Shown one piece after another: positions 1-64,000 of a stretch of DNA of 64,000 nt. Below the pieces are notes generated by a model that was not told where the DNA came from, did not search any database, and saw only the letters and a list, made by a program, of their open reading frames with translations. Origin of the DNA: Gemmatimonadaceae bacterium (GTDB lineage: Bacteria; Gemmatimonadota; Gemmatimonadetes; Gemmatimonadales; Gemmatimonadaceae); assembly GCA_036273715.1 (NCBI GenBank), contig DASUHB010000062.1, positions 62,001-126,000 on the forward strand, read 5' to 3'. The position numbers were made by a program, and so were the translations under genes. Every line of letters begins with the position of its first letter. Position 1 is the stretch's first letter.

Positions 1-2
1 CG

Positions 3-131
3 TCACACGCCCGCTACATCGCCGAATTGTTCGACACGCTTCCCCCCGACGAGCAGAACCAGCTCCGTCGCCTGCTCAAAAAAGTCGGCTTCGCCGTGGC
101 CGAGCTCGAGGGCGACGGGAAATCCGACTGA
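3..131 (+). CDS. C-terminal end of a probable MarR-family regulator (partial)
   Basis: The gene enters from the left edge and only its last 42 codons are visible, ending at TGA 129-131. The visible peptide is helical and contains a short stretch (LPPDEQNQL) followed by RRLLKKV, which resembles the C-terminal dimerisation helix of MarR-type regulators. That match is by eye and weak, and another small helical DNA-binding family is possible. It converges with the small membrane-protein gene whose stop lies 2 bases downstream. No N-terminal winged helix can be seen because it is outside the window. Confidence 0.4.
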   Translation, partial: SHARYIAELFDTLPPDEQNQLRRLLKKVGFAVAELEGDGKSD

Positions 132-132
132 T

Positions 133-270
133 CTACAGTGCGCGCCGCACGAAGAAGACGCCGAGTGCAATGAGCACGGCTGCCAGGATGACGACCTGCA
201 CGCCGTTCCGCTCTCCCGCTGCCGGGGGATCTGCTTGCTGTTCGGTCTCGTCGCTCACGATGCTCTCCAC
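133..270 (-). CDS. Small single-pass membrane protein, 45 aa
   Basis: A short minus-strand frame opens at GTG 268-270 and ends with TAG at 133-135. It has a charged, Glu/Asp/Gln-rich N-terminal half and then one hydrophobic segment (VVILAAVLIALGVFFV) capped by a positive RRAL tail. This is the pattern of a tail-anchored or single-span membrane protein with the C-terminus inside the cell. It diverges from the M28 peptidase gene (start 302), so the 30 bases between would hold both promoters. A second GTG at 255-257 would give a 40 aa product. No family is recognised and the call rests on composition only. Confidence 0.4.
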   Translation of the reverse strand: MESIVSDETEQQADPPAAGERNGVQVVILAAVLIALGVFFVRRAL

Positions 271-301
271 GTTGATGCACAACTCTCTGGATTCACGTCT
301 C

Positions 302-1921
302 ATGCGCTTCGTCGCTGCCTTCGCGCTTGCCATTGCCGCCGCCGCCCCGGCCGCCGCCCAACGGATCACGCCCAACGAGATCGACGGCGATCTCCGCTTC
401 CTCGCATCCGATCTGCTCGAGGGCCGCGCGCCGGCCACGCGAGGCGGCGAGCTGGCCACCGCGTACATCGCGTCGCAGCTGCGGTCAGCCGGGATCGAGC
501 CCGCGGTGAACGGATCCTACTTTCAACGTGTCCCGATCGACGTCGTCACTGTCGACTCGTCGTCGATGCGCGTGACGGCGTCCGGCAAAGCCGCGGGACA
601 ACTCCGATTTCCCGATGACGTCGTCATCTGGGCCGGGTCCGCCGTCCCGTCGAGCGCCGCGCACGCCGAAATCGTGTTCGCCGGATACGGCGTCACGTCG
701 CCCGAATACAAGTGGGACGACTTCAAGGACGTGGATGTCAAAGGCAAGATCCTGCTCGTGCTGGTGAACGACCCGCCCGCCACGGCGAAAGAGCCCACGT
801 TGTTCGGCGGAAAGGCCATGACCTACTATGGGCGGTGGACGTACAAGTTCGAGGAAGCGGAGCGGCGTGGGGCGGTTGGCGCACTCGTCGTGCACACGAC
901 GGCCACGGCGAGCTATCCGTGGCACACGGTGATCGCGTCGTGGGCGACCCCGCAGCGGATGCTGCCGCGCGATGCGTCGGCGCCGCCTCCGTTAGGCTTT
1001 CGGGGCTGGATCACCGACTCGGCCGCCACGGCGCTGCTCGCCCACGCCGGCCTCGACCTGGCGGCGCTGCGCAGGCAGGCGGACACGCGAGCGTTTCGCC
1101 CGGTGAACACCGGCATTACGCTCGATGTCGCCTTCAAGAGCACCGTGCAGCATCTCGAGAGCAAGAACGTCGTCGGCGTGATCCGCGGACGCGGCAAATC
1201 GCTCGCACACCAGTACGTGGCGCTCAGCGCGCACTGGGATCACTTCGGCATCGGTCCCAAGGTGGACGGAGACTCGATTTACAACGGCGCCGTAGACAAC
1301 GCGTCGGGCGTGTCGACGCTGCTCGCCGTCGCACGCGCGGCAGCGCACGCACCACCGATGCGCCGGTCGCTGGTGTTCGTGTTCGTGACTGCTGAAGAGG
1401 CCGGACTGCTCGGCTCCCAGTGGTTCGCCGAGCATCCGACGATGCGCGACGGCGACATCGTCGCCGACCTCAACATGGATGTCGTGACCGTGCTGGGACG
1501 GGTGCGCGACCTCAACGTGCTCGGCGCCGACAAATCGACGCTCGGGCCGATGCTGGCGCACCTGATCGCGCCTAACGGACTGCGGATCGATCCCGATGCG
1601 CATCCCGAAGCCGGGCATTTCTATCGGTCGGATCACTTCTCGTTCGCCAAGGCCGGCATCCCCGCGGTATCGATCGGCGCGGGCACCGATTATGTCGGAC
1701 GGCCGAAAGGCTGGGGCGTGCAGCAGGAGGACGATTACACCGCGCATCGCTATCATCAGCCGGCGGACAACTACAGTCCCGATTTCGATCTGAGCGGCGC
1801 CGCGCAGATCGGCGACATCGTGCTGCGCTTCGCCACCGCGCTCGCCAACTCGCCGGTGCTTCCGTCGTGGAACGCCAACGCCGAGTTCAAGGCGGACAAG
1901 CCGCGGACGCTGCCGGAATGA
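302..1921 (+). CDS. Secreted M28-family zinc peptidase with PA domain
   Basis: This 539 aa exported protein begins with a signal peptide (hydrophobic core rich in Ala, probable cleavage after AAAAPAAAQ). Upstream in-frame codons exist to 170, but ATG 302 starts exactly at the signal peptide. A protease-associated (PA) insert lies around residues 110-280 and the M28 catalytic domain follows. The five zinc or catalytic positions are visible: His311 (HWDHFG), Asp332 (VDNASG), Glu365/Glu366 (AEEAGLLGS), Asp393 (NMD) and His445 (SDHFSF). Family members are di-zinc aminopeptidases or dipeptidases. It probably trims peptides in the periplasm or outside the cell; the substrate is unknown. Confidence 0.9.
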   Translation: MRFVAAFALAIAAAAPAAAQRITPNEIDGDLRFLASDLLEGRAPATRGGELATAYIASQLRSAGIEPAVNGSYFQRVPIDVVTVDSSSMRVTASGKAAGQLRFPDDVVIWAGSAVPSSAAHAEIVFAGYGVTSPEYKWDDFKDVDVKGKILLVLVNDPPATAKEPTLFGGKAMTYYGRWTYKFEEAERRGAVGALVVHTTATASYPWHTVIASWATPQRMLPRDASAPPPLGFRGWITDSAATALLAHAGLDLAALRRQADTRAFRPVNTGITLDVAFKSTVQHLESKNVVGVIRGRGKSLAHQYVALSAHWDHFGIGPKVDGDSIYNGAVDNASGVSTLLAVARAAAHAPPMRRSLVFVFVTAEEAGLLGSQWFAEHPTMRDGDIVADLNMDVVTVLGRVRDLNVLGADKSTLGPMLAHLIAPNGLRIDPDAHPEAGHFYRSDHFSFAKAGIPAVSIGAGTDYVGRPKGWGVQQEDDYTAHRYHQPADNYSPDFDLSGAAQIGDIVLRFATALANSPVLPSWNANAEFKADKPRTLPE

Positions 1922-1931
1922 TCGTACGCTG

Positions 1932-2888
1932 GTGACGACGCCAGTGCGCGTCTCGCCTGCGGTCGCCGCTGCCCTACGCGACGGCCGGCCGGTCGTCGCG
2001 CTCGAGAGCTCGGTGTTCGCGCAGGGACTGCCGCAACCGGAAAATCGCGAGGCGGCGCGACGCATGCTGGCGGCCGTTCGCGCGCGCGGCGCGGAGCCCG
2101 CAATCACGGCGGTTGCCGCCGGCACGCCGGTCGTTGGGCTCGCGGACGATGATCTCGAGCGGTTCCTGGCGCGCGATGGCGTGCGCAAGGTTTCCGCCCG
2201 GGACCTTGCACCGGCTGCCGCGGCCGGCGTGGACGGTGCGACGACCGTTGCCGGATCTCTCGTGCTCGCTCGCGCCTCACGCATCGACGTGCTGGCCACC
2301 GGCGGGATTGGAGGAGTGCACCGCGTGCCTCCGGCAACAGCGCACGTCGCGCTCATGGTGCGGGATGAATCCGCCGATCTCGTTGAGCTCGCTCGAACGC
2401 CAATGATCGTCGTGTGCGCCGGAGCCAAGTCCGTACTCGACCTTCCGGCGACCATGGAACGTCTCGAATCGCTTGGCGTCGCTGTGGTCGGTTACCGTGT
2501 CGGAGAGCTGCCGGGGTTTCTCACGAGCGGTACAGGCATTTCATTGTCGTGGCGGATGGAATCTGCAGCCGAGGTCGCCGCGGCGTGGCGGGTGCAGCGC
2601 TCGCTCGGGCAGATGCAGGCGATGCTCGTCGTTCAACCGCCGCCGGCGTCCTGTGCGCTGCCGCGCGCGCTGGTGGACGCGGCTGTGGAGCAGGCACTGG
2701 AAGCGGCGGCCCGTGCGAAGGTCGCCGGTGCAGCGCTCACCCCGTGGCTGTTGGGTCGTTTGGAGCAAGAGACGGAAGGCGCGTCGCTGGCCGCGAACGT
2801 CGCGCTGCTCGAATCGAATGCGGCGTTGGCCGCGGAGATTGCTGTGGAGGTGGCGACAGATGTCGAAATCGTGCGTGCGCGGGCGTAA
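1932..2888 (+). CDS. psuG: Pseudouridine-5'-phosphate glycosidase
   Basis: The product is a 318 aa cytosolic enzyme that splits pseudouridine 5'-phosphate into uracil and ribose 5-phosphate, the second step of pseudouridine breakdown. The family signature is clear along the whole length: VALESSVFAQGLP near the N-terminus (contains the catalytic Glu), ATTVAGSLVLA, the ATGGIGGVHR loop and VVCAGAKSVLDLP. Length matches the family (about 300-320 aa). The start is GTG 1932, only 10 bases after the M28 stop, so it may be co-transcribed. No psuK pseudouridine kinase lies nearby, so the kinase must be elsewhere or the substrate is supplied already phosphorylated. Confidence 0.92.
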   Translation: MTTPVRVSPAVAAALRDGRPVVALESSVFAQGLPQPENREAARRMLAAVRARGAEPAITAVAAGTPVVGLADDDLERFLARDGVRKVSARDLAPAAAAGVDGATTVAGSLVLARASRIDVLATGGIGGVHRVPPATAHVALMVRDESADLVELARTPMIVVCAGAKSVLDLPATMERLESLGVAVVGYRVGELPGFLTSGTGISLSWRMESAAEVAAAWRVQRSLGQMQAMLVVQPPPASCALPRALVDAAVEQALEAAARAKVAGAALTPWLLGRLEQETEGASLAANVALLESNAALAAEIAVEVATDVEIVRARA

Positions 2889-3054
2889 TATCCCGTGAGC
2901 GCGTCTGTCGTCCTTGGTCCAAAGGGGTGGAAGGGAAGTTAAAGTTCAATGAGACGGAAATAAAGTCAACATCTTGAACTGCGCGGATTTCCAGTTGTAC
3001 AATAGGCTGACCGACATCGGTCTTCATTGAGACACGTCGGAGGTGCGAATCGCC

Positions 3055-4170
3055 ATGCCTACCCCATTTCTGAGTTCTGAAGAATACGACGAGCGCGCGC
3101 ATCAACTCTATAACGACGGGCAGTACGACGAAGCGCTCGAGGTGTTGCGCGAAGGACTCGCGCTGTATCCGAACTCAGTCGAATTGCACATTGGGGTTGG
3201 CTACGCTCGCCTGGCACGGGATGAGTTTGCCTGGGCCCGGCAGAGTTTCGAGAAGGCGCTGGTGCTGGATCCGGACCACGAGGATGCGATCGCCGGACTC
3301 GGCGAGACGCTGCTCAAGTTCGGCGCGCGCGACCAGGCGCTGGATCGCTTTCGCCGCATCCTCGAGCTTGGCTATGCCGACGACATCGATCTCGTGCTGC
3401 AGATCGGCCGCGCGCTCTTTCGTGAGGACCTGATCGCGGAAGCGCGCGACTTCTTCGAGATTGCGGCGCGGGAGGCGAGCGAGATGGCCGAGGCCGCCGC
3501 CTGCCTCGGTTACGTTAGGCATCGCGGCGGCGATGACGAAGGCGCGATCACCGCGCTCAGGCGCGCGCTGCAGCTGGATGATGACCACGCCGAAGCGCGC
3601 ATCTATCTGGCCAACATTCTGTACGACCGCGGCGACTACGAGGCCTCCCTCTCGCAGCTCGAGCGCACCGAGCCCGACGACCATTGGGAAGAGCTCGGCA
3701 TCTGGCGGTTGATCGAGCTCAAGAAATCGATCTACCGCCTAACGGACAGCGACCCCGAGCTCGCGCCGTGGGAAGACCGGCTGGCGGAGCTCGCCGGCGA
3801 GCCCGACGACATCGACGAGATGCTGTCGGAAATCGAGACGCGCGTGAACGAAGAGGAAGCAGCGCGCGAGCGCGGCCAACTGGAATTGTTCGGCGCCATG
3901 TTGTCGGATCTCGCAGGGCAGAAGCTGTCGGACACGCTCGAGCACCGCATCCTGCTCAACGACGGACGCATCTACGTCGGCAGCTGGGATCGCATCGTGC
4001 GCGCCATGCGCGACGCGAACAAGGCGATGACGGGCCGGTCGGTGCAGGAGTTCATGGCCACCGAGGCGAGCCGCGGATATTCGATCACCGGCGTGAAGAT
4101 TCCGATCGGAGACGCCGAAAGCTTCATTCGCGGCAGCGCAAACGCGGGACTGCTGCGCATCGTGCGGTGA
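3055..4170 (+). CDS. Tetratricopeptide-repeat protein, 371 aa
   Basis: This is the first gene of a three-gene operon. A GGAGG ribosome-binding site at 3039-3043 precedes ATG 3055; an in-frame GTG at 3043 overlaps that site and is less likely. Residues from about 5 to 210 form at least five TPR units (for example YDEALEVLREGLALYP and WARQSFEKALVLDPDH), a protein-protein scaffold. The rest is acidic and helical, ending in a globular segment of unknown family. There is no signal peptide or membrane segment, so it is probably cytosolic. A less GC-rich leader (about 2940-3035) precedes it. Coupling to a membrane TPR protein and an M16 peptidase suggests an assembly or quality-control role; this is inference. 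Confidence 0.8.
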   Translation: MPTPFLSSEEYDERAHQLYNDGQYDEALEVLREGLALYPNSVELHIGVGYARLARDEFAWARQSFEKALVLDPDHEDAIAGLGETLLKFGARDQALDRFRRILELGYADDIDLVLQIGRALFREDLIAEARDFFEIAAREASEMAEAAACLGYVRHRGGDDEGAITALRRALQLDDDHAEARIYLANILYDRGDYEASLSQLERTEPDDHWEELGIWRLIELKKSIYRLTDSDPELAPWEDRLAELAGEPDDIDEMLSEIETRVNEEEAARERGQLELFGAMLSDLAGQKLSDTLEHRILLNDGRIYVGSWDRIVRAMRDANKAMTGRSVQEFMATEASRGYSITGVKIPIGDAESFIRGSANAGLLRIVR

Positions 4171-5222
4171 CGGATCCGTCGTCCGCCTCGCGGGGCGCCG
4201 TACACGCGCTCGAGGCGGTTCGGCCGGCGGTCGAGCGGCTCTCGCCGAGCCGGTCATCCGAGGACAACGCATCCGATCTCACTGCCATCTGCGCCGGCGT
4301 CGAGTTGGCGCTTGGCGCGTTGCTCGGTCGCACCGACCTCTCGGGCCAGGCGCTGGTGCGGGAGGCGAGACAGCGCGAATCGATCTCGCTCGAGCAGGGG
4401 CATGCCGCGCTCGAGATGTTCTCGGTGCGCGATCGGGTGAGCGGGTCGAGCCAGGTGGACGCGGCCGACCTGGACGTCGCGCGCCAGGCGTACGAGGCGC
4501 TCGCGCACGGCTTCCGGCCGGCGGCGGCCGAACCCGCTGTGGTGCCGGGCGCGCCAAGCGAGCCGCCGGTCGCGGTGCCGTCGGGCATTCCGTTAGGCAT
4601 CCCGCCGGCCGAATCGATCGGCGCGCCGTCCGATACGAGCATCGACCCCGTCCGCGGAGCGGCGCCGAACCATGGGCCGCTGATCGTGGCGGCCATCATC
4701 GCGGTGCTGGTGCTGCTGGGTGTGTATTACCTGATTGGACGGCGCGAGCCCACGGCGCTCGAGGCCGGCCAGGCCGCCTTCGCGGCCGGCCAGCGCGACT
4801 CGGCCGTCGCGTCGTTCGCGCGCGCGGCGCGCGATGAGCCGCGCTCGCCGCTGCCGCACCTGTACCTGGCCCGCATCGCTCGCGAGAACGGCGACTACGC
4901 CACCGCCGGCAAGGAGCTCAACGCCGCGATCCAGCTCGACCCGGCGGGCGCCGCCGGCCAGCGCGAGTTAGGCGCGTTCTTTTTGGCGCGCGGCGCGTCG
5001 TTCGCCGCGCAGCGGCGGCCGGACCTCGCCACCCAGGATTACGAGGCCGCGCGCCGCGCGTACGTGCGCGTGATCCAGGCGAACCCGGCCGACTCCGCCT
5101 CCGAAGGCTACCTCGCGTGCGCCCTCGCCCGGCTCGGCCGCGCCGACGAAGCCGCGACGTGGCTCAAGCGCGCGGGGCCGGGCCCGTGGGCCACCTGCGC
5201 CGCATCGTTAGGCACGCAGTGA
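4167..5222 (+). CDS. Membrane-anchored TPR protein, 351 aa
   Basis: It starts at GTG 4167, overlapping the stop of the upstream TPR gene in a GTGA box, which indicates translational coupling. The N-terminal third is predicted cytosolic and helical. A Pro/Ala-rich linker follows, then one membrane span around residues 172-190 (LIVAAIIAVLVLLGVYYLIG), then two or three TPR-like repeats (DSAVASFARAARDEP, TAGKELNAAIQLDPAG) that would lie in the periplasm. It overlaps the downstream M16 gene in the same GTGA manner. No specific family is recognised. The architecture suggests a bridge between cytosolic and periplasmic partners. Confidence 0.75.
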   Translation: MTDPSSASRGAVHALEAVRPAVERLSPSRSSEDNASDLTAICAGVELALGALLGRTDLSGQALVREARQRESISLEQGHAALEMFSVRDRVSGSSQVDAADLDVARQAYEALAHGFRPAAAEPAVVPGAPSEPPVAVPSGIPLGIPPAESIGAPSDTSIDPVRGAAPNHGPLIVAAIIAVLVLLGVYYLIGRREPTALEAGQAAFAAGQRDSAVASFARAARDEPRSPLPHLYLARIARENGDYATAGKELNAAIQLDPAGAAGQRELGAFFLARGASFAAQRRPDLATQDYEAARRAYVRVIQANPADSASEGYLACALARLGRADEAATWLKRAGPGPWATCAASLGTQ

Positions 5223-7855
5223 CCTCGCCGCTCGGTGTCTCGGGCGGCAGCGTCCACCGCAGTGTGTTGGGCAACGGCCTCACCGTGCTCGTGCACCGCG
5301 ACGACTCCGCGCCGGTCGTCGCGATCGTGACCCACGTCAAGGCGGGCTACTTCGACGAGACCGATGACATCACGGGCATCGCCCACGTGATGGAGCACAT
5401 GTACTTCAAGGGGACGCCCGCGCGCGGCGTCGGCGAGATCTCCCAAGCCACCAAAGCCGCGGGCGGCTACCTGAACGCCGGCACCATTTACGATCGGACC
5501 AGCTACTACACGGTGCTGCCCGCCACGAGCTTGCTCGAGGGCCTCGAGATCCAGGCGGACGCGTACGCCAACTCGCTCGTCGACGCGGGGGAGCTCCGGC
5601 GCGAGCTCGAGGTGATCATCCAGGAAGCGCGGCGCAAGGCGGACACGCCCAGCGCGGTCACGGTCGAAACGCTGTATCGCGTGCTCCACGACCGGCACCG
5701 CATCCGGCGCTGGCGCATCGGACGCGAAGACGACCTTCGGCGTCTCACGCGCGACGACGTGACGGCGTTCTACCGCTCGTACTATCAGCCGTCGAACACC
5801 GTGCTCGCCGTCGTCGGCGATGTAGACCCCGACGCCGCGCTCGCGGCGGTGGAGCGAAAGTACGGCGGGCTGGCCGACCGACCCGTGCGCCGCGACCGCG
5901 GACCGGCCGAACCCTCCGCGCCGCACGGGTTCCGCTTCGATGATCTCTCGGGCGACGTGACGCAGTCGCAGCTCGCGGTGGGCTGGCGCACGCCCGGCAC
6001 GCTGCACGCGGATACGCCGCGCCTGGAGATGACGGCTATTGTGTTAGGCGGCGGTCGCGCGTCGCGCCTCTACCGCGCGGTGCGCGACCGCGCGCTCGCG
6101 GCGTCGGTCACGGCGTCCAACTACGCGCCCACCGAGCTCGGCGTGTTCGTCGTTCACGCGGACGGGCCGCCGGAGTCATCGGGTGACGCGCTGCGCGCGA
6201 TCTGGGCCGAGGTGCGCGGCCTGCGCGAGCACGGCCCCACGGCCGACGAAGTGTTCCGCGCACGGCGCCTGATCGAAGCCCGCTTCGCTCGCGCGCTCGA
6301 GACGATGGAAGGCCAGGCCAACTGGCTCGCCGATTGGGAAGCGCTCGGCGATTGGCAGTTAGGCATCGAGCATTACGACCGGCGGATGGCGGTCGGACCA
6401 CAGGACATCGCCGAGGCGGCGACGCGCTGGTTGGATCTCGATGCCGCCGGCGTGGTCTCGTACCGCCCCGACGCGATCGCGCCGCTCGCCGCCAACGGCG
6501 GCGCGCTGCGCGATCGCGTCGAGGCGCCGCCCGTCCCGGTCTCCGTGGGAGGCGCGCCCGCGGCGCCGCCGATTGCATCGGCGGCTGCCGCGCCCGCGCC
6601 CGCCCTCGAGCGCGGCGAGGGCCGTGTGCGCGCCTACCGCACGGCCCGCGGCACCGCCGTCCTCGTTAGGCACATCCCCGGCGCCCGGCTCGCCCACATC
6701 GCCGTCGCCATCGTCGGCGGCGCCTCCGACGAGCCGGCCGGCCGCGCCGGCCTCACCTCGATGCTCGTCCGCACCGCCGTCAAAGGCACCGCGCACCGCG
6801 ACGCGGCACGCATCGCCGCCGACGCCGAGCTGCTCGGCGGCAGCATCGCGCCCACTGCGGGCGCCGAGCACTTCGGCTGGTCCATCTCGGTGCCGAATGC
6901 CCGCGTCGACGACGCCCTCGCGCTCCTCGCTGACGTCGCCCAACACCCGGCGCTCGAGGACTCCGCGCTCGATACCGAGCGCGACATCGCACTCGCCGCG
7001 CTCGCCCTGTTGCGCGACGACATGCAGCAATGGCCATTGCGTCTGCTCACACGCGCGGCGTTTCGCGAACACACGTACGGCGTTCCCGCCTCCGGCGACG
7101 AGCGCAGCCTCCCCACGATCGATGCCGGCCAGCTGCACGCCTGGCACGCGAAGCACTGTCTTGGCGGCCCGTCGGTCATCGCGATCGCCGGCGACGTCGA
7201 CGCCGACGACGTCGCCTGTATGGCGGCCCGTCACTTTCAGGAGCTCGGCGCCGCTCCTGCGCGCGCGCCCGAGTCGCCATCGTGGACGCGCGACCCGATC
7301 ATGGTCCGTGAGACGCGCGCCAAGGCGCAGACCGCGCTTGCCATGGCGTTTCCGTCTCCGGACCGCACCGACGACGCGCGCTGGGCGATGCGCCTGTTGG
7401 CCGGCGTCGGCAGTGGGTTAGGCGGGCGGTTCTTCGAGGAGCTGCGCGACAAGCGGTCGCTCGCCTACACGGTGACCGCGGGCGTCGTCGAGCTCCGCCG
7501 CGCCGGAATGTTTCGGACCTTCATGGCCGTGTCGCCCGGCCGCGAAGACGAAGCGCGCCGCGGCATGCTCGACGAGCTGGCCAAGCTCCGCGAGGCGCCG
7601 GTGTCCGAGGGCGAGCTCGCGCGCGCCAAGGCGTACGCCATCGGCATGCACGCCATCCGCGAGCAGAGCGGGGCGTCGGTGCTCGGCGAGCTGCTCGACG
7701 CATGGATGTTCGGCCGCTCGCTGGCCGAGCTCGACGAGCACGACGCGCGCGTGCGCGCGGTGACGGCCGCCGAGATGCAGCAGCTCGCCCGGCGATATCT
7801 GGATGAGGGCCGGCGCGTCGAAGCCGTGGTGGCCGGCGGGTCCGGCTCCGCCTAA
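5219..7855 (+). CDS. M16-family zinc peptidase, two-domain (pitrilysin type)
   Basis: This 878 aa product begins at GTG 5219, overlapping the preceding stop by 4 bases. The first M16 domain has the inverted zinc motif HVMEH (His56, Glu59, His60), followed by a downstream acidic helix (LEVIIQEARRKAD) that supplies the third ligand. The second M16 half starts near residue 460 (GTAVLVRHIPGARLAHIAVAI) and lacks the HxxEH motif, as is normal for the non-catalytic half of two-domain M16 enzymes. No clear signal peptide is visible. Relatives act as periplasmic or cytosolic peptide-degrading chambers. Its stop TAA lies inside a GCCTAAC heptamer that also holds the stop of the convergent gene. Confidence 0.9.
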   Translation: MTSPLGVSGGSVHRSVLGNGLTVLVHRDDSAPVVAIVTHVKAGYFDETDDITGIAHVMEHMYFKGTPARGVGEISQATKAAGGYLNAGTIYDRTSYYTVLPATSLLEGLEIQADAYANSLVDAGELRRELEVIIQEARRKADTPSAVTVETLYRVLHDRHRIRRWRIGREDDLRRLTRDDVTAFYRSYYQPSNTVLAVVGDVDPDAALAAVERKYGGLADRPVRRDRGPAEPSAPHGFRFDDLSGDVTQSQLAVGWRTPGTLHADTPRLEMTAIVLGGGRASRLYRAVRDRALAASVTASNYAPTELGVFVVHADGPPESSGDALRAIWAEVRGLREHGPTADEVFRARRLIEARFARALETMEGQANWLADWEALGDWQLGIEHYDRRMAVGPQDIAEAATRWLDLDAAGVVSYRPDAIAPLAANGGALRDRVEAPPVPVSVGGAPAAPPIASAAAAPAPALERGEGRVRAYRTARGTAVLVRHIPGARLAHIAVAIVGGASDEPAGRAGLTSMLVRTAVKGTAHRDAARIAADAELLGGSIAPTAGAEHFGWSISVPNARVDDALALLADVAQHPALEDSALDTERDIALAALALLRDDMQQWPLRLLTRAAFREHTYGVPASGDERSLPTIDAGQLHAWHAKHCLGGPSVIAIAGDVDADDVACMAARHFQELGAAPARAPESPSWTRDPIMVRETRAKAQTALAMAFPSPDRTDDARWAMRLLAGVGSGLGGRFFEELRDKRSLAYTVTAGVVELRRAGMFRTFMAVSPGREDEARRGMLDELAKLREAPVSEGELARAKAYAIGMHAIREQSGASVLGELLDAWMFGRSLAELDEHDARVRAVTAAEMQQLARRYLDEGRRVEAVVAGGSGSA

Positions 7856-9393
7856 CTGCCCCCGCGCTGCAGCTGCGCGGCGGCGCGGCGCAGCACCGCG
7901 GCCGCGGGACGCAGCCGCCCCGCCGCCGTGCGCAGTCCGATCGGCACCCGATAATCGGACGCCTGATACGCAATCAATCCCTTGATCGCCGCGCGGCTTG
8001 TCGCCCAGGCAAGTGCGCCCCACAACGCGCGCGCCTGACTCTCCTCGCCGTGCGCCAGCGGGAACGCGCCGGCCTCCAGCACCCACACCGGTTTCGAGGA
8101 CCGCGACGCGCGCAGCCACGAGTCGGCGACGCGCATGCGCGCGTCGAGATTCGCCGCGCCGCCTAACCCGGGATAGAGCGACAGCGCCGTGCCGTCTACC
8201 GGCGACGCACGCGATGCGCTCCACGCGTAGAGCGCGCTGTCGTCGGCGCTGAATCCCCCGACGTGCGACAGCACCTGCACTTTCGCGCTGTCCGCGCTGC
8301 TGTCGGCCTGCGCCGCCACGGCCGCCGCGCGCAGGTACGCTTCCCACGAGGCGACCGGCATGCGACCCAGCGCGCGCGCGGCCGTTCCGTTAGGATCGAC
8401 CACCGGCACCACGAAGTCGGGGTGCAGCCGGCGCGCAATGCGCTCCACGTCGGCCACGCGGTCCCGCAGATACGCCTCGCGCTCGGCCGGCGGCACGCGG
8501 TGCTCATCGGACAAGTCGAGTGCCGCGATCACGCGCCGCGATCCGCGCACATCCTCCAACACATGCTCCACGCTGTCCAGCGTCTCGGCGCTCGCGCCTT
8601 TGGGCGTGAAGTACACGGCAAGCGCTCCCGCGCCGATCGAATCCGCAAGGCCGAGATCGTTGGTCAGCGACAACGGGGTCGGCGGATTGGAGAGCGACGG
8701 GAACACCTTCAACCCAACGACAAAGTCGCTGTCCGGGTGCTCCTGCAATCGCTCGCGCGCATATCGATCGTAACTGCGCACGGCGCGCGCGGCGCCGGGG
8801 ATCTGTGTGACGATGAGCAGCAGCCAGCCAGCCGCGATCACCGCCATGACGCCGCGTACGAACATGCGGCCATCCGGCCGTCCCGGCGTGACGGGCGCGA
8901 AGATCGGCAAATAGAGGAACCAGGGCATGACGAGCGCCAGCGACTGCGCGGAGACCGCGACCGCGGACCGGTCGGCGGCGAGGAGCGTCAGCAGACCGGT
9001 GCCCGGCGCCGCCCCCACGAAGTCGAGCCAGCGCGCCAGTGTGACCAGCGTGAGCAGAAAGTCGAACGCGAGGATCGGGATGCCCACAGGCATCGACGCG
9101 CGGCGTTTGACCAGGGCGTATGCGCTTTGCGCCGCGGCGAGGGCGACGGTCGCGGGCCAGATCCACGCCACGGAGATGAGCGCCGCGCCGGTGAGCAGCG
9201 ACGTCGACACCAGCGACACGACCAGCGCCGGCAGCAACAGCAGTCCGCCTAACGCACTGAGGAAGGCGAGCGCCGGCGGAAGGCCCTGGATGCGGGCCGC
9301 GCGTCCCGCGATCCACAAGTTCCAGATCAAAACCAACGCGCACAGCACCAGGTGCGCCGTCGCCAGGTGGTGCCATGCGCTGAGCCGGCTCAT
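7852..9393 (-). CDS. Polytopic membrane protein with C-terminal barrel-like domain, 513 aa
   Basis: The N-terminal 190 residues form about six hydrophobic spans. After residue 200 the sequence becomes soluble with alternating strands and helices (FVVGLKVFPSL, RRVIAALDLSDEH, KPVWVLEAGAFPL, GLIAYQASDYR), a pattern like a glycosidase-type (beta/alpha)8 barrel, placed outside the membrane. The KPVWVLEAG stretch resembles the strand bearing a catalytic Glu in retaining glycosidases, but I cannot assign a family. The start is ATG at 9391-9393. It converges with the M16 gene and their stop codons overlap within one heptamer (7850-7856). Confidence 0.65.
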   Translation of the reverse strand: MSRLSAWHHLATAHLVLCALVLIWNLWIAGRAARIQGLPPALAFLSALGGLLLLPALVVSLVSTSLLTGAALISVAWIWPATVALAAAQSAYALVKRRASMPVGIPILAFDFLLTLVTLARWLDFVGAAPGTGLLTLLAADRSAVAVSAQSLALVMPWFLYLPIFAPVTPGRPDGRMFVRGVMAVIAAGWLLLIVTQIPGAARAVRSYDRYARERLQEHPDSDFVVGLKVFPSLSNPPTPLSLTNDLGLADSIGAGALAVYFTPKGASAETLDSVEHVLEDVRGSRRVIAALDLSDEHRVPPAEREAYLRDRVADVERIARRLHPDFVVPVVDPNGTAARALGRMPVASWEAYLRAAAVAAQADSSADSAKVQVLSHVGGFSADDSALYAWSASRASPVDGTALSLYPGLGGAANLDARMRVADSWLRASRSSKPVWVLEAGAFPLAHGEESQARALWGALAWATSRAAIKGLIAYQASDYRVPIGLRTAAGRLRPAAAVLRRAAAQLQRGGS

Positions 9394-9451
9394 CCCATTC
9401 GGGACGCAGAACGGTGCAGGGCCGTCACGCGCGCCACGTCGGGCTGCGTGC

Positions 9452-9916
9452 TCAGAACATCGACATCGCGAGCACCGAGCGCAGGTTGTCGTTGGTGGCG
9501 CGCAACCGGCCGCTCAACACGCGCACCACCGCCCACAGCACCTTGTACGCAATGTCGCGATGAAAATCCAATAACATCTCGAATTCGGCCCGGCTGATCG
9601 TGATCACGCGCGTGCCGCCGTGCGAGATGGCGTCGGTCGAGCGCTCGCTCCGATCGAACACCGCCATCTCGCCGAACATGGCGCCGGGCTTGAGCACGGC
9701 TAACGCTTCCTCGCCGGCCCCCGGTATCTGGCGGCTGATCCGCACTTCTCCCTCGATCACGATGAAGAGTCGGTTTCCCGGCTCGCCCTCGCGAAAGATG
9801 TAGTCGCCCGATGCATAGGTCTTCTCTTCGCACAACTCCGACACGCGCGCCAGCTCGTCGGTCGAGAGTCCGCTGAAGATCGGCAAAGTGCGCAACACGT
9901 CGATCGTGGCCGGCAT
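9452..9916 (-). CDS. Cyclic-nucleotide-binding (cNMP) domain protein, 154 aa
   Basis: The protein is a single cNMP-binding domain of Crp/PKA type, with a beta roll (YIFREGEPGNRLFIVIEGEV) and phosphate-binding cassette (GAMFGEMAVFDRSERS) whose FGEMA...R pattern keeps the conserved Glu and Arg that hold the cyclic nucleotide. No helix-turn-helix follows. The C-terminal helices end in SVLAMSMF, so it is probably a ligand sensor rather than a DNA-binding Crp. ATG 9916 is chosen because AGGGAGG lies just upstream. It diverges from the CDP-alcohol phosphatidyltransferase gene, with about 140 bases between. Confidence 0.85.
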   Translation of the reverse strand: MPATIDVLRTLPIFSGLSTDELARVSELCEEKTYASGDYIFREGEPGNRLFIVIEGEVRISRQIPGAGEEALAVLKPGAMFGEMAVFDRSERSTDAISHGGTRVITISRAEFEMLLDFHRDIAYKVLWAVVRVLSGRLRATNDNLRSVLAMSMF

Positions 9917-10056
9917 TGCCTCCCTCGCGCAGTGTGGGCCGCTGCAACCTACACGCGAAGCCGTGCTGCGAAACCCCCGGATCGAACGTTCCGTCGTGTG
10001 AACCGCAGTCCTCACCGCCTGGAAGCGATGTCCCACCTGCTCTAAGTTGACTCACC

Positions 10057-10581
10057 GTGACTTCGTCTCGCGTCCTGACGGTTCCGAATCTCCTGTCGCT
10101 CGCACGTCTCCCGCTGGCGGCGGCGTTCCTGCTCGTCGACGGTCGCTCGGCGCGTGTGGCGCTCGTTGGGCTCGCGTCCCTCACCGATTTCCTCGACGGC
10201 TGGCTCGCACGCCGCGGACAAACATCGCAACTCGGTGCGTTGCTCGATCCCATCGCCGACAAGACGTTCGTGCTGATCGCGATCTCGGCATTCGTGATCG
10301 AGGGAGCGGTGACGGCCGGGGAGTTCGTCATCGTCATTTCGCGTGATCTGGCGACAGCAATCGGATTCATCGTCGCGTATCTGCTGCCCGGCCTCGATCC
10401 GCGCGCCTTCAAGGCTCGATGGCCGGGGAAGGTCGTGACCGTGCTGCAGCTCGCTGCGTTGTTTGCACTGTTGCTGTGGCCCTCCGCCTTCCCGGCACTG
10501 ATACCGCTCCTTGCCGTTGCGTCCGCGGCGGCGATCGCAGACTACACCCTCGTGTTGCACCGCCAGCGCGTTCGGTCGTGA
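10057..10581 (+). CDS. CDP-alcohol phosphatidyltransferase (PgsA-like)
   Basis: This 174 aa polytopic inner-membrane enzyme joins a CDP-diacylglycerol to an alcohol. The family motif is visible at residues about 46-67 (DGWLARRG ... GALLDPIADK), giving the DG..AR..G...D...D metal-binding set. The gap between AR and G is seven residues here, against eight in the textbook motif. Length and the early LTVPNLLSLARLPLA segment fit phosphatidylglycerophosphate synthase, but cardiolipin or inositol-phosphate relatives cannot be excluded. Start is GTG 10057. The next gene begins one base after its stop. Confidence 0.85.
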   Translation: MTSSRVLTVPNLLSLARLPLAAAFLLVDGRSARVALVGLASLTDFLDGWLARRGQTSQLGALLDPIADKTFVLIAISAFVIEGAVTAGEFVIVISRDLATAIGFIVAYLLPGLDPRAFKARWPGKVVTVLQLAALFALLLWPSAFPALIPLLAVASAAAIADYTLVLHRQRVRS

Positions 10582-11061
10582 ATGCAGGCGCGCATCGCGG
10601 CAGCGGCGTTTCTGGTCTGGACGGGAGTGTCGGCGCCCATATCCGCGCAGCGTGCATCAGGACTTCAAGCGGGCGCACGCTTCGACGTCATGGTCTCGAC
10701 TATCACCGCAGTGCAGGCGGGCGTCGAAATGAGCAAGCCAGCGTCGACCAACGTGCGAGTCGGCCTGACGCTTGCCGGCGGTGAGTCATCGGTGCACGGG
10801 CGCACGGGTTTCAGCGCGCGGGCCGATTTGGTCGGACGCTTCCTGCTGGATCCGAATTTTCGAATGCGTTGGGCGCCGTATGCGGGCGGCGGGCTTGGCC
10901 TGCGCTACGACAAGATCGGCGATTGGCGCGGGACCATCATCGCGGTCATCGGCGTCGAAGGGCCGAATTGGGGCGGCGTGGTGCCCTTCGCCGAAGGAGG
11001 ATTTGGCGGCGGTCTTCGGCTCGGCGTCGGGTTCCGGGCGACACGTCGTGTCGGCCGGTAG
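10582..11061 (+). CDS. Exported glycine-rich protein, possible outer-membrane barrel
   Basis: ATG 10582 follows directly on the TGA of the phosphatidyltransferase, so the two are probably one operon. The 159 aa product starts with a signal peptide (AAAAFLVWTGVSAPISAQ). The mature part alternates hydrophobic and polar residues in short strands (FSARADLVGRFLL, RWAPYAGGGLGLRYD, VPFAEGGFGGGLRLGVGFRA), typical of a small outer-membrane beta-barrel. The final residues are not the usual aromatic ending, so the barrel call is tentative. The family is not recognised. Confidence 0.6.
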   Translation: MQARIAAAAFLVWTGVSAPISAQRASGLQAGARFDVMVSTITAVQAGVEMSKPASTNVRVGLTLAGGESSVHGRTGFSARADLVGRFLLDPNFRMRWAPYAGGGLGLRYDKIGDWRGTIIAVIGVEGPNWGGVVPFAEGGFGGGLRLGVGFRATRRVGR

Positions 11062-11082
11062 CCGTCGCGCCGAGCCCAAAGA

Positions 11083-11373
11083 TCAAGCAGCGGAAACCGC
11101 GTCTGCGGGTTCGTTGGTCTCGCCTTCGGTTTTCGCTTTTGGAGGCCGGCAGAACCTCGTGCCGAGGGTGCGCAGTTCAGAAAGCTGGCCGTCCGACAAT
11201 TCTGGGTAGCGGTCCTGCAAGTACGGCATGGTATCGTGGAACCACTCTTCCTGATGCTCCGGAACCGCCTGTATCACGCCACACCGCATGATGTGTTGAA
11301 ATAATTCGTCGCGTGCCTGTTCGAATGGTGTTGGTGCAGGGGTCTCACGGCGACGATTGCGCTGTTTTGCCAT
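11083..11373 (-). CDS. Conserved-looking small soluble protein, 96 aa, unknown
   Basis: The frame encodes a basic N-terminus (MAKQRNRRRE), then a helical core (PFEQARDELFQHIMRCGVI) with Trp and His residues, and an acidic tail. An AGGA site lies just before ATG 11373, and further upstream on the minus strand a TATATT hexamer could serve as a -10 element. Codon use is less GC-biased than in neighbours. No domain is recognised. Its 3' end faces the barrel-like protein gene (convergent, 21 bases apart). Confidence 0.6.
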   Translation of the reverse strand: MAKQRNRRRETPAPTPFEQARDELFQHIMRCGVIQAVPEHQEEWFHDTMPYLQDRYPELSDGQLSELRTLGTRFCRPPKAKTEGETNEPADAVSAA

Positions 11374-11476
11374 TCAATCCTGTTGGCTGAAGTGAAGGAA
11401 ATATATTGTGCTCCGCGCGAGGATTGAAGCTCTCGCGCGTCGGATGCCGAATTCATTGGGCTCCCCATACGTTACG

Positions 11477-12313
11477 TTACGACGCGGCTGACCGTTGGCG
11501 ATCGAGCAGCTCCAAAACGACATGTGCCAGCGCATCCGGGTTCTCTTCCGGCACGAGCGCGCCGATGCCGTGAAAACGCAACAAGCTGCTTCCGGCGATT
11601 GCGGCCTGCAGCCGCTCAGGTAAACCGCTGTCGAGCCAGGGCTGTTCCTCGCCCCAAACGATCGCCACCGGTGCACGAATCAGCGACAGATCGAGCTCTT
11701 CGACGTCGTCCGCCTTGAGCGCGCGAGCGATCGTGAGCAGGTGCGTGACACCCTCGGGGCCGACATACGGTGCGAGATACCGTGCCACCAAACGCGCGGG
11801 CATCGTTTCCTTTCGAGCCACGCTGTCTTCCAGGACACGTCGCAGCAACGGTGCCGCCCCGAGCACACCGTGCGCCACACGCAGCGCGAAACGCGCCGTG
11901 CCGAGCTGCACGGTGCGCACGTCACGCCCCGGACAGTCGCCGAACGCGACACTGTTAACGAGCACCAGACCATCCACACGCGCCGGGTGCCGAAGCGTCA
12001 GTCGCTGCACGATGCCACCGCCGACACCGAGCCCAACGAGGGCGGCGCGGGGTACGCGGAGCGCGGCAAGCGCCCGGTCCAGGTACTCTGCCTGCGCGGC
12101 GATCGAGTAATTGGCCTCGAGCGGACGGTCCGATTCCCCGTAGCCCAACAGGTCGACGGCGTACGCGGTGTGCCCGGCCGCTGCCAGTAGCGGCCCCACG
12201 ACGCGCCACACGAAACTCGACGTCGCGAAGCCGTGTACCAGCATCACGGCGCGTCCGCCGTGGCCGTATCGCTCGACGTGCAGAGCGCCGGGGCCGGCGG
12301 GCACACGTATCAC
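11477..12313 (-). CDS. Alpha/beta-hydrolase-fold protein lacking the catalytic triad
   Basis: The 278 aa sequence has the complete alpha/beta hydrolase layout, including the oxyanion region (MLVHGFATSSFVW), the DLLGYGESDRP strand-loop and the C-terminal PEENPDALAHVV helix. All three catalytic positions are replaced. The nucleophile elbow reads GLGVG with Gly96 in place of Ser, the acid loop reads WGEEQPW with Gln224 in place of Asp, and the His position in GIGALVPEENP is Ala252. It is therefore likely a non-hydrolytic binding or cofactor-independent protein. The gene is intact, which argues against simple decay. It diverges from the DsbA-VKOR pair. Confidence 0.85.
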   Translation of the reverse strand: MIRVPAGPGALHVERYGHGGRAVMLVHGFATSSFVWRVVGPLLAAAGHTAYAVDLLGYGESDRPLEANYSIAAQAEYLDRALAALRVPRAALVGLGVGGGIVQRLTLRHPARVDGLVLVNSVAFGDCPGRDVRTVQLGTARFALRVAHGVLGAAPLLRRVLEDSVARKETMPARLVARYLAPYVGPEGVTHLLTIARALKADDVEELDLSLIRAPVAIVWGEEQPWLDSGLPERLQAAIAGSSLLRFHGIGALVPEENPDALAHVVLELLDRQRSAAS

Positions 12314-12455
12314 GTCCGGATCGATGGGACTCCTCTCTTCGGTGGGTGGAGAAGAACGCGCGGGACAAGATATCAGGACCTTGACGGGTCCGCCTGGTAC
12401 CTCACATCCGGACGCGACGCTAGCTTTCAGCCCTGTCTAAAGCGAGTTCACGGTC

Positions 12456-13223
12456 ATGTCACAGAAAAGCGCCCGCGCACAGCGGTCGAATGTCGTCCGC
12501 ACGCAGCGGGCGGCCTCACTCAAACCGTTCTATATCGGGCTGGCCGTCGTCGCGGTGGTCGGCATCGCGTTGATTGCACGAACGGCGCAGCATAGTGACG
12601 CGTCGCGCCCGTCGATCGCAAACGTTGCCATCACACCGGTAAAGGCCGAAGGCCACCTGCTCGGCAACCCCAACGCGCCGGTGCAGGTGCTCGAGTTTGC
12701 CGACTTCGAGTGTCCGCACTGCGCGGAATTCGCGACGATCACCGAACCCGATGTGCGCAAGCGAATCGTGGACGCGGGTCTCGCGAGCTATCGGTACTTC
12801 GATTTTCCTATCGGCGAGTTCTCGAACTCCGTTGCGGCGAGCAACGCGGCGGCGTGCGCGGGCGATCAGCATAAGTTCTGGGAGATGCACGACAAACTCT
12901 TCCAGGGCCAACCCGACTGGAGCAGCGAGAGCAACCCCAAGAGCGTGTTCGCGACGTACGCGAAGGCGTTGGGCCTGGACATGAGCACCTGGAACTCGTG
13001 CTACGACTCGCAGAAGCATCTGCCGGAGATCAAAGCCAACCACGATGAGGGCGTGCGGCGCGGGGTGAACTCGACGCCGACGTTCGTCATCGGCACCAAG
13101 CAGATTCCCGGCGCGATTCCGTACGACATGTTCAAGGCGTATGTCGACACGGCGGCGATGGAGGCCAAGGCGGCGTCGCACGCCGACAGCTCGGTGACGA
13201 AGCAAGCGAGCGCCACGCCGTGA
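12456..13223 (+). CDS. Membrane-anchored DsbA-family thiol oxidoreductase
   Basis: The 255 aa protein has a basic N-terminus, one membrane anchor (residues about 25-42) and a periplasmic thioredoxin fold with the active site CPHC (Cys86, Cys89). The helical insertion and the cis-proline loop (VNSTPTFVIG) are typical of DsbA/BdbD-type oxidases that put disulfides into exported proteins. The next gene, overlapping by 4 bases, is a VKOR-type protein that can reoxidise it, so the two form a complete disulfide-forming pair. No good ribosome-binding site is visible at ATG 12456. Confidence 0.9.
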   Translation: MSQKSARAQRSNVVRTQRAASLKPFYIGLAVVAVVGIALIARTAQHSDASRPSIANVAITPVKAEGHLLGNPNAPVQVLEFADFECPHCAEFATITEPDVRKRIVDAGLASYRYFDFPIGEFSNSVAASNAAACAGDQHKFWEMHDKLFQGQPDWSSESNPKSVFATYAKALGLDMSTWNSCYDSQKHLPEIKANHDEGVRRGVNSTPTFVIGTKQIPGAIPYDMFKAYVDTAAMEAKAASHADSSVTKQASATP

Positions 13224-13720
13224 CACGCAGTGCGCGGCTGATCATCGCGCTGCTGGCGCTCGTCGGCGCGCTCATCGCGTTGTATCTCACGTTGTTCAAG
13301 GTCGGTGTGATCGGCCAGCTCGTATGCAACGTCGGCTCATGCGAGCGTGTGAACACGTCTCGTTGGGCAATGTTTCTCGGACTGCCGGTTGCCGCTTGGG
13401 GGCTGGCGAGCTACGTGGTGCTGCTCGTGCTCGCGCTGGTCTCTCTGCAGCGCGACACGCTCGAGCGACAGGTTGCGTTGTTGCTCGTGGCGCTCTCGGC
13501 GTGGAGTGTCCTCTTTTCCGCGTGGCTGACGTCGAAAGAGTTGTTCGTGATCCACGCGATCTGCATTTGGTGTGTCACGTCCGCCACGATCATGGCGCTG
13601 ATCTTCGTCGCCAGCCTTGCCGAACTGGCACGCGCGCGGCGCGTGGATCGCGAGGAACGTTTCGATGCGCAGAACGCGGCGCCCGCCGCACCGTCTGGGA
13701 GCGGGCCAATTCGCGGCTAG
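13220..13720 (+). CDS. VKOR-family membrane protein (DsbB substitute)
   Basis: This 166 aa integral membrane protein has four to five spans and the cysteine pattern of bacterial vitamin-K-epoxide-reductase homologues: a periplasmic loop pair at Cys36 and Cys41 (CNVGSC) and a CIWC active site at Cys115/Cys118. It would pass electrons from the upstream DsbA-like protein to quinone. GTG 13220 overlaps the dsbA stop (GTGA), indicating coupling. The conserved Ser/Trp after the loop cysteines (NTSRWA) is also present. Confidence 0.9.
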   Translation: MTRSARLIIALLALVGALIALYLTLFKVGVIGQLVCNVGSCERVNTSRWAMFLGLPVAAWGLASYVVLLVLALVSLQRDTLERQVALLLVALSAWSVLFSAWLTSKELFVIHAICIWCVTSATIMALIFVASLAELARARRVDREERFDAQNAAPAAPSGSGPIRG

Positions 13721-13863
13721 CGCCGTCGATGAATCCAGCGGGCCCCTCCGTACGTCATATTTTGACAGGGGCTCGGTTGGTACGATCTCTGCTTGAACGG
13801 GAGGTCGAGGGTTCCCGGGCCGCCGCTGATGGCGGCTTCTCCATTCCACCGTCGGAGCATTCC

Positions 13864-14241
13864 ATGCTGGGCACGCTGTTTCCTGAACGCATATTCGCGC
13901 GCAAGTTGAACGCAGCGGCCGAGAAGCGGTTGCGGCTGGCGCAGGCGCGCGCTGAGGAGTCGGTGATTCGGGCGCACGTGGACAACGCCATGATGTTCGT
14001 GGACACGTTAGCCGAGGATCTGCCGTTCGACCGCGCGATCGAGAGCTATGTGCGCGTGATGGGTATTCCCGAGCCGTTGGCGAGCACGGTAGTGACGCGG
14101 GCGCTCGTCACGTTGGGCGAAGACCTGGTGCAGTATCGCCGGCGTCCGGCGGAAGCGGTGCGCGACGAGGAGCCGGCGCGTCCGCCGCTGCGCCTGGACG
14201 ACGCCTCGGATGGACGGTTGCGTGCGATGCGGCGTGCATGA
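13864..14241 (+). CDS. Small helical protein of unknown function, 125 aa
   Basis: The product is soluble and helical, with basic coil-like segments (ARKLNAAAEKRLRLAQARAEESVI) and a polar C-terminus. ATG 13864 is chosen because GGAG lies 6 bases before it; an in-frame ATG at 13729 would add 45 residues of poorer composition. A TTGACA hexamer occurs near 13760 but has no well-spaced -10. No domain is recognised. It precedes a strong hairpin at 14272-14299. Confidence 0.55.
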   Translation: MLGTLFPERIFARKLNAAAEKRLRLAQARAEESVIRAHVDNAMMFVDTLAEDLPFDRAIESYVRVMGIPEPLASTVVTRALVTLGEDLVQYRRRPAEAVRDEEPARPPLRLDDASDGRLRAMRRA

Positions 14242-14271
14242 GCGCCGCTCGTTAGGCAGCGACGGAAGCAC

Positions 14272-14299
14272 CGACGGCCCGCCCTCCGGCGGGCCGTCG
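14272..14299. terminator. Perfect 12-bp hairpin between convergent genes
   Basis: Arms 14272-14283 and 14288-14299 are exact reverse complements around a 4-base loop (CTCC). It sits between two genes whose 3' ends face each other, so it can serve both strands. There is no T-run, as is common in very GC-rich genomes. Confidence 0.7.
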
Positions 14300-14316
14300 T
14301 GCATCCGGCGGTCGCG

Positions 14317-14664
14317 CTACTTCGTCTTCGGCGGCAGCACGTCGCGCAGCATGCGCTGCAAAACGGGATCGGAGAGCGACACATCCTCGAGCCGGGGAAC
14401 CACGTGCATCTGGAGGCGTGGGTTCCGGTACTGTTCGGATCGCGTGTCCACGCCGCGTTCCTCGGCGCGGAGCGCGGGGGCAGCTTCCCAGATGGCGAGC
14501 AGGTCGGGCTGGCGAGCGGCGAGCCGGAGGAGGAGCTGACGCGCCTGTTCGGGGAGCACGGTGAGCAGGCGCTCGAACGCCTCGAAGTCGAGATCCGGGC
14601 GCAGGCGTTCGCGGAGGTCGGGCGACAAAATGAAGGGCGGTGTCGGGCGGCGGGGATCGGGCAT
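14317..14664 (-). CDS. Small hypothetical protein, 115 aa
   Basis: The frame runs from ATG 14664 (an in-frame TTG at 14703 would add 13 residues) to TAG at 14317. The protein is helical and Leu/Arg-rich (PDLRERLRPDLDFEAFERLL, ARQLLLRLAARQPDLLAIW), with no membrane span or known motif, and ends PPKTK. Third-position GC is high, as in coding neighbours. No ribosome-binding site stands out. Function is unknown. Confidence 0.5.
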   Translation of the reverse strand: MPDPRRPTPPFILSPDLRERLRPDLDFEAFERLLTVLPEQARQLLLRLAARQPDLLAIWEAAPALRAEERGVDTRSEQYRNPRLQMHVVPRLEDVSLSDPVLQRMLRDVLPPKTK

Positions 14665-14776
14665 GGCGGTGCGGGCAGAGCGGCGTTCGAGCGGTCCACT
14701 CAAGGCTGCGCAAATTTCGCCGCGGGCACAATGGCCCGCCGGAGCGCTCGCCTGGCCGAGCGCTCCGCACGCGGCG

Positions 14777-16174
14777 CTAGCTCGCCGGGGCCACCTGGTA
14801 CTGCTCGAGCTGGCCGTTAGGCATCTCGTACGTCCAGACGCGCAGCACGCGTCCCTGGACCGTGACGCGATACACGCGCTCGATCATGCCGCCGCGGTTC
14901 GTCTGCCCGATCTGCACGAAGCCCGTCGGCGCGCCTAAGGGAGCGAGGCCCGTCGCGAAATCCTGCAGCGCCGCGGCGCTGAAGTACGCGTTCGCATCGG
15001 GCGTGAACACCGAGCGGTCCACCGTGCCCTTCTGCAGTCCCTCGAAGATGCTCCGGGCGCGCGCCGTCCGCTCGGCCGTCATCGCATCCTCGGTGGTGAA
15101 CAGCACGCGCGAGACCTGCTGCGCGATGGCGCCGGACGCGGGGGCGGCATCCTGGTTGGTCAGCACCACGATCGCGGCGCTGTCGTCGGGGAACACCATG
15201 TTCTCCGCCGTGAAGCCCGAGACTTCGCCGGAGTGCGAGATCATGCGGTGGCCGCCCACCTGTCCCACCTCCACGCCTAACCCATAACCGGAGCTGACGC
15301 CGTTCTTGAGCAGCACCGTCGTTTCCATGGCCTTGTACGAGGCCGGGGACAACAGCGACTGCTTGATCATCGAGATGTCCCACTTCGCGAGGTCGGTCGG
15401 CGTCATGGCCAGCTCGCCGGCGCCGAACATCCAGCCCGGACCCGTGGGCGTCGAGGGCCGCAACGGCCCGAGGCCGTAGCGCATGTATCCGATGGGCTGC
15501 GCCGCCGACGGGCCGAGCGCATCGAAATCCACCGCGGTCGTGAGGCCGAGCGGGTCGAGAATGCGCGTATGGATGAATTTCGTGAACGGCGTGCCGCTCG
15601 CCTTCTGGACGATGAGACCCGCGATGATGAAGTTCGTGTTGCTGTACTGCCACTTGGTGCCCGGCTCGAAGTCGAGCGGCTGCTTGGCCCACCGGTCGAT
15701 GATCTGCTGGGGCGTGGTGGGCTTCTCCATGCTGGGCGGCACGTAGTCCTGCGGCCAGAAATCCTGATACCCGGACGTGTGCGAGAGCAGCTCCCGCACC
15801 GTGACCTCGTTGCCGCGAGACAAGCCTGGCACGAACCGCGATACCGGGTCGTCGAGCGACACCTTGTGCTGCTGCGTCAACAACAGGATCGCGGCGGCGG
15901 TGAATTGCTTGCTGATGGACCCGATGGCGTACCGCATCGTGGTATCGGCCGGCGTCTCTCGGTCCAGCTTCGCCTTGCCGTAAGCGTGCACGTACGCGAT
16001 GGCGCCGTGCCTAACGATAGCCACGGATGCGCTCGGGACGCCGGTCGCGGCGAGCACGGCGGTGGCGATCGAGTCGACCTGGGCGGGCAGTCGGCCGGCG
16101 TCCTGCGCGACGGCGGGCGCAGCCGCCGCGCCGCCGACACAGAGCGTCACCAGACAAACGAAACGAAATCGCAT
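14777..16174 (-). CDS. Secreted serine hydrolase, class-C beta-lactamase fold
   Basis: This 465 aa protein has a signal peptide ending near AVAQ and the three penicillin-recognising motifs: SISK (Ser86, Lys89), YSN (Tyr177, Asn179) and an HSG triad-equivalent (HSGEVSGF). A C-terminal extension of about 100 residues follows, possibly lipocalin-like. Relatives include esterases, D-aminopeptidases and beta-lactamases, so the substrate cannot be told from sequence. It lies 45 bases downstream of the S9 peptidase gene on the same strand, giving a possible secreted-hydrolase unit. Confidence 0.88.
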   Translation of the reverse strand: MRFRFVCLVTLCVGGAAAAPAVAQDAGRLPAQVDSIATAVLAATGVPSASVAIVRHGAIAYVHAYGKAKLDRETPADTTMRYAIGSISKQFTAAAILLLTQQHKVSLDDPVSRFVPGLSRGNEVTVRELLSHTSGYQDFWPQDYVPPSMEKPTTPQQIIDRWAKQPLDFEPGTKWQYSNTNFIIAGLIVQKASGTPFTKFIHTRILDPLGLTTAVDFDALGPSAAQPIGYMRYGLGPLRPSTPTGPGWMFGAGELAMTPTDLAKWDISMIKQSLLSPASYKAMETTVLLKNGVSSGYGLGVEVGQVGGHRMISHSGEVSGFTAENMVFPDDSAAIVVLTNQDAAPASGAIAQQVSRVLFTTEDAMTAERTARARSIFEGLQKGTVDRSVFTPDANAYFSAAALQDFATGLAPLGAPTGFVQIGQTNRGGMIERVYRVTVQGRVLRVWTYEMPNGQLEQYQVAPAS

Positions 16175-16219
16175 GATCGAATCGGTTGAGATCGAGAAAC
16201 GGGAACGGATGCGCGCCGC

Positions 16220-18922
16220 TCAGCGCGACCCGGTGAGCGCCTTCACTTCGGGTGTGCCGGATGATGCCGGCGCGTTCTTCACGTATTTATCGAGCCACGC
16301 GACCCAGCGCGCCCACTGGTCGAGCACCGTCTCGCGCGTGAGCGGACCGTGGTCCTCGTACGGATACATGTACAACGCCGCGGTCTTGCCGAGTCCCTGG
16401 AGCGCGTGGAGCATGCGCACCGAGCTCTCGAGCGCGGTGCCGACGTTCTGATCTTCGAGCGAATGGTACATGAGCAGCGCGCCGCTCAATTTGTCGGCGT
16501 ACATGAACGGCGACATGTCCAGATAGGTTTTCTGACCGTCCCAGAAGTCGCGCCGCTCGTTCTGGAATCCGTTAGGCGTGAGCGACCGGTTGTACATGCC
16601 GTCGCCGGCGATGCCGGCCTTGAAGAACGGCGTGTGCACCATCGCGTTCACGGTGCTGAATGCGCCGTAGCTGTGGCCGCCGATCGCCAGCTTCGTCCGG
16701 TCGATGTAGCCGGCGCGATCCAACTCGTCGATCACCGCGTAGAGATCGGCCTGCAGATCGGAGACGTAATTGTCGTTCATGCGTCCCTGCGCGCCGACGA
16801 TGGGCGGGTCGAAGTCCGCCACCGCATAGCCCTGCGTGATCATGTACTCGATGGTGCGCGGTTGCGAGCGCGGAAACTGCTCGATGTTCTCGGTGCGCAG
16901 CGTGCGGAGATAGCCGCCCTGATCGGTGTACTCGTAGGGATAGAACCAGAACAGCGTGGGCAGCCGGGTGCCGTCCTTGTAATCATCGGGCAGCGTGAGG
17001 TTGACCAGGAACCGATAGCCGTCGGCGCGCGTCACCCAGATCCGCTTGTGCACCGCGTGCGTGAGCTCGGGCGTGTAGTCGATGTTGTTCGTCAGCTTGC
17101 GCGTCGCGCCCCTGGCGTCCCACAGATACGACTGCGGCACCGTCGTGCTCGATTGGCGCTCGACGATCAGCTTCGTCAGGCTGTCGTCCATCACCGCCGT
17201 CACCGTCGCGAAGCCGGCGGAATCGGCATCGAAGATCGGCGTTTTGCTGCCGGTGCGAATGTCGACGCGATCGACGAAGCCGCGCGGCGCGTGGTGCTCC
17301 CAGTCGCGATCGTAGCGGATGCCCTGCAGATACGCCGACGCGCCATCGGGCGAGAGCAGCGCGATTTCGCCGCCTAACCGACCGCGCGCGGTCATGATCG
17401 AGCCGGGATTCTCGTAGAACGTCACGGAGTCGGCGCCATTTCCGCCGCGGGCGCCGCCGAAGAACCCGCGACGGGTCGTCCCGACGGTGGCGTTGAGCCC
17501 GTGCAGCCGCCAGATGGTGTACTTCTTGTCGGGTTGCGCGAAGTACACGGCGTAGACGTGACCGGTGCCGCCGGTGTTCTCGGCGACGAAGGCCATCTTG
17601 GCGTCGTCGGAGAAGAGGACGCTCGCGATGCGCGCGTCGCTCGCGAACAGTTGCCGCCGGCTGGCCGAGTCGTAGGGCGGCGCCCACGCGTACAGGTGAT
17701 CCTTGCGGCGCACGCGGCCGGCGGCGGCGCCGCCGCGTTCTTCGGCGGCTGACGAATCGGACGCGCCACCGTTAGGCGACGGATCCTGCTTGAGGAACGC
17801 GAGCCCCGAGCCGTCGGGAAGCCACGTGAAATCGCGCGAGACGGTGTCCGACGCCTCGCGTTCCGCCGGCGTGAGGTCGTCGCGGTCGTCGGTGAGGCGT
17901 GCCGGCTGGGCCGCGAGGCGCGCCACCGTGCGACCCGAGGCATCCCACAGCTCCTCGACGCGCGCGAAGCTGCTGAGCGGAACTATGTACGAGAACGGTT
18001 TCTGAATCAGCGTGATGCGGAAGTATTTCCCATCGGGCGACGGATCGACCGCGTCGATCATCGCGGGCGCGCCGATGCGGTGCACGGCGCCCGAGGCGGC
18101 GTCGATCACCGCGAGCTGGCCGGTGATGTAGTACTCGAGCAGCGCTTCGTCGTATGGCGTCTGCAGCAGCGTCGCGTAGACGCGGGTCTTGTCTTTCTGG
18201 CCGTCGGTGATGCGGACTTCGGGGCCGGTGGCGATCGCGGGGCGCACCGGCGGCGGCTTGCGTGCTTCCGGGAGAATGACGGCCACGAGGCTTTTGCCGT
18301 CGGCCGTCCACTGCGGCTCGGTGACCAGCGTCGCGAGGAGCGGCGCCTGTCCGACCGCATGCGACTTTCCCGATGCGACGTCGGCGACGTAGAGGCGCGT
18401 CGCCGTCTCGAAGTTGGCGATAAAGGCGATGCGCGCGCCGTCGGGCGACCACTCGGCGCTGCTCATGGTGGCGCCCGCCGGCGCCTCGATCGTGCGCACG
18501 GCGCCCGTTAGGCCGTCGATGAGCTCGAGCTTGGCGCCGCCGCGGTCGGTGAGCGCGCGGGAGCGGTTGGCCTCGTAGTCCACTTGCAGCTCGCCGAGGT
18601 AGTAATGCGGCTTGCCGAAGGTCTGGACGCTGGGCATGCCCGCCGGCACCAGCTTGAAGAACCAGCGATGCGTCGGGCTCTGCGTGGCCGACTCGAGCGT
18701 CACGTCGTTGTCGCGCGGCGCGGTCACCAGCCGCTCGATCGCCGCCGGCGGCCTAACGTAGTGCTCCGCGGCGAGGATGGCGTCGTCCGACGCCGGCGCT
18801 GCCGCGTCGTTCCGTTGGGCGACGGTGGTTTGGCCGCGTCCAACGGACGGGAGCGCAGCGAACAGGACGAGCGCGGCGAGCGGCGATGCGAACCTGAATT
18901 GGTGCGAGACGGTGATGCGCAT
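16220..18922 (-). CDS. Secreted S9-family (prolyl oligopeptidase-like) serine peptidase
   Basis: ATG 18922 starts a clear signal peptide (FASPLAALVLFAALPSVGRG). Of 900 residues, the first 600 or so form a beta-propeller (repeats such as WSPDGARIAFIAN). The catalytic alpha/beta hydrolase domain has GGHSYGAF (Ser near residue 750), an Asp in YHSLEDQNV (about 824) and a His in YEDHGPL (about 858). The length and motif set fit the glutamyl or acyl-peptidase branch of S9. It probably digests peptides outside the cytoplasm and may be co-transcribed with the downstream serine hydrolase. Confidence 0.9.
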   Translation of the reverse strand: MRITVSHQFRFASPLAALVLFAALPSVGRGQTTVAQRNDAAAPASDDAILAAEHYVRPPAAIERLVTAPRDNDVTLESATQSPTHRWFFKLVPAGMPSVQTFGKPHYYLGELQVDYEANRSRALTDRGGAKLELIDGLTGAVRTIEAPAGATMSSAEWSPDGARIAFIANFETATRLYVADVASGKSHAVGQAPLLATLVTEPQWTADGKSLVAVILPEARKPPPVRPAIATGPEVRITDGQKDKTRVYATLLQTPYDEALLEYYITGQLAVIDAASGAVHRIGAPAMIDAVDPSPDGKYFRITLIQKPFSYIVPLSSFARVEELWDASGRTVARLAAQPARLTDDRDDLTPAEREASDTVSRDFTWLPDGSGLAFLKQDPSPNGGASDSSAAEERGGAAAGRVRRKDHLYAWAPPYDSASRRQLFASDARIASVLFSDDAKMAFVAENTGGTGHVYAVYFAQPDKKYTIWRLHGLNATVGTTRRGFFGGARGGNGADSVTFYENPGSIMTARGRLGGEIALLSPDGASAYLQGIRYDRDWEHHAPRGFVDRVDIRTGSKTPIFDADSAGFATVTAVMDDSLTKLIVERQSSTTVPQSYLWDARGATRKLTNNIDYTPELTHAVHKRIWVTRADGYRFLVNLTLPDDYKDGTRLPTLFWFYPYEYTDQGGYLRTLRTENIEQFPRSQPRTIEYMITQGYAVADFDPPIVGAQGRMNDNYVSDLQADLYAVIDELDRAGYIDRTKLAIGGHSYGAFSTVNAMVHTPFFKAGIAGDGMYNRSLTPNGFQNERRDFWDGQKTYLDMSPFMYADKLSGALLMYHSLEDQNVGTALESSVRMLHALQGLGKTAALYMYPYEDHGPLTRETVLDQWARWVAWLDKYVKNAPASSGTPEVKALTGSR

Positions 18923-19019
18923 AGGGGGTCCTGGACGAGGGCATTCGTGGTACCGCAGCACGAAGATCGGCCCACGCACACCGGTTGGCCAGGGTGGTCC
19001 TGCCGCTCGCCCGACGTCG

Positions 19020-19523
19020 TCAGGACTTGCCCTCGTACGCCCGCTGCATGGCCGCCATGTCGATCTTCTTCATGCCCAACATCGCGTTCATTGCCCTGGC
19101 CGCTCCGGCCGACTTTTCATCCCGGTAGTACGCGGCAATGTCCCGGGGGACGATCTGCCAGGAGAGACCGTACCGATCCTTGAGCCAGCCGCACTGCTGC
19201 GCCTTCGGGTCGCCGCCCTTGGACAACTCGGCCCAGTAGTAGTCGATCTCCTCCTGCGAATCGCAGCTGACGATGAGCGAGACGGCTTCATTGAACGTGA
19301 ACACGGGCCCGCCGTTGAGCGCCATGAACGACTGGCCATCGAGCTCGAATGAGACGGTGAGGACCGAGCCCGCGGGCCGGCCGTGCACCTCCTTGCCTGC
19401 CTCGCCGTAGTGGGTGATCATCGTGATCTTCGAATTCTTGAACACGCGCACGTAGAACCGCGCGGCCTCTTCTGCCTGGTCCGCGAACCACAGGCACGGG
19501 CTTATTCTTTGAGTCGTGATCAT
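19020..19523 (-). CDS. VOC-superfamily (PhnB-like) protein, 167 aa
   Basis: The product has the beta-alpha-beta-beta-beta pattern of the vicinal-oxygen-chelate fold, opening ITTQRISPCLWFADQAEEAA and containing GGPVFTFNEAVSLIVSC and WQIVPRDIAAYY, hallmarks of the PhnB/3-demethylubiquinone-like group. These proteins have diverse or unknown activities. The C-terminal MLGMKKIDMAAMQRAYEG tail is typical for the group. It is transcribed alone, opposite to the barrel-formyltransferase fusion. Confidence 0.85.
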   Translation of the reverse strand: MITTQRISPCLWFADQAEEAARFYVRVFKNSKITMITHYGEAGKEVHGRPAGSVLTVSFELDGQSFMALNGGPVFTFNEAVSLIVSCDSQEEIDYYWAELSKGGDPKAQQCGWLKDRYGLSWQIVPRDIAAYYRDEKSAGAARAMNAMLGMKKIDMAAMQRAYEGKS

Positions 19524-19688
19524 TGTGCCTCCGCCGCCAGACGGCCTGGAAGGGTGACTTCGGTTTGCAACGACAATGTGCCAAAACTAGTCGCTCCGGC
19601 CGGGCAAGCAGGCGGACGCGCTGGCCGCGGAATTGCTTGATCCGGGCCCGGCGCGTCGCGATGACGCGCGCGGAGCGCTGACATCGAC

Positions 19689-21797
19689 ATGGAAATCATC
19701 TCGACCGTGCGTCGTCTGAGCGACGTCGTGCTCGCCGCCAGGGCGTGGCATCCGGCGACGCTGGCGGCGCTTAGCGGCGGCGCCATGCACCGCGCCCGCA
19801 ACGAGGAGCAGCGCCTAACGGATCGCGAGCACCTCGAGCAGGCCGCGGGCTGGCTGGCCCGCGCGCAGGACGCGCAGTCCGATGGCGGCGTGTCGGGCCG
19901 ATATCATCTGGGACGGGGCTGGTCGTCATCGTATCCCGAGACGACCGGCTACATCGTGCCCACGTTCTTGGCGCTCGAAGCCGAGGCGCGGCTGGCCGGA
20001 TTTCACGCGCGGGCGCAGCGATGCATCGAGTTTCTGTTAGGCGTGCAGCTCGAGTGCGGCGGTTTCCCGGGCATGGAGATCGCCCAGAATCGGGACACGC
20101 CATCCATCTTCAACTCGGCCCAGATCCTCAACGGCCTCACGTCGTGGCATCGCGCGACCGGCGATGAAACGGTCCTCCGCGCCGCGACGCGCGCCGCCGA
20201 CTGGTTGGTCGCGGAGCAGGATCCGGACGGCGCATGGCGACGCCATCTCTACGGCTCCGGCCGCACGTATACCTACATGGCGCACGCGGGCTGCTGGGTG
20301 GCCGAGTTCGGCGCGCACACGGGTGACCAGCGGTATCTCGAGGCGGCGCGGCGCCACCTCCAGTGGGTGCTGTCGCACGTCGACGACTCCACGGGTTGGA
20401 TCGACGACTGCGGCTTCGACGATGGATCCGGCGAGCGCGCTGCCGTGACCCATACCATTGCCTACACGATCTGGGGTGTGCTGATGATGTCGCACATCCT
20501 GAACGATGCGCGCGGCATGTCGGTGGCGCGCCGCGCGGCGCGCGCGGTGGCCCGGCGTCTCGGCCTCTCGAAGTGGCTGCCCGGGCGGCTGGACGCGCGG
20601 TGGCGACCCGCCGCCTCGTATGCCTGCCTAACGGGAAACGCGCAGATGGCGCTCATCTGGCTCGCGTTGCATCGCATCGAGGGCGACCCCGCGCTCGTGA
20701 ACGCGGCCCTGCGTTCGATCGACCTGGTGAAGCGCGCGCAGGTGATGCGCTCGAGCAATCCCTCCGTGCGCGGCGGCGTCGCCGGCTCGGATCCGATGTG
20801 GGGGAAATACATCGAGCTCGCGATTCCGAATTGGGCAGCCAAGTTCTTCATCGACGCGCTGCTCGCGAAGACGCGCGTGCTCGCCGCGATGACGCTCCCG
20901 TGCCGCGCCGCGGGCGCGACGCTCGAGATCCCGGCCGACGTGCCGCGAACGCTGCCGGCGCCGACGCCGGGCGCATCTTCCGTTAGGCGGCCGCGCGTGG
21001 TCCTCCTGGCCGAGGAACGCAGCCGCAAGGTGGCGCAGTTCGCGGAATCGTGGCGGTCATGGGGCTTCGCGCCGGATGGCGTGATCATCCGGAACACACA
21101 CGACGAGTCGCGGCGCGAGCGCATCGCAGCCTATATCAGGGAGCACGGCATCGGTGGCTTCCTGCGCCGCGCTGCGGGAGGTCGCACCGCCGCGAGCGCC
21201 GTCGCCGACACCGCGTCGCACAAGGCCGCACCATTGGACGCGAGCCACGAGCCGGCCGCCGCCTATTGCGCGAAACGCGGCATTCCGGTCGTTCGCTTCA
21301 CGTCGCTCGACGACCCGGCGGATCTGGCCGCCTTGCGCGCGCTCGACGCCGACGTGTTCGTGTGCGCGGGCTTCGGCATCGTGCGGGATCCGATGCTCGC
21401 AATCCCGCGCCTCGGCACGCTCAACGTACACATGGGACTGCTGCCACCGATGCGCGGGATGAACGTCGCCGAGTGGAGCGCGTTCACCGGGGTCCCCACG
21501 GGCTGCACGGTCCACGTCGTGGACCGGGGTGTCGACACCGGACACATCATCCTGTTCCGCCCCGTGGACATCGCCGGCGCCGGGGATGTGGGCGCGCTGC
21601 GCGACCGTGTGGACCGGGCGCAGATTCTTGCGTTAGGCGAAGTGGTGCGGTGGGTGGTGGAGCACGGCGCGCTGCCGCCGTCGTGTCCGCAGGCGGCCGA
21701 CGCCGGCCGGCAGTACTTCGCGATGCACGACGAGCTGCGCGCGCTCCTCGCGGCCCATCTCGGACGGCTCACGCCTGCCAGCGTTCCAGCGCCGTGA
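19689..21797 (+). CDS. Fusion of an alpha/alpha-barrel domain with a formyltransferase domain
   Basis: The 702 aa reading frame is continuous. Residues about 45-400 contain repeated QxxDGG/PDGAW-like turns (ARAQDAQSDGGVSGRY, LECGGFPG, EQDPDGAW), typical of an (alpha/alpha)6 toroid as in terpene-cyclase-like or glycoside-processing proteins. Residues about 435-690 are a formyltransferase N-domain of Fmt/PurN type with the catalytic Asn-His pair (LNVHMGLLPPMRG) and the Asp (GVDTGHI), so the chemistry is probably intact with a formyl-folate donor. Close neighbours are a methyltransferase and, further on, an O-antigen ligase, so modification of a surface sugar is a reasonable but unproven idea. 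Confidence 0.75.
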   Translation: MEIISTVRRLSDVVLAARAWHPATLAALSGGAMHRARNEEQRLTDREHLEQAAGWLARAQDAQSDGGVSGRYHLGRGWSSSYPETTGYIVPTFLALEAEARLAGFHARAQRCIEFLLGVQLECGGFPGMEIAQNRDTPSIFNSAQILNGLTSWHRATGDETVLRAATRAADWLVAEQDPDGAWRRHLYGSGRTYTYMAHAGCWVAEFGAHTGDQRYLEAARRHLQWVLSHVDDSTGWIDDCGFDDGSGERAAVTHTIAYTIWGVLMMSHILNDARGMSVARRAARAVARRLGLSKWLPGRLDARWRPAASYACLTGNAQMALIWLALHRIEGDPALVNAALRSIDLVKRAQVMRSSNPSVRGGVAGSDPMWGKYIELAIPNWAAKFFIDALLAKTRVLAAMTLPCRAAGATLEIPADVPRTLPAPTPGASSVRRPRVVLLAEERSRKVAQFAESWRSWGFAPDGVIIRNTHDESRRERIAAYIREHGIGGFLRRAAGGRTAASAVADTASHKAAPLDASHEPAAAYCAKRGIPVVRFTSLDDPADLAALRALDADVFVCAGFGIVRDPMLAIPRLGTLNVHMGLLPPMRGMNVAEWSAFTGVPTGCTVHVVDRGVDTGHIILFRPVDIAGAGDVGALRDRVDRAQILALGEVVRWVVEHGALPPSCPQAADAGRQYFAMHDELRALLAAHLGRLTPASVPAP

Positions 21798-22377
21798 GGC
21801 CGTCGAGCGCATCGCGGCGCACGTAACATTCGAGCCCGATCGGAACGAGCCCGGCCTCGCGAAAACGCGCCCGATGCCACGCCGGCGGGCGGCGCACCAG
21901 ACCGCGCACGTCGCCCTCCACGTCGTCCGATGACGTGACCACCGGCAGGTACGCCACGCCGCCTAACCGCGCCACGACCTCGGCCAGCCCCGCCCGCACG
22001 TCGGCGGCCGCCACGTAGTGGAGCACGTCGGCGCAGATGATGAGATCGTACGCGCGCCCGAGTCGCAGCGCGCCGAGTGCGCCGAACGACCCCAACCGGA
22101 TGCCGCGGCGCCGTCCATAACGCCGGACGACGTACTCGCTCGGGTCCACGCCGTGATACGCGAGCGCCGGTCGGAGCGCGATCATCGGCGCCCGCCACAG
22201 CGCTTCGCCGCAGCCGACGTCGAGCACGCGACGCACGGCGCGGCCCAGGACCCATTCCGTGATGCCGATGGCGAGTGCCACACGACGGCCGATTTCCGCA
22301 GGCGTCGCGACGCGATGACGCGGGTCGCGATACCAGCGGTCGTAATAGGTGCGATCGAACCGACGGCGGGCGCTCAG
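21769..22377 (-). CDS. Class I SAM-dependent methyltransferase
   Basis: The 202 aa protein has the nucleotide-binding motif VLDVGCGEALWR, an acidic end of strand 2 (YHGVDPSEY) and DLIICADVLHYV for motif II/post I. No ATG fits the start. Near the probable N-terminus (SARRRFDRTYYDRWY) a CTG at 22375-22377 lies 4 bases after a GGAGG site, so I use it as the likely start; longer ATG/GTG starts would add a low-quality Arg/Cys-rich stretch. Its 3' end overlaps that of the fusion gene by 29 bases. The substrate is unknown. Confidence 0.75.
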   Translation of the reverse strand: MSARRRFDRTYYDRWYRDPRHRVATPAEIGRRVALAIGITEWVLGRAVRRVLDVGCGEALWRAPMIALRPALAYHGVDPSEYVVRRYGRRRGIRLGSFGALGALRLGRAYDLIICADVLHYVAAADVRAGLAEVVARLGGVAYLPVVTSSDDVEGDVRGLVRRPPAWHRARFREAGLVPIGLECYVRRDALDGLTALERWQA

Positions 22378-22515
22378 GGTTCCTCCGGTTAGCGTGTGGC
22401 AATGAAAACAGCGTCGCGCGTGTCGAGCAAGTGGACGCGCGCGGCGCGGCCATTGTGTGACACGGCGCGCTGCCACATGCTTATCGCGCGATCACGATCT
22501 CACCGAGGAGGAGCG

Positions 22516-24219
22516 ATGACGCAGCATGACGATCCCGCAGCGCCCGCGGGAGGCATGAGCCGGCGACACTTCGTCGGCGCCACGCTGGCGGGCGGTGCGC
22601 TCGCACTTACCAAAGGCAAACTCCCACAGCTGGCCCCCGGCGCGGGGCCGCCGCCTAACGCAACGCGCCCGGCGCGCCACGTGGCGGCGCCCTTCGAGCT
22701 GGAGGAGGCCACGATCGCCCAGCTCCAGGATGGGATGGCCTCCGGGAAGTACACGGCGCGAAAGATCGTCGAGCTCTATCTGTCGCGCATCGACGAGCTG
22801 GATCATCGCGGTCCGATGCTCAACGAAGTGATCGAGCTCAACCCTGATGCCTTCGAGATCGCCGATGCCCTCGACGCCGAGCGCAAGAGCAAGGGTCCGC
22901 GCAGTCCGCTGCACGGCATTCCGGTGCTGATCAAGGACAACATCGCGACCGACGACAAGATGATGACGACCGCCGGATCGCTGGCGCTCGTCGGCGCCAA
23001 GGTGCCGCGCGACTCGTTTATCGCCGCGCGTCTGCGCGCCGCGGGCGCCATCATCCTCGGCAAGACGAACCTCTCCGAGTGGGCGAATTTCCGCGCGTCG
23101 CATTCCACGAGCGGGTGGAGCGGACGCGGCGGACAGAGTCACAATCCGTATGCACTCGACCGCACGCCATCGGGGTCGAGCTCGGGCTCGGGCGGCGCCT
23201 CATCGGCGAGCTTTGCAGCAGCGGCGATCGGCACCGAAACCGACGGCTCCATCGTCAGTCCGAGCGCCGCGTGTTCGCTGGTGGGCATCAAGCCGACCGT
23301 CGGGCTCCTGAGCCGCTCCGGCATCGTGCCGATCTCGCATTCGCAGGACACGCCGGGACCGATGTGCCGCACGGTCGCGGACGCGGCGGCGCTGCTCGGC
23401 GTCCTAACGGGAGTCGATCCGCTCGACAAGGCGACGCACGCGAACGCCGGCAAGGCACACACCGACTACACGACGTTCCTCGATGCCGGCGGGCTCAAGG
23501 GAGCGCGCATCGGTGTGCTGCGCGGGCGGTACATGGGGTACAGCCGCGCGGCTGATGCACTCATGGAAGACGCGTTGCACGCGATGCGCGATCGCGGCGC
23601 GGTGCTTGTGGACCCGGTGGCATTCCCCACGGCGGGCAAGTTCGGGGACGCCGAGTTCGAGGTGTTGCTCTACGAGTTCAAGGCCGACCTGGACGCGTAT
23701 CTCGCTGCGCTGACGTCATCGCCGGTCAAGTCGTTAGCCGATGTGATCGCGTTCAACGAGCAGCATGCGTCGACGGAGCTCGCGTACTTCGCGCAGGAGA
23801 CGATGATCCAGGCGCAGAAGAAGGGGCCGCTCACGTCGCCGGGGTACACGAAGGCGCTCGCGAAGTGCCACGAGCTCTCGCGCGTGCGCGGGATCGATGC
23901 GGTGCTGGCCAAGCACAAACTGGATGCGTTAGTCGCGCCGACCCAGGGACCGCCGTGGCACATCGATCTCGTGAACGGGGATTCGGGCGGCGGCGGGAGC
24001 TCGGAGCTCGCGGCCGTCGCCGGCTACGGCAGCATCACCGTTCCCATGGGCTACGCGTTCGGGCTGCCGGTGGGGCTGTCGTTCATCGGCGGCGCCTGGT
24101 CGGAGCCGACGCTCATCAAGTTGGCCTACTCGTATGAGCAGGCGACCAAGATGCGCCGGCCGCCGGCGTTCGCATCGATGGCGGACATTCCGACGGATGG
24201 TCACCCGCGCTCGACTTGA
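22516..24219 (+). CDS. Amidase-signature enzyme with Tat-like export signal
   Basis: ATG 22516 follows a GAGGAGGA site. The N-terminus has a twin-Arg pattern (SRRHFVGATLAGGAL), suggesting folded export. The 567 aa enzyme shows the Ser-cisSer-Lys triad region: LIKDNI for the Lys, GSSSGSGGASS for the cis-Ser loop, and GTETDGSIVSPS for the nucleophile. The family hydrolyses carbon-nitrogen bonds in amides; the substrate cannot be read from sequence. It stands alone between a divergent methyltransferase and the O-antigen ligase 31 bases downstream. Confidence 0.9.
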   Translation: MTQHDDPAAPAGGMSRRHFVGATLAGGALALTKGKLPQLAPGAGPPPNATRPARHVAAPFELEEATIAQLQDGMASGKYTARKIVELYLSRIDELDHRGPMLNEVIELNPDAFEIADALDAERKSKGPRSPLHGIPVLIKDNIATDDKMMTTAGSLALVGAKVPRDSFIAARLRAAGAIILGKTNLSEWANFRASHSTSGWSGRGGQSHNPYALDRTPSGSSSGSGGASSASFAAAAIGTETDGSIVSPSAACSLVGIKPTVGLLSRSGIVPISHSQDTPGPMCRTVADAAALLGVLTGVDPLDKATHANAGKAHTDYTTFLDAGGLKGARIGVLRGRYMGYSRAADALMEDALHAMRDRGAVLVDPVAFPTAGKFGDAEFEVLLYEFKADLDAYLAALTSSPVKSLADVIAFNEQHASTELAYFAQETMIQAQKKGPLTSPGYTKALAKCHELSRVRGIDAVLAKHKLDALVAPTQGPPWHIDLVNGDSGGGGSSELAAVAGYGSITVPMGYAFGLPVGLSFIGGAWSEPTLIKLAYSYEQATKMRRPPAFASMADIPTDGHPRST

Positions 24220-24250
24220 GCCGCTTTGTTAGGCAGGATCTTCGCGTTCG

Positions 24251-25870
24251 ATGAGGGGCGACGCGCGCCGGTCCTGGACGCACGCCGTGGCGCTGGCGCT
24301 GATTGCCGCCGGCGCCATCGGCGTCGCGCTCGCCGTGCTGCCGTACAAGACGTTCGACCTCGACCGCTTTTTCGTCCCGAAGGAGCTCGTGCTGCACGGC
24401 GCAGCCGCGCTCGCGGCGCTGGTGCTGATATCGCGCGCGCCGCGCTTCGAGCTCACGCGGATCGACACGCTGCTCGTAGCGTTTCTCGGATTGTCTCTGG
24501 TCTCGGCGGTGCTGAGCACGAATCGGTGGCTGGCGTGGCGTGCGCTCGCGGTGTCGCTCTCGGGTGTGGCCATCTTCTGGTGTGCGCGGGCCATCGCGCG
24601 CGCCGGCTGGCGCGACGCGCTCCTGTCGTGGCTCGTGCTCGCGGTCGTATTGGTCGGCGTGACGGCGCTGCTCCAGGCCTACGGGCTCGAGACCGACTAC
24701 GTGAGCCTCAACCGCGCGCCGGGTGGTACGTTAGGCAACCGCAATTTCGTGGCGCATCTCGCCGCCATTGCCACGCCGGCGCTGCTCTGGCGGACGCTCG
24801 GCGCCAAGACGGCGTGGGGAGCGCGGCTCGGTACGGCCGGCACGGTGGTGCTCGCGGCGATGCTGACGCTCTCGCGCACCCGCGCCGCGTGGCTGGCGCT
24901 CGCGGTGTGTGTGCCCATCGCCGTGATCGGCGTTCTGGCCGGACACCGCGTGTGGCGGCGCAGCGCCGCGTCCGGCCGCGCGGGAGGGCTGCTGGCCGGA
25001 GTCGCGGCGGCCGTGCTGGCCGCGATCTTCGTGCCTAACCATCTCAACTGGAAGAGCGATTCCCCGTACCTGGACTCGGTGCGCGCCGTGGTGGACTACC
25101 GTGGAGGGAGCGGCCGCGGACGGCTGGTGCAGTATCGCAATACGCTGCGCCTGGTGTCGGCGCATCCGGTGCTGGGCGTCGGTCCGGGCAACTGGTCGGT
25201 TCGCTATCCGTCGGTGGCCACGCCTAACGATCCATCCATCGACCCCGACGATGGCATGACGGCCAATCCGTGGCCGAGCAGCGACTGGATGGCGGATGTG
25301 GCCGAGCGCGGCGCGCCGGCGGCCGCATGTCTCCTCGTCACGTTCGTCGGGCTCTGCGTGACGGGCGTGCTGGCAATGTCGCCGCGCGCCGACTCGGACG
25401 AATTCGCGCAAGGACTCGTCCTCGTGGCCACGACGGTCACGGTCGTCGTGGCCGGCGCCTTCGATGCGCTGCTGCTCCTGCCCGCGCCGGCGCTCATCGT
25501 GTGGGCCCTGTTAGGTGCGCTTGCGGTTCCATCGCGTACGCGCGCGACCATCGAGCTCACCCCTCGGCGACGCGCAATCGCGTTGACGCTCGTGTTGGCT
25601 GCCGGCGCGGCCGCGTTCGGCCGGAGTTTCGCGCAGGCGACCGCCATGCGGTGGGTGGAGCGCGATGGACGGACCGCGGCACTCGAACGCGCCGCGACGC
25701 TCGACCCGGGCAGCTATCCCATTCAGATGCGATTGGCCACGTTGGACGCGCACCGCGGCCGTTGCGACGCCGTGCGCGAGCGAGCCGGCGCCGCGCACGG
25801 GTTGTTTCCGTCGGCGCCGGCGCCGCGACGTCTCCTGGCCGCGTGCGGCGTTCGGACGCGCGAGCGGTGA
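24251..25870 (+). CDS. O-antigen ligase-family membrane protein (Wzy_C type)
   Basis: The 539 aa protein has about ten to twelve membrane spans and the family's large periplasmic loop with the HPVLGVGPGNW motif, which in WaaL/Wzy relatives carries catalytic residues. The last 80 residues are soluble and TPR-like (RAATLDPGSYPIQMRLATLDAHRGR). It would join or polymerise lipid-linked glycans on the outer face of the inner membrane. It follows the amidase closely on the same strand. No other glycan-synthesis genes are adjacent. Confidence 0.8.
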   Translation: MRGDARRSWTHAVALALIAAGAIGVALAVLPYKTFDLDRFFVPKELVLHGAAALAALVLISRAPRFELTRIDTLLVAFLGLSLVSAVLSTNRWLAWRALAVSLSGVAIFWCARAIARAGWRDALLSWLVLAVVLVGVTALLQAYGLETDYVSLNRAPGGTLGNRNFVAHLAAIATPALLWRTLGAKTAWGARLGTAGTVVLAAMLTLSRTRAAWLALAVCVPIAVIGVLAGHRVWRRSAASGRAGGLLAGVAAAVLAAIFVPNHLNWKSDSPYLDSVRAVVDYRGGSGRGRLVQYRNTLRLVSAHPVLGVGPGNWSVRYPSVATPNDPSIDPDDGMTANPWPSSDWMADVAERGAPAAACLLVTFVGLCVTGVLAMSPRADSDEFAQGLVLVATTVTVVVAGAFDALLLLPAPALIVWALLGALAVPSRTRATIELTPRRRAIALTLVLAAGAAAFGRSFAQATAMRWVERDGRTAALERAATLDPGSYPIQMRLATLDAHRGRCDAVRERAGAAHGLFPSAPAPRRLLAACGVRTRER

Positions 25871-25879
25871 GCGCCCGGG

Positions 25880-26416
25880 TCAGGACGCCGCGTGCTGCGG
25901 CGGCAGCGCCGGCGAGGCGCCGCGATCGGACTGCAGGCGAACCATGTAGCGCTGGGCTTCGGAAATCCGCTCGATCTCGATGGCCATCGAATCGACCGAA
26001 TTCTCGATCCGCTTGAGCTGATCGGCGAGCCCCTGGTCTAACGGAGCCGGCATTGGCCTCGAGACGATGCGCCGCGCCAGCGCGCGAGCGATGGGCACGA
26101 TGAAGAAGAGCGACGCGACCATGACGAAGAAGCCGATCGCGATGTGCTCGAGGCGCCCGTTCACAATGAAGGGATCGACGGTGAACGGCGGGACCGTGGT
26201 GCCGGCGACGAGCGGTGCATCGGAGACGCCCGGCAGCGGTGGCGGAGCTGGAGGCGCCGTCTGACCTTGCTGCACGGCCTGCTGCGCGTGCCGTGCCTGC
26301 TCACGCGCCACCACCGCCTGCTCCTGCGCCGCCCGCACCTGCTGGAGCACCTGCTCACGGATCTGGCGGCTGAGCGCCGCCGCGTCCGGCACCTGCGTTT
26401 GTGTCGCTTGCTGCAT
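25880..26416 (-). CDS. Single-span membrane protein with coiled-coil segments, 178 aa
   Basis: ATG 26416 is preceded by an AGGAGAGG site that overlaps a TCCTAACG near-heptamer. The N-terminal 60 residues are Gln/Ala-rich and coiled-coil-like (IREQVLQQVRAAQEQAVVAREQ). A Pro-rich linker, one membrane span (HIAIGFFVMVASLFFIVPIA) and a C-terminal coiled coil (LADQLKRIENSVDSMAIEIE) follow. Gemmatimonadota-like genomes often have such proteins, but no named family is recognised. It ends 9 bases from the convergent O-antigen ligase gene. Confidence 0.65.
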   Translation of the reverse strand: MQQATQTQVPDAAALSRQIREQVLQQVRAAQEQAVVAREQARHAQQAVQQGQTAPPAPPPLPGVSDAPLVAGTTVPPFTVDPFIVNGRLEHIAIGFFVMVASLFFIVPIARALARRIVSRPMPAPLDQGLADQLKRIENSVDSMAIEIERISEAQRYMVRLQSDRGASPALPPQHAAS

Positions 26417-26439
26417 AGCCTCTCCTAACGCGAGCATCG

Positions 26440-26967
26440 CTACCATCCGTTGCGTTCGCGAAGCGATGTAATGTGCGCCACGTGATGGCGCCCGTGCCAG
26501 GCATACGAAGCCAGGGCCTCCGATAGCGGCACGAAGCGCTCGTACTCAGGGTGGTCGTATCCGCGCTCGAAATCCGATGGCCGCATGGCGCGGAGGAGCG
26601 TGACCCAGCGCGCATGGAGTGCGTCGAGTAGCGCCAGGGATACGTCCACCGGAGTTGCGGCCGTGTCCGGCAGCGTCACCCACACATCCTGGTCGTACGG
26701 CTTGATCGTGGGTGTGCGCTCGCTCAACGCCTGCTTGAACCGCACATATGCGTTGATGTGACTGTCCGGCACGTGGTGGACCACCTGCCGAACGGTCCAA
26801 CCGCCGGGACGGTACGGCGTGTCGAGTTGGCCCGGTGTGAGCCCGGCTACCGCGGCGCGCAACGCAGCCGGCGCACGCGCAACGTCGTCGATCAACGTTG
26901 TGCGTTGCGACTCCGAAATGCTCGCGGGAGGCGTGAACTTGCCGACTGGATAACGCAGATCGGTCAC
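26440..26967 (-). CDS. DinB/YfiT-family putative metal-dependent hydrolase or thiol transferase
   Basis: The 175 aa sequence matches the YfiT/bacillithiol-transferase branch of the DinB superfamily: YRPGGWTVRQVVHHVPDSH near the middle and YAWHGRHHVAHI near the end supply three His for one metal. GTG 26967 is preferred because a GAGG site lies just upstream and the resulting length matches family members; an ATG at 27024 is possible. Low-molecular-weight thiol conjugation or detoxification is the usual role. It lies just upstream (same strand) of the coiled-coil membrane protein gene. Confidence 0.85.
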   Translation of the reverse strand: MTDLRYPVGKFTPPASISESQRTTLIDDVARAPAALRAAVAGLTPGQLDTPYRPGGWTVRQVVHHVPDSHINAYVRFKQALSERTPTIKPYDQDVWVTLPDTAATPVDVSLALLDALHARWVTLLRAMRPSDFERGYDHPEYERFVPLSEALASYAWHGRHHVAHITSLRERNGW

Positions 26968-27155
26968 TGCAACCTCGAGCGGTGTCAAAGATTGTGCAGC
27001 ACCCGCGTTCTCGTGTCGTACCATAGAGAAATCACCAACCCGATGCAACGCGTGAGTACGAAACCTTCCCTGCAACTTTCCGTACGGGATCGTGCAGAGA
27101 GAAGATTCCATGCGCTCGCACGGGTGAGCGCCGACGACTACATAAAGAGGTCTGT

Positions 27156-27374
27156 ATGAAGCTCGCCTGGAACCCCGGCGACTACGCCGCGAATGAATGC
27201 AAGCGTTGTCATAAAGTGGTCCGCACGCGATTCGAGTATCGCACCGTCCGTCTCGCTCGCTCGCGCCTCTGTGTACCGGACGTCCTCGTGGATGTGTGCA
27301 CCGAGTGCGATCACATGGTGTCGATTCCGCCGCAGTCCGTGCCGCAGCTCCGCGAGGCCGGCGTCGGCAAATGA
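27156..27374 (+). CDS. Small zinc-ribbon protein, 72 aa
   Basis: An AAGAGG site precedes ATG 27156. The product has two cysteine pairs (CKRCHK at residues 15-20 and CTEC near residue 48) separated by beta-strands, the arrangement of a zinc ribbon like the N-terminal half of MqsA/YgiT proteins. There is no DNA-binding domain. It could be a stand-alone ribbon or an antitoxin-like fragment; no toxin gene is adjacent. The gene ends before a convergent hairpin. Confidence 0.65.
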   Translation: MKLAWNPGDYAANECKRCHKVVRTRFEYRTVRLARSRLCVPDVLVDVCTECDHMVSIPPQSVPQLREAGVGK

Positions 27375-27385
27375 GCTCGACACGC

Positions 27386-27411
27386 GCGGGGCGCTCCAGT
27401 GAGTGCCCCGC
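27386..27411. terminator. Hairpin between convergent zinc-ribbon and ATL genes
   Basis: Arms 27386-27396 and 27401-27411 pair over 11 bases with a single G-U wobble and a CAGT loop. The position between two 3' ends supports a shared terminator. No T-run follows. Confidence 0.6.
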
Positions 27412-27437
27412 CGCGCTCGCGGCCCGTCCGTACTTCG

Positions 27438-27812
27438 TTAGGCGAATCCGCCGCGGGCCCGCGCCGTAACGACACGGCCGCTCCGCCGCGGCTTCCATCC
27501 CTGGCGCGCGAGCGAAATCCGGCCGGCCGCATCGAATCGCAGGCCTTCGGCCTCCAGCAACAACCGCTGTCGCACACTGCCCGCGCCGTCGCCGGCGCGC
27601 GGACTCACGCCGCCCCGCGCGTTGATCACGCGGTGCCATGGCACCGACGTTCCGTTGGGCAGCGCGTGCATCGCGTACCCCACGAGACGCGGCTGTCGCG
27701 GCAGGCCGGCCAGCACCGCCACCTGGCCATACGTCGCCACCCGCCCACGCGGAATCCGTCGCACCACCGAGTAAATCCGGTCGTACGATTCCGAACCCTT
27801 AGGGCGCGCCAC
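27438..27812 (-). CDS. Alkyltransferase-like (ATL) DNA repair protein
   Basis: This 124 aa protein is the DNA-binding domain of the O6-methylguanine methyltransferase family, with the helix IPRGRVATYGQVAVLAGLP and the active-site segment VPWHRVI. The methyl-accepting Cys of PCHR is Trp59, the hallmark of ATL proteins, which bind alkylated guanine and hand it to nucleotide excision repair instead of repairing it directly. The start is GTG 27812. It follows the small acidic gene by 10 bases on the same strand, so they may be co-transcribed. Confidence 0.9.
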   Translation of the reverse strand: MARPKGSESYDRIYSVVRRIPRGRVATYGQVAVLAGLPRQPRLVGYAMHALPNGTSVPWHRVINARGGVSPRAGDGAGSVRQRLLLEAEGLRFDAAGRISLARQGWKPRRSGRVVTARARGGFA

Positions 27813-27822
27813 GCGACAGCGC

Positions 27823-27990
27823 CTACTCCGGCTCGGTGCAGGGCGGGCCCGCCCTGAGCGGCGCCCAACTCGGTGGATCGCTCGCCGGGAAACTCTCCCG
27901 CGACGACTCGTCCACCGGATCCACCTCGGGCATGCGCTTGGGCAGATTGTCTTTGGGTGCCGGCGCGTCGTCTCGCAGCTTGTTCTTCAT
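27823..27990 (-). CDS. Small acidic protein with SFPASDPPSW motif, 55 aa
   Basis: The frame runs from ATG 27990 to TAG 27823. It is polar and disordered-looking, and contains the segment VDESSRESFPASDPPSW, a pattern I know from many short uncharacterised bacterial proteins, often near stress genes. No start-site motif is strong. The immediately downstream gene encodes the ATL repair protein. The real function is unknown, but the conserved motif makes a coding call reasonable despite the small size. Confidence 0.7.
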   Translation of the reverse strand: MKNKLRDDAPAPKDNLPKRMPEVDPVDESSRESFPASDPPSWAPLRAGPPCTEPE

Positions 27991-28039
27991 ACCGCAATCT
28001 CACCGGCGGTGGAGTCAAATACGACCCGTCACGCCAAAC

Positions 28040-28249
28040 TCAGACGACTTGCTTGGGCTTCCACATGGCGGCGTCCAGGATGGCCCACAGGTGAATCACC
28101 CAGCCCATCCAGAAGAACCACAACACAAACGCAAGGGCGAACATCAAGACCGCCATGCCGAGCCGCCCCTGCAGTAGTTGGCCCAGGCCCGGTATGAAGA
28201 AGCTCGCTGCAGCCGCCAGCACGTTTCCGGTAGACCCTTGTCCGGCCAT
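28040..28249 (-). CDS. Small two-span membrane protein (TM2-like), 69 aa
   Basis: A strong AAGGAGG site precedes ATG 28249. The protein has two hydrophobic helices, the first ending FFIPGLGQLLQGR and the second AFVLWFFWMGWVIHLWAI, with the PGLGQ turn typical of TM2-domain-like proteins, and a basic tail. The role of such proteins is not established. It lies in a run of small minus-strand genes. Confidence 0.75.
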   Translation of the reverse strand: MAGQGSTGNVLAAAASFFIPGLGQLLQGRLGMAVLMFALAFVLWFFWMGWVIHLWAILDAAMWKPKQVV

Positions 28250-28276
28250 GGCTCCTCCTTGCGCTCGTTGACTCGC

Positions 28277-28828
28277 CTATGCGTCGCCGCCGCGGCGAAT
28301 AGCCGCGAGATACCGCTCACGAAGAATCTGCTGGTGGTGCCGTTCGTGCCCGGTGATAATGTGCGCAAGCGCGCGGACGGTGTACTCGCCACTCGGGACG
28401 CGGCCGCGGCGCAGCAGCTCGTCCTCCGTCAATCCGCCGAAGAGTGCTATCGTGGATGCGCGCACCGTACCGAGCTCGGCGACGAGTGCGCCGAGCTCGC
28501 GCTCGTCGAACCGCGATGCTTTCACGTACGCGTTTTCATCGAACGACGGAAGCAGTCCTTGTTCGCCGCGGGCAAAGCACAACGCGCGATAGGCCATGAT
28601 GCGCTCGGTGTCGGTGATGTGACCGACGACTTCTTTGATGCTCCATTTGTCCGGCGCGTAGCGGAAGCGGGCGTCAGCATCCGATAGCGAGCCCAGCATC
28701 GAGCGCGTTTCGGCGAGCTGGTCGGTGAGATGCTCGATCAGGTCGCCGTCTGGAATTTTGTCGAGATAGCGCTGGAAGTACGGTGCGTACTCGTCGCTCG
28801 CTGGACGCGGAATTCGGACGTGCGGCAT
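28277..28828 (-). CDS. DinB-superfamily protein, 183 aa
   Basis: ATG 28828 follows a GGAG site. The four-helix DinB pattern is visible: YAPDKWSIKEVVGHITDTERIMAYRALCF carries the first metal His, and HIITGHERHHQQILRERYL supplies the other His residues. The 32-residue N-terminal lead (ASDEYAPYFQRYLDKIP) is usual for this subgroup. It is related in fold to the YfiT-like protein at 26440 but not closely in sequence. Function is probably thiol- or metal-dependent detoxification. Confidence 0.85.
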   Translation of the reverse strand: MPHVRIPRPASDEYAPYFQRYLDKIPDGDLIEHLTDQLAETRSMLGSLSDADARFRYAPDKWSIKEVVGHITDTERIMAYRALCFARGEQGLLPSFDENAYVKASRFDERELGALVAELGTVRASTIALFGGLTEDELLRRGRVPSGEYTVRALAHIITGHERHHQQILRERYLAAIRRGGDA

Positions 28829-28924
28829 CGTGGCTCCGTGCGGGAAGGACGTGTCGTCCGGGTCGCGCTGCACCCGTTCGATTCATGATGCTCGCCGCCG
28901 GCGGTGCGCGCCAGTCGAGTCGCG

Positions 28925-29086
28925 TCAGGGAATCACAGCATCCGCAATGCGCCGGGAATAGTACAGGCCGACGCCGCTGCCGACGGCGCTGACGATCACT
29001 GCGGTGGTGAAGCCGACCCTCGCGCCGATCCACCAGCCGATGGCGCCGCCGATTGTCGTACCGATGAATGCAAGTGTGCCGCGCAT
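28925..29086 (-). CDS. Small glycine-zipper membrane protein, 53 aa
   Basis: ATG 29086 is preceded by GGAG. The peptide is almost entirely two hydrophobic helices with Gly spacing (GTTIGGAIGWWIGAR, VSAVGSGVGLYYSRR). Its ribosome-binding site lies in a 9-bp inverted repeat (29092-29100 with 29112-29120), which could hide it or act as the end of acs-side transcription. Similar short proteins are widespread and uncharacterised. Confidence 0.7.
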   Translation of the reverse strand: MRGTLAFIGTTIGGAIGWWIGARVGFTTAVIVSAVGSGVGLYYSRRIADAVIP

Positions 29087-29148
29087 CGTGTCACTCCGGA
29101 AGAGTGCGTCCTCCGGAGTGACGAACGAGACGCGCGGAACGCCACCCG

Positions 29149-31113
29149 CTACGACTCCTGCGACTCGTACTGTTCTTTGAGTTTCGCCACGACGGCAGGA
29201 TCGGCAAGCGTCGTCGTGTCGCCCAACGCACGGCCCTCGGCGATGTCGCGCAGGAGTCGCCGCATGATCTTGCCGGAGCGCGTTTTTGGCAGATCGGCGC
29301 TGAACAGAATGTCGTCCGGTTTGGCGAGCGCGCCGATTTTGTCGGCGACGTGATCGCGAAGCTCGTCGCGGAGCTCGGGCGACGATTTGAATCCTTCGCG
29401 CAGCGTCACGAATGCGGCGATTGCCTGTCCCTTGAGATCGTGGTGCCGCCCAACGACGGCGGACTCGGCCACGGCCGGGTGCGACACGAGCGCAGACTCC
29501 ACTTCCATCGTGCCGATGCGATGGCCGGCGACGTTGAGCACATCGTCGACGCGGCCGAGGATCCAGTAGTAACCGTCTTCGTCGCGCTTGGCGCCGTCGC
29601 CCGGGAAGTAGAGGTCCGGACGGCCGGGCCACTTCGAGAAATAGGTCTGCACGTAGCGATCCGGATCGCCCCAGATGGTGCGCAGCATGGATGGCCACGG
29701 GCGCGTGAGCGCCAGCAAGCCGCCGCCTAACGGGATCGACTTCGCGTTCGCGTCCAGCAAATCGGCCGACACCCCGGGGAAGGGAACCGTCGCGCTGCCC
29801 GGCTTGGTCGACGTGACGCCCGGGAGCGGCGTGATCATGATCGCGCCCGTCTCGGTTTGCCACCACGTGTCGACGATGGGGCACCGCTCGTGTCCGATGT
29901 TGACGTGGTACCAGATCCACGCTTCCGGATTGATGGGCTCGCCCACTGAGCCTAACAGACGCAGCTGCGACAAGTCGTGGCGCGCCGGCAGGTAGTCGCC
30001 CCACTTCATGAATGCGCGAATCGCCGTGGGCGCCGTGTAGAAAATGGTCACTCCATACTTCTCGCACAGCTCCCAGAAGCGATCCTTGTCCGGCCAGTCG
30101 GGAGCGCCTTCGTACATCACGCAGGTCGCGCCGCACGCGAGCGGTCCGTACACGATGTACGAGTGGCCGGTCACCCAGCCCACGTCTGCCGTGCACCAAT
30201 ACACATCATCTTCCTTGAGATCGAATACCCACTTCGTGGTCGCGACACAGCCGGTGAGATAGCCGCCGGTAGTGTGCACGATCCCCTTTGGCTTGCCGGT
30301 CGTGCCCGACGTGTAGAGGATGTAGAGCACGTCCTCCGCGTCCATCTCTTCGGGCGCGCAGTCGGCATCGACATCCCTCATGAGCTCGTGCCACCAGTGA
30401 TCGCGCTTCGCGTGCATCGACGCTGCCGATTCATCGCCCTGGCCGCCGGGCCGTCGTTGGACGACCACCACGTGCTCGATGCTCGGCGTTTCCTCGAGAG
30501 CTTTGTCGGCGTTGCGCTTGAGCGGCACGATCTGTCCGCGGCGATACCCGCCGTCGGCCGTGATGAGCACCTTGGCTTGCGCATCGTTGATCCGGTCTCG
30601 CAGCGACTCAGCCGAGAATCCCCCGAATACCACGGAATGCGGCGCGCCGATCCGAGCGCACGCGAGCATCGCGATCGCCGCTTCGGGAATCATGGGCAGA
30701 TAGATCGCGACGCGGTCGCCGCGGTTCACGCCGAGCCGGCGCAGCACGTTGCCGAACCTGCACACTTCCCGGTGCAGATCCCAATACGTGAAGGTGCGCG
30801 TGTCACCGGGTTCGCCCTCCCAGATGAGAGCCGCTTTGTTGCGGCGGGGACCGCGGAGATGACGGTCCAGGCAGTTGACCGATGCGTTGAGCTTCCCTCC
30901 GAGGAACCACTTGGCCCACGGCGCATTCCACTCGAGCACTTTCGTGAACGGCGTGGACCACTCGAGCTCGCGGGCCTGCTGGGCCCAGAAAGCCTCCGGG
31001 TCCCTGGCCGCGCGGTCGTAGACATCGCGTGAGGGGACGTTGGCGGCGCGCGAAAACTCGGCCGTCGGCGTGAACTTGCGTGTTTCCTGGAGCAGCACGT
31101 CGATGTCGGTCAT
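29149..31113 (-). CDS. acs: Acetyl-CoA synthetase
   Basis: The 654 aa protein activates acetate to acetyl-CoA through an acetyl-AMP intermediate. The adenylate-forming signature [11 protein letters not shown], the A5 motif DTWWQTETG, the hinge [12 protein letters not shown] and the C-terminal [11 protein letters not shown] with the regulatory Lys are all present. Length is standard for Acs. It starts at ATG 31113 and diverges from the ccm cluster, with about 170 bases between. Lys acetylation control is likely by family knowledge, but no acetyltransferase is nearby. Confidence 0.96.
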
Positions 31114-31281
31114 GGCACGAGCGGAGTTGAGGGTGGGTTCGAGGTACCTTATGCGGCGCCCCGCAGGGCGTCCAGAGCGACGGCATCCTTCATACCGCGT
31201 TCCGCGCGCGGCGGCGACGCGCTACTGTTGAGTCATGATTGGCACGACTCGACCGCGGCCGCGCGGCGTCACGGACGCATC

Positions 31282-32019
31282 GTGGCGACATCGGCGATAG
31301 TGGCGGAGGCGCGGCACGCGGTCGAGGTCGAGGCGCTGGTGCGCGCGTTCGGGCCGCGGCGCGCGGTGGACGGCGTGTCGTTCGCGCTCGATGCGGGCGA
31401 CTGCCTGGCGGTGTTCGGGCCTAACGGAGCAGGGAAGACGACCCTGCTGCGCGTGCTGGCCGGCCTGCTGCGCCCCACGCGCGGCCGCGCATCGGTCGCC
31501 GGCGTAGCGCTGCCGGGCGGTCCCGAGGCGCGACGTCACATCGGGTTCATCTCGCACGCGAGCATGCTGTACGGCGCGCTGTCGGCGCGCGAGAACGTCG
31601 AACTGGCGGCGCGATTGTTCGGCGTTCGGGATCCGCGGCGCGCCGCCGGGCGCGTGCTCGAGGTGATGCGGATGACGCCGCGCGCCGATACGCCCGTGCG
31701 ATCGCTGAGCCGCGGCATGCAGCAGCGCGTGAGCATTGCGCGCGCCACGGTGCACGACCCGACGGTGGTGCTGCTCGACGAGCCGTTCACCGGTCTCGAC
31801 GCCGCCGGCGCGGCGGCGTTGTCGGCTGCGTTAGGCATCCTGCGCCAGTCGGGCGCCGCGCTGGTGATGGTGACGCACAACATCGAGGAAGGCCTCGCAC
31901 TGGCGACGCACGCCGCGGTGATGACCGCCGGCACGTTCGCGCGATACGAACCACGCGAGGGCATCGATGCGCGTGAGTATGCGGATGCCTACCGACGGCT
32001 CGTGACGCTCGATGCCTGA
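31282..32019 (+). CDS. ccmA: Heme-export ABC transporter ATPase
   Basis: The ATPase has Walker A GPNGAGKTT, signature LSRGMQQR, Walker B VVLLDEPF and the switch His in VTHN. Position directly before ccmB, ccmC and a ccmD-like gene identifies it as the CcmA subunit of the cytochrome c maturation complex. The start is uncertain: GTG 31282 gives the usual 245 aa; a TTG at 31228 would add 18 residues. Its end overlaps ccmB by 8 bases. Confidence 0.9.
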   Translation: MATSAIVAEARHAVEVEALVRAFGPRRAVDGVSFALDAGDCLAVFGPNGAGKTTLLRVLAGLLRPTRGRASVAGVALPGGPEARRHIGFISHASMLYGALSARENVELAARLFGVRDPRRAAGRVLEVMRMTPRADTPVRSLSRGMQQRVSIARATVHDPTVVLLDEPFTGLDAAGAAALSAALGILRQSGAALVMVTHNIEEGLALATHAAVMTAGTFARYEPREGIDAREYADAYRRLVTLDA

Positions 32020-32698
32020 CGCGTTCGGCGCCGCGCTCCTGATCGCGCGCAAGGACCTGGCCATCGAGTTCCGGACGCGCACGGCGTTCTTCTCGGCCGT
32101 CGTGTTCGCCCTGCTGGCGATCGTGATTTTCTTTTTTGCCTGGGATCCGACCGCCGTGGCGGCGTCCGATCTCGCCCCCGGCGTCCTGTGGGTGATCTTC
32201 ACCTTCGCGGGACTGCTCGGCCTTCACCGCTCGTTCGGCGTCGAGCTCGAGGACCGCGCACTGGATGGTCTGCTCGGCGCGCCGATTCCGCGGCACGCCA
32301 TCTACCTCGGGAAGGCGATGGCCAACCTGGTGTTCGTGCTCGCGATCGAGGTGATCGCCGTGCCCGCGGTGGCGCTGTTCTACGACATGCCGTTAGGCGG
32401 ATTTGCCGGCGCCGCCGCCCTGGCGGCGCTCATGATTCTGGCGGCCATCGGGCTGGTCGCGGTCGGCACGTTGTTCGCCGCCATGTCGGTCAACACGCGG
32501 CTCGGCGAGCTGCTGCTGCCGATGTTGTCCCTCCCGTTTTTCGTGCCGATCGTGGTCCCGGCCGCGCAGACGACGGCGCGACTCTTACTCGGGCGCCCGG
32601 TGATCGAGTCCATCGCATGGCTGAAAATTCTCCTCGCCTTCGATTTGGTGTTCGTGGCCGCGTGTACGCTGGCGTTCCCGTACACCATCGAAGACTGA
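32012..32698 (+). CDS. ccmB: Heme exporter membrane subunit B
   Basis: The 228 aa protein has six hydrophobic spans, the CcmB N-terminal signature (ARKDLAIEFRTR) and the conserved LPFFVPIVVPAAQ near the C-terminus. It forms the permease with CcmC and is powered by CcmA. ATG 32012 lies inside the end of ccmA, so translation is coupled. Confidence 0.92.
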   Translation: MPDAFGAALLIARKDLAIEFRTRTAFFSAVVFALLAIVIFFFAWDPTAVAASDLAPGVLWVIFTFAGLLGLHRSFGVELEDRALDGLLGAPIPRHAIYLGKAMANLVFVLAIEVIAVPAVALFYDMPLGGFAGAAALAALMILAAIGLVAVGTLFAAMSVNTRLGELLLPMLSLPFFVPIVVPAAQTTARLLLGRPVIESIAWLKILLAFDLVFVAACTLAFPYTIED

Positions 32699-32813
32699 CG
32701 GCCGAGGCCGTCCGCGTTGCCATTCGACACGAGCGCTTAAGGACGGGCTTGGCCCAAGCACAATCCACCGCCATCTTTGGCTGTCGGCAGTGCCTTACCC
32801 CGTCTCCTCAGGA

Positions 32814-33545
32814 ATGACAGATACCGCTGCTCGAGCATCAATGCGCGCCAGCGACGCGACACCTGCCCCCCGTGTCGCGCCGCCGACGTTCGACTGGTTG
32901 TTCGTCGTGGCGGTGCTCGCTGTGGTGGGCACCTTCATTCGCGCGATCTTCTTCACGCCGATGGACGCGCTGCAGGGCCCGGCGCAGAAGATCTACTACG
33001 TGCATCCGCCATCGGCGTGGGTCGCGTTTCTCGCGTTCGGCGTCGTGGCAGTGGCGAGCATCGGCTATCTCTGGATGAAGGACATGCGCCTCGACCGGCT
33101 CGCCGAGTCGTCCGCCGAGGTGGGTGTGGTGTTCACGACGATCACGCTGATCACCGGATCGTTGTGGGGCAAACCGATCTGGGGCACGTGGTGGACGTGG
33201 GATGCGCGCCTGACGTCGACGCTGTTCCTGTGGTTCATCTACGTCGGGTATCTGATTCTCCGCGGCGCCGTGGAGGACCGCGCGATGCGCGCCCGCTACG
33301 CGGCTGTGTTAGGCATTTTGGGATCGTTGCTCATCCCGTTCATCCACCTGAGCGTGTATCTGTTCCGCACGCTGCATCCGATGCCCATCATCGGCAAGCC
33401 GAGCAAGCCGTCCTTGCCCAACGACATGCTGATCACGTTCCTGATGGCGTTCTGCTCGTTCACGCTGCTGTACCTGGCGCTGCTGCGCGCGCGGTACCGG
33501 CTGGCGGCGGATGAGATGCTGCTCGAGGCGGAGGACGGCCGATGA
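32814..33545 (+). CDS. ccmC: Heme-handling membrane protein C of cytochrome c maturation
   Basis: The product has six spans and the tryptophan-rich heme-binding segment WGTWWTWDARLTS between two conserved His-containing loops (VHPPSAW and IHLSVYLFRTLHP), as in CcmC. It presents heme to the chaperone CcmE. ATG 32814 gives 243 aa; a second ATG at 32841 is plausible because family proteins usually begin closer to the first span. The stop overlaps the ccmD-like start (ATGA). Confidence 0.92.
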   Translation: MTDTAARASMRASDATPAPRVAPPTFDWLFVVAVLAVVGTFIRAIFFTPMDALQGPAQKIYYVHPPSAWVAFLAFGVVAVASIGYLWMKDMRLDRLAESSAEVGVVFTTITLITGSLWGKPIWGTWWTWDARLTSTLFLWFIYVGYLILRGAVEDRAMRARYAAVLGILGSLLIPFIHLSVYLFRTLHPMPIIGKPSKPSLPNDMLITFLMAFCSFTLLYLALLRARYRLAADEMLLEAEDGR

Positions 33546-33688
33546 TCCCGCAGAATGCCGGCTACTACCACGCGGCGTACCTCGTCGTCATCGTCGTGCA
33601 CGCGGCGTATGCGGTGAGCATCTGGCTGCGGCGGCGCACGGTGCGCCGGCGCCTGGCGGATGCGAGCGACTCGGGCCCGCGCGACTGA
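33542..33688 (+). CDS. ccmD: CcmD-like small membrane protein, 48 aa
   Basis: ATG 33542 overlaps the ccmC stop. The peptide has one span (AAYLVVIVVHAAYAVSIWL) followed by a basic tail (RRRTVRRRL), the size and layout of CcmD, which ties CcmE to the CcmABC complex. Sequence conservation in CcmD is low, so position and layout carry the call. No ccmE, ccmF, ccmG or ccmH follows; the cluster stops here. Confidence 0.75.
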   Translation: MIPQNAGYYHAAYLVVIVVHAAYAVSIWLRRRTVRRRLADASDSGPRD

Positions 33689-33704
33689 GCGCCCGCGCGG
33701 GCCC
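33673..33704 (+). terminator. GC-rich hairpin at the end of ccmD
   Basis: Arms 33673-33683 and 33694-33704 are an exact 11-bp match with a 10-base loop; the ccmD stop codon lies in the loop. It probably ends ccm transcription and also faces the convergent ankyrin gene. Confidence 0.55.
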
Positions 33705-33714
33705 GACGGTTCCG

Positions 33715-34983
33715 TTAGGCGCGGCCGCCGCGTTCGGCGATGAGGCGCATCGCCGGCTCGCTCACGAGTTGCTTGAACACGAACCGCTGGCCCCATGACA
33801 GCGGCGTGATGTCGCGATATTCGCGCATCGGGTCGGCGCCGTATCCCGGGTGGATCTGCTTGCGCAGCGATGCCCGAACGTTGGGATCGGCGCCGCGCTC
33901 GAGTAGCAACTGCGTGAACGGCGCCTCGAACGGTCCGCCGCGATGGTTCATCCAGAATGCCGGCTGCGACACTACGGTATTGAAGAGCGCGGTATGACCG
34001 CCGAATCCGTCTCGGTCGATGGCGGCCCTCACATTCACATCCATCCGCTGCTCCAGCAGCCACCGCGCGATCTCGATCTCGTCGTAGTCGACGCACATGT
34101 GGAGCAGCGTCGTCCCGCCGAGCGGTGTGCCGTGCGTGGCCAGCACCTCATCGTGGCAGCCGAGCCCGGGTGGGTAGATCTCGGCGAAGGCGAACGTGCG
34201 ATGCAACAAGGACGGATCGCGGTGCAGGTGCCACTCGAGTAGATCGATGCGACCGCGGTGCAGCGCCATCACCGGCGTGTCCGGCAGCTCGAGGCCGTGC
34301 GCGACGTACATCTCGAGAATCGCGTGCTTGGCCGATGGGTTCCGGCTGTCGGACTCGAGCACCACATCCACCGGTGCGACGCAACGGCCCTCCGCGTCGA
34401 CCACCGGCGCACCGAGCTCGAGCATCAGCGCCGTGCCTTCGACGCTCAGCGTGTACGCAGGGCCGCTGAGCGAGTCGGCCGTCGGGCGAGGCGAGCCTAA
34501 CCGGCGGTGGAGGCGGCGGGCCGTGCCGACCTTCCCCTGCAGGGTGGCGCGGCCCACGGCATGCTCGAGATCCGACGCACCCAGCTCGAGCAGGGCGTCG
34601 ATGATGCGGTCGCGGCCCAGATTGGCGGCGTAGCTCATGGGTGGACCCCAGTTGCTGTTGGTGCGGATGAGCGCCTGCTCGTGGAGCAACTCGGGGAACT
34701 TGACGATGAGCGCGCGCACGGCGTCGACGTCGTCGCGCCAGATCGCATCGGTGAGCTCGCACGCGTGGACCAAGCGCGGCCAGCTTTGCGCCTCATAGCT
34801 GCGGGCGAGCACGAGTTGCGCGTCGGCGAGCGTGGCCCGCGCGGGATCGATCGGGCGGGGATGAAACGCGGCGAAGTCGGCGAGGGCCGATGCATCGCGC
34901 TCGTGCGCGGCACGCAGCAGATCTTTGGCTTGGTGGCGGAGCTGCTCGAGGTCGGGTCGGACCGGCAAGCGGCGGTTAGGCAT
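33715..34983 (-). CDS. Ankyrin-repeat protein, 422 aa
   Basis: ATG 34983 follows an AGGAGG site 7 bases away. The first 85 residues (LEQLRHQAKDLLRAAHERD ... ADAQLVLARSYEAQSWPRL) form a helical domain that is shared with the ankyrin protein at 40831. Ankyrin-like repeats follow, clearest near the C-terminus (TLLHMCVDYDEIEIARWLLEQ, TQLLLERGADPNVRA). No signal peptide is present. Ankyrin stacks bind protein partners; the partner is unknown. Confidence 0.85.
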   Translation of the reverse strand: MPNRRLPVRPDLEQLRHQAKDLLRAAHERDASALADFAAFHPRPIDPARATLADAQLVLARSYEAQSWPRLVHACELTDAIWRDDVDAVRALIVKFPELLHEQALIRTNSNWGPPMSYAANLGRDRIIDALLELGASDLEHAVGRATLQGKVGTARRLHRRLGSPRPTADSLSGPAYTLSVEGTALMLELGAPVVDAEGRCVAPVDVVLESDSRNPSAKHAILEMYVAHGLELPDTPVMALHRGRIDLLEWHLHRDPSLLHRTFAFAEIYPPGLGCHDEVLATHGTPLGGTTLLHMCVDYDEIEIARWLLEQRMDVNVRAAIDRDGFGGHTALFNTVVSQPAFWMNHRGGPFEAPFTQLLLERGADPNVRASLRKQIHPGYGADPMREYRDITPLSWGQRFVFKQLVSEPAMRLIAERGGRA

Positions 34984-35261
34984 GACGAGCCTCCTGGGTG
35001 CGCCCGTGGTCCGCCGGCATCGGGCAGAGGAGGTTCGTGAAAACCGTGGCCTGTCGTATCGCCAACTCAGGTGGACTCGGTCCTGTCCGCGGACGGGAGG
35101 CGCCCTGCGCGCCATGCTCCAGCGTAGCACCAGAGCCGCGGCGGGTCAAGCAACGCCGGGTGGGCTAGAGGAGACCAACGCAGCCCGCGGCGCCGACCAC
35201 GACGAAACGCGGGCCGCGCACCTGCGCGACCCGCGTTTCGTCCACCGGCATCCTCCGAGGG

Positions 35262-36935
35262 CTACCGGTTAGGCATGGCACTCCGCAGCACGTGCGTCGG
35301 CCGCCGGATCGTGCCCGTCGGCACCACGAGCGGCGCGGTATCGATGCTGGTGACGGCGGCCAGCACGTTCTGATTCAACGCGTCGTACGCCAGGACCACA
35401 TCGCTCGTACCCGGCGTCAGGGCGGACGAGCAGGCGACGTACAACCCGGTCATGCCGGTCGTGACCTGATACGCGCGCAGCGACGACGAGGACAGATCGG
35501 CGGTGCTGCAGGCGAAGTTGCCGCCTGCGTTCGTCATCGCCGAGCCCAGGTTCGAGAGAAAGGCGTTCTCGATCGGGAAGTACCGGCCGTACGTCGGCGG
35601 ATTCTCACCGACGAACACCACACGACCGCCATCCTTCGCGAACTGCTTGATGGTGTTGATCTCGACCGGCGTGAACGCCTGCGTCGGCAGGAAGAAGATG
35701 ATGAGCTTCACATCGCTCGGGATCGACGTCAGGCTGCCGGCGCTCGTGCTGATCGTGGACACCGTATAGCCCTGGCCGGTCATTGCCGACGTCGCACTGC
35801 TCAGGTTGCCGATGCAGGCGGAGTTGCAGAGCGAGCCGTGCCCGAAGTCGAGCCATACCGTCTTGCCCGACGCGCGGGCGCCCGCGGCCGTGTACGACAC
35901 GAGGTTGCGCATCAGAATCGCGTTGCTCGAATCGGCCGTGAGTGCGGCGTTCTGGAACAGGCCAATGTCATTGAACACAACCAGGTCGCCGCCGGGGGTC
36001 GGCCCGAGCGAAACCTGAATGGATGCGGCGTTGCTCTCGACGCCTTCGGCGAACGCGACGATTTGCGCGCTGCCGTCCGCGACCGCGGTCACGAGACCCG
36101 TGGAATCGACCGTCGCAATCGCGGAGTCGCTCGACGCCCACGTGAACGAGGCCACGGTTGCCGCGGTGCTATCGGCATGGTGCGCCGTCGCGCTCAGCTG
36201 CACCGTGGCGCCGACCGACGTCAACGTGTCGGCCGCGGGCGCGACCGCCACCGACGCGACCAGATGCCCAACGGAGAACACGACGTGCGCGCTGCACGCC
36301 CCGTGGCAGGACGGTGCGACGACGGTCACCGTGTCGGTGCCGAAGTGCGCCGCGGTCACGGCGGCGGAGTCGCCGCCGGCGAACGGCGTGACGACGAGGA
36401 CGCTGTCGGCGCCGTGCGACCAGGCGAGGCCGGTCGAGTCGACCGACACGCCATCGAAGCCTAACGCCCGCGCCGAGACGACCATCTGCGCGCCGATCGT
36501 CGGCAGGGTGGCCGCGCCGTCGGGTGCCGTGATGCGCGCACCGGAGAGACCGACGTGCACGACGCCGGAAGTGCGGAGGCTTTCGCTCGCACCCACGACA
36601 TCGACGGACACTGTCGCGCTGCCGGGGCGGGCCGCGGTCACGCGGATCGAATCGCCGTTCGCCAGCGTCTGGATGGAAAGCACGGACGGCGCGCTGTTGG
36701 TCCACGACAGCTGCGGCGCGGCAAGGGTATCGCCGTGTTGGTCGAGCACGCTCGCGCGGAACGTCACGGACTGGCCGACCACGAGGCTGTCGGCCCATGC
36801 CATGGCATGGATCTGCGACGCGACGCTGTGCTTGGGATTGGTGCCGCTCTCGTGGTCGCAGGCGGTAAGTCCGGCGAGCATCACGATACCCGCCAGCGTT
36901 AGGCGCAGCGGGTTGGGGATCGATGATCGGGTCAT
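35262..36935 (-). CDS. Lipoprotein with bacterial Ig-like (Big2) repeats
   Basis: This 557 aa protein has a lipobox (LAGLTAC, lipidated Cys near residue 26) and then three or four Big2-type domains marked by repeated 'TVDSTGLVTAVADGSA'-like strands (residues about 35-305). The last 240 residues form a different domain with alternating strands and helices (DVKLIIFFLPTQAF, DGGRVVFVGENPP) resembling a glutamine-amidotransferase-like or DUF4350-type fold. It is probably a surface or periplasmic adhesion/sensing protein. The gene is unlinked to neighbours. Confidence 0.8.
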   Translation of the reverse strand: MTRSSIPNPLRLTLAGIVMLAGLTACDHESGTNPKHSVASQIHAMAWADSLVVGQSVTFRASVLDQHGDTLAAPQLSWTNSAPSVLSIQTLANGDSIRVTAARPGSATVSVDVVGASESLRTSGVVHVGLSGARITAPDGAATLPTIGAQMVVSARALGFDGVSVDSTGLAWSHGADSVLVVTPFAGGDSAAVTAAHFGTDTVTVVAPSCHGACSAHVVFSVGHLVASVAVAPAADTLTSVGATVQLSATAHHADSTAATVASFTWASSDSAIATVDSTGLVTAVADGSAQIVAFAEGVESNAASIQVSLGPTPGGDLVVFNDIGLFQNAALTADSSNAILMRNLVSYTAAGARASGKTVWLDFGHGSLCNSACIGNLSSATSAMTGQGYTVSTISTSAGSLTSIPSDVKLIIFFLPTQAFTPVEINTIKQFAKDGGRVVFVGENPPTYGRYFPIENAFLSNLGSAMTNAGGNFACSTADLSSSSLRAYQVTTGMTGLYVACSSALTPGTSDVVLAYDALNQNVLAAVTSIDTAPLVVPTGTIRRPTHVLRSAMPNR

Positions 36936-37091
36936 GGTCTCAGGCGAAAAGGAGGAGGACGGTCGACGGTTTCGCCTGAGTATCGTCGTGCCGATCTCAG
37001 GCTTTAGATCGACTGCCTTTTCGCGGAGATTCCCTTACGAACTGTCAGGCAATCCCTGACGCGCCAGCGCGTCGAGGGACGATCGGGCTCC

Positions 37092-39755
37092 TCAGTCGGA
37101 GCGCATGCTCGAGAGCGGGTCGACCCTGGTAGCCCGGTGGGCCGGGACGACAGACGCCACGGTCACGATGAGGAGCGAGCCGGCGGCGACCAGGGCGTAG
37201 GTCGTGACGTCCAGCGGGCCGACGCCGTAGAGGGCGCCGGTGAGGAGGCGCGCGCCGGCCACGGCGCCCGCGATTCCCAACGAGAGCCCGACGATCGACC
37301 AGGCGAGTCCGCGCCGGGCGACGAGCGCCAGGACGCTGGCCGGCGTTGCGCCTAACGCGAGGCGGACGCCGAATTCGCGCGTCCGCGTCGAGACCTCGTA
37401 CGCGAGCACGCCGTAAATGCCCAACGTCGCCAGCACGAGCGCCAATCCGGCGAAGCTTCCTGCGAGCCCGAGCGCGAAGCGCCGCGCGGCGAGACTCGCG
37501 CCGACGACGTCGTCCATCGGCTCGATGTTCCGAAGCGGCATGGAGGGATCCACATCCTTCACCGCGCGCCGCAGCGCGTCGATTGCCGCCCGGGCGTCAG
37601 ACGTGCGCATCACGACCGACAAGGTGTGGGACCACGCCTCCTGCGCGTGCATCACGTACAGCGTGGGGATGGGCGGTTGGTCGAGCCCCCCGCTGCGCAC
37701 GTCGCCCACGACGCCGACGATGGTCATCCATTCGCCGTTCGGGTCAGGCCCGATGCGAATGCGCTTTCCGACGGCATCGCCATTGCTGAAGTAGCGGCGC
37801 GCCGCGGTCTGGTTGACGAGGACGCGCTTCGGACCGTCCGGGGTGTCCGACGCATCGAAGCGCCGGCCGGCCAGCAGCGGAATGCGCATCGCCTCGAGGT
37901 AGTGGCCGCGGATGGCGACATACGCCATATCGGGCAGACGCGATTCGTCTACCGGCTGCCCCTCGATGCGCATGCTGGTGGAGACCGAGCCTTGCGTCGG
38001 AAGGATCGTTGCGGCGCCGGCCGCGATCACCGCCGGCGCGCGCGCGATTTCGCCTAACACACCGTCGTAGAACGCGTTGGTCGTCGGAACCGAGTCGTAG
38101 CGCGGACCGCTGACGCGCAGCTGCGCCGTCACGACGTGCGCTGGATCGAAGCCGAGTTGCACGCCCGTGAGCTCGGTGAAGCTGCGCGTGAGAAGCCCGG
38201 CGCCGACCAGCAGCATCACCGCCAGCGCCACCTGTGCCGTGACCAGCACGCGCCGTACGCCGCCGCCGCTGCGCGTCGCGTTGGCGCCGCGCCCTCCTTC
38301 CTTGAGCGCGTCGCTGACGCCCGCGCCCATCGCGTGCAGCGCAGGGATGAGTCCGAACAGCGCGCCGGCGGCCACGGACAGGAGCACGCTGAAGGCGAGC
38401 ACCTGCCGGTCGACGCCCACGGCGAACAGGGGCGGCAGGGTGCCGGGATTGATCGCCAGCAGGGCTCGCGTCGCCGCGATGGCGAGCGCCACGCCTAACG
38501 CGCCGCCGGCGCCTGCCAGCAGCAGCGATTCGGTGAGCAGTTGCCGGATGATGCGGCCGCGGCCGGCGCCGAGCGCCGCGCGGAGGGCGAGCTCCTGGCG
38601 GCGACCGATGGTGCGCGAGAGTGTGAGGTTCATGAGATTCGCGCACGCGATGAGCAGCACGATCGCGGCAGCCGCCTGCAGCAGGAGCAGCGGCGTTCTC
38701 AGCGTGCCGGCGGCCCGCTCGTGCAACGGAGTCACGATCGCGTTGCGTCCGCTGTCGGCAGCCGGGTACTGCACGGCGAGGCGATGCGCCACCATCGCAA
38801 GATCCGCCCGGCCGGCCTCGAGCGACACGCCGGGGCGCAGGCGCCCGATGACGAGCACCCAGTGCTGCTTGCGCGTGATCTCGGGTCTGGCCAGATCATC
38901 GCGGATGTCGAGCGGCAGATAGATGTCTTCGGTGCGGTCGAGCACGAAGCCGCGCGGCATCACGCCGATGACGGTCATGGAGCGGCCGTTGAGCACGAGG
39001 CGCCGTCCGACGGCGTGCGGATCGCTGCCTAACGCTCGCCGCCAGAAGTCCGAGGAGAGAACCACGCTGCTGCTGTCGCCGCTCGCGTCATCGTCGAACG
39101 TGCGGCCTAACGCTGCACCCACGCCCAGCACGCGGAAGAGATGGGCGTCCGCCGGGATGCCGTTGAGCGTCGTCGGATCCGCGCCGGCCGGCTGCCATAC
39201 CACGGGACCCATCGCCGTCGAGTACGCGCCGAGATCGGTGAACGCGTGCTGCTGGGCACGGTAGTCGACGTAGTCGGGCGGCGACAGCGGCGCGTGCGTC
39301 CCCGGATCGAACGGCCATGACTCGGTGACGGCGACGAGGCGGCCGGGATCGGCGTACGGAAGCGGCCGGAGCAGCACCGCGCGCACGACGCTGAATATCG
39401 CTGTGTTCGCGCCGATGGCGAGCGCGAGCGTGAGGAGCGAGATGGCGGCGAAGGCGGGCGAACGCCGCATCGTACGCAACGCGTAGCGCGCGTCCTGCCG
39501 CCACTCCGTTAGGCGGTCGGCGGCGCGGGCGGCGCGGTCGCTCCGCGCATCGGCAGCCCGACAGTACGTGCGGGTCCCCTCGAGGTCGCCGAACTCGGCC
39601 GCTGCGGCGCGGTGCGCATCGCCGGCGTTCATGCCGCCGGCGACCAGCTCGCGCACGCGCATGTCGAGGTGGAACGCGAGCTCTGCGTCCACCTCGCGCG
39701 CGATGTCGGCGCGCGATCGCCATGGAAAGCGAAACGATGGCCGCGGCCGCGTCAT
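37092..39755 (-). CDS. MacB/FtsX-type ABC permease of the ADOP family
   Basis: The 887 aa protein has an N-terminal permease-associated region ([18 protein letters not shown]), then two MacB periplasmic core plus FtsX membrane units, with spans near residues 105, 360-480 and 770-880. This duplicated architecture without its own ATPase is the acidobacterial duplicated orphan permease. The PadR regulator gene ends 10 bases upstream on the same strand, the standard pairing. Substrate is unknown; relatives are thought to export peptides or drugs. Confidence 0.9.
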
Positions 39756-39765
39756 ATGGCCTCGC

Positions 39766-40098
39766 TCATGCGGGCTTGAGCACTTTGGTCACCGCCTCCG
39801 CGTACGTCCGCCACACCGCGGATTCGGCGCGCAGGCGCGACCGCCCGGCGGCCGTGAGCGTGTAGTACTTGGCCTTGCGATTGTTTTCCGACGTGCCCCA
39901 GGACGCCGAGACGAGCCGGCGTTCCTCCAACCGGTGCAGCGCCTGGTACAGCGCGGCGCCGTCGACGGCCAGCACGCCGTTGCTGCGCGCGTCGAGCCAG
40001 CGCGAGATGGCGTAGCCATGCATGGGCTCCCACGCCAGGGCACGCAGGATGAGAATGTCGACGGTGCCCTGCAACAACTCGGACGGCGTCCGGCTCAC
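39766..40098 (-). CDS. PadR-family transcriptional regulator
   Basis: The 110 aa winged-helix protein has the PadR core [24 protein letters not shown] followed by [20 protein letters not shown] for the recognition helix and wing. GTG 40098 gives the usual PadR length; an upstream ATG at 40155 would add 19 residues. It is the first gene of the PadR-ADOP pair and presumably represses it. I see no clear PadR palindrome in the 140-base divergent region toward 40240. Confidence 0.9.
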
Positions 40099-40239
40099 GG
40101 GTCTCTTCCAGTCACCAGGTGAGTGGAAGGTCGTCCGGCGGTGCATGGCTGTCAAGGGGGTGCGCCCATGCCGCCGCCGGCCGCTCGTCCCGGTGGCGGG
40201 TTATTCATTCCATAGAGGGATTTGCATGGAGGTGCTACG

Positions 40240-40698
40240 GTGTTGGAACCGATCGTCGTCACCATCGATATCGATGCGCCGCCTAACGACGTGTGGGCGG
40301 TGATGAAGGATGTGGAGCACTGGCCGGACTGGACGCCCACGATGCAGGAAGTCACGAGGCTCGATCACGGCCCGTTCACCGTCGGGAGCACGACCCGCGT
40401 GCGCCAGCCGCGCATGGGACCCGCGGTGTGGGAGGTCACGCGTCTCGACGAGCAGCGCGGGTTCACGTGGATGAGCCGGGGACCGGGCGTCATGACGGAA
40501 GCCGACCACGCGATCGAGCCGCACGGTTCCGGAAGCCGCGTCACGTTGTCGATTCGTTTTTCGGGAACGCTCGGCGGACTTGCCGGCCGGATGTATTTCG
40601 CGCTTGCGACTCGCTACATCAGAATGGAAGCCGAGAACCTGCGAGAGCGCTGCGAGTTGGCGAACGTCGGTGGCGAGGCACGGAACGCGCACGTATAG
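40240..40698 (+). CDS. SRPBCC (START-like) ligand-binding protein, 152 aa
   Basis: GTG 40240 is 7 bases after GGAGG. The product opens with the polyketide-cyclase-like pattern DIDAPPNDVWAVMKDVEHWPDWTP, a hallmark of the SRPBCC fold, and ends in the long C-terminal helix. These proteins bind hydrophobic ligands. The gene diverges from padR, and 130 bases later comes an ankyrin gene on the same strand. Confidence 0.85.
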   Translation: MLEPIVVTIDIDAPPNDVWAVMKDVEHWPDWTPTMQEVTRLDHGPFTVGSTTRVRQPRMGPAVWEVTRLDEQRGFTWMSRGPGVMTEADHAIEPHGSGSRVTLSIRFSGTLGGLAGRMYFALATRYIRMEAENLRERCELANVGGEARNAHV

Positions 40699-40830
40699 TT
40701 CGGGGTCGCGCACCAGGGCGCGCCCCGTCCGCGGAAAGGGATCGTCCCGCCTGGCAGATGGTTAGGTACATTCGCTACCTCTTTCATGCCCGGCGGGAGC
40801 GGACACTCGGGCGCTCATGAAGGAGGCCGT

Positions 40831-42435
40831 GTGTCCGCACTCCCCCCATCCCCGGATTTTTCCTACGAACGGAAGCGCGCCAAGGATCTGCTCCGCGATT
40901 GGCGCGCCGGAGATCGCGACGCAATTGCGCGTGTAGCCGCGCATCTGCGTGATACGACGTCGCCCAAGCTCTCCCAAGCGCAGTTCGTGATCGCGCGTGA
41001 GCGCGGCTTCGAAAGCTGGCCCAAGCTCAAGGCGCAGATCGAGACATCGCTTCCGCTCGATGCGCAGGCGGCGCGGCTGCTGGACGCGGTCGAACACGGT
41101 CGTACGGGCATCGTGTCCCGGCTGCTCAAGCAGCATCCGGGGCTGCCGCGGTTCAGCATCTTCACGGCCGCCGCGGCGGGCGATGCCGGTGACGTTGCGC
41201 GCCGAATCGCAGACGACCCCGCGTGCGTGCACGAGACGCGCGGCAAGCAGGCGTGGCCGCCGCTCGCGTACGCCTGCGCATCCGCCGTCCACCGCACGGG
41301 CCCGCGCCGTGCCGCCGATGTGCTGCGGGTCGCGGCGATGCTGCTCGACGCCGGCGCGAGTCCGAACAGCGGGAGCCTGTACTTCGAACAGGACGGCGCA
41401 CCGGCGCCGATCTCGGTGCTGTACCACGCGTGTATGAGCGACAATCTTCCGTTAGTCAACCTGCTGCTCGATCGCGGGGCCCGCACGCAGGATGGCGAGT
41501 CGATCTATCACGCCGCGCAGTTCAACCGGCGTGCCTGTCTCGAGGCGCTGGTCGCGCACGGCGCCGATCTGTCGTCCACGCAGTCGCCGTACGGCAATAC
41601 GCCGCTCTACTTTCTCGTGGGGCACGCCGGCGACGCCGACGGGCACGCCACGTGGTTCAAGGGCTTCACATGGCTGCTCGAGCAGGGCGCCGATCCGAAC
41701 GTCCCGAGCGGTAAGACGCAGGAGACGCCCTTGCACGGCGTCGCCTGCGGGGGACCCAAGGTCGCGACCGCACGCGCGCTGCTCGCGCACGGCGCCGATC
41801 CGAATCTGCGCCGCGCGGATGGGGCGACCGCCTACGCGCTGGCCGTGCGCAGCGGCAACCGGGAGATGGCGGCGCTGATGCTCGAGCACGGCGCGGACGC
41901 TGCGTCGTTGGGCCCGCAAGACGAGCTGCTCGACGCGTGCTTCGCCGGCGACGCGTCGCGAGCGCGCGGCGTGCTGACCGCACATCCCGAGCTCGCGACG
42001 CTCATCGTCACGCACGCCGGGTTCGGGCTCTCGCGCGCGGTGTCCCAGGACAATGCCGACGCCATCCGGGTGATGCTCGAGCTCGGGTGCACGCTGGATG
42101 CGCAAGCGCCCGACGGCGGGACGGCGCTGCATTGGGCGGCCTGGCAGGGCAAGCTCGAGCTGGTGCGCATGCTGCTTGCGTTAGGCGCGCCGGTGGAGGT
42201 GCGCGACACCCAGTTCGGCTCCTCGCCGCTCGGCTGGGCGGCGCACGGGTCCGGCCAACACCGCGGCCACGACGAGACGTACGTCGCGATCGTGGACGCG
42301 CTGCTCGACGCCGGCGCCGCGCGCCTGCCGTCGATCAACCGATGGGGCGAACCGCCCGAGAACATCGCGAGTCCGGCCATCGCCAAGCACCTCGCGGCGC
42401 GGGGCGCCACCGCCGCGCAAGACGATGTTGGCTGA
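40831..42435 (+). CDS. Ankyrin-repeat protein, 534 aa
   Basis: GTG 40831 lies after an AGGAGG site. The N-terminal helical domain (RKRAKDLLRDWRAGDRD ... LSQAQFVIARERGFESWPKL) is clearly related to that of the protein at 33715. About ten ankyrin repeats follow, many with the canonical TPLH or DGGTALHWAAWQGKLELV pattern and loops such as LLDRGA and LLEQGADPN. It is predicted cytosolic. Its stop is 4 bases from the convergent amidohydrolase stop. Confidence 0.9.
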   Translation: MSALPPSPDFSYERKRAKDLLRDWRAGDRDAIARVAAHLRDTTSPKLSQAQFVIARERGFESWPKLKAQIETSLPLDAQAARLLDAVEHGRTGIVSRLLKQHPGLPRFSIFTAAAAGDAGDVARRIADDPACVHETRGKQAWPPLAYACASAVHRTGPRRAADVLRVAAMLLDAGASPNSGSLYFEQDGAPAPISVLYHACMSDNLPLVNLLLDRGARTQDGESIYHAAQFNRRACLEALVAHGADLSSTQSPYGNTPLYFLVGHAGDADGHATWFKGFTWLLEQGADPNVPSGKTQETPLHGVACGGPKVATARALLAHGADPNLRRADGATAYALAVRSGNREMAALMLEHGADAASLGPQDELLDACFAGDASRARGVLTAHPELATLIVTHAGFGLSRAVSQDNADAIRVMLELGCTLDAQAPDGGTALHWAAWQGKLELVRMLLALGAPVEVRDTQFGSSPLGWAAHGSGQHRGHDETYVAIVDALLDAGAARLPSINRWGEPPENIASPAIAKHLAARGATAAQDDVG

Positions 42436-42439
42436 CGCC

Positions 42440-43861
42440 TTACGGACGCCGGTAGATCACGCCGTTCTTCATCACGAATCGCACCCGGCTCACGGCCGAG
42501 ATGTCTTGCGTGGGGTCGCCCTGGACCGCCACGATGTCGGCCTTGAGCCCGGGGACGAGCCGTCCGATCTCCTTGTCTAACTGAAGGATCTTCGCGTCGA
42601 CGGCCGTGGCCGCGAGCAGCGCCTGCGCCGGCCGCATGCCGTCTTTCACCATCCACTCGATCTCGCGCGCGTTGGTGCCGTGGGTGAACACGCCGACGTC
42701 GCTGCCGCAGCCGATGGTGACGCCGTTCTTCAGTGCGAGCTGGAATGCGTGTTTGGCTTCGATCATCGATGCGGTCGGCGCGCTCTTGCCGGGGATGTAG
42801 TGGTCGAAGTACTCCGCGTAGGCTTCGACCGCGGTGAGCGTCGGTAGGTACGCGACGCCGCGCTCGGCCATCATGTGAAACACCGAGTCCGTGCCTCCGA
42901 ATCCGTGCTCGACGGTGTTGACGCCGGCGAGGATCGCGCGCCGCATTCCCTCGGCGGTGGCGGCGTGGACCGACACGGGGCGGCCGGAGGAGTGCGCCTC
43001 GGCGACGAGGGCATTCAACTCATCCTGGCTGAACGTCGGCATGGTCGTTCCGTTAGGCCCGCGGCGGTAGTCGGCGTACACCTTGATCCAGTCGGCGCCG
43101 CGGCCGGCCTGCTCGCGCACCGCGGCGAGCACTTCCGGCACGCCGCTCACCGCCTGTCCGCCCTGCGGCAAGTCGAGGTCCGGGCGATAGCCGCGCGGCC
43201 CCGGGCCGTAGCTCGCCGTGGCGACGATCGCGCGCGTGGCCACCTCGAGACGCGGGCCGGGGATGAGTCCTTCGTTGATCGCGCGTTTCATCGACACATC
43301 GGCGAACCCGGCGCCTTCGGTGCCGAGATCGCGGAGGGTCGTGAAGCCCTGCATGAGCGTGTTCCGTACGTGGAGCACCGCTTCCACCACGCGGTAGCCT
43401 TCCGGCTCCTTGAGCACCTGGTCGTCCCACAGCGTTTCGTTGTACGGGTGGAGGAAGATGTGCGAGTGGGCATCGATCAGCCCGGGCAGCAGCGTTAGGC
43501 CAGGCATCGCGATGGTCTCGGCGCCGGCGGGCGCGTGCACGGTCGCGGCCGGCCCAACGGCGACGATGCTGTCGCCCTCGACGAGCACGACCCATCCCGC
43601 GTGCACGGATTCGCTCGTCGCATCGAACACGCGGTCGGGGCGCAGGAGCACCGGATGTCCCGGCGCCGGCGGCACCAGCGGGGCGTACCCGGCCTCGACC
43701 GGAAGCTTGAGCGCCGACAGCAGCGTGTCGCGCGCCTGGGCGGCGAGGGGCGTCACGTGCCCAACGGAAGCGAACGCGGCCATGGCGAGGCCGAGCGACC
43801 ACGGGAACCGGCGATGGCGTTGGGCGAGAGTGTGGTGCAGGCAGCGCGCTTGGAAGCGCAT
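42440..43861 (-). CDS. Secreted amidohydrolase-superfamily enzyme (prolidase-like)
   Basis: ATG 43861 follows a GGAGA site and begins a long basic-then-hydrophobic signal sequence ([22 protein letters not shown]). The 473 aa enzyme has the metal motif DAHSHIF, a probable carboxylated Lys in WIKVYADYR, the [11 protein letters not shown] and HGFGG His motifs, and the final Asp in GSDVGVF. This set matches the imidazolonepropionase/Xaa-Pro-dipeptidase-like amidohydrolases that are common in secreted form in this kind of genome. The substrate is unknown. Confidence 0.88.
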
Positions 43862-43990
43862 GGGCGAATCTCCTGGAAGGCGTCGAGCGGGGACCGGCAA
43901 GCCATGGCCCGGATGCTACGGGCGGGCGCGCCGCATCACCAGAGCCGGAAGCGGGACTGACGTCCGGTGCGGCAGGGAGTAGACTTCCGC

Positions 43991-45280
43991 ATGCAATCAC
44001 CCACACCCACGGCACGCATGCCTGCGCCCCTGCATCCACCCACCGAAAGCGTCGTCGATCGCTTTCTGCGCTACGTGCGCATCGATACGCAGTCGAGCGA
44101 AGACCAGCACACGACGCCGAGCACCCGCTCGCAGTGGACGCTGGCGAACCTGCTCGCGACAGAGCTCGAGCAGCTGGGCGCCGCCGAGGTGACGGTGAGC
44201 GAGCACTGCATGGTGTACGCGACGATCCCGTCGACGTTGCCTAACGTGAGGCGCGCCCGGACCGTCGGCTTCATCGCGCACGTCGACACGTCGCCGGCGG
44301 TGAGCGGGGCCGGCGTGACGCCGGTCATCCATCGGAACTACCAGGGCGGCGACATCGTGCTCCCCGGCGATGCGACGCAGGTGATCACCGTGGACCAGCA
44401 CCCGGTGCTGGCCGAGCTGATCGGCGACGACATCATCACCAGCGATGGCACCACGCTGCTGGGCTCCGACGACAAAGCCGGCGTCGCCGCGATCATGACG
44501 CTCGTCGATGTCCTGCTGCGCAATCCCGACGTGCCCCATGGGCGCGTCCGCGTGGCGTTCACCGCGGATGAAGAAATCGGGACCGGGATCGAGCAGTTCG
44601 ACGTCGCCGCCTTCGGCGCCGATTTCGCCTACACGGTGGACGGCAGTACGTTAGGCGAAGTGAGCGACGAAACATGGAGTGCGCGCCTGGCCACCGTGAC
44701 GTTTCACGGGAAGAGCGCGCATCCAGGCACGGCGAAAGGCGTGATGGTGAATTCGCTGTACGCCATGGCCGACTTCCTCGCGCGTATGCCCCGCGACATG
44801 CTGCCCGAGACCACCGAAGAGCGCGAGGGCTTCGTGCATCCGTACATCGGGTCGCTCGACATCGAGCAGTCCACGGTGAAGGTCCTGCTTCGCGATTTCG
44901 ACCTGGACGGCCTCGAGGCGAAGGAAGCGCTGCTGCGGACGTTGGCGCGGGATGCGGCGTCGCATCATCCGGGTGTCAGATGGACCATGGACGTCCGCGA
45001 GAACTACAAGAACATGAAGGAAGTGCTGCAACACCACCCGCACGTCACGCAGTTGGCGCTGGACGCGGCGCGGCGCGCCGGCCTAACGCCATACCTGAAA
45101 CCGATCCGCGGCGGCACCGATGGGTCGCGCTTGACGTTCCGCGGGCTCCCGTGTCCCAACATCTTCACCGGCGGCCACGAGTTTCACAGCAAGCTCGAGT
45201 TCAACTCCCGGCGCGGTCTCGAGAAAACCACGGAGACGCTGGTGCACCTGGTCCAGCTCGTCGCGGAACGGCAGGTCTGA
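43991..45280 (+). CDS. pepT: Peptidase T (tripeptide aminopeptidase)
   Basis: The 429 aa protein is a di-zinc M20 peptidase with the PepT set: FIAHVDTSPAVSG (first metal His/Asp), LGSDDKAG, TADEEIGTG (catalytic and metal Glu), the PGTAKG dimer domain and HEFHSKLEF near the end. Length fits PepT. ATG 43991 is chosen; an in-frame GTG at 43967 adds 8 residues. It removes the N-terminal residue from tripeptides in the cytosol. A strong terminator follows. Confidence 0.93.
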   Translation: MQSPTPTARMPAPLHPPTESVVDRFLRYVRIDTQSSEDQHTTPSTRSQWTLANLLATELEQLGAAEVTVSEHCMVYATIPSTLPNVRRARTVGFIAHVDTSPAVSGAGVTPVIHRNYQGGDIVLPGDATQVITVDQHPVLAELIGDDIITSDGTTLLGSDDKAGVAAIMTLVDVLLRNPDVPHGRVRVAFTADEEIGTGIEQFDVAAFGADFAYTVDGSTLGEVSDETWSARLATVTFHGKSAHPGTAKGVMVNSLYAMADFLARMPRDMLPETTEEREGFVHPYIGSLDIEQSTVKVLLRDFDLDGLEAKEALLRTLARDAASHHPGVRWTMDVRENYKNMKEVLQHHPHVTQLALDAARRAGLTPYLKPIRGGTDGSRLTFRGLPCPNIFTGGHEFHSKLEFNSRRGLEKTTETLVHLVQLVAERQV

Positions 45281-45314
45281 GGGCGCGCCGCCGCGGCGCG
45301 AACCCCCCGAACGA

Positions 45315-45353
45315 CGAATCGCCCGGACGCGTCGTGCGCGTCCGGGCGATTCG
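45315..45353. terminator. Perfect 17-bp bidirectional terminator hairpin
   Basis: Arms 45315-45331 and 45337-45353 pair without mismatch around a TCGTG loop, between the 3' ends of pepT and the S10 peptidase. It is one of the strongest hairpins in the window. Confidence 0.85.
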
Positions 45354-45395
45354 CCGTGCAGGCCGTCCGTTAGGCGGATCGCAGTCCGGCGCCGC

Positions 45396-46994
45396 TCAGT
45401 GCGTCGCCTGGGCCGTGACCGGCGTCAGATGCTGCGTCGACGCAATGAAATTCGCGATGTCCGACTTGAGCTGCTTGGCGGACGCCTGATTCAGGTACGC
45501 CATGTGGCCGCTCTCGTAGTACTTGAACTGGACGCGATCCTTGTACGTCTGGTCGAATCCCAGATGCGAGAACGTATACTCGGCGTTCGCGAACGGCGTC
45601 GCGGTGTCGTAATACCCCGCGCCGACCATCACGTGCAGGTACGGATCTTTCGCCATCGCCAGACGCAGCGACTCGACTTCGCTCGGGAAGCCGCGCGAGT
45701 TGAGCGAGCTGTAGTCCCAGCGCCCGGTGTGGCCGCCCATGTAGTACTGCAGGTCGGTCGTGTACTTGAGATCGTTGTGCAGGTACCGCATGAACGCCGC
45801 CATGAAGGCGCCCGACGGCGCGACGTCGGACGGATCGTAGTCCTGCCGCTGATTGGCCGCATTGCCGTTGATTCCCGTTAGGCGCGTGTCGTACCGGCCC
45901 ATGATCAAGCGCTGGTCGCGCAGCAGCTCGGTGCGGAAGCTGCCGGCGTCGAGGCGCAGGTTCGTGTTCATCAAGTACTGCTCGGAGATGCCGGTGAGTT
46001 GCGACAGCTTCTGCGCAACCGCCTGCCGCTCGGATTGCGAGAGATCGTTGCCCTTCGCCAGCGCGGTCATGTAGTCGCCGAACGCATACTCGCGCGACTG
46101 CGCCACCACCTGCTCGAGCGACTCGCTCTGCAGGGCCGACGGCAGCTTCTTGTGATACCATGCCGTGGCCGTGTACGTCGGCAGGAACGTCGAGTACGCG
46201 ATGTCGTTGGTTGGCTCCTGCGAGATGTACTGGAAGTCGAGCACGGTGCCCAACAGCATGATCCCGTTCAGCTCGATGCCCTCGCGCTCCTGCAGCTCGC
46301 TCGCCAGACCGGCCGAGCGGAACGTGCCGTAGCTCTCGCCAAAGAGATACTTGGGCGATGCCCAGCGGTCGTACTTGTCGAGGTAGTCGCGGATGAACTG
46401 GCCGAACATCTCGACGTCGTTCACCGCGCCGGTGAACTCGGAGGCTTTGACGCCGGGTGCCGGGCGCGAATACCCGGTCATCATCGCGTCCACCTGCACC
46501 AGGTCGGTCACGTCTAACGGAGTATTCGGATTGTCGACCAGGTTGTAGGGCGGCGCGGGTTCAGACCCTGCGGGTCCCATCTCCGGATGCTTGGGGCTCA
46601 TGATGCCTTCGTCGAGCCAGATCGACGCCGAGCCGGGACCGCCGTTGAAGAAGAACGTCACCGGGCGGTTGGCCGGATCGACGCCATCCTTCGTGTAGGA
46701 AATGTAGAAGACGGTCGCGGCGGGTTTCCCCGTGGAGTCGCGCAGCACCATGGTGCCGGCGCGCGCCGTGTACGCCACCGGTTTGCCATCCACCGTGATC
46801 GTGTGCTGCGTCGTCGACACGCGCTCGACTGGCGCGACGCCAACATTCGAATCGGGCGCAGCGCTGTCGCGCTGCATCGCGGGTCGCTGGACCCCAGGGC
46901 GCTGGCCCGGTGGTCCTTGCCGTTGTTGGGCCGCGGCAGAGCCGGCGGCCAGGAACGAGAGGGCGGTGCCGAACAACACCAAACTCGTGCGCAT
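45396..46994 (-). CDS. Secreted S10-family serine carboxypeptidase-like enzyme
   Basis: ATG 46994 follows AGGAG by 8 bases and starts a signal peptide (LVLFGTALSFLAAGSAAA). The 532 aa enzyme has the oxyanion segment FFFNGGPGSAS, the nucleophile motif FGESYGT, an Asp in GAGYYDTATP and the catalytic His in YYESGHMAY, as in carboxypeptidase Y-like S10 enzymes. It would remove C-terminal residues from peptides outside the cytoplasm. The gene lies downstream of GH35 on the same strand but is separated by a repeat-rich 180 bases. Confidence 0.9.
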   Translation of the reverse strand: MRTSLVLFGTALSFLAAGSAAAQQRQGPPGQRPGVQRPAMQRDSAAPDSNVGVAPVERVSTTQHTITVDGKPVAYTARAGTMVLRDSTGKPAATVFYISYTKDGVDPANRPVTFFFNGGPGSASIWLDEGIMSPKHPEMGPAGSEPAPPYNLVDNPNTPLDVTDLVQVDAMMTGYSRPAPGVKASEFTGAVNDVEMFGQFIRDYLDKYDRWASPKYLFGESYGTFRSAGLASELQEREGIELNGIMLLGTVLDFQYISQEPTNDIAYSTFLPTYTATAWYHKKLPSALQSESLEQVVAQSREYAFGDYMTALAKGNDLSQSERQAVAQKLSQLTGISEQYLMNTNLRLDAGSFRTELLRDQRLIMGRYDTRLTGINGNAANQRQDYDPSDVAPSGAFMAAFMRYLHNDLKYTTDLQYYMGGHTGRWDYSSLNSRGFPSEVESLRLAMAKDPYLHVMVGAGYYDTATPFANAEYTFSHLGFDQTYKDRVQFKYYESGHMAYLNQASAKQLKSDIANFIASTQHLTPVTAQATH

Positions 46995-47105
46995 GACGGG
47001 CACTCCTTGTATCCGGTTCACGATGGGATCGAGCGACGGCGATGATTATGGACAGATGTCGTCACGATAGTAGAACGAAGAGGTGGCTCGGATCGCTGCA
47101 GTTAA

Positions 47106-47140
47106 GCCGGACAAGGCCGGACAGGGCCGGACAGGACCGG
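47106..47140. repeat. Short tandem repeat (10-bp unit, 3.5 copies) forming a long inverted repeat
   Basis: The unit ACARGGCCGG repeats from 47106 to 47140 with single changes. Bases 47107-47122 are also the reverse complement (15 of 16) of 47177-47192, which holds the last codons of the GH35 gene. The two arms flank the GH35 stop and could end its transcript. Confidence 0.6.
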
Positions 47141-47173
47141 AGAAAAACAAACTTGCGACCTCTTTAGCCGCCG

Positions 47174-49120
47174 TCAGTCCGGCCTTGTCTGGCCGTGTTC
47201 CACCTTGTCCGACCTGAGGCCGGCAATGCTCGGGTTGGCCACCCGTCCCTCGAGATCGAACACCTCAATCTCGTTTCTGCCGCGGCGAAGCCACACGCCG
47301 GGCAGATAGAGCGTCTGCTGCGGTCCGACGCGCCAGTAGCGGCCGAGGTTGATGCCGTTCACGAAGACGATGCCGCGCTTCCAGCCGCGCATGTCGAGAA
47401 ACGTGTCGCCGGTGCTGTCGATCGTAAAGGACCCTCGGTAGACGCTGGGGCGATTCTCGGCGGCGAAATGCCCTGTGGCGTGGGCCGGCACATCGAATGG
47501 GAGGCCAAACATTTCCCATCCGGTGAGCCGCACGCCGCCTAACGTGACCGGCTCGACGATGCCCTTGCGGTCGTCCACGAGCAGCGGGCCATAGTTGATG
47601 TGTCCCGTGTTCTCGACGAAGATGTCGAGGCGGGCGCCGGCGGGAACGTCCAGGCGGGCGGTGAACGCGCTCGTGCGGCGTGCGAGCGTCGCAACGCGGC
47701 GGCCGTTCACGAACACCTCGCCGAAGTCGCGCAGGCCCGGCACGGCCAGCATACCATCGGCGGCGGCGGACATCCGATGGCGGTAGAGCACGTAGCCGTG
47801 CGCCTGTCCAAGATCGGCGAACGACAGCGGATCTGGCGCGCGCACGGGCGCCGTGTGGGCGACGAGGTCCAGGATGTCCGCGGCCTGCGTTAGGCCAAAC
47901 CGCCGAATGGCGATCGCGGGCAAACGCGCCGGAACATCCGGAATCGGATACGACACGTGGCGGCGGATCACGTCGCGCAGGGCGTAGTACTTCTCGTTGG
48001 GCCAGCCGGCTTCCGACAACGGCGCGCCGTAGTCGTAACTGGTCATGCTCGGCTCGATCGGCTCGGTCGTCGTGTAGTTGGCGCCCGACGTGAACCCGAA
48101 GTTCGTGCCGCCGTGAAACATGTACAGGCTCACGCTCGCGCCGCGCGACAGCAGGCTGTCGTACTGCGGCAGGAACCCCGAGAGCGGCGTGGATGGCAAC
48201 GGCTCGTCCCAGTGCGTGAGCCACCCCGGATAGAACTCCGCCACCATGTACGGGCCCATGCCGTGGTTGTATGGCTCGACGTGCGCGACGAGTGAGTCGT
48301 AGTTGGTCTCGCCGGTCACCGAGGCGAACACGCCGGGCATCGATCCCTTCGCCAGCTCGGCAGCGCCGTCGGCCGTGAAGAGCGGGGCATCGATGCCCGC
48401 ATCCACGAACATGCGGCGTGTCGCATTCTTGTACGCGGAGTCGGCGCCGAACGAGCCGTACTCGTTTTCCACCTGGACCATGAGAATGGGTCCGCCGTGC
48501 GTCACGAGCAGCGGCCTGATCTGGCCGCCTAACGCACGCAGGTAGCGTTGGGCCGCGCGCTGGTACCGGGGATCGTTGCTGCGCACGCGCGCGGCCGGCG
48601 AGCGCAGCAGGTACGATGGAATGCCGCCGAAGTCCCATTCGGCGCACACGTAGGGGCCGGGCCGCAGAATCACCCACAGCCCTTCCTGTTGTGCTTCGCG
48701 AACGAACTCGGCGAGATCGCGATTGCCGGTGTGGAAGTCGAATACGCCGGGCGCGCGCTCGTGATAGTTCCAGAAGACGTACGTCGCGATGGTGTTGAGC
48801 CCCATCGCCTTCGCCATCCGCAGGCGATGCCGCCAGTATTCGCGCGGGATTCGCGCGTAATGCATCTCGCCGGCGATGATCTGGAACGGCTTGCCGTCGA
48901 GCAGGAACGCGCCTCGGCCGATCGCAAAGGTGTGGGCGGCGCGTTCGGTCGCTACGACGTTCGGCGACGCGCCGTAGAGTCCGATCAGACACAGTGCGGC
49001 GAGGCCGCGGCGCGCGCCGCGGCTCCAGCGCGCGAGCGCCGCGTCGCGCGTCCGCCTCCATTGACGATGCGTGGCTGGGGCGATAGTCTCGCCACGACGA
49101 ATCCTTCGAGTGTTGCGCAT
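47174..49120 (-). CDS. GH35 beta-galactosidase, exported
   Basis: The protein is up to 648 aa, with the GH35 catalytic barrel: FQIIAGEMHYARIP at the start, acid/base Glu in QVENEYGSFG and nucleophile Glu in MVAEFYPGWLTHW, followed by C-terminal jelly-roll domains (RGWKRGIVFVNGINLGRYW). It releases terminal beta-galactose from oligo- or polysaccharides. The first 38 residues are very basic before a hydrophobic segment, so the true start may lie downstream of ATG 49120; I found no good alternative. It diverges from the GH36-like gene with only a few dozen bases between. Confidence 0.92.
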   Translation of the reverse strand: MRNTRRIRRGETIAPATHRQWRRTRDAALARWSRGARRGLAALCLIGLYGASPNVVATERAAHTFAIGRGAFLLDGKPFQIIAGEMHYARIPREYWRHRLRMAKAMGLNTIATYVFWNYHERAPGVFDFHTGNRDLAEFVREAQQEGLWVILRPGPYVCAEWDFGGIPSYLLRSPAARVRSNDPRYQRAAQRYLRALGGQIRPLLVTHGGPILMVQVENEYGSFGADSAYKNATRRMFVDAGIDAPLFTADGAAELAKGSMPGVFASVTGETNYDSLVAHVEPYNHGMGPYMVAEFYPGWLTHWDEPLPSTPLSGFLPQYDSLLSRGASVSLYMFHGGTNFGFTSGANYTTTEPIEPSMTSYDYGAPLSEAGWPNEKYYALRDVIRRHVSYPIPDVPARLPAIAIRRFGLTQAADILDLVAHTAPVRAPDPLSFADLGQAHGYVLYRHRMSAAADGMLAVPGLRDFGEVFVNGRRVATLARRTSAFTARLDVPAGARLDIFVENTGHINYGPLLVDDRKGIVEPVTLGGVRLTGWEMFGLPFDVPAHATGHFAAENRPSVYRGSFTIDSTGDTFLDMRGWKRGIVFVNGINLGRYWRVGPQQTLYLPGVWLRRGRNEIEVFDLEGRVANPSIAGLRSDKVEHGQTRPD

Positions 49121-49146
49121 TGGCAGTCGACCCCGATCGTCTATCC

Positions 49147-51144
49147 GTGTCCGCGTCCGTCACCCGCCGCGCCTTTCTCGAGCGGAGTGGCGGCCTGATG
49201 CTCGGCGCCGGCGCGCTTGCGTTAGGCGTGGGGCGCGCGGCTGCCGGGGCGGACGAGATCTCGCTGGGCAACGATGCCATCTCGGCTATCTGGACCACAA
49301 CCGGCGGCTCGCTGCGCCCGGCGCGTTTCACCGACGGCGTCAACAAGACCGCGCTGCCCGTGCCCGCGCAAGTCTTCACGCTTGCGTTCGCGGACAAGAC
49401 CACGCTCGACGCGGCCGATATGCGCATTGCAGCGCCGCCGATCACCGAGGTGGTCGCAGGCGCGCCGGCCGCGTCGCGTGCCGCCGAGCGTGTAGGCGGC
49501 CGGAGGGTGACCGTGCGGCTGCGCGATGGCGGCGGCCGGATCGAGGCCGTGTGGCGCGCCGAGCTGCGCCACGGCAGCGCGTACATCCGCCAGGAGCTCG
49601 CGCTGCGGGCGTTAGGCAGCGACGTGCCGCTGCGCGCCGTGACGATGTACGCGGTGCGTGCGCCCAACGCGATGACGCCCGGCACCGTGCGCGGCACGCC
49701 GGTGGTGATCGGCAACGCCTACGTGGCGATCGAGCATCCGCTCGCCGACAATGTCGTGGACGGCGACGACGTGCGGTGCCGCGCCACGCGCACGTTGCCG
49801 CTCCGGCCGGGAACAACCTTCGACCTCAGCTGCGTCGTGGGCGTGACGCGTCCGGGGCAGCTGCGCCGCGATTTCCTGGCGTACGTCGAGCGCGAGCGCG
49901 CGCACCCGTACCGGACGTTTCTGCACTACAACTCGTGGTACGACATCGGCTACTTCAACCGCTACAGCGAAGCCGATGCGTTGGGCGCGATCACTGCGTT
50001 AGGCGCCGAGCTCCACGAGCGGCGCGGGGTGACGCTCGACAGCTTTCTGTTCGACGACGGCTGGGACGACCCAACCACGCTGTGGCACTTCAACGCGGGC
50101 TTCCCGGACGGATTCACGAACGTCGCCGCGGCCACGCATCGCTATGGCGCGGCGCCCGGCGTGTGGCTCTCTCCCTGGGGCGGCTACGGGAAGCCGCGCC
50201 AGGAGCGGCTGGCGTACGGCAAGCAACACGGCTTCGAGACTAACGCAGATGGCTTCGCGCTGTCCGGCCCCATCTATTACAAGCGCTTCCGCGACACCTG
50301 CGTGGACATGGTTCGCAGGTACGGCGTCAACCAGTTCAAGATCGACGGCACGGGCGACGCATCGAGCACGAGTCCCGGCAGTCCGTTCGACAGCGATTTC
50401 GACGCCGCGATTCATCTCATCGGCGAGCTGCGCGCGCTCGAGCCCGATCTTTACGTGAATCTCACGACCGGCACATATCCGTCGCCGTTCTGGCTGCGCT
50501 ACGCCGACTCGATCTGGCGCGGCGGCGACGACCACGATTTCGCCGGCGTCGGGTCGTCGCGGCAGCGATGGATCACGTACCGAGACTCGGACACGTACGA
50601 CCACGTCGTGCGCGCCGGCGCGCTCTTCCCGATGAACTCGCTCATGCTGCATGGAATGATTTACGCGAAGCAGGCGCACAACCTGATGACCGATCCGGGC
50701 AACGATTTCCCGAGCGAAGTGCGCAGCTACTTCGGCACCGGCACGCAGCTGCAGGAAATGTACGTCACGCCGGCGCTCCTCTCATCTGGTGACTGGGACA
50801 CGATCGCCGAATGCGCGAAGTGGTCGCGGGCCAACGCGGGGACACTCGTCGACACGCACTGGGTGGGCGGAGATCCGCAGCGGCTGGAGCCCTACGGTTG
50901 GGCATCGTGGTCGGCGAGGAAGGGGATTCTCACGCTGCGCAATCCGTCGAACGCGGCGCAAAACATCGCAATCGATGTCGCGCAGGCCTTCGAGCTGCCG
51001 GATGGAGCGCCGCGGCGGTACGCTGGCGTTAGCCCATGGGCCGCCGACAGCGGGCGAGCGGCCCTCGAGCTTCGCGCCGGAGATGCGCATCGGTTTTCGC
51101 TTGGCCCGTTCGAGGTGCTGACACTCGAGTGCGCACCGCGATGA
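49147..51144 (+). CDS. GH36-like alpha-galactosidase (melibiase type), Tat-exported
   Basis: GTG 49147 gives a twin-arginine signal (TRRAFLERSGG) close to the N-terminus; an in-frame TTG at 49120 is less likely. The 665 aa enzyme has an N-terminal beta-sandwich and a barrel with SWYDIGYFN, FLFDDGWDD, and the nucleophile Asp in NQFKIDGTG (FKxD motif of clan GH-D). The segment YADSIWRGGDDHD probably supplies the acid/base. It likely cleaves alpha-galactosides. It is followed 9 bases later by the symporter fusion. Confidence 0.8.
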   Translation: MSASVTRRAFLERSGGLMLGAGALALGVGRAAAGADEISLGNDAISAIWTTTGGSLRPARFTDGVNKTALPVPAQVFTLAFADKTTLDAADMRIAAPPITEVVAGAPAASRAAERVGGRRVTVRLRDGGGRIEAVWRAELRHGSAYIRQELALRALGSDVPLRAVTMYAVRAPNAMTPGTVRGTPVVIGNAYVAIEHPLADNVVDGDDVRCRATRTLPLRPGTTFDLSCVVGVTRPGQLRRDFLAYVERERAHPYRTFLHYNSWYDIGYFNRYSEADALGAITALGAELHERRGVTLDSFLFDDGWDDPTTLWHFNAGFPDGFTNVAAATHRYGAAPGVWLSPWGGYGKPRQERLAYGKQHGFETNADGFALSGPIYYKRFRDTCVDMVRRYGVNQFKIDGTGDASSTSPGSPFDSDFDAAIHLIGELRALEPDLYVNLTTGTYPSPFWLRYADSIWRGGDDHDFAGVGSSRQRWITYRDSDTYDHVVRAGALFPMNSLMLHGMIYAKQAHNLMTDPGNDFPSEVRSYFGTGTQLQEMYVTPALLSSGDWDTIAECAKWSRANAGTLVDTHWVGGDPQRLEPYGWASWSARKGILTLRNPSNAAQNIAIDVAQAFELPDGAPRRYAGVSPWAADSGRAALELRAGDAHRFSLGPFEVLTLECAPR

Positions 51145-51153
51145 GCGTTTGAC

Positions 51154-53775
51154 GTGCGGCTCACCACGCTCGATTGGATCATCGTCGCGGTCAGCCTCGG
51201 CCTGTGCTACCTGCCGGCGTTCTTCTACATCCGGCGGTCGCAATCCGGGCTCGCTGAATTCTTTGCGTCGGGGCAGTCGGCGCCGTGGTGGCTCGTCGGC
51301 ACGTCGATGGTCGCCACCACCTTCAGCACCGATACGCCTAACCTGGTCACGGACTTCGTGCGCTCGCACGGCGTGTCCTACAACTGGGTGTGGTGGGCCT
51401 TCCTCCTCACGGGAATGGCCACGGTGTTCTTCTATGCCCAACTGTGGCGCCGGTCGGGGGTGCTCACCGACCTCGAGTTCTACGAGCTGCGCTACGCGGG
51501 GAAACCGGCCGCGCTCGTGCGCGGATTCCGCGCCGTCTATCTCGGGCTGTTCTTCAACATCATGATCATGTCGACGGTCACGCTCGCCGCGATCAAGATC
51601 GCGAACGTGATGTTGGGGTGGGACCGGCTCGAAACGGTGGTGATTGCCGGCACGGCGTGCGTGCTCTTCGCGTCCATCTCCGGGCTGTGGGGTGTGCTCA
51701 CCACCGATATGGTGCAGTTCGCGCTGGCGATGATCGGTGTGATTGCCGCGGCGGTGGTGGCGCTCCAGCAGCCACAGGTTGGCGGACTCACCGGCATGCT
51801 CACCAAGATCAGCCCGAAAACGCTCAACCTGCTGCCGGATTTTTCGGACACGTCGCTCACGTTGAGCGTGCTCGTCATCCCGCTCACCATCCAGTGGTGG
51901 TCGGTGTGGTATCCGGGTTCGGAGCCGGGCGGCGGCAGCTACATTGCCCAACGCATTCTCGCCTCGCGCAACGAGCGGCACGCGCTTGGCGCCACGCTCT
52001 GGTTCAACGTCGCCAACTACGCGCTCAGGCCATGGCCATGGATCATCGTTGCGCTGTGCTCGATGCTGGTCTTCCCGACGTTAGGCGACATCCACCGCGC
52101 GATGCCGCACGTCGAGCCGGCGCTCATCGGCAACGATCTTGCCTACCCGGCAATGCTCACGCTGTTGCCGGTGGGGATGAAGGGGCTCATCATTGCCGCG
52201 CTCTTCGCCGCGTATCGATCGACGATGGAGACCCATCTCAACTGGGGCTCGTCGTACCTGATCATCGATTTTTATCAGCGGTTCGTCGCTCCGGGGAAGA
52301 GCGAGCGGCATTATCTCTGGGCATCGCGGTCGCTCACCGCGATTCTGATGATCGCCGCGGGCGCGTTTACGCTGTTGCTGTCGACGGCGAGCGAGGCGTT
52401 TCAGCTGTTGTTGTCGGTGGGCGCTGGCACGGGTCTCATTTACTTGCTGCGATGGTATTGGTGGCGGGTCAACGCGTGGAGCGAGATCTCGGCGATGGTG
52501 TCGTCGTTCGCGGTCTCGATCGCGTTCTTCGCGGCGCGGAAGTTAGGCGCGCAGGTCGCCGATCCCGTGCCGCTGCTCGCGACCGTGGCGGTCACGACGG
52601 TGGTGTGGATCTCGGTCACGCTGCTCACCGCGCCGGCCGACGATGCGACGCTGCTCCGGTTCTACGAGCTCACGCGACCGTCGGGCCCGGGATGGAATAG
52701 AATCCGAGCGGCGTCTCGCATCGCTCCTTCGCCGGACAGTTTGCCGCAGATGATGCTCGGCTGGACCGCCGGCGTGGTCTTCGTGTACGCGGGGTTGTTC
52801 GGCACCGGCAGTGTGGTATATGGGCGCCTAACGCAATCCGCCATCTGGCTGGTCGCGTTCGTGGTGAGCGGCGCGGTGCTGTGGCGCGTCGTGCGCCGTA
52901 TCTGGTCGGCCGACCGCCCCAAGATGGCGGGCGCCGACACCTCGGCCGTGGCCGCCGAGCACGAGTGCACGAAGGCGGTGATCCTCGCGCGGGGGATGGG
53001 CACGCGCATGCGCGAAGCGGATGACGGCGTTGCGTTAGGCGTGGCCCAGGTAGCGGCGGCGGATGCCGGGGTGAAGGCAATGATTCCGGTCGGCCGGCCC
53101 TTTCTCGACTACGTGGTGAGCGCGCTCGCCGACGCCGGATTCACCGACGTGTGTCTCGTCGTCGCGCCGGAGTCCGATGCGATTCGCGAATACTACACGC
53201 GCACGGCGCCGCCCACGCGAGTGCGGATTGCGTTCGCCGTGCAGTCGGCGCCGATCGGAACGGCCGACGCGGTGCTCGCCGCGCACGACTTTACGCGGGG
53301 CGAGCCGTTCGTGGTGCTCAACGCCGACAACTACTATCCTGTCGAGGCGCTGGCACGCCTGCGGACCACGCGCGGACCGGCGGCGATCGGGTTCTCGCGC
53401 GATGGTCTGCTGCGCGACGGCTCCATTCCGGCGGAGCGCATCGCCGCGTACGCGATGCTGGACGTCGCGACGGATGGCACGCTGCGCCGGGTGATCGAGA
53501 AGCCCGATGCCGCGGCGTACGCGCGACTCGATCGCTCGCTCCCGGTGAGCATGAATGTGTGGCGACTGACGTCCGAGTTTTTCCGCGCCTGTCGCGACGT
53601 GCAGCCCTCGCCGCGCGGCGAGCTCGAGTTGCCGCTCGCGGTCCAGTACGCCATCGATGTGTTAGGCATGCGGTTCTCGGTGGTTCCTGTGGACGGGCCG
53701 GTGCTCGACCTTTCGCGCCGCTCGGACATTCCGCGCGTGGCGGCCGCGCTCGCGAGCGTGGACGTGACGCCGTAG
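51154..53775 (+). CDS. Sodium:solute symporter fused to a sugar-1-phosphate nucleotidyltransferase
   Basis: One uninterrupted 873-codon frame encodes two proteins' worth of function. Residues 1-590 are a sodium:solute symporter with about 13-14 spans (TSMVATTFSTDTPN, FNIMIMSTVTLAAIKIANV). From residue 607 a nucleotidyltransferase follows: AVILARGMGTRM is the nucleotide-binding loop (the usual Ala is Arg), KAMIPVGRPFLDYVV, NADNYYP for the metal Asp, and GELELPLAV. The NTP-transferase half would be cytosolic. Between galactosidases and galactokinase, the likely substrate is galactose and galactose-1-phosphate, giving UDP-galactose without GalT; this is inference. Confidence 0.85.
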   Translation: MRLTTLDWIIVAVSLGLCYLPAFFYIRRSQSGLAEFFASGQSAPWWLVGTSMVATTFSTDTPNLVTDFVRSHGVSYNWVWWAFLLTGMATVFFYAQLWRRSGVLTDLEFYELRYAGKPAALVRGFRAVYLGLFFNIMIMSTVTLAAIKIANVMLGWDRLETVVIAGTACVLFASISGLWGVLTTDMVQFALAMIGVIAAAVVALQQPQVGGLTGMLTKISPKTLNLLPDFSDTSLTLSVLVIPLTIQWWSVWYPGSEPGGGSYIAQRILASRNERHALGATLWFNVANYALRPWPWIIVALCSMLVFPTLGDIHRAMPHVEPALIGNDLAYPAMLTLLPVGMKGLIIAALFAAYRSTMETHLNWGSSYLIIDFYQRFVAPGKSERHYLWASRSLTAILMIAAGAFTLLLSTASEAFQLLLSVGAGTGLIYLLRWYWWRVNAWSEISAMVSSFAVSIAFFAARKLGAQVADPVPLLATVAVTTVVWISVTLLTAPADDATLLRFYELTRPSGPGWNRIRAASRIAPSPDSLPQMMLGWTAGVVFVYAGLFGTGSVVYGRLTQSAIWLVAFVVSGAVLWRVVRRIWSADRPKMAGADTSAVAAEHECTKAVILARGMGTRMREADDGVALGVAQVAAADAGVKAMIPVGRPFLDYVVSALADAGFTDVCLVVAPESDAIREYYTRTAPPTRVRIAFAVQSAPIGTADAVLAAHDFTRGEPFVVLNADNYYPVEALARLRTTRGPAAIGFSRDGLLRDGSIPAERIAAYAMLDVATDGTLRRVIEKPDAAAYARLDRSLPVSMNVWRLTSEFFRACRDVQPSPRGELELPLAVQYAIDVLGMRFSVVPVDGPVLDLSRRSDIPRVAAALASVDVTP

Positions 53776-53850
53776 CCTGGGACGCCCTGGGGTTTGAGCG
53801 GAAATGATTTGATGATGGCGCCGAGCGCGGTCGAGCCATCGTGTGGCGGC

Positions 53851-54861
53851 ATGACGCCTCCTCGCATTCCAGATTCGCAGCTCAGCGCGGCGCCCGATTC
53901 GGCGCGTCGCTTTCGATTCATGGAGATGGTGCGGCGCAGGATGCGCGAGCGCCGATACAGTCCGCGGACGGAGGCAGCATACTGCCACTGGATCGTGGCG
54001 TACATCCGCTTTCACGGCCGACGACATCCCCGAGAGCTGAGCGCCGAATGCGTGCGTCAGTTTCTCTCGCACCTTGCCGTCGAGCAGCGCGTGGCGGCCA
54101 GCACACAGAACCAGGCGTTGGCTGCCTTGGTCTTCCTGTACGAGGCCGTGCTGCACACACCGCTGCCGCGCGTCGACGGAATCACGCCTGCGCGCCGAAC
54201 ACGGTTCCTGCCGGTGGTGCTTTCACCGAGAGAAGTGAAGCTTATCCTGCGCCGTCTCCATGGCGACGCGCAACTTTGCGCATTGCTGATGTACGGCAGC
54301 GGTCTGCGTCTAACCGAATGTGTCTCTTTGCGGGTGAAGGACATCGATCTCGATCGCGGCGAGATCGTGGTTCGTCAGGGAAAGGGAAGGAAGGATCGGC
54401 GCACGCCGCTGGCGGAAGTGACTCGACCGCTTCTCGCGCGGCGTCTTCGAGACGGATTGGGAGTGTTCCGGCGTGACCGGAAAGCCGGTGTCAAAGTGGA
54501 CGGGGTGAGCGTCTCGTACCTGCGAAAGGATCCGAACGCGGACGCGTCGTGGAGCTGGTGGTACGCGTTCCCGGCGACGCGGACGTTTGTTGACTCAGAC
54601 GGAGCCCGTCGTCGTCATCATCTCCATCCCACCGTCGTGCAGCGAGCGTTCAAGCGGGCCGTGAACGAGCTCGGCCTGGTCAAGCGTGCGACGTGCCACA
54701 GCCTTCGTCACTCGTTCGCGACGCATCTACTCGAGTCGGGTTCGGATATCCGCACGGTGCAGAAGTTGCTCGGCCACGCGAGTGTGCAGATGACGATGCG
54801 GTACACGCACGTGCTGAATCGCGGTGGACTTGGCGTTCGGAGCCCCGCCGATCGCCTCTAG
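53851..54861 (+). CDS. intI: Integron integrase (tyrosine recombinase)
   Basis: The 336 aa length matches class 1 IntI. All catalytic residues are visible: Arg153 (GSGLRLTE), His283 and Arg286 (HSLRHSFATHL), His309 (LLGHASV) and Tyr318 (RYTHVL). The IntI-specific extra segment between Arg153 and His283 is present (WSWWYAFPATR ... RRRHHLHPTVVQRAFKRAV), which separates it from phage or XerC-type recombinases. The ending GGLGVRSPADRL is also IntI-like. ATG 53851 is chosen for length; in-frame ATGs at 53812/53815 exist and no strong ribosome-binding site is seen. It points toward the cassette array, the unusual orientation. Confidence 0.95.
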   Translation: MTPPRIPDSQLSAAPDSARRFRFMEMVRRRMRERRYSPRTEAAYCHWIVAYIRFHGRRHPRELSAECVRQFLSHLAVEQRVAASTQNQALAALVFLYEAVLHTPLPRVDGITPARRTRFLPVVLSPREVKLILRRLHGDAQLCALLMYGSGLRLTECVSLRVKDIDLDRGEIVVRQGKGRKDRRTPLAEVTRPLLARRLRDGLGVFRRDRKAGVKVDGVSVSYLRKDPNADASWSWWYAFPATRTFVDSDGARRRHHLHPTVVQRAFKRAVNELGLVKRATCHSLRHSFATHLLESGSDIRTVQKLLGHASVQMTMRYTHVLNRGGLGVRSPADRL

Positions 54862-54889
54862 CGCTCCCACCGACGCTCGGCGCTTTTTT
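54860..54889 (+). terminator. Terminator after intI
   Basis: AGCG (54860-54863) pairs with CGCT (54881-54884) and CCGA (54870-54873) with TCGG (54877-54880), with a bulge on one side, and a run of six T follows. It would stop integrase transcription before the cassettes. Confidence 0.6.
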
Positions 54890-54923
54890 CACCACCGCGT
54901 TGATTCTTTCGCGCGGCTTCGCA

Positions 54924-55017
54924 GCCTAACTATCGGCGCACGCTTTCTTGAACGCCTCTAACTGCTGATCAGCCAACTCGATCACGTTGCAGTCGGCCTC
55001 CGTGCGTATATTTAGGC
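54924..55017 (+). repeat. attC-like site with damaged core, next to intI
   Basis: It begins with a perfect inverse core GCCTAAC (54924-54930) and ends with TTTAGGC (55011-55017), where the first base of the GTTRRRY core is T instead of G. Bases 54925-54942 pair with 55001-55016, as in a folded attC. The cleavage position is the changed base, so it may be inactive, or it may be part of attI. Confidence 0.6.
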
Positions 55018-55084
55018 AGCGGAGCCTTGCGGCATAAGCAAAAAGTCCGCAGCATAACGCAGTTGCGTAAGACAATCGACAACT

Positions 55085-55114
55085 TTGACACGCAGCAGGG
55101 ATATATAGTTAGGC
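55085..55114 (+). promoter_or_regulatory. Possible cassette promoter and first core site (attI candidate)
   Basis: TTGACA (55085-55090) and TATAGT (55104-55109) resemble -35 and -10 boxes but are only 13 bases apart, so promoter activity is doubtful. GTTAGGC at 55108-55114 overlaps the second box and is the first intact core after intI, which makes this the best candidate attI crossover point. The AT-rich stretch 55018-55107 has no gene. Confidence 0.3.
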
Positions 55115-55172
55115 CGTAACATACGCAGGATCGGCACGCATGGCGTGTTGTGCGTCAGCCACAGCGGACGCT

Positions 55173-55931
55173 ATGACTCCTCTGAATGGTATTCGTGTTC
55201 TAATAACCGGCGCCACGAGTGGCCTCGGCGCGGCGATGGCGACGGCCCTCGCCGCCGCCGGTGCGCGTGTCCTGGTGACGGGCCGCAACGAGGAGCGCGC
55301 CGCCGCTGTTGCGCGCGCCCTCCGGCCCGGCGCGGTCTCGTCGGCATTGGATGTCCGGAACGAGCACTCGGTGGCCGCGTGCGTCGCGCGCGCGACCGAG
55401 GCCTGGGGCGGTATCGACATGCTGGTGAACAACGCTGGGATCGGCATGCGGACAGTCAATCCGCGCTTTCTGACCGAGCCCCAGCCGTTTTGGGAGGTGA
55501 CGCCAGCCGGCTTCCGCGACGTCATGGAGACGAAGGTTGTCGGCTGCTTTCTGATGGCGCGCGCGATAGTGCCAATGATGCTCCAACAGGGCGGCGGGCG
55601 TGTGGTGAATATCTCGATGAATGAGGAGACGATGATCCGCCGCGGCTTCGTGCCGTATGGGCCAGCTGGGGCTGGCGTCGAGGCACTATCGCGCGTGATG
55701 GCGGCTGACCTCGCGGAGACATCCGTGACAGTCAATATGCTTCTTCCCGGTGGGCGCGGGACGGACACGGGGATGGTGCCCGACGACGTCCCTGCAAACG
55801 TTCGCGCGCGCCTGCTGGACCCAGCGGTGATGGGCCCGCCGATTGTATGGCTCGCGTCGGACCGTGCCGCAGGCGTCCATGACCGGCGCATCGTTGCGAA
55901 TGAGTTCGACCCCGCCGCGTTCCGGCCGTGA
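55173..55931 (+). CDS. Cassette gene 1: short-chain dehydrogenase-like protein lacking catalytic Lys
   Basis: The 252 aa protein has a Rossmann fold with TGATSGLG for cofactor binding and NNAGIG. The catalytic Ser148 (NISMN) and Tyr162 are kept, but the Lys of YxxxK is Gly166 (YGPAGAG where YGPSKAA is usual). That should cripple normal hydride transfer. ATG 55173 is preferred; an ATG at 55140 gives an 11-residue extension. It is the first cassette after the integrase and lies on the same strand. Confidence 0.88.
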   Translation: MTPLNGIRVLITGATSGLGAAMATALAAAGARVLVTGRNEERAAAVARALRPGAVSSALDVRNEHSVAACVARATEAWGGIDMLVNNAGIGMRTVNPRFLTEPQPFWEVTPAGFRDVMETKVVGCFLMARAIVPMMLQQGGGRVVNISMNEETMIRRGFVPYGPAGAGVEALSRVMAADLAETSVTVNMLLPGGRGTDTGMVPDDVPANVRARLLDPAVMGPPIVWLASDRAAGVHDRRIVANEFDPAAFRP

Positions 55932-55975
55932 GCCCGGCCGACACTGTGCGTTCCGCCGCCAGCTTCGCGCCTGCG

Positions 55976-56073
55976 GCCTAACAAACGTTGCAGCTGACGA
56001 ACGATTGAAGGATTGCGCATGCTTCGCATGCGCTCTTATTTGACTCGTTCGCAGCTGAACTTGGGCGTTAAAT
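55976..56073 (+). repeat. attC site of the SDR cassette
   Basis: Inverse core GCCTAAC (55976-55982) and core GTTAAAT (56067-56073) enclose a folded arm: GTTGCAGCTGACGAACGA near the left end pairs with TCGTTCGCAGCTGAAC near the right, leaving extra-helical bases as expected for attC. A second inner hairpin (GCGCATGC-TTC-GCATGCGC) lies at the tip. It is one of the best-preserved sites. Confidence 0.9.
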
Positions 56074-56107
56074 CACACACGCATCCTATGCAGATCAACG
56101 ATCTCGC

Positions 56108-56904
56108 ATGACGCCGTCAAGTACCCTTGATGAGCTCCTCGCTCATTTGGAGACGATGCTCCGGACGAGCACTTATGCCGACGCAACCGGCAACGGCCTC
56201 CTCGTCCGCGGTCGCTCGCCCGTCCGGTGCATTGGGGCCGCGCTCAATACATCGTTCGCCACCATCGACGCCGCGATTGAAGGCGGGGTCGATTGCCTCT
56301 TCGTCCATCACGCGCCATGGGCCTCCATCGATCTCGATCTCCATGCGCCGAAGCTCGAGCGTCTGAGGCGGGCGGGAATCTCTCGCTCTACGCGGCGCAC
56401 GAAGCCCTTGATCGTGCGGCTACTCCTAGTGTCGGCTCCGTTCTCGCGCGGCTCGTCGATCTCACCATCGAGCGCGAAGGCCAGGATGATCTCATCGTCG
56501 GCTTGGCGCCGTCAATGACGTTCGATGCTTGGACGGCTCTCGTTGCGGAACGCCTGATAACCCCGGTGCGTGCGTGGCCCAACGCCTCCGACTTCCAGCG
56601 CGTTGCCGTCGCCCCTGGAGGGGGCGGCAGCACAGCGTACCTGGCCCAAGCCATGGCGCTGGGGTGTGACACCTTCTTCACTGGCGAAGGCTCGCTCTAC
56701 ACCGAACTCTTTGCGCGCGAGCAGCGGCTGTCCCTCGTTCTCGCGTCGCACAATGCGACGGAGTTTCCAGGCGTGTGCCACTTTGTAGAATCGGTCGCGG
56801 CGGCGCTCGGGCTTGAGTACCGAGAGATACGAGAGGCCGCGTTTATAACCGGCGGTGGCCAAGCCCCGATCGAACATGGTCGCCTGTCACCTAACGAAGG
56901 CTGA
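56108..56904 (+). pseudogene. Cassette gene 2: NIF3/DUF34-family protein, frameshifted
   Basis: The first 92 codons (from ATG 56108) encode a NIF3-like N-terminus with the metal motif HHAPW. The remaining family sequence (SLYAAHEALD ... APGGGGSTAYLAQAMALGC ... TGEGSLYTE ... ASHNATEFPGV) lies in another frame down to TGA 56904. The shift falls at a TCTCTC run (56379-56384); removing one TC joins the frames as GIS-LYAAH. This looks like slippage. It could be a pseudogene, a programmed shift or a sequence error. NIF3 proteins bind two metals; function is debated. Confidence 0.8.
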
Positions 56905-56983
56905 ACCTGCCGGGCGAGCGAGTGATTGCCTCGCTCGGGTCGGCTCGTTATGATTCGCCCGCGGGTTCGATCGGGCGTTAGGC
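56889..56983 (+). repeat. attC site of the NIF3 cassette
   Basis: Inverse core ACCTAAC (56889-56895) overlaps the end of the NIF3 frame; the core is GTTAGGC (56977-56983). The GAACCTGCCGGGCGA arm pairs imperfectly with TTCGCCCGCGGGTTC, and GCGAGCGAG pairs with CTCGCTCG at the tip. Confidence 0.85.
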
Positions 56984-57015
56984 TGACACCTAGACGAGAG
57001 AATCGCCAGCTGCCG

Positions 57016-57759
57016 GTGCCACCAGAGGGCCTTCGCGTAGCGGTCGGACCGTTCGCCGATGCGGAAACCTTTCTCCAATCGGGAAGGGAGACCCTGGCGC
57101 TGCTAACTTCCCTCTGCGAACTCCGCCCCGATCACGCGGTGCTCGATGTCGGCTGCGGTAGTGGGCGGGTCGCGCTCCCGTTAACCGAATATCTTTCGCA
57201 CTCCGGTAGCTACGTCGGCTTCGATCCGGTCGCTGGGCTAATTCAGTGGTGCCACACTCACATCACAGCGCAATATCCAAACTTCCATTTCAGGCACGTC
57301 GATGTCCACAATGCCTCCTACCATCCGGAAGGGAGGTGGCCGGCCGCGGCGATTCGATTCCCCTGCGAACCGGGAAGTGTCGATGTCGCCCTATTGAGTT
57401 CCGTGTTCACGCATCTCCTCCCAGAGGATGTCGCAGCGTACGTTAGAGAACTCCGGCGTGTCCTGCGACCCGGCGGCCGGTGTCTGGTCAGCTACCTCTT
57501 GATGAACGACGAGGCGCGCGCGGCTGTCGAAGCGGAAACGACCATCTTTGATCTGCAGTACCGGCACGGGCCGTATGTAAGCTTCTCGCGGGAGCACCCG
57601 ACGGAAGGCTTGGCCTACGACGAAGTTTACGCCTTGAAGACCCTGCGTGAGGCGGGGCTGGCGATCGAAACCGTACGCTACGGCACGTGGCGTCACATCC
57701 ATAGTTTCGCGGTCGAACATGATTGGGTGGTCGCCCGCAAGCCGATTTCCGCGGCCTAA
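57016..57759 (+). CDS. Cassette gene 3: class I SAM methyltransferase
   Basis: The 247 aa protein has VLDVGCGSGRVALPL (SAM loop), YVGFDPVAGLI and VALLSSVFTHLLPEDVAAYVRELRRVLRPGG, typical of small-molecule methyltransferases. The start is uncertain; GTG 57016 lies shortly after the cassette's left boundary (56983), while the frame itself stays open into the attC. The stop TAA is inside the inverse core of the next attC, so the coding region fills the cassette fully. Base composition is visibly less GC-rich than the chromosomal neighbours. Confidence 0.85.
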   Translation: MPPEGLRVAVGPFADAETFLQSGRETLALLTSLCELRPDHAVLDVGCGSGRVALPLTEYLSHSGSYVGFDPVAGLIQWCHTHITAQYPNFHFRHVDVHNASYHPEGRWPAAAIRFPCEPGSVDVALLSSVFTHLLPEDVAAYVRELRRVLRPGGRCLVSYLLMNDEARAAVEAETTIFDLQYRHGPYVSFSREHPTEGLAYDEVYALKTLREAGLAIETVRYGTWRHIHSFAVEHDWVVARKPISAA

Positions 57760-57887
57760 CGAATTGCTGAAGCGGATGAGTGCGACTAATGCGGAAGTCA
57801 TCAGTGCTCGGTGCCTGGCGGGTACCGTGATTGGTCAGCATCATCGTGCTCGTGGGCTGGCCGCTCAGCGCTTAGCTCGGCGTTAGG
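57754..57887 (+). repeat. Long attC site (134 bp) of the methyltransferase cassette
   Basis: GCCTAAC (57754-57760) and GTTAGGC (57881-57887) bound the site. The segment GCTGAAGCGG pairs with CCGCTCAGC. The length is like that of Vibrio-type repeats and longer than other sites here. Confidence 0.85.
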
Positions 57888-57903
57888 CCTCAAACGGTAC
57901 GCC

Positions 57904-58323
57904 ATGGCGGAGCTGGCTGTCGGTCATTGCGCTGAGTGCGCGGCACCATTCGCCTATCGCCTCATACACAATGGGTTCAACGAATCCGCCTATGCGTATT
58001 GCGACCGTTGCGGCATGACCGCCCTCCTTGATGGCTGGTACGCGGACATTCCTCAGGCGGCGCACCTCGAGTTGCATCAGCGCATCAGCGCAGATATCGA
58101 GCCGTTCCTGCGATCGTGCGCGTGCGGCGGCCGCTTTACTGCCGGTGCGGTACCTCGATGCCCACGCTGCACTCATCCACTCGATCCCAATGACGTCGCC
58201 GACTTCATCGAGTCAAATGCTCCTGGCGCGAAGCAGGGTTGGCGATGGCAGCGGAACTGGGCTGGGCTTTACGCGATTGTCGTTGATGACCGCGTCGCAC
58301 GTGATCCGTGGCTTTCACCCTGA
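57904..58323 (+). CDS. Cassette gene 4: double zinc-ribbon protein, 139 aa
   Basis: ATG 57904 lies 17 bases after the core site. The protein has Cys pairs HCAECAAPF, YCDRCGM, CACGGRF and CPRC, enough for two zinc-binding ribbons, with a Trp-rich end (WRWQRNWAGLYAIVV). No enzyme motif is seen and no family is recognised. It may be a structural or nucleic-acid-binding protein. Confidence 0.7.
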   Translation: MAELAVGHCAECAAPFAYRLIHNGFNESAYAYCDRCGMTALLDGWYADIPQAAHLELHQRISADIEPFLRSCACGGRFTAGAVPRCPRCTHPLDPNDVADFIESNAPGAKQGWRWQRNWAGLYAIVVDDRVARDPWLSP

Positions 58324-58340
58324 GACTCAAACCGGCTGAG

Positions 58341-58434
58341 GCCTAACGTACGTTGCCGACTGAACGTGCGACTGCGTTAGCTCGCTGGGCTCGCAAGTTG
58401 TGAAATCGGCCGCGGCTGAACTGAGGCGTTGACT
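58341..58434 (+). repeat. attC site with imperfect core
   Basis: Inverse core GCCTAAC (58341-58347) and a core-like GTTGACT (58428-58434; the sixth position breaks GTTRRRY). Arm pairing is partial. It ends the zinc-ribbon cassette. Confidence 0.6.
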
Positions 58435-58456
58435 AATGCATGGGGCGTGATGACCA

Positions 58457-58795
58457 ATGACCGACTTTGCGACCGGAGCAGTTGAGGCGAACGAAAGCGC
58501 GCAGGTGTTCTGCCGTGCGCTGGATGCGCATGACTGGTCGGCCCTCAGCGCCCTCGTTGATGAGGCCTCCCTGGACGACGAGAATGGCCAGGCCGGTCGT
58601 CACGAACTTGCGCGTTCCCTCGCTGAGATCTTCGGTCCGGGTCCCTCTGCGCAGGTCTCGCGCACGTGGCTCGGTGTCGTCGCTGAACCGCCTGATCTGG
58701 CCGGCCTTCGGCGGCGACATGTATATCGTTGCTCGCGCGTAGAGATTCCGCACGAGCATAGTCTCACGTCGACCATCTTAGCGCGTGTAGGCTGA
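58457..58795 (+). CDS. Cassette gene 5: NTF2-like small protein, possibly frame-disturbed
   Basis: The frame from ATG 58457 encodes 112 residues starting AVEANESAQVFCRALDAHDWSALSALV, which looks like the first helices of an NTF2/SnoaL-type fold. Near the end, another frame reads PAFGGDMYIVAR, a better strand-like ending, after which the first frame resumes with VEIPHEH. Two compensating indels would explain this. Function is unknown and the gene may be partly degraded. Confidence 0.45.
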   Translation: MTDFATGAVEANESAQVFCRALDAHDWSALSALVDEASLDDENGQAGRHELARSLAEIFGPGPSAQVSRTWLGVVAEPPDLAGLRRRHVYRCSRVEIPHEHSLTSTILARVG

Positions 58796-58816
58796 GCGGT
58801 TGCGGGTGCACTTGGC

Positions 58817-58823
58817 GTTAGGC
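58817..58823 (+). repeat. Lone core site GTTAGGC
   Basis: This core closes the NTF2-like cassette, but no inverse core of RYYYAAC form is found in the 130 bases upstream, so its attC is incomplete or unusual. A CCGCA/TGCGG pairing near 58750 and 58803 is all that remains. Confidence 0.5.
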
Positions 58824-58846
58824 GGCAGGAGATCAGGAGACACTCC

Positions 58847-59554
58847 ATGTTAGGATGGTTCCGGAAGAAGCCCGCGTCGCCGGCAGCGCGGTCCGCTCCG
58901 CCGGCCCCGCCCACAGCGGGGCACCCGCTGCGCGAGCTCCTGTTCGGCGACTATCCGCTGGAGGCGTGGGCGCCCGGCGGCGACGCGCCCCGGACCGGGG
59001 AGCCGTGGACGCGATTCGCCGACGCGCTCGCGCGGCGCGAGCGGGGCGACGTGACCGGCGCCCGGAACGCGCTCGCCGAGATCGTGCGCCAGCCGGGGCT
59101 CGAATCGCGTCACCGCGTCCAGGCGTGGCATGCGCTCCGCGACCTGGGCCAGGACCCGCCGCCCACGGAGGCGAAGCACGTCTACGGCGTCGTCGTCGAC
59201 ATGCCGACGCCGGCGGGGCTCGACACGCTCGCCGCGTACGAGGACCGTTCGGCGCGCTTCCTGAGCCACGGTGGCGGGGCCGTCGTCTGGGAGCATCCCG
59301 ACGCCTCGCTCGACGCTGCGGTCGACGCGCTGCTGGCAGCGGGCCGCGCCCTCGTCGGACCGATCGGCCCGTGGGCGGGTGTACGGCCTCCGCTGCCACC
59401 GGGCGAGGCGCGCATCAGCATCCTAACGCCCAGCGGACTACACTTCGGGCAGGGGCCGGTCGGCGTATTCCGCGGAGACGCGCGAGCGGCGCCGGTCCTG
59501 GCGGCGGCGACGGCGCTCATGCAGGCGCTCATCACGAAGGCCGTGCCCCGTTGA
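58847..59554 (+). CDS. Cassette gene 6: GC-rich protein of unknown function, 235 aa
   Basis: The frame starts at ATG 58847, 24 bases past a core, with a GGAG near 58830. It begins MLGWFRKKPASPAA, then GHPLRELLFGDYPLEAW, a helical repeat-like middle and the end FRGDARAAPVLAAATALMQAL. Codon third positions are strongly GC, unlike the other cassettes, so this gene matches the host chromosome's composition. No domain is recognised and no signal peptide or span is seen. Confidence 0.7.
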   Translation: MLGWFRKKPASPAARSAPPAPPTAGHPLRELLFGDYPLEAWAPGGDAPRTGEPWTRFADALARRERGDVTGARNALAEIVRQPGLESRHRVQAWHALRDLGQDPPPTEAKHVYGVVVDMPTPAGLDTLAAYEDRSARFLSHGGGAVVWEHPDASLDAAVDALLAAGRALVGPIGPWAGVRPPLPPGEARISILTPSGLHFGQGPVGVFRGDARAAPVLAAATALMQALITKAVPR

Positions 59555-59559
59555 GCGCA

Positions 59560-59641
59560 GCCTAACGAATCGTTGACGATGACGAAGCGGCGCCCGCTCT
59601 CCGCGCCTAACTCACACGAATCATCGGAAGGACGATTGATG
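59560..59641 (+). repeat. attC site lacking its core
   Basis: GCCTAAC (59560-59566) is followed by well-paired arms: AATCGT with ACGATT (59632-59637) and GATGA with TCATC. Where GTTRRRY should follow there is GATGACG, and the next gene's ATG starts there. A second GCCTAAC lies at 59605-59611. The site is probably decayed. Confidence 0.55.
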
Positions 59642-59794
59642 ACGGACGTGAAAGAGTTTGGCTCGACCACGATCGTCTCGGGCCCATCGTGGACTGGACA
59701 CGGGTTTACCGAGCCCAAAGCGCACTCGTTCTGGCTCCAGTTCTGTTGTCTTTCTCGCATTCGGGATTCCTTTGCAGCAGAGCCGGAGCGTTAG
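59639..59794 (+). CDS. Cassette gene 7: 51 aa protein, unknown
   Basis: ATG 59639 is 7 bases after GGAAGG. The peptide (MTDVKEFGSTTIVSGPSW ... FWLQFCCLSRIRDSFAAEPER) has no known motif. The frame is open upstream to 59573. Its stop TAG is inside GTTAGCC (59791-59797), the right end of an attC-like hairpin. Coding is plausible from the ribosome-binding site and position, but it could be a remnant. Confidence 0.4.
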   Translation: MTDVKEFGSTTIVSGPSWTGHGFTEPKAHSFWLQFCCLSRIRDSFAAEPER

Positions 59795-59797
59795 CCA
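59734..59797 (+). repeat. attC-like hairpin with altered core
   Basis: Bases 59734-59748 pair with 59776-59790 over 15 positions with one mismatch and three G-T pairs; GTTAGCC follows at once (59791-59797). No inverse core precedes the left arm. It lies inside the end of the 51 aa frame. Confidence 0.5.
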
Positions 59798-59841
59798 GAC
59801 AATTGTTGCGCCTCGGTTTCATGTACTATTGAGATGCCGCG

Positions 59842-59940
59842 ACGTGGTTGTCCCGAGGAAGGCCGGCGCAGTGGGTTCGATTCCCACGCACGTTATTGGG
59901 CGCCGGAACCTTGGCCGGGTTCGAGTCCCGGGCGGCCTTT
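59842..59940 (+). other. Tandem tRNA T-arm-like hairpins in a small cassette
   Basis: Two copies of a T-arm pattern lie 45 bases apart: GTGGG-TTCGATT-CCCAC near 59872-59888 and CCGGG-TTCGAGT-CCCGG at 59916-59932. Each is followed by seven bases that could be an acceptor 3' strand and then TTGG-like ends. GACGTGG (59842-59848) can pair with GCACGTT after the first copy. No D-arm or anticodon arm is complete, so neither is a standard tRNA. A TTG-start frame (59848-60048, ending in the attC) runs through it, but its protein looks like a by-product apart from the last 29 codons. Confidence 0.45.
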
Positions 59941-60044
59941 GGACGGATCAGCAGGGCTATGTTCCAATTCCTCGATGCGGTCCAGAGGAGCGACCTAGAC
60001 GGCGAAAACGATCCCGTCCGCCGCCGCCTGGCAAACGGAAGTTA

Positions 60045-60113
60045 TTGAACAGCTTGGAGCTGCGCCGCAAACGACAATGAGATGTCCTTGCAGCTCGACT
60101 CTGGCGTTAGGCG
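60045..60113 (+). repeat. Short attC site (69 bp)
   Basis: Inverse core ATTGAAC (60045-60051; the fourth base breaks RYYYAAC) and core GTTAGGC (60107-60113). GAGCTGC pairs with GCAGCTC. The length is like that of class 1 integron cassettes. Confidence 0.7.
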
Positions 60114-60152
60114 GCCGACACCGGTTACACCGCGACAGAGGGGGTCTTCGTC

Positions 60153-60761
60153 ATGGATGCAGCCGACACGAGGAGCCGATTCGCCGCTCTCGGCGCGTCA
60201 CGCGTCCCAAGCGCGCCGTCGGCGGACAGTCGGCGCGCGGTGACGCGACGCTGGCAAGGCCCGCGTTTCGCCGCAACGATGGTCGGTCTGTCACTTGGCG
60301 TACTCGGCCCGCGGCTCTCGGCACAGACCGCCGCCGACACCGCGGCCGTCCGCGGCGTTGTCCACGATGAGATCACGGCCTGGGATCATGGCGATGCGAC
60401 CGCCTATTCGCGTCACCTCGCGCCTAACGCAACGTTCACGAACATCCGCGGCCAGTACTTCACCGGCTATGCCGGCTTTCTCCACCAGCACGAGACCATC
60501 TTCAAAGGCATTTTCAAGCACACGACGTTGCAGCAGGACATCGTGTCGCTCCGCTTCCTGGGTGCCGATGTCGCCGTTGTCGAAGTGCTGACGGCGGTCA
60601 GCGGCGTGACGCAGGCCCGTCCAGGCATGACCTTCGACCAGCGTGGGCGTTTGCGCACGCGCTTGCTGCAGATTCTCGCCAAGCAGGCCGGCGAGTGGAA
60701 GGTCGTGGCCTATCACAATATCGACGTGAAACCCGGGGTACCTGTCCCCGATCCGCGGTGA
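60153..60761 (+). CDS. Cassette gene 9: secreted NTF2-like (SgcJ/EcaC-type) protein, 202 aa
   Basis: After ATG 60153 a basic lead and a hydrophobic segment (FAATMVGLSLGVLGPRLSA) form an export signal, then a DUF4440/SnoaL-like domain: VRGVVHDEITAWDHGDATAYSRHLAPNATFTNIRG and KVVAYHNIDVKPG. These folds bind small ligands or act as light enzymes; no catalytic set is evident. It is the last cassette before galK. The attC that should follow is not well formed. Confidence 0.75.
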   Translation: MDAADTRSRFAALGASRVPSAPSADSRRAVTRRWQGPRFAATMVGLSLGVLGPRLSAQTAADTAAVRGVVHDEITAWDHGDATAYSRHLAPNATFTNIRGQYFTGYAGFLHQHETIFKGIFKHTTLQQDIVSLRFLGADVAVVEVLTAVSGVTQARPGMTFDQRGRLRTRLLQILAKQAGEWKVVAYHNIDVKPGVPVPDPR

Positions 60762-60822
60762 CGGCCAGCGGACAAGTCAGCGTCTGCTGCGTGCCGTGGG
60801 ACTGCCACGATTCGACTCACTC

Positions 60823-60829
60823 GTTAGGC
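60823..60829 (+). repeat. Right-hand boundary core GTTAGGC
   Basis: This is the last core of the array, 4 bases before the galK start. No matching inverse core is found upstream. It either closes the final cassette or was the chromosomal heptamer that received it. Its AGG could also help ribosome binding for galK. Confidence 0.55.
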
Positions 60830-60833
60830 AACA

Positions 60834-62174
60834 ATGCAGACATCGACTCGCCTCGATGACGGTGCTCGCTCGGATGCGACGTTCCGGCGACTCGAACGCG
60901 ATTTGGCGGGGCTCGGCGCGCCGACCGGGCACGGCGCCCCCATGGCGTTCTGGGTGCCCGGCCGCATCGAGGTGTTGGGCAAGCACACGGACTACGGCGG
61001 GGGACGAAGCCTGCTCTGCGCCGTCGAGCGCGGAATTTCGGCGGTGGCCCGCATCCGCGATGCCGATCCGCCTAACGCGCCACGCGTGCGCATCCGTGAT
61101 GCCAAGCAGAACCTCGTCGCCGAGTTCGACGTCTCGGCCGACATCCCGGCAGCGCCCGGCACGTGGTCGAATTATCCGATCACCGTCGCGCGCCGCATCG
61201 CCGCGAATTTCGGCGGCCCGCTGCGCGGCGCCGACATCGTCTTCTGGAGCGACATTCCACACGCCGCCGGCGTGAGCAGCTCGAGCGCGCTCGTCGTCAT
61301 GACGTTCCTTGCGTTAGGCGCAGCGAACGATCTCGAGGCGCGGCCGGCCTACCGCGACGCCATCCGCGGCGCCGATGATCTCGCCGGCTACCTGGGCGCG
61401 GTCGAGAACGGACTCGACTTCGCCGCGCTGCGCGGCGATCAAGGCGTCGGCACCTTCGGCGGCAGCGAAGACCACACCGCCATTCTTGCCGCACGCCGCG
61501 ACGCGCTCGTGCAGTATCGGTTCTGCCCGGTCACGTTCGAGCGCGCGATTCCCATGCCCCGCGACGCCATATTTGTCGTCGCCTCGAGCGGCGTGCAGGC
61601 GGAGAAAACGGGCGCGGCACTCGAGCGGTACAACGACGTCTCGCGCCGCCTGCAGGTTGCACTCGCCTGCTGGCGCCGCGCCACCGGTCGCGCCGACGCG
61701 TCGATGGGCGCCGCGCTCGCCTCGGCCCCCGACGCCCGCGAGCGCGTGTTGTCTACGTTAGGCAGCGAGCACGACCACGAGTACCCGCCGGCATCGCTCA
61801 TCGAGCGCGTCGAGCAGTTCGACACCGAAACCAACGATATCATTCCAGCCGCCGGCGACGCGCTCGCCCGCGGCGATCTCGCCGCGTTCGGCGCGCAGGT
61901 CGCCCGCTCCCAGCAGGGCGCCGAGCAGGCGCTCCACAACCAGATCCCCGAGACCGTCGCCCTCGTACGGCACGCGCTCGCACTGGGGGCATATGCCGCA
62001 TCGGCCTTCGGTGCCGGTTTCGGTGGGAGCGTGTGGGCGCTCGTCAACCGCGACTTGGCCAGTGAATTCAGGGATCGTTGGGCCGTCGCCTACCGCACCG
62101 AGTTCCCCGAGGCGGCCCCGAGGTCCGAATTCTTTACGACCGGCGCCGGCGCGGCAGCGGCGCGGCTCGCATGA
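60834..62174 (+). CDS. galK: Galactokinase (GHMP kinase family)
   Basis: The 446 aa kinase shows the galactokinase signature GRIEVLGKHTDYGGG near residue 43, the ATP loop GVSSSSALVV, GTFGGSEDHTA, and the C-terminal GAGFGGSVWALV. It phosphorylates galactose at C1 in the cytosol. ATG 60834 is 4 bases after the last integron core, so any promoter upstream must lie inside the cassette array. In sense and likely substrate it belongs with the GH36-like and symporter-nucleotidyltransferase genes, from which the integron separates it. Another GHMP sugar kinase is possible. Confidence 0.88.
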   Translation: MQTSTRLDDGARSDATFRRLERDLAGLGAPTGHGAPMAFWVPGRIEVLGKHTDYGGGRSLLCAVERGISAVARIRDADPPNAPRVRIRDAKQNLVAEFDVSADIPAAPGTWSNYPITVARRIAANFGGPLRGADIVFWSDIPHAAGVSSSSALVVMTFLALGAANDLEARPAYRDAIRGADDLAGYLGAVENGLDFAALRGDQGVGTFGGSEDHTAILAARRDALVQYRFCPVTFERAIPMPRDAIFVVASSGVQAEKTGAALERYNDVSRRLQVALACWRRATGRADASMGAALASAPDARERVLSTLGSEHDHEYPPASLIERVEQFDTETNDIIPAAGDALARGDLAAFGAQVARSQQGAEQALHNQIPETVALVRHALALGAYAASAFGAGFGGSVWALVNRDLASEFRDRWAVAYRTEFPEAAPRSEFFTTGAGAAAARLA

Positions 62175-62253
62175 AACGCTCCAATCACCGTGTCAAATCG
62201 CTGTGCGAAAAGGCCGCCTCTCCTTGTCCGTTGGACCCGGCGCGCACAATGTA

Positions 62254-62275
62254 GAGGCTCACGGCCGGGAGCCTC
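62254..62275 (+). promoter_or_regulatory. Hairpin touching the start codon of the BTAD regulator
   Basis: GAGGCTC (62254-62260) pairs exactly with GAGCCTC (62269-62275), the last base being next to ATG 62276. In RNA this would hide any ribosome-binding site and could set low expression. It might instead be a protein operator. Confidence 0.45.
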
Positions 62276-64000
62276 ATGATTCAACTCGACATGTTGGGTG
62301 CAGTTGCGCTACGCGCTTCGGACGGCCGCGAGTTTCGGCCGGTCCTCGCCCAACCCAAGAGGCTGGCCGTGCTCGCGTATCTCGCCGTCGAGTCCGCGCA
62401 TGGACCGCAGCGGCGAGATCGGCTGTTCGCGCTCTTCTGGCCGGAGCTCAGCCAGGCTCAGGCGCGCCAGGCGCTCCGGCAATCGATCTATTTCCTGCGC
62501 CGTTCGTTGGGCGCGCAGGTGCTCGTCAACCGCGGCGCCGACGAAATCGGCCTCGATTCCGGCGTGCTGCAGTCCGACGTGCGCGCCTTCATCGACCATC
62601 TCGACAGCGGCCGCCTCGATGAAGCGCTCGCGCTCTATCGCGGCAGCTTTCTCGACGGATTCTTCATTGCGGACGCCTCGCCGGAATTCGAGCAATGGCT
62701 CGACGCGACACGCGCCCAGCTCGAGCGACGCACGATCGATGCGGCATGGTTGCTCGCCGACTCCGCCGAGCGGTCGGGGAATGGAGCCGAGGCCGTCCGT
62801 TGGGCGAGGTTCGCCGTGCGCGTCGCGCCCACCGAAGAGCGATCGCTGCAGCGACTGGTCGCGCTGTACGATCGGCAGGGCGACCGCGCGGGCGCCGTGC
62901 GAGCATACGCCGAATTTGCGCAACGACTCGACGCCGAGTTGGATGTCGAGCCGTCGGCGGAAACGCAGGCCTTGGTCGACGCGATCAGATGCCGCTCGGC
63001 GGCGATCGCCCCGGCCGCCACTGCGCCGGCGCTGCCGGGTGGGACGCCGCATGATCACGGCGCCGGCGCCGGCGCGACGCAGCCTAACGGGAATGAGGCG
63101 CTCGCGGCCCCGGCCGCGGCCCGGGCCTCCCGGCCTGTGCGGCGATGGTTCGGCATTCGCCGCTCATCATTCACCGCGGGCGCCGGCGCTGCCGTAACGC
63201 TCATCGCCACGACGCTGCTCCTCCAGGCGCACGCTGCGCACCGGCCGCCGCCGGTCGTCGCCGTTGGATGGATCCAGGACCCGAGCGGCGCCGATACCGG
63301 CTCGACGGTGCGCACGTTCGCCGAGCTGCTCGCCACCGATCTGGCGCGCGTGCCGGGACTCCACGTCGTGAGCCACGCGAGACTCTATGACGTCCTGAGC
63401 CAACTCGGCGCGCGCGCCGCGACACCGTCGGCGATCTCCGACGCTGCACGACACGCGGGAGCAGAGGATCTGATCGAGGCCGTGCTCTCGCAGGGACCCG
63501 ACTCCGCGCATCCGCTGCGGCTCGACGTTCGCCGTGTGGATTTGGCGAGCGGTATGTCGGCGCCGGCCCGCTCGTTCAGCGGCCGATCGATTTCGGAGCT
63601 TGCCGACCGCGCGACAGCCGACGTGGCTGCGGAGTTCGAGCTCAGCGCGCCCGCCCAACCGTTAGGCGATGTCACGACCACGTCGCTCGCCGCCAGAAGC
63701 CTGTACGAGGAAGGGCTCCGCCGCTACTACCAGACCGACCTGTCGTCGGCCGCCCAACTGTTTCACGCCGCGCTGAGGCAGGATTCGACGTTCGCGATGG
63801 CGGCGTACTACGCGGGGCTGTCAGAGGCGGATAGCGGACTCGCGGCCCGACGCGACCTGCTGCGTGCGCTGCGGTTGGCAGATCGCGCATCGGATCGCGA
63901 GCGACTCATCATTCGATCCGCGTGGGCGTTCCAGACGAACGATCCCGCGCAGCTGGCGGTCGCCGAATCGCTCGCCACGCGCTATCCCACCGAGCCCGGC
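62276..64000 (+). CDS. BTAD-type (SARP/AfsR-like) transcriptional regulator, partial
   Basis: The frame is open from ATG 62276 to the window end (575 codons seen). It starts with an OmpR-like winged-helix region (PKRLAVLAYLAVESAHGPQRRDRLFALFWPE ... ARQALRQSIYFLRRSLG), then the bacterial transcriptional activator domain of TPR-like helices (EALALYRGSFLDGFF ... GAVRAYAEFAQRLD). A membrane span lies near residue 305, followed by a probable periplasmic part with more TPR units. Such large regulators are common in Gemmatimonadota-like genomes. It may control the upstream galactose genes, but this is only suggested by position. Confidence 0.85.
   Translation, partial: MIQLDMLGAVALRASDGREFRPVLAQPKRLAVLAYLAVESAHGPQRRDRLFALFWPELSQAQARQALRQSIYFLRRSLGAQVLVNRGADEIGLDSGVLQSDVRAFIDHLDSGRLDEALALYRGSFLDGFFIADASPEFEQWLDATRAQLERRTIDAAWLLADSAERSGNGAEAVRWARFAVRVAPTEERSLQRLVALYDRQGDRAGAVRAYAEFAQRLDAELDVEPSAETQALVDAIRCRSAAIAPAATAPALPGGTPHDHGAGAGATQPNGNEALAAPAAARASRPVRRWFGIRRSSFTAGAGAAVTLIATTLLLQAHAAHRPPPVVAVGWIQDPSGADTGSTVRTFAELLATDLARVPGLHVVSHARLYDVLSQLGARAATPSAISDAARHAGAEDLIEAVLSQGPDSAHPLRLDVRRVDLASGMSAPARSFSGRSISELADRATADVAAEFELSAPAQPLGDVTTTSLAARSLYEEGLRRYYQTDLSSAAQLFHAALRQDSTFAMAAYYAGLSEADSGLAARRDLLRALRLADRASDRERLIIRSAWAFQTNDPAQLAVAESLATRYPTEPG

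Follow-up and report, generated by a model that had tools for sequence, protein, structure and literature searches.

Sequence analysis predicts a complete integron of reverse architecture inside a sugar operon of a Gemmatimonadaceae bacterium

In a 64,000-nt stretch of a Gemmatimonadaceae genome (the window), we identified what is very probably a complete integron of reverse architecture, located inside a sugar operon. Gemmatimonadota are common in soil. In textbook integrons, intI stands back to back with the cassettes, and the integrase and the cassettes have separate promoters. In the window, intI lies on the strand of its cassettes and reads toward attI. The predicted order is intI, then attI with its core at 55108, then roughly seven to eight cassettes, all on the plus strand, the first three of which carry good attC sites. 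Three parts of a complete integron are present: an IntI with its catalytic residues and IntI-specific patch, three good attCs, and an attI beside intI at the start of the array.

The intI gene (53794–54861, plus strand) encodes an integron tyrosine recombinase of 355 aa when read from a TTG. The protein matched TIGR02249 (integrase_gron) with 375.6 bits over all 315 positions, against a cut-off of 265 that nothing in 14 control genomes passed. The best solved structure was the Vibrio IntI 2a3v, which aligned end to end (E = 2.6e-77); by this alignment and the sequence, R172, K197, H302, R305, H328 and Y337 are all kept, and the IntI-specific patch is present as W256 and RRRHH from residue 272. 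In a tree of 66 integrases (a quick method with SH-aLRT support only, and two Xer rows from the same genome as outgroup), the IntI rows split from both Xer rows. The window intI fell inside the IntI clade, in a supported group of six Gemmatimonadota IntIs with G130 as its nearest relative (71% identity), and class 1 IntI1 also lay inside a supported group holding it. The original prediction of a complete IntI with catalytic residues and the IntI-specific insertion is therefore upheld by the family model, the structure and the residues. The start that it gave, 53851, is an ATG at residue 20, but the open frame runs from 53794 to 54861; 53920 is a further possible start. The first possible start follows the upstream stop at 53775 by 18 bp, a gap too short for a normal promoter, and transcription of intI may therefore come from the sugar operon; with a start at 53851 or 53920, the gap would widen to 75–145 bp.

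To identify attC sites, a covariance model was needed, since GTTAGGC/GCCTAAC occurs 92 times in the 64-kb window, 13-fold over the base-composition expectation, which makes bare box pairs weak evidence. Indeed, when RYYYAAC/GTTRRRY boxes were simply paired and their arms scored, sites in other parts of the window were flagged too. The model used instead (R1) was built from twelve attC-like sites at five other Gemmatimonadota intI loci (L092, L093, L102, L110 and L119), with the window sites excluded. Its structure showed two-sided change at 11 of 23 pairs in the training set, far over slid controls and partly by construction, because the training sites were picked for arm complementarity. R1 is specific to one attC type and no general detector (the attCs of a class 1 stretch, L164, received no good score), and one family (f1) weighs heavily in both R1 and the sampled loci.

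R1 scored all three of the attC-like sites proposed originally at 55976–56073, 56889–56983 and 57754–57887. The first, attC1 (55976–56073), is complete, with two extrahelical bases on its folded bottom strand (66.8 bits, E = 3e-15; DNA fold z = −4.75), followed by attC2 (56889–56983; 44.9 bits, E = 2e-9) and attC3 (57754–57888; 35.8 bits, E = 6e-7). Two weaker sites also gained R1 scores but are degraded or split: attC4 (58341–58433; 21.7 bits) has an R′ box reading GTTGACT and folds no better than shuffles, and a further attC (59560–59796; 23.4 bits) is divided into a left half at 59560 and a right half that ends at 59796. At 60045–60113, the right half (L′/R′) of the proposed site is convincing by sequence, but the full site had no R1 match; we retain it as a remnant at 60042–60112. 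All of these sites are on the plus strand. Besides the five that R1 matched, nothing in the window had an E-value below 0.3, and the best match across another 135 kb of this genome reached 16.8 bits, with none comparable to the three good attCs. The orientation of an attC is fixed by its asymmetry (the extrahelical bases), and R1 matched on the plus strand only; in relatives, the strand contrast was ∼97 bits on one strand versus 27 on the other. In the DNA examined, there was no Rfam match at the gathering threshold and no tRNA found by ARAGORN, and the exact attC-end pattern had no match in viral contigs. In conclusion, the folded arms, not the box pairs, carry the case for attC. Neither of the two outcomes that the original prediction named as refuting it was observed: the integrase lies within the IntI clade, and a covariance model scores three of the sites as attC.

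All genes assigned to cassettes are on the plus strand. Cassette 1 encodes a short-chain dehydrogenase/reductase (55140–55931; PF00106, 4e-45) and cassette 2 a DUF34/NIF3-like protein (56108–56904) with an apparent frameshift near 56385 and PF01784 on both halves. Cassette 3 encodes a class I methyltransferase (56926–57759; PF13649, 1e-16), the true start of which is probably 3′ of attC2. The open reading frame of cassette 4 (57904–58323) has zinc-ribbon-like cysteines and no family over cut-off. No function was assigned to cassette 5 (58457–58795, followed by a right-half attC only, ending at 58823) or to the open reading frame of cassette 6 (58847–59554). The last cassette gene encodes an SgcJ/EcaC-type SnoaL-like protein (60153–60761; TIGR02246, 1.2e-16). 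A defence role for the cassettes was considered and rejected, as PADLOC gave a methyltransferase-fold match only.

Four or five of the sites are degraded or halved and cassette 2 carries a frameshift, which counts against the reading as a complete integron. This integron may be dead or dying, with a real architecture but an IntI or sites that have ceased to function and an array that does nothing but decay, a reading that we consider possible but doubtful. Weak or half attCs at the distal end and the cassette 2 frameshift fit it, as do same-genus genomes in which attCs are scarce or absent and intI has no strong match, and a locus (L073) that keeps only the last residues of intI. Against this, intI is open with all of its catalytic residues, attC1 folds as a textbook site and the attI core is intact. 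The decay of the older attCs is also consistent with an order in which the newest cassette lies next to intI.

The attI region was assigned to 54920–55114 (plus strand) from arm repeats, homology with a second integron and an arm-like word in relatives. Repeated arms occur at 54920 (CGCAGCCTAAC), 55007 (TATATTTAGGC) and 55048 (CGCAGCATAAC), and the core, TATAGTTAGGC, spans 55104–55114, with crossover predicted at the GTTAGGC of 55108. The repeated arms read CGCAGCMTAAC and TATAKTTAGGC, with the core as the last of them, and the stretch is 55% G+C, which is A+T-rich for this genome. A second, degraded integron in the same genome (contig C37) consists of an intI fragment with attCs 3′ of it. Positions 54658–55112 of the window are 71% identical to this integron; similarity continues to the core GTTAG at 55108, with none clear past the core, which matches an attI with different first cassettes. 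In relatives, the word GCRGNNTAA occurs at 2.66/kb in the 330 bp 3′ of intI versus 0.038/kb in the 5′ flanks (∼70-fold), a descriptive figure rather than a test since the word, present in 18 of 44 loci, was picked after viewing the sequences. These comparisons support placing attI on the 3′ side of intI with its core at 55108. A consensus scan of 54862–55108 for a cassette promoter (Pc) found no sigma-70-like site.

To examine orientation across the phylum, both flanks and both strands of forty intI loci from Gemmatimonadota genomes, mostly of one family with few others (e.g. G164 and G320), were scanned with R1. An IntI over the family cut-off was found in 138 of the 395 sampled genomes. At a threshold of at least 30 bits, R1 found 105 attCs in 27 of the 40 loci, every one 3′ of intI and on its strand (105/105), and no attC at that threshold 5′ of intI; since R1 was trained on 3′ sites from five of the forty loci, those matches are partly by construction. 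In the remaining 13 loci, no attC reached 30 bits; because several of them have several kb of 3′ flank, contig ends alone do not explain the absence. Evidence free of R1 came from draft contigs: of those listed, 21 stop no more than 2 kb from intI, and all 21 do so on its 3′ side, where assembly would break at a repetitive array. By these sequence comparisons, the phylum follows the reverse architecture as a rule, and no other arrangement was seen among loci where it could be checked. In agreement with the original prediction, R1 sites and attI placement both indicate that intI shares the strand of the cassette array and faces it, and the C37 end-point and the phylum sample point to cassette recruitment on the 3′ side of intI. 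The reverse arrangement itself thus stands, but its description as the rarer kind does not hold within this phylum.

The integron is flanked by an SSS-transporter/nucleotidyltransferase gene upstream and galactokinase (galK) downstream. In a sister genome of the same genus (G362), these genes (93.8% and 85% identical, respectively) are 13 bp apart, and 53776–60829 (7.05 kb) is absent between them. Three genomes from two further genera (G241, G090 and G040) likewise have the two genes side by side. The simplest reading is that the lineage of the window gained the 7.05 kb; the platform appears to have arrived at this locus, or to have been lost in the sister species, fairly recently. Inside the integron, with att boxes excluded, the host word GTTAGGC is depleted (3 copies versus 9.7 expected; P = 0.013), which gives weak independent support for foreign DNA. 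The term sedentary, used for this integron in the original prediction, therefore needs care: attCs are few and diverse rather than many and near-identical, and the locus is empty in the sister genome rather than stable in the species group.

The right end of the insert is exactly an R′ box (GTTAGGC, 60823–60829, plus strand), 4 bp before the galactokinase ATG at 60834, which would fit fusion of the unit to galK by IntI itself, via a genomic site resembling GTTAGGC (attG) immediately before galK. A GCCTAAC close to the galK start in G357 also favours such a fusion. However, G362 has no such box at that place and the left end of the insert has no att-like site, so we regard the fusion as unlikely. 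We think it more unlikely still that the insertion is old and ancestral at the locus, with the sister species having lost the integron by deletion. The locus is unstable, since galK and the transporter gene are apart in G357, but the adjacency of the two genes in the two other genera argues against an ancestral insertion.

The GTTAGGC word is a feature of the whole genome, with 3,754 copies of CGTTAGGC versus 281 of the reversed word, at a spacing of about one per 0.7 kb and equally frequent on both strands. In 179 kb of the genome, GCCTAAC was the most over-represented heptamer (229 copies versus 6.5 expected from trinucleotides). In 24 genes of the window, 35 of 43 TTA codons and 11 of 18 CTA codons lie inside the word, and 14 of 18 word copies are common to G362, at 87% identity. 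Among 390 Gemmatimonadota genomes, the word count fell sharply into two groups: the majority carry under about 60 copies, and high counts (hundreds to 4,469) occur in three of the four genomes of this genus and in members of ∼10 other genera. We rejected the word as an integron product, as ten enriched genomes (G357, G362 and eight others) have no strong intI match and 133 genomes with intI are not enriched; enrichment and intI showed a weak, phylogenetically confounded association (Fisher P = 0.03). The attC boxes vary in the word-enriched genome G080, which, with enrichment not tied to intI, makes the word unlike an integron product, and it more closely resembles a DNA uptake sequence or a HIP-like word (PMC4390886). 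We found no publication on a GTTAGGC signature in a search outside which most subscription papers lie. A functional link to the integron, with potential IntI secondary sites spread all over the genome, or an uptake-like word biasing captured DNA, seems very unlikely. That there is no integron, and the box pairs are chance matches of this word, would fit the excess of GTTAGGC in the window but is extremely improbable, because an independent covariance model matches this array only, beside an IntI that passes TIGR02249.

Based on integron biology, we propose that IntI would bind the attC of a free cassette as a folded bottom strand and recombine it with double-stranded attI at the core GTT. A new cassette would then take the position immediately 3′ of intI, oriented away from it, and older ones would be pushed toward galactokinase. 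The platform was presumably inserted between the transporter/nucleotidyltransferase gene and galK, which would now lie behind the array, and intI probably depends, at least in part, on read-through from the operon. The empty site may offer a comparison of the operon before and after the platform moved in. If the whole phylum is reversed, integrase transcription could run into the newest cassette, changing how capture and expression are coupled.

Reverse integrons (in Treponema) and integrons in Gemmatimonadota were known before, the latter phylum being on a list of phyla with integrons (PMC8618304). We found no paper stating a reverse-orientation rule for Gemmatimonadota, again with most subscription papers outside the search. 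Reverse orientation was described for Treponema chromosomal integrons, among which T. brennaborense has the R box GTTAGGT next to its intI (PMC3607928), and is stated to hold generally for typical Spirochaetota IntIs (PMC9668308). The Treponema integrons share the reverse architecture with the window integron and differ in phylum, the window IntI being nested among Gemmatimonadota IntIs. The class 1 IntI1 is 51% identical to the window IntI; unlike the window integron, its array is 5′ of intI and divergent. We take attI1 of class 1 to share a ACGCAGCAGGG ... AGTTAGGC pattern with the window attI, a lead rather than a test. The IntegronFinder 2.0 study places an element of Gemmatirosa kalamazoonensis among the largest integrons on plasmids, in passages that do not discuss its orientation (PMC9024848). 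This integron, on a megaplasmid of strain KBS708 (NZ_CP007129), belongs to the same family, has the same attC type and carries its array 3′ of intI on its strand. It has ∼82 similar attCs over 45 kb, compared with three good sites in the window integron, and, carried by a cultured strain, makes the question of capture and expression testable.

In Gemmatirosa kalamazoonensis KBS708, about 82 similar attCs lie 3′ of intI (L165 and L166, two stretches of NZ_CP007129 spanning 810.8–856.2 kb). As this is a cultured strain, reverse integrons, i.e. those with cassettes 3′ of intI and on the same strand, are open to testing there. This architecture may extend beyond Gemmatimonadota into other phyla, because the IntIs of one Acidobacteriota and one Myxococcota locus (L040 and L045) nest among those of Gemmatimonadota, and their contigs likewise stop a short way 3′ of intI.

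In attI regions of the phylum, namely at 54920–55114 in the window and in the intI 3′ flanks of L086, L087, L098, L101, L105, L112 and L041, an arm resembling TTAGRCTGC/GCAGYCTAA is repeated several times, in inverted as well as direct orientation. These arms may be additional IntI-binding sites.

Within the cassette array, the ORF-poor stretch at 59859–59939 looks tRNA-like, with two T-arm-like segments (GGTTCGATTCCC and GGGTTCGAGTCCC); it matched no Rfam family above threshold, the nearest being the tRNA-like mascRNA family, below threshold. A NIF3-like cassette gene appears frameshifted close to a run of TCTC (56355–56420), which marks either a pseudogene or a sequencing error. Elsewhere in the same genome (G000), attCs occur on contigs C26 (L149; 7–8 sites), C30 (L150; 4 sites), C37 (L151; 2–3 sites, adjoining an intI fragment) and C65 (L152; a single site).

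GTTAGGC/GCCTAAC forms a signature throughout the G000 genome, which carries 3,754 copies of CGTTAGGC. G228, a genome with the same genus label, has just 3, versus thousands in its genus mates, and galK, the transporter gene found upstream of the integron in the window and attC all lacked a match in G228; this pattern represents either genuine loss, an assembly that is incomplete, or misplacement of the genome. The core heptamer GTTAGGC/GCCTAAC is spread over the whole window (e.g. 51336, 53661 and 61757) at approximately one per 0.7 kb, and the majority of the rare TTA codons fall inside its copies. The signature recurs in three of four genomes of this genus and in certain other genera of Gemmatimonadota; most are without it. 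Might this word be uptake-like, or HIP-like?

Follow-up and report, generated by a model that had tools for sequence, protein, structure and literature searches.

A tRNA-like RNA with two T-arms in an integron cassette of a Gemmatimonadaceae bacterium, and its relatives in the phylum

The window analysed here, i.e., the whole stretch of 64,000 nucleotides, carries within an integron cassette an element of ~106 nt that almost certainly specifies a structured, conserved tRNA-like RNA. Its predicted fold is cloverleaf-like and four-way, with an acceptor stem, a D-arm-like hairpin and a T-arm, and in the place of an anticodon arm it has a long arm that bears a second T-arm. That this is a noncoding RNA which imitates tRNA and acts as a decoy or scaffold is the explanation we prefer, and to that reading as a whole we give about an even chance. 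The features in the window are these:

53794 to 54861, forward strand: integron integrase gene intI (TIGR02249, 375.6 bits against a cut-off of 265)
59790 to 60112, forward strand: integron cassette, with core sites GTTAGCC (59790-59796) and GTTAGGC (60106-60112)
59824 to 59829, forward strand: -10-like box TACTAT, ten bases before the acceptor
59834 to 59939, forward strand: the whole putative double-T-arm tRNA-like RNA, from the acceptor to the position-73 equivalent, defined by covariance matches and compensatory changes
59834 to 59840, forward strand: 5' strand of the acceptor stem, ATGCCGC, pairing with 59932-59938 with one T/C mismatch
59841 to 59852, forward strand: D-arm-like hairpin GACG-TGGT-TGTC from the fold, with GG in its loop
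59855 to 59912, forward strand: long arm replacing the anticodon arm, made of GAGG/CCTT, an internal loop, CCGGCGC/GCGCCGG and the second T-arm
59871 to 59887, forward strand: inner (second) T-arm, GTGGG-TTCGATT-CCCAC
59888 to 59899, forward strand: variable loop, 10-14 nt across members and ending in GG in 20 of 22
59915 to 59931, forward strand: outer T-arm, CCGGG-TTCGAGT-CCCGG
59932 to 59938, forward strand: 3' strand of the acceptor stem, GCGGCCT, with no CCA encoded after it

A preliminary description had placed two T-loop hairpins with perfect 5-bp stems here, and both are present where it put them. They are the sole matches to GGTTCGANTCC in the 64 kb, for which 0.20 are expected, and two matches anywhere arose in 2 of 100 shuffles. 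No other perfect 5-bp T-arm exists on either strand of the window; an order-1 Markov sequence modelled on it holds 0.12 per strand, and in none of 300 such runs did two T-arms fall within 80 nt of each other. The folding energy of the element is by itself unexceptional (z of -0.09 and -1.17), and the evidence for it is comparative, drawn from aligned sequences, not from folding energy. ARAGORN called no tRNA in the window, and there Rfam yielded nothing at gathering scores and only sub-threshold matches at E<=10. The overlapping ORFs (66 and 140 aa) are not convincing as proteins, in agreement with the earlier judgement of the cassette, and a shared reading frame is argued against because the lengths of the relatives differ.

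The same description had read an acceptor-like strand after each T-arm and had held that no full cloverleaf could be drawn. The first of these statements is right for the outer T-arm, whose following strand pairs with 59834-59840, and wrong for the inner one, which is followed by 12 variable, unpaired bases. The second had to be abandoned, since a cloverleaf-like four-way structure appears once 59834-59841 are included; it had been missed because the element begins eight bases upstream of the segment then described. The D-stem is short and is the weakest helix, with 77.8% of its cells paired in an alignment of 22 rows. The long arm runs out through GAGG-AAGG-CCGGCGC-A to the inner T-arm at its tip and, beyond the variable loop, returns through GCGCCGG-AA-CCTT.

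Searched at the DNA level, 60 related genomes yielded one close relative (84% identity), the alignment being confined to the structured part, and an exact-pattern scan of contigs found that relative, which bears the title Gemmatimonadetes, and a second contig under the title Microbacteriaceae. The first covariance model, built from these two and the window, matched in 18 of 395 genomes of the phylum, of which 13 were kept; a second, of 14 sequences, matched 19 of 394 genomes of the class, and a third, of 20 sequences, 11 of 179 genomes of the window's family, the three genome sets overlapping. In all, 22 members were kept, 21 of them within the window's phylum. Every carrier genome has exactly one match and the distribution is patchy. 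The members L198 and L199 were found, at 83.8 and 75.9 bits, by a model from which both had been absent. The remaining member (L010) is on the Microbacteriaceae-titled contig, which is probably mis-binned because its genome is the sole match among 198 genomes of that genome's phylum (at E<=1e-4, 0 of the 197 others), a result which also implies that false positives at that threshold are rare. L024 was retained although its outer T-stem is imperfect and its inner part may pair differently. A blastn search against plasmids and phages returned nothing. Matches in G229, G054, G038, G390 and G221 (26.6-30.3 bits) were dropped as members, two of them overlapping ARAGORN tRNA calls, and an ARAGORN call of a 98-nt tRNA-Asp that overlaps the element in L018, shifted 35 nt upstream, was taken as spurious.

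The alignment of the 22 members carries the case for the RNA. In it, 93.0% of cells pair, and both-sided changes are seen in 25 of 31 base pairs and in all six helices, including 7 of 7 pairs of the acceptor stem and 11 of 11 in the two long-arm helices (3 and 4). The covariation score of 0.657 was attained by none of 500 shuffled alignments, which give 0.218, and slid versions yield no more than 0.166. Because the structure guided the alignment, the pair counts favour the fold, but the margin is still large. Pairwise identity among the first 20 members averages 58%, with a minimum of 42%, and TTCRANY in both T-loops, like GG in the D-loop, is found in 22 of 22. Conservation of the stems in relatives had been named in the preliminary description as a test, which the element has passed, and its suggestion of a tRNA mimic gains support from the compensatory changes in all six helices and from a -10-like box in 9 of 20 members. 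Its companion suggestion, that two tandem tRNA genes have decayed here, has in its favour the two consensus T-arms close together, the tRNA gene called 14-15 nt upstream of the element in L024, and the viral contigs that often show a full tRNA and then a lone T-arm. It is nevertheless barely credible, given that both-sided changes in every helix keep the pairing at identities down to 42%, that both T-loops are intact in every member and that the box is there in 9 of 20. Judged from this alignment, the element is neither a product of chance nor a decayed tRNA pair.

The box itself, TANNNT starting at -16 to -9 before the acceptor, occurs in those 9 of 20 members versus 19 of 658 background bins (2.9%), its position having been chosen after inspection of the data and the box being missing in 11 of the 20. 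A consensus full-promoter scan of the window found none. A tRNA gene lies closely upstream of two members, L024 and, at 56 nt, L046, and these neighbouring genes may supply their transcript. The element is probably a noncoding RNA that is transcribed on its own.

Core sites on both sides and a nearby integron integrase, 5 kb upstream of the element, identify its setting as an integron cassette. The direction of intI is that of the cassettes it precedes, and an integrase gene co-directional with its cassettes is the less usual orientation. At its end the window's cassette is similar (76% identity) to a site elsewhere in the genome, on contig G000:C26. A simple attC scan reported one site (strict) or two (relaxed) in the window's array, the cassette's own end not among them, and is insensitive, as judged by its single site in this array and none in L036. 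Four of the 22 members lie in integron or integron-like cassettes (the window, L010, L041 in genome G036 and L036 in genome G097), so that the description of a cassette-borne structured RNA is supported, with its 22 members and their compensatory changes, and so that homologues in other arrays, which it had proposed to look for, have been found. The RNA in L010 comes directly after a core site. In G036 it shares one cassette with an ARAGORN tRNA-Arg call, in an array of eight to nine attC-like repeats whose integron integrase is split over reading frames; this related cassette is relevant to the tentative remark in the preliminary description that tRNA genes occur in some integron cassettes. 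It lies at ~2340-2760 of L041 (G036:C80, reverse strand), and its tRNA-Arg call (TCG) has unusual anticodon and variable arms. In G097 the RNA sits between attC-like repeats, beside a tyrosine recombinase. The array there (L036, 7387-11203) consists of attC-like direct repeats and the recombinase has 443 aa, TIGR02249 matching it only in two separate parts and below the cut-off; this may be an integron-like system that lacks the usual IntI insert. Another genome, G289, has several strong matches to integron integrases, spread over different contigs, which points to more than one integron in it.

At 16 other loci there were no flanking repeats and, by the simple and insensitive attC scan, no array, its single hits in L040 and L193 being far from the RNA; for L198 and L199, which are outside these 16, just the flanks were viewed. 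Neighbouring genes differ between members, even among three genomes of one genus, and because the flanking genes differ the RNA looks to be trans-acting. The contrary idea of a cis-acting integron element, i.e., a recombination site or the leader of the next gene, takes its appeal from the RNA's place in a cassette and from the T-arm ends of tRNA genes, which are known integration sites. It is scarcely plausible, however, when 16 of 22 members showed no cassette array, when the neighbours differ, and when selection acts on RNA-type pairs, G-U included. In some lineages the RNA looks to be mobile by integrons.

The tidy acceptor, T-arm and D-arm geometry raises the question of a functional, if unusual, tRNA or tmRNA-like RNA carrying an amino acid into the ribosome. 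In its favour, too, an encoded CCA follows position 73 in 0 of 22 members and is likewise lacking from the tRNA genes that neighbour L024 and L046. However, the 5-bp anticodon arm and 7-nt anticodon loop of tRNA are replaced by a long helix of two parts with a T-loop at its tip, and the acceptor sequence and position 73 vary among members. The 3-70-equivalent acceptor pair is G-U in only 2 of 22, which, with the variable position 73, argues against charging by one synthetase, and no Rfam tmRNA match exceeded the threshold. As acceptor identity is unconserved, we regard charging as very unlikely. The tRNA-like domain of tmRNA has an acceptor, a D-loop, a T-arm and a long helix in the place of the anticodon arm, and in all of these the element is like it; unlike tmRNA, the element is ~106 nt long, has a second T-arm and mostly lacks the equivalent of the G3-U70 alanine identity, while the Rfam tmRNA matches are sub-threshold and T-arm-sized. 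Allo-tRNAs, which together with irregular soil tRNA polycistrons go back to Mukai et al. 2017 as cited in a passage of PMC7609411, are described there as having an anticodon and 8/4 or 9/3 acceptor/T stems, whereas the element has 7 acceptor and 5 T-stem pairs and no anticodon arm.

Similar in length is the bacterial Y RNA YrlA, whose tRNA-like domain and basal stem link Ro60/Rsr with an exoribonuclease, and the element might be a member or an analogue of that group. In the relevant part of PMC8394870, YrlA is described as an RNA of 90-150 nt with a stem formed by its 5' and 3' ends and a tRNA-like domain of D, T and acceptor parts, and as a substrate of DusA and TruB; a passage of PMC7790460 gives the suggestion that this domain inhibits an anticodon nuclease by competition. 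The element, too, is probably noncoding, with D-, T- and acceptor-like parts. Unlike YrlA, it has two T-arms, and it has no basal end stem apart from the tRNA-like domain, its 5' and 3' ends themselves forming the acceptor stem beside the T-arm. No Rfam match is over threshold, and a TROVE (Ro60) match was found in none of the 13 carrier genomes tested, with the positive control matching in Deinobacterium; as no TROVE protein turned up in these carriers, a Y RNA proper is unlikely, and the broader reading of a Y RNA member or analogue is highly improbable.

The best Rfam match of the element, mascRNA-menRNA (RF01684), is also tRNA-like (22.3 bits versus a gathering score of 42.5) and, unlike the element, is a product of animal long noncoding RNAs. 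A precedent for a noncoding RNA in a cassette is sRNA-Xcc1 of Xanthomonas integrons; the passages on it in PMC12444791 and PMC6557892 describe no tRNA-like structure. No report of this RNA was found in open-licence papers on integrons, tRNA cassettes, tRNA-like RNAs and Y RNAs. There are known examples both of tRNA-like RNAs and of small RNAs borne on cassettes, but no description of this architecture was found in those papers, and the element would appear to found a new RNA family.

A decoy or scaffold is more likely than an adaptor, since the anticodon arm is missing and the acceptor sequence and position 73 are unconserved; the analogy with YrlA leads to the same proposal. The acceptor/elbow/T-arm shape of tRNA is recognised by the enzymes that read those parts. 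As in tRNA, the D-loop GG would dock with the outer T-loop; a similar contact may form between the inner T-loop and the GG at the end of the variable loop, to give two elbows. In addition, tRNA processing enzymes could trim the RNA and add CCA. Acting in trans, the RNA would then occupy a protein that recognises the tRNA elbow or T-arm, e.g., a tRNA nuclease or a processing or modification enzyme. That part of the reading, a decoy or scaffold for a T-arm- or elbow-binding partner, is put forward tentatively, at somewhat less than an even chance. Its single copy per genome, its patchy distribution and its occasional place in a cassette suggest that its role is accessory and depends on conditions, e.g., protection in tRNA-targeting conflicts. 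A guide or scaffold of another kind, in which the variable loop pairs with targets and the tRNA-like parts serve stability and protein binding, would account for a loop of highly variable sequence but nearly constant length (12 unpaired nt in the window, 12 nt in 13 of 22 members), but the variability of the loop may be neutral and we think this quite unlikely.

The element is of wider relevance because RNAs that mimic tRNA, among them tmRNA and the Y RNAs, show which tRNA features proteins recognise. An RNA in which the elbow and acceptor are kept, the anticodon discarded and the T-arm duplicated amounts to a natural experiment on T-arm recognition. ORF-less integron cassettes are largely unexplained, and the known cargo of integrons gains a structured RNA, plus a tRNA gene in one relative. 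With a defined 106-nt sequence and a covariance model, the questions of T-arm recognition and of integron cargo become testable.

Two T-arms 22-45 nt apart were also seen in at least 120 IMG/VR viral contigs (L050-L169; e.g., L052 5266-5313 and L054 1626-1677), many of these loci being a full tRNA and then a lone T-arm. When the second model was run on 100 of them, 70 matches were obtained at E<=0.01, with 42.4 bits as the highest score; these were not counted as members because the loci had been chosen for two T-arms and many are ordinary tRNAs or their parts. A scan of viral contigs for the conserved-core pattern gave two contigs with the same stretch and one T-arm, rejected by the model. 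An extension of the decoy reading, unlikely as it stands, is that mobile 'double-elbow' tRNA decoys have spread in Gemmatimonadota, partly as integron cassettes, and absorb or recruit tRNA-targeting enzymes (toxins, phage or anti-phage nucleases), with the viral two-T-arm layouts as convergent players. Five of the viral contigs (L050, L055, L056, L074 and L142) have two tandem units of a D-arm-like hairpin and a T-arm, the hairpins of which are predicted by RNAalifold; no tRNA was called in the three scanned (L050, L056 and L074) and INPHARED had no match for L050. In 26 viral contigs (L097, L098, L115, L130, L131, L148 and L170-L189) a T-arm is followed by CTCGYTGRCCGAG, often with GGTGAA and a second T-arm. 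Rfam gave no match at this motif in the five contigs scanned, and its one match in INPHARED, unannotated, is in Pseudomonas phage Touem01.
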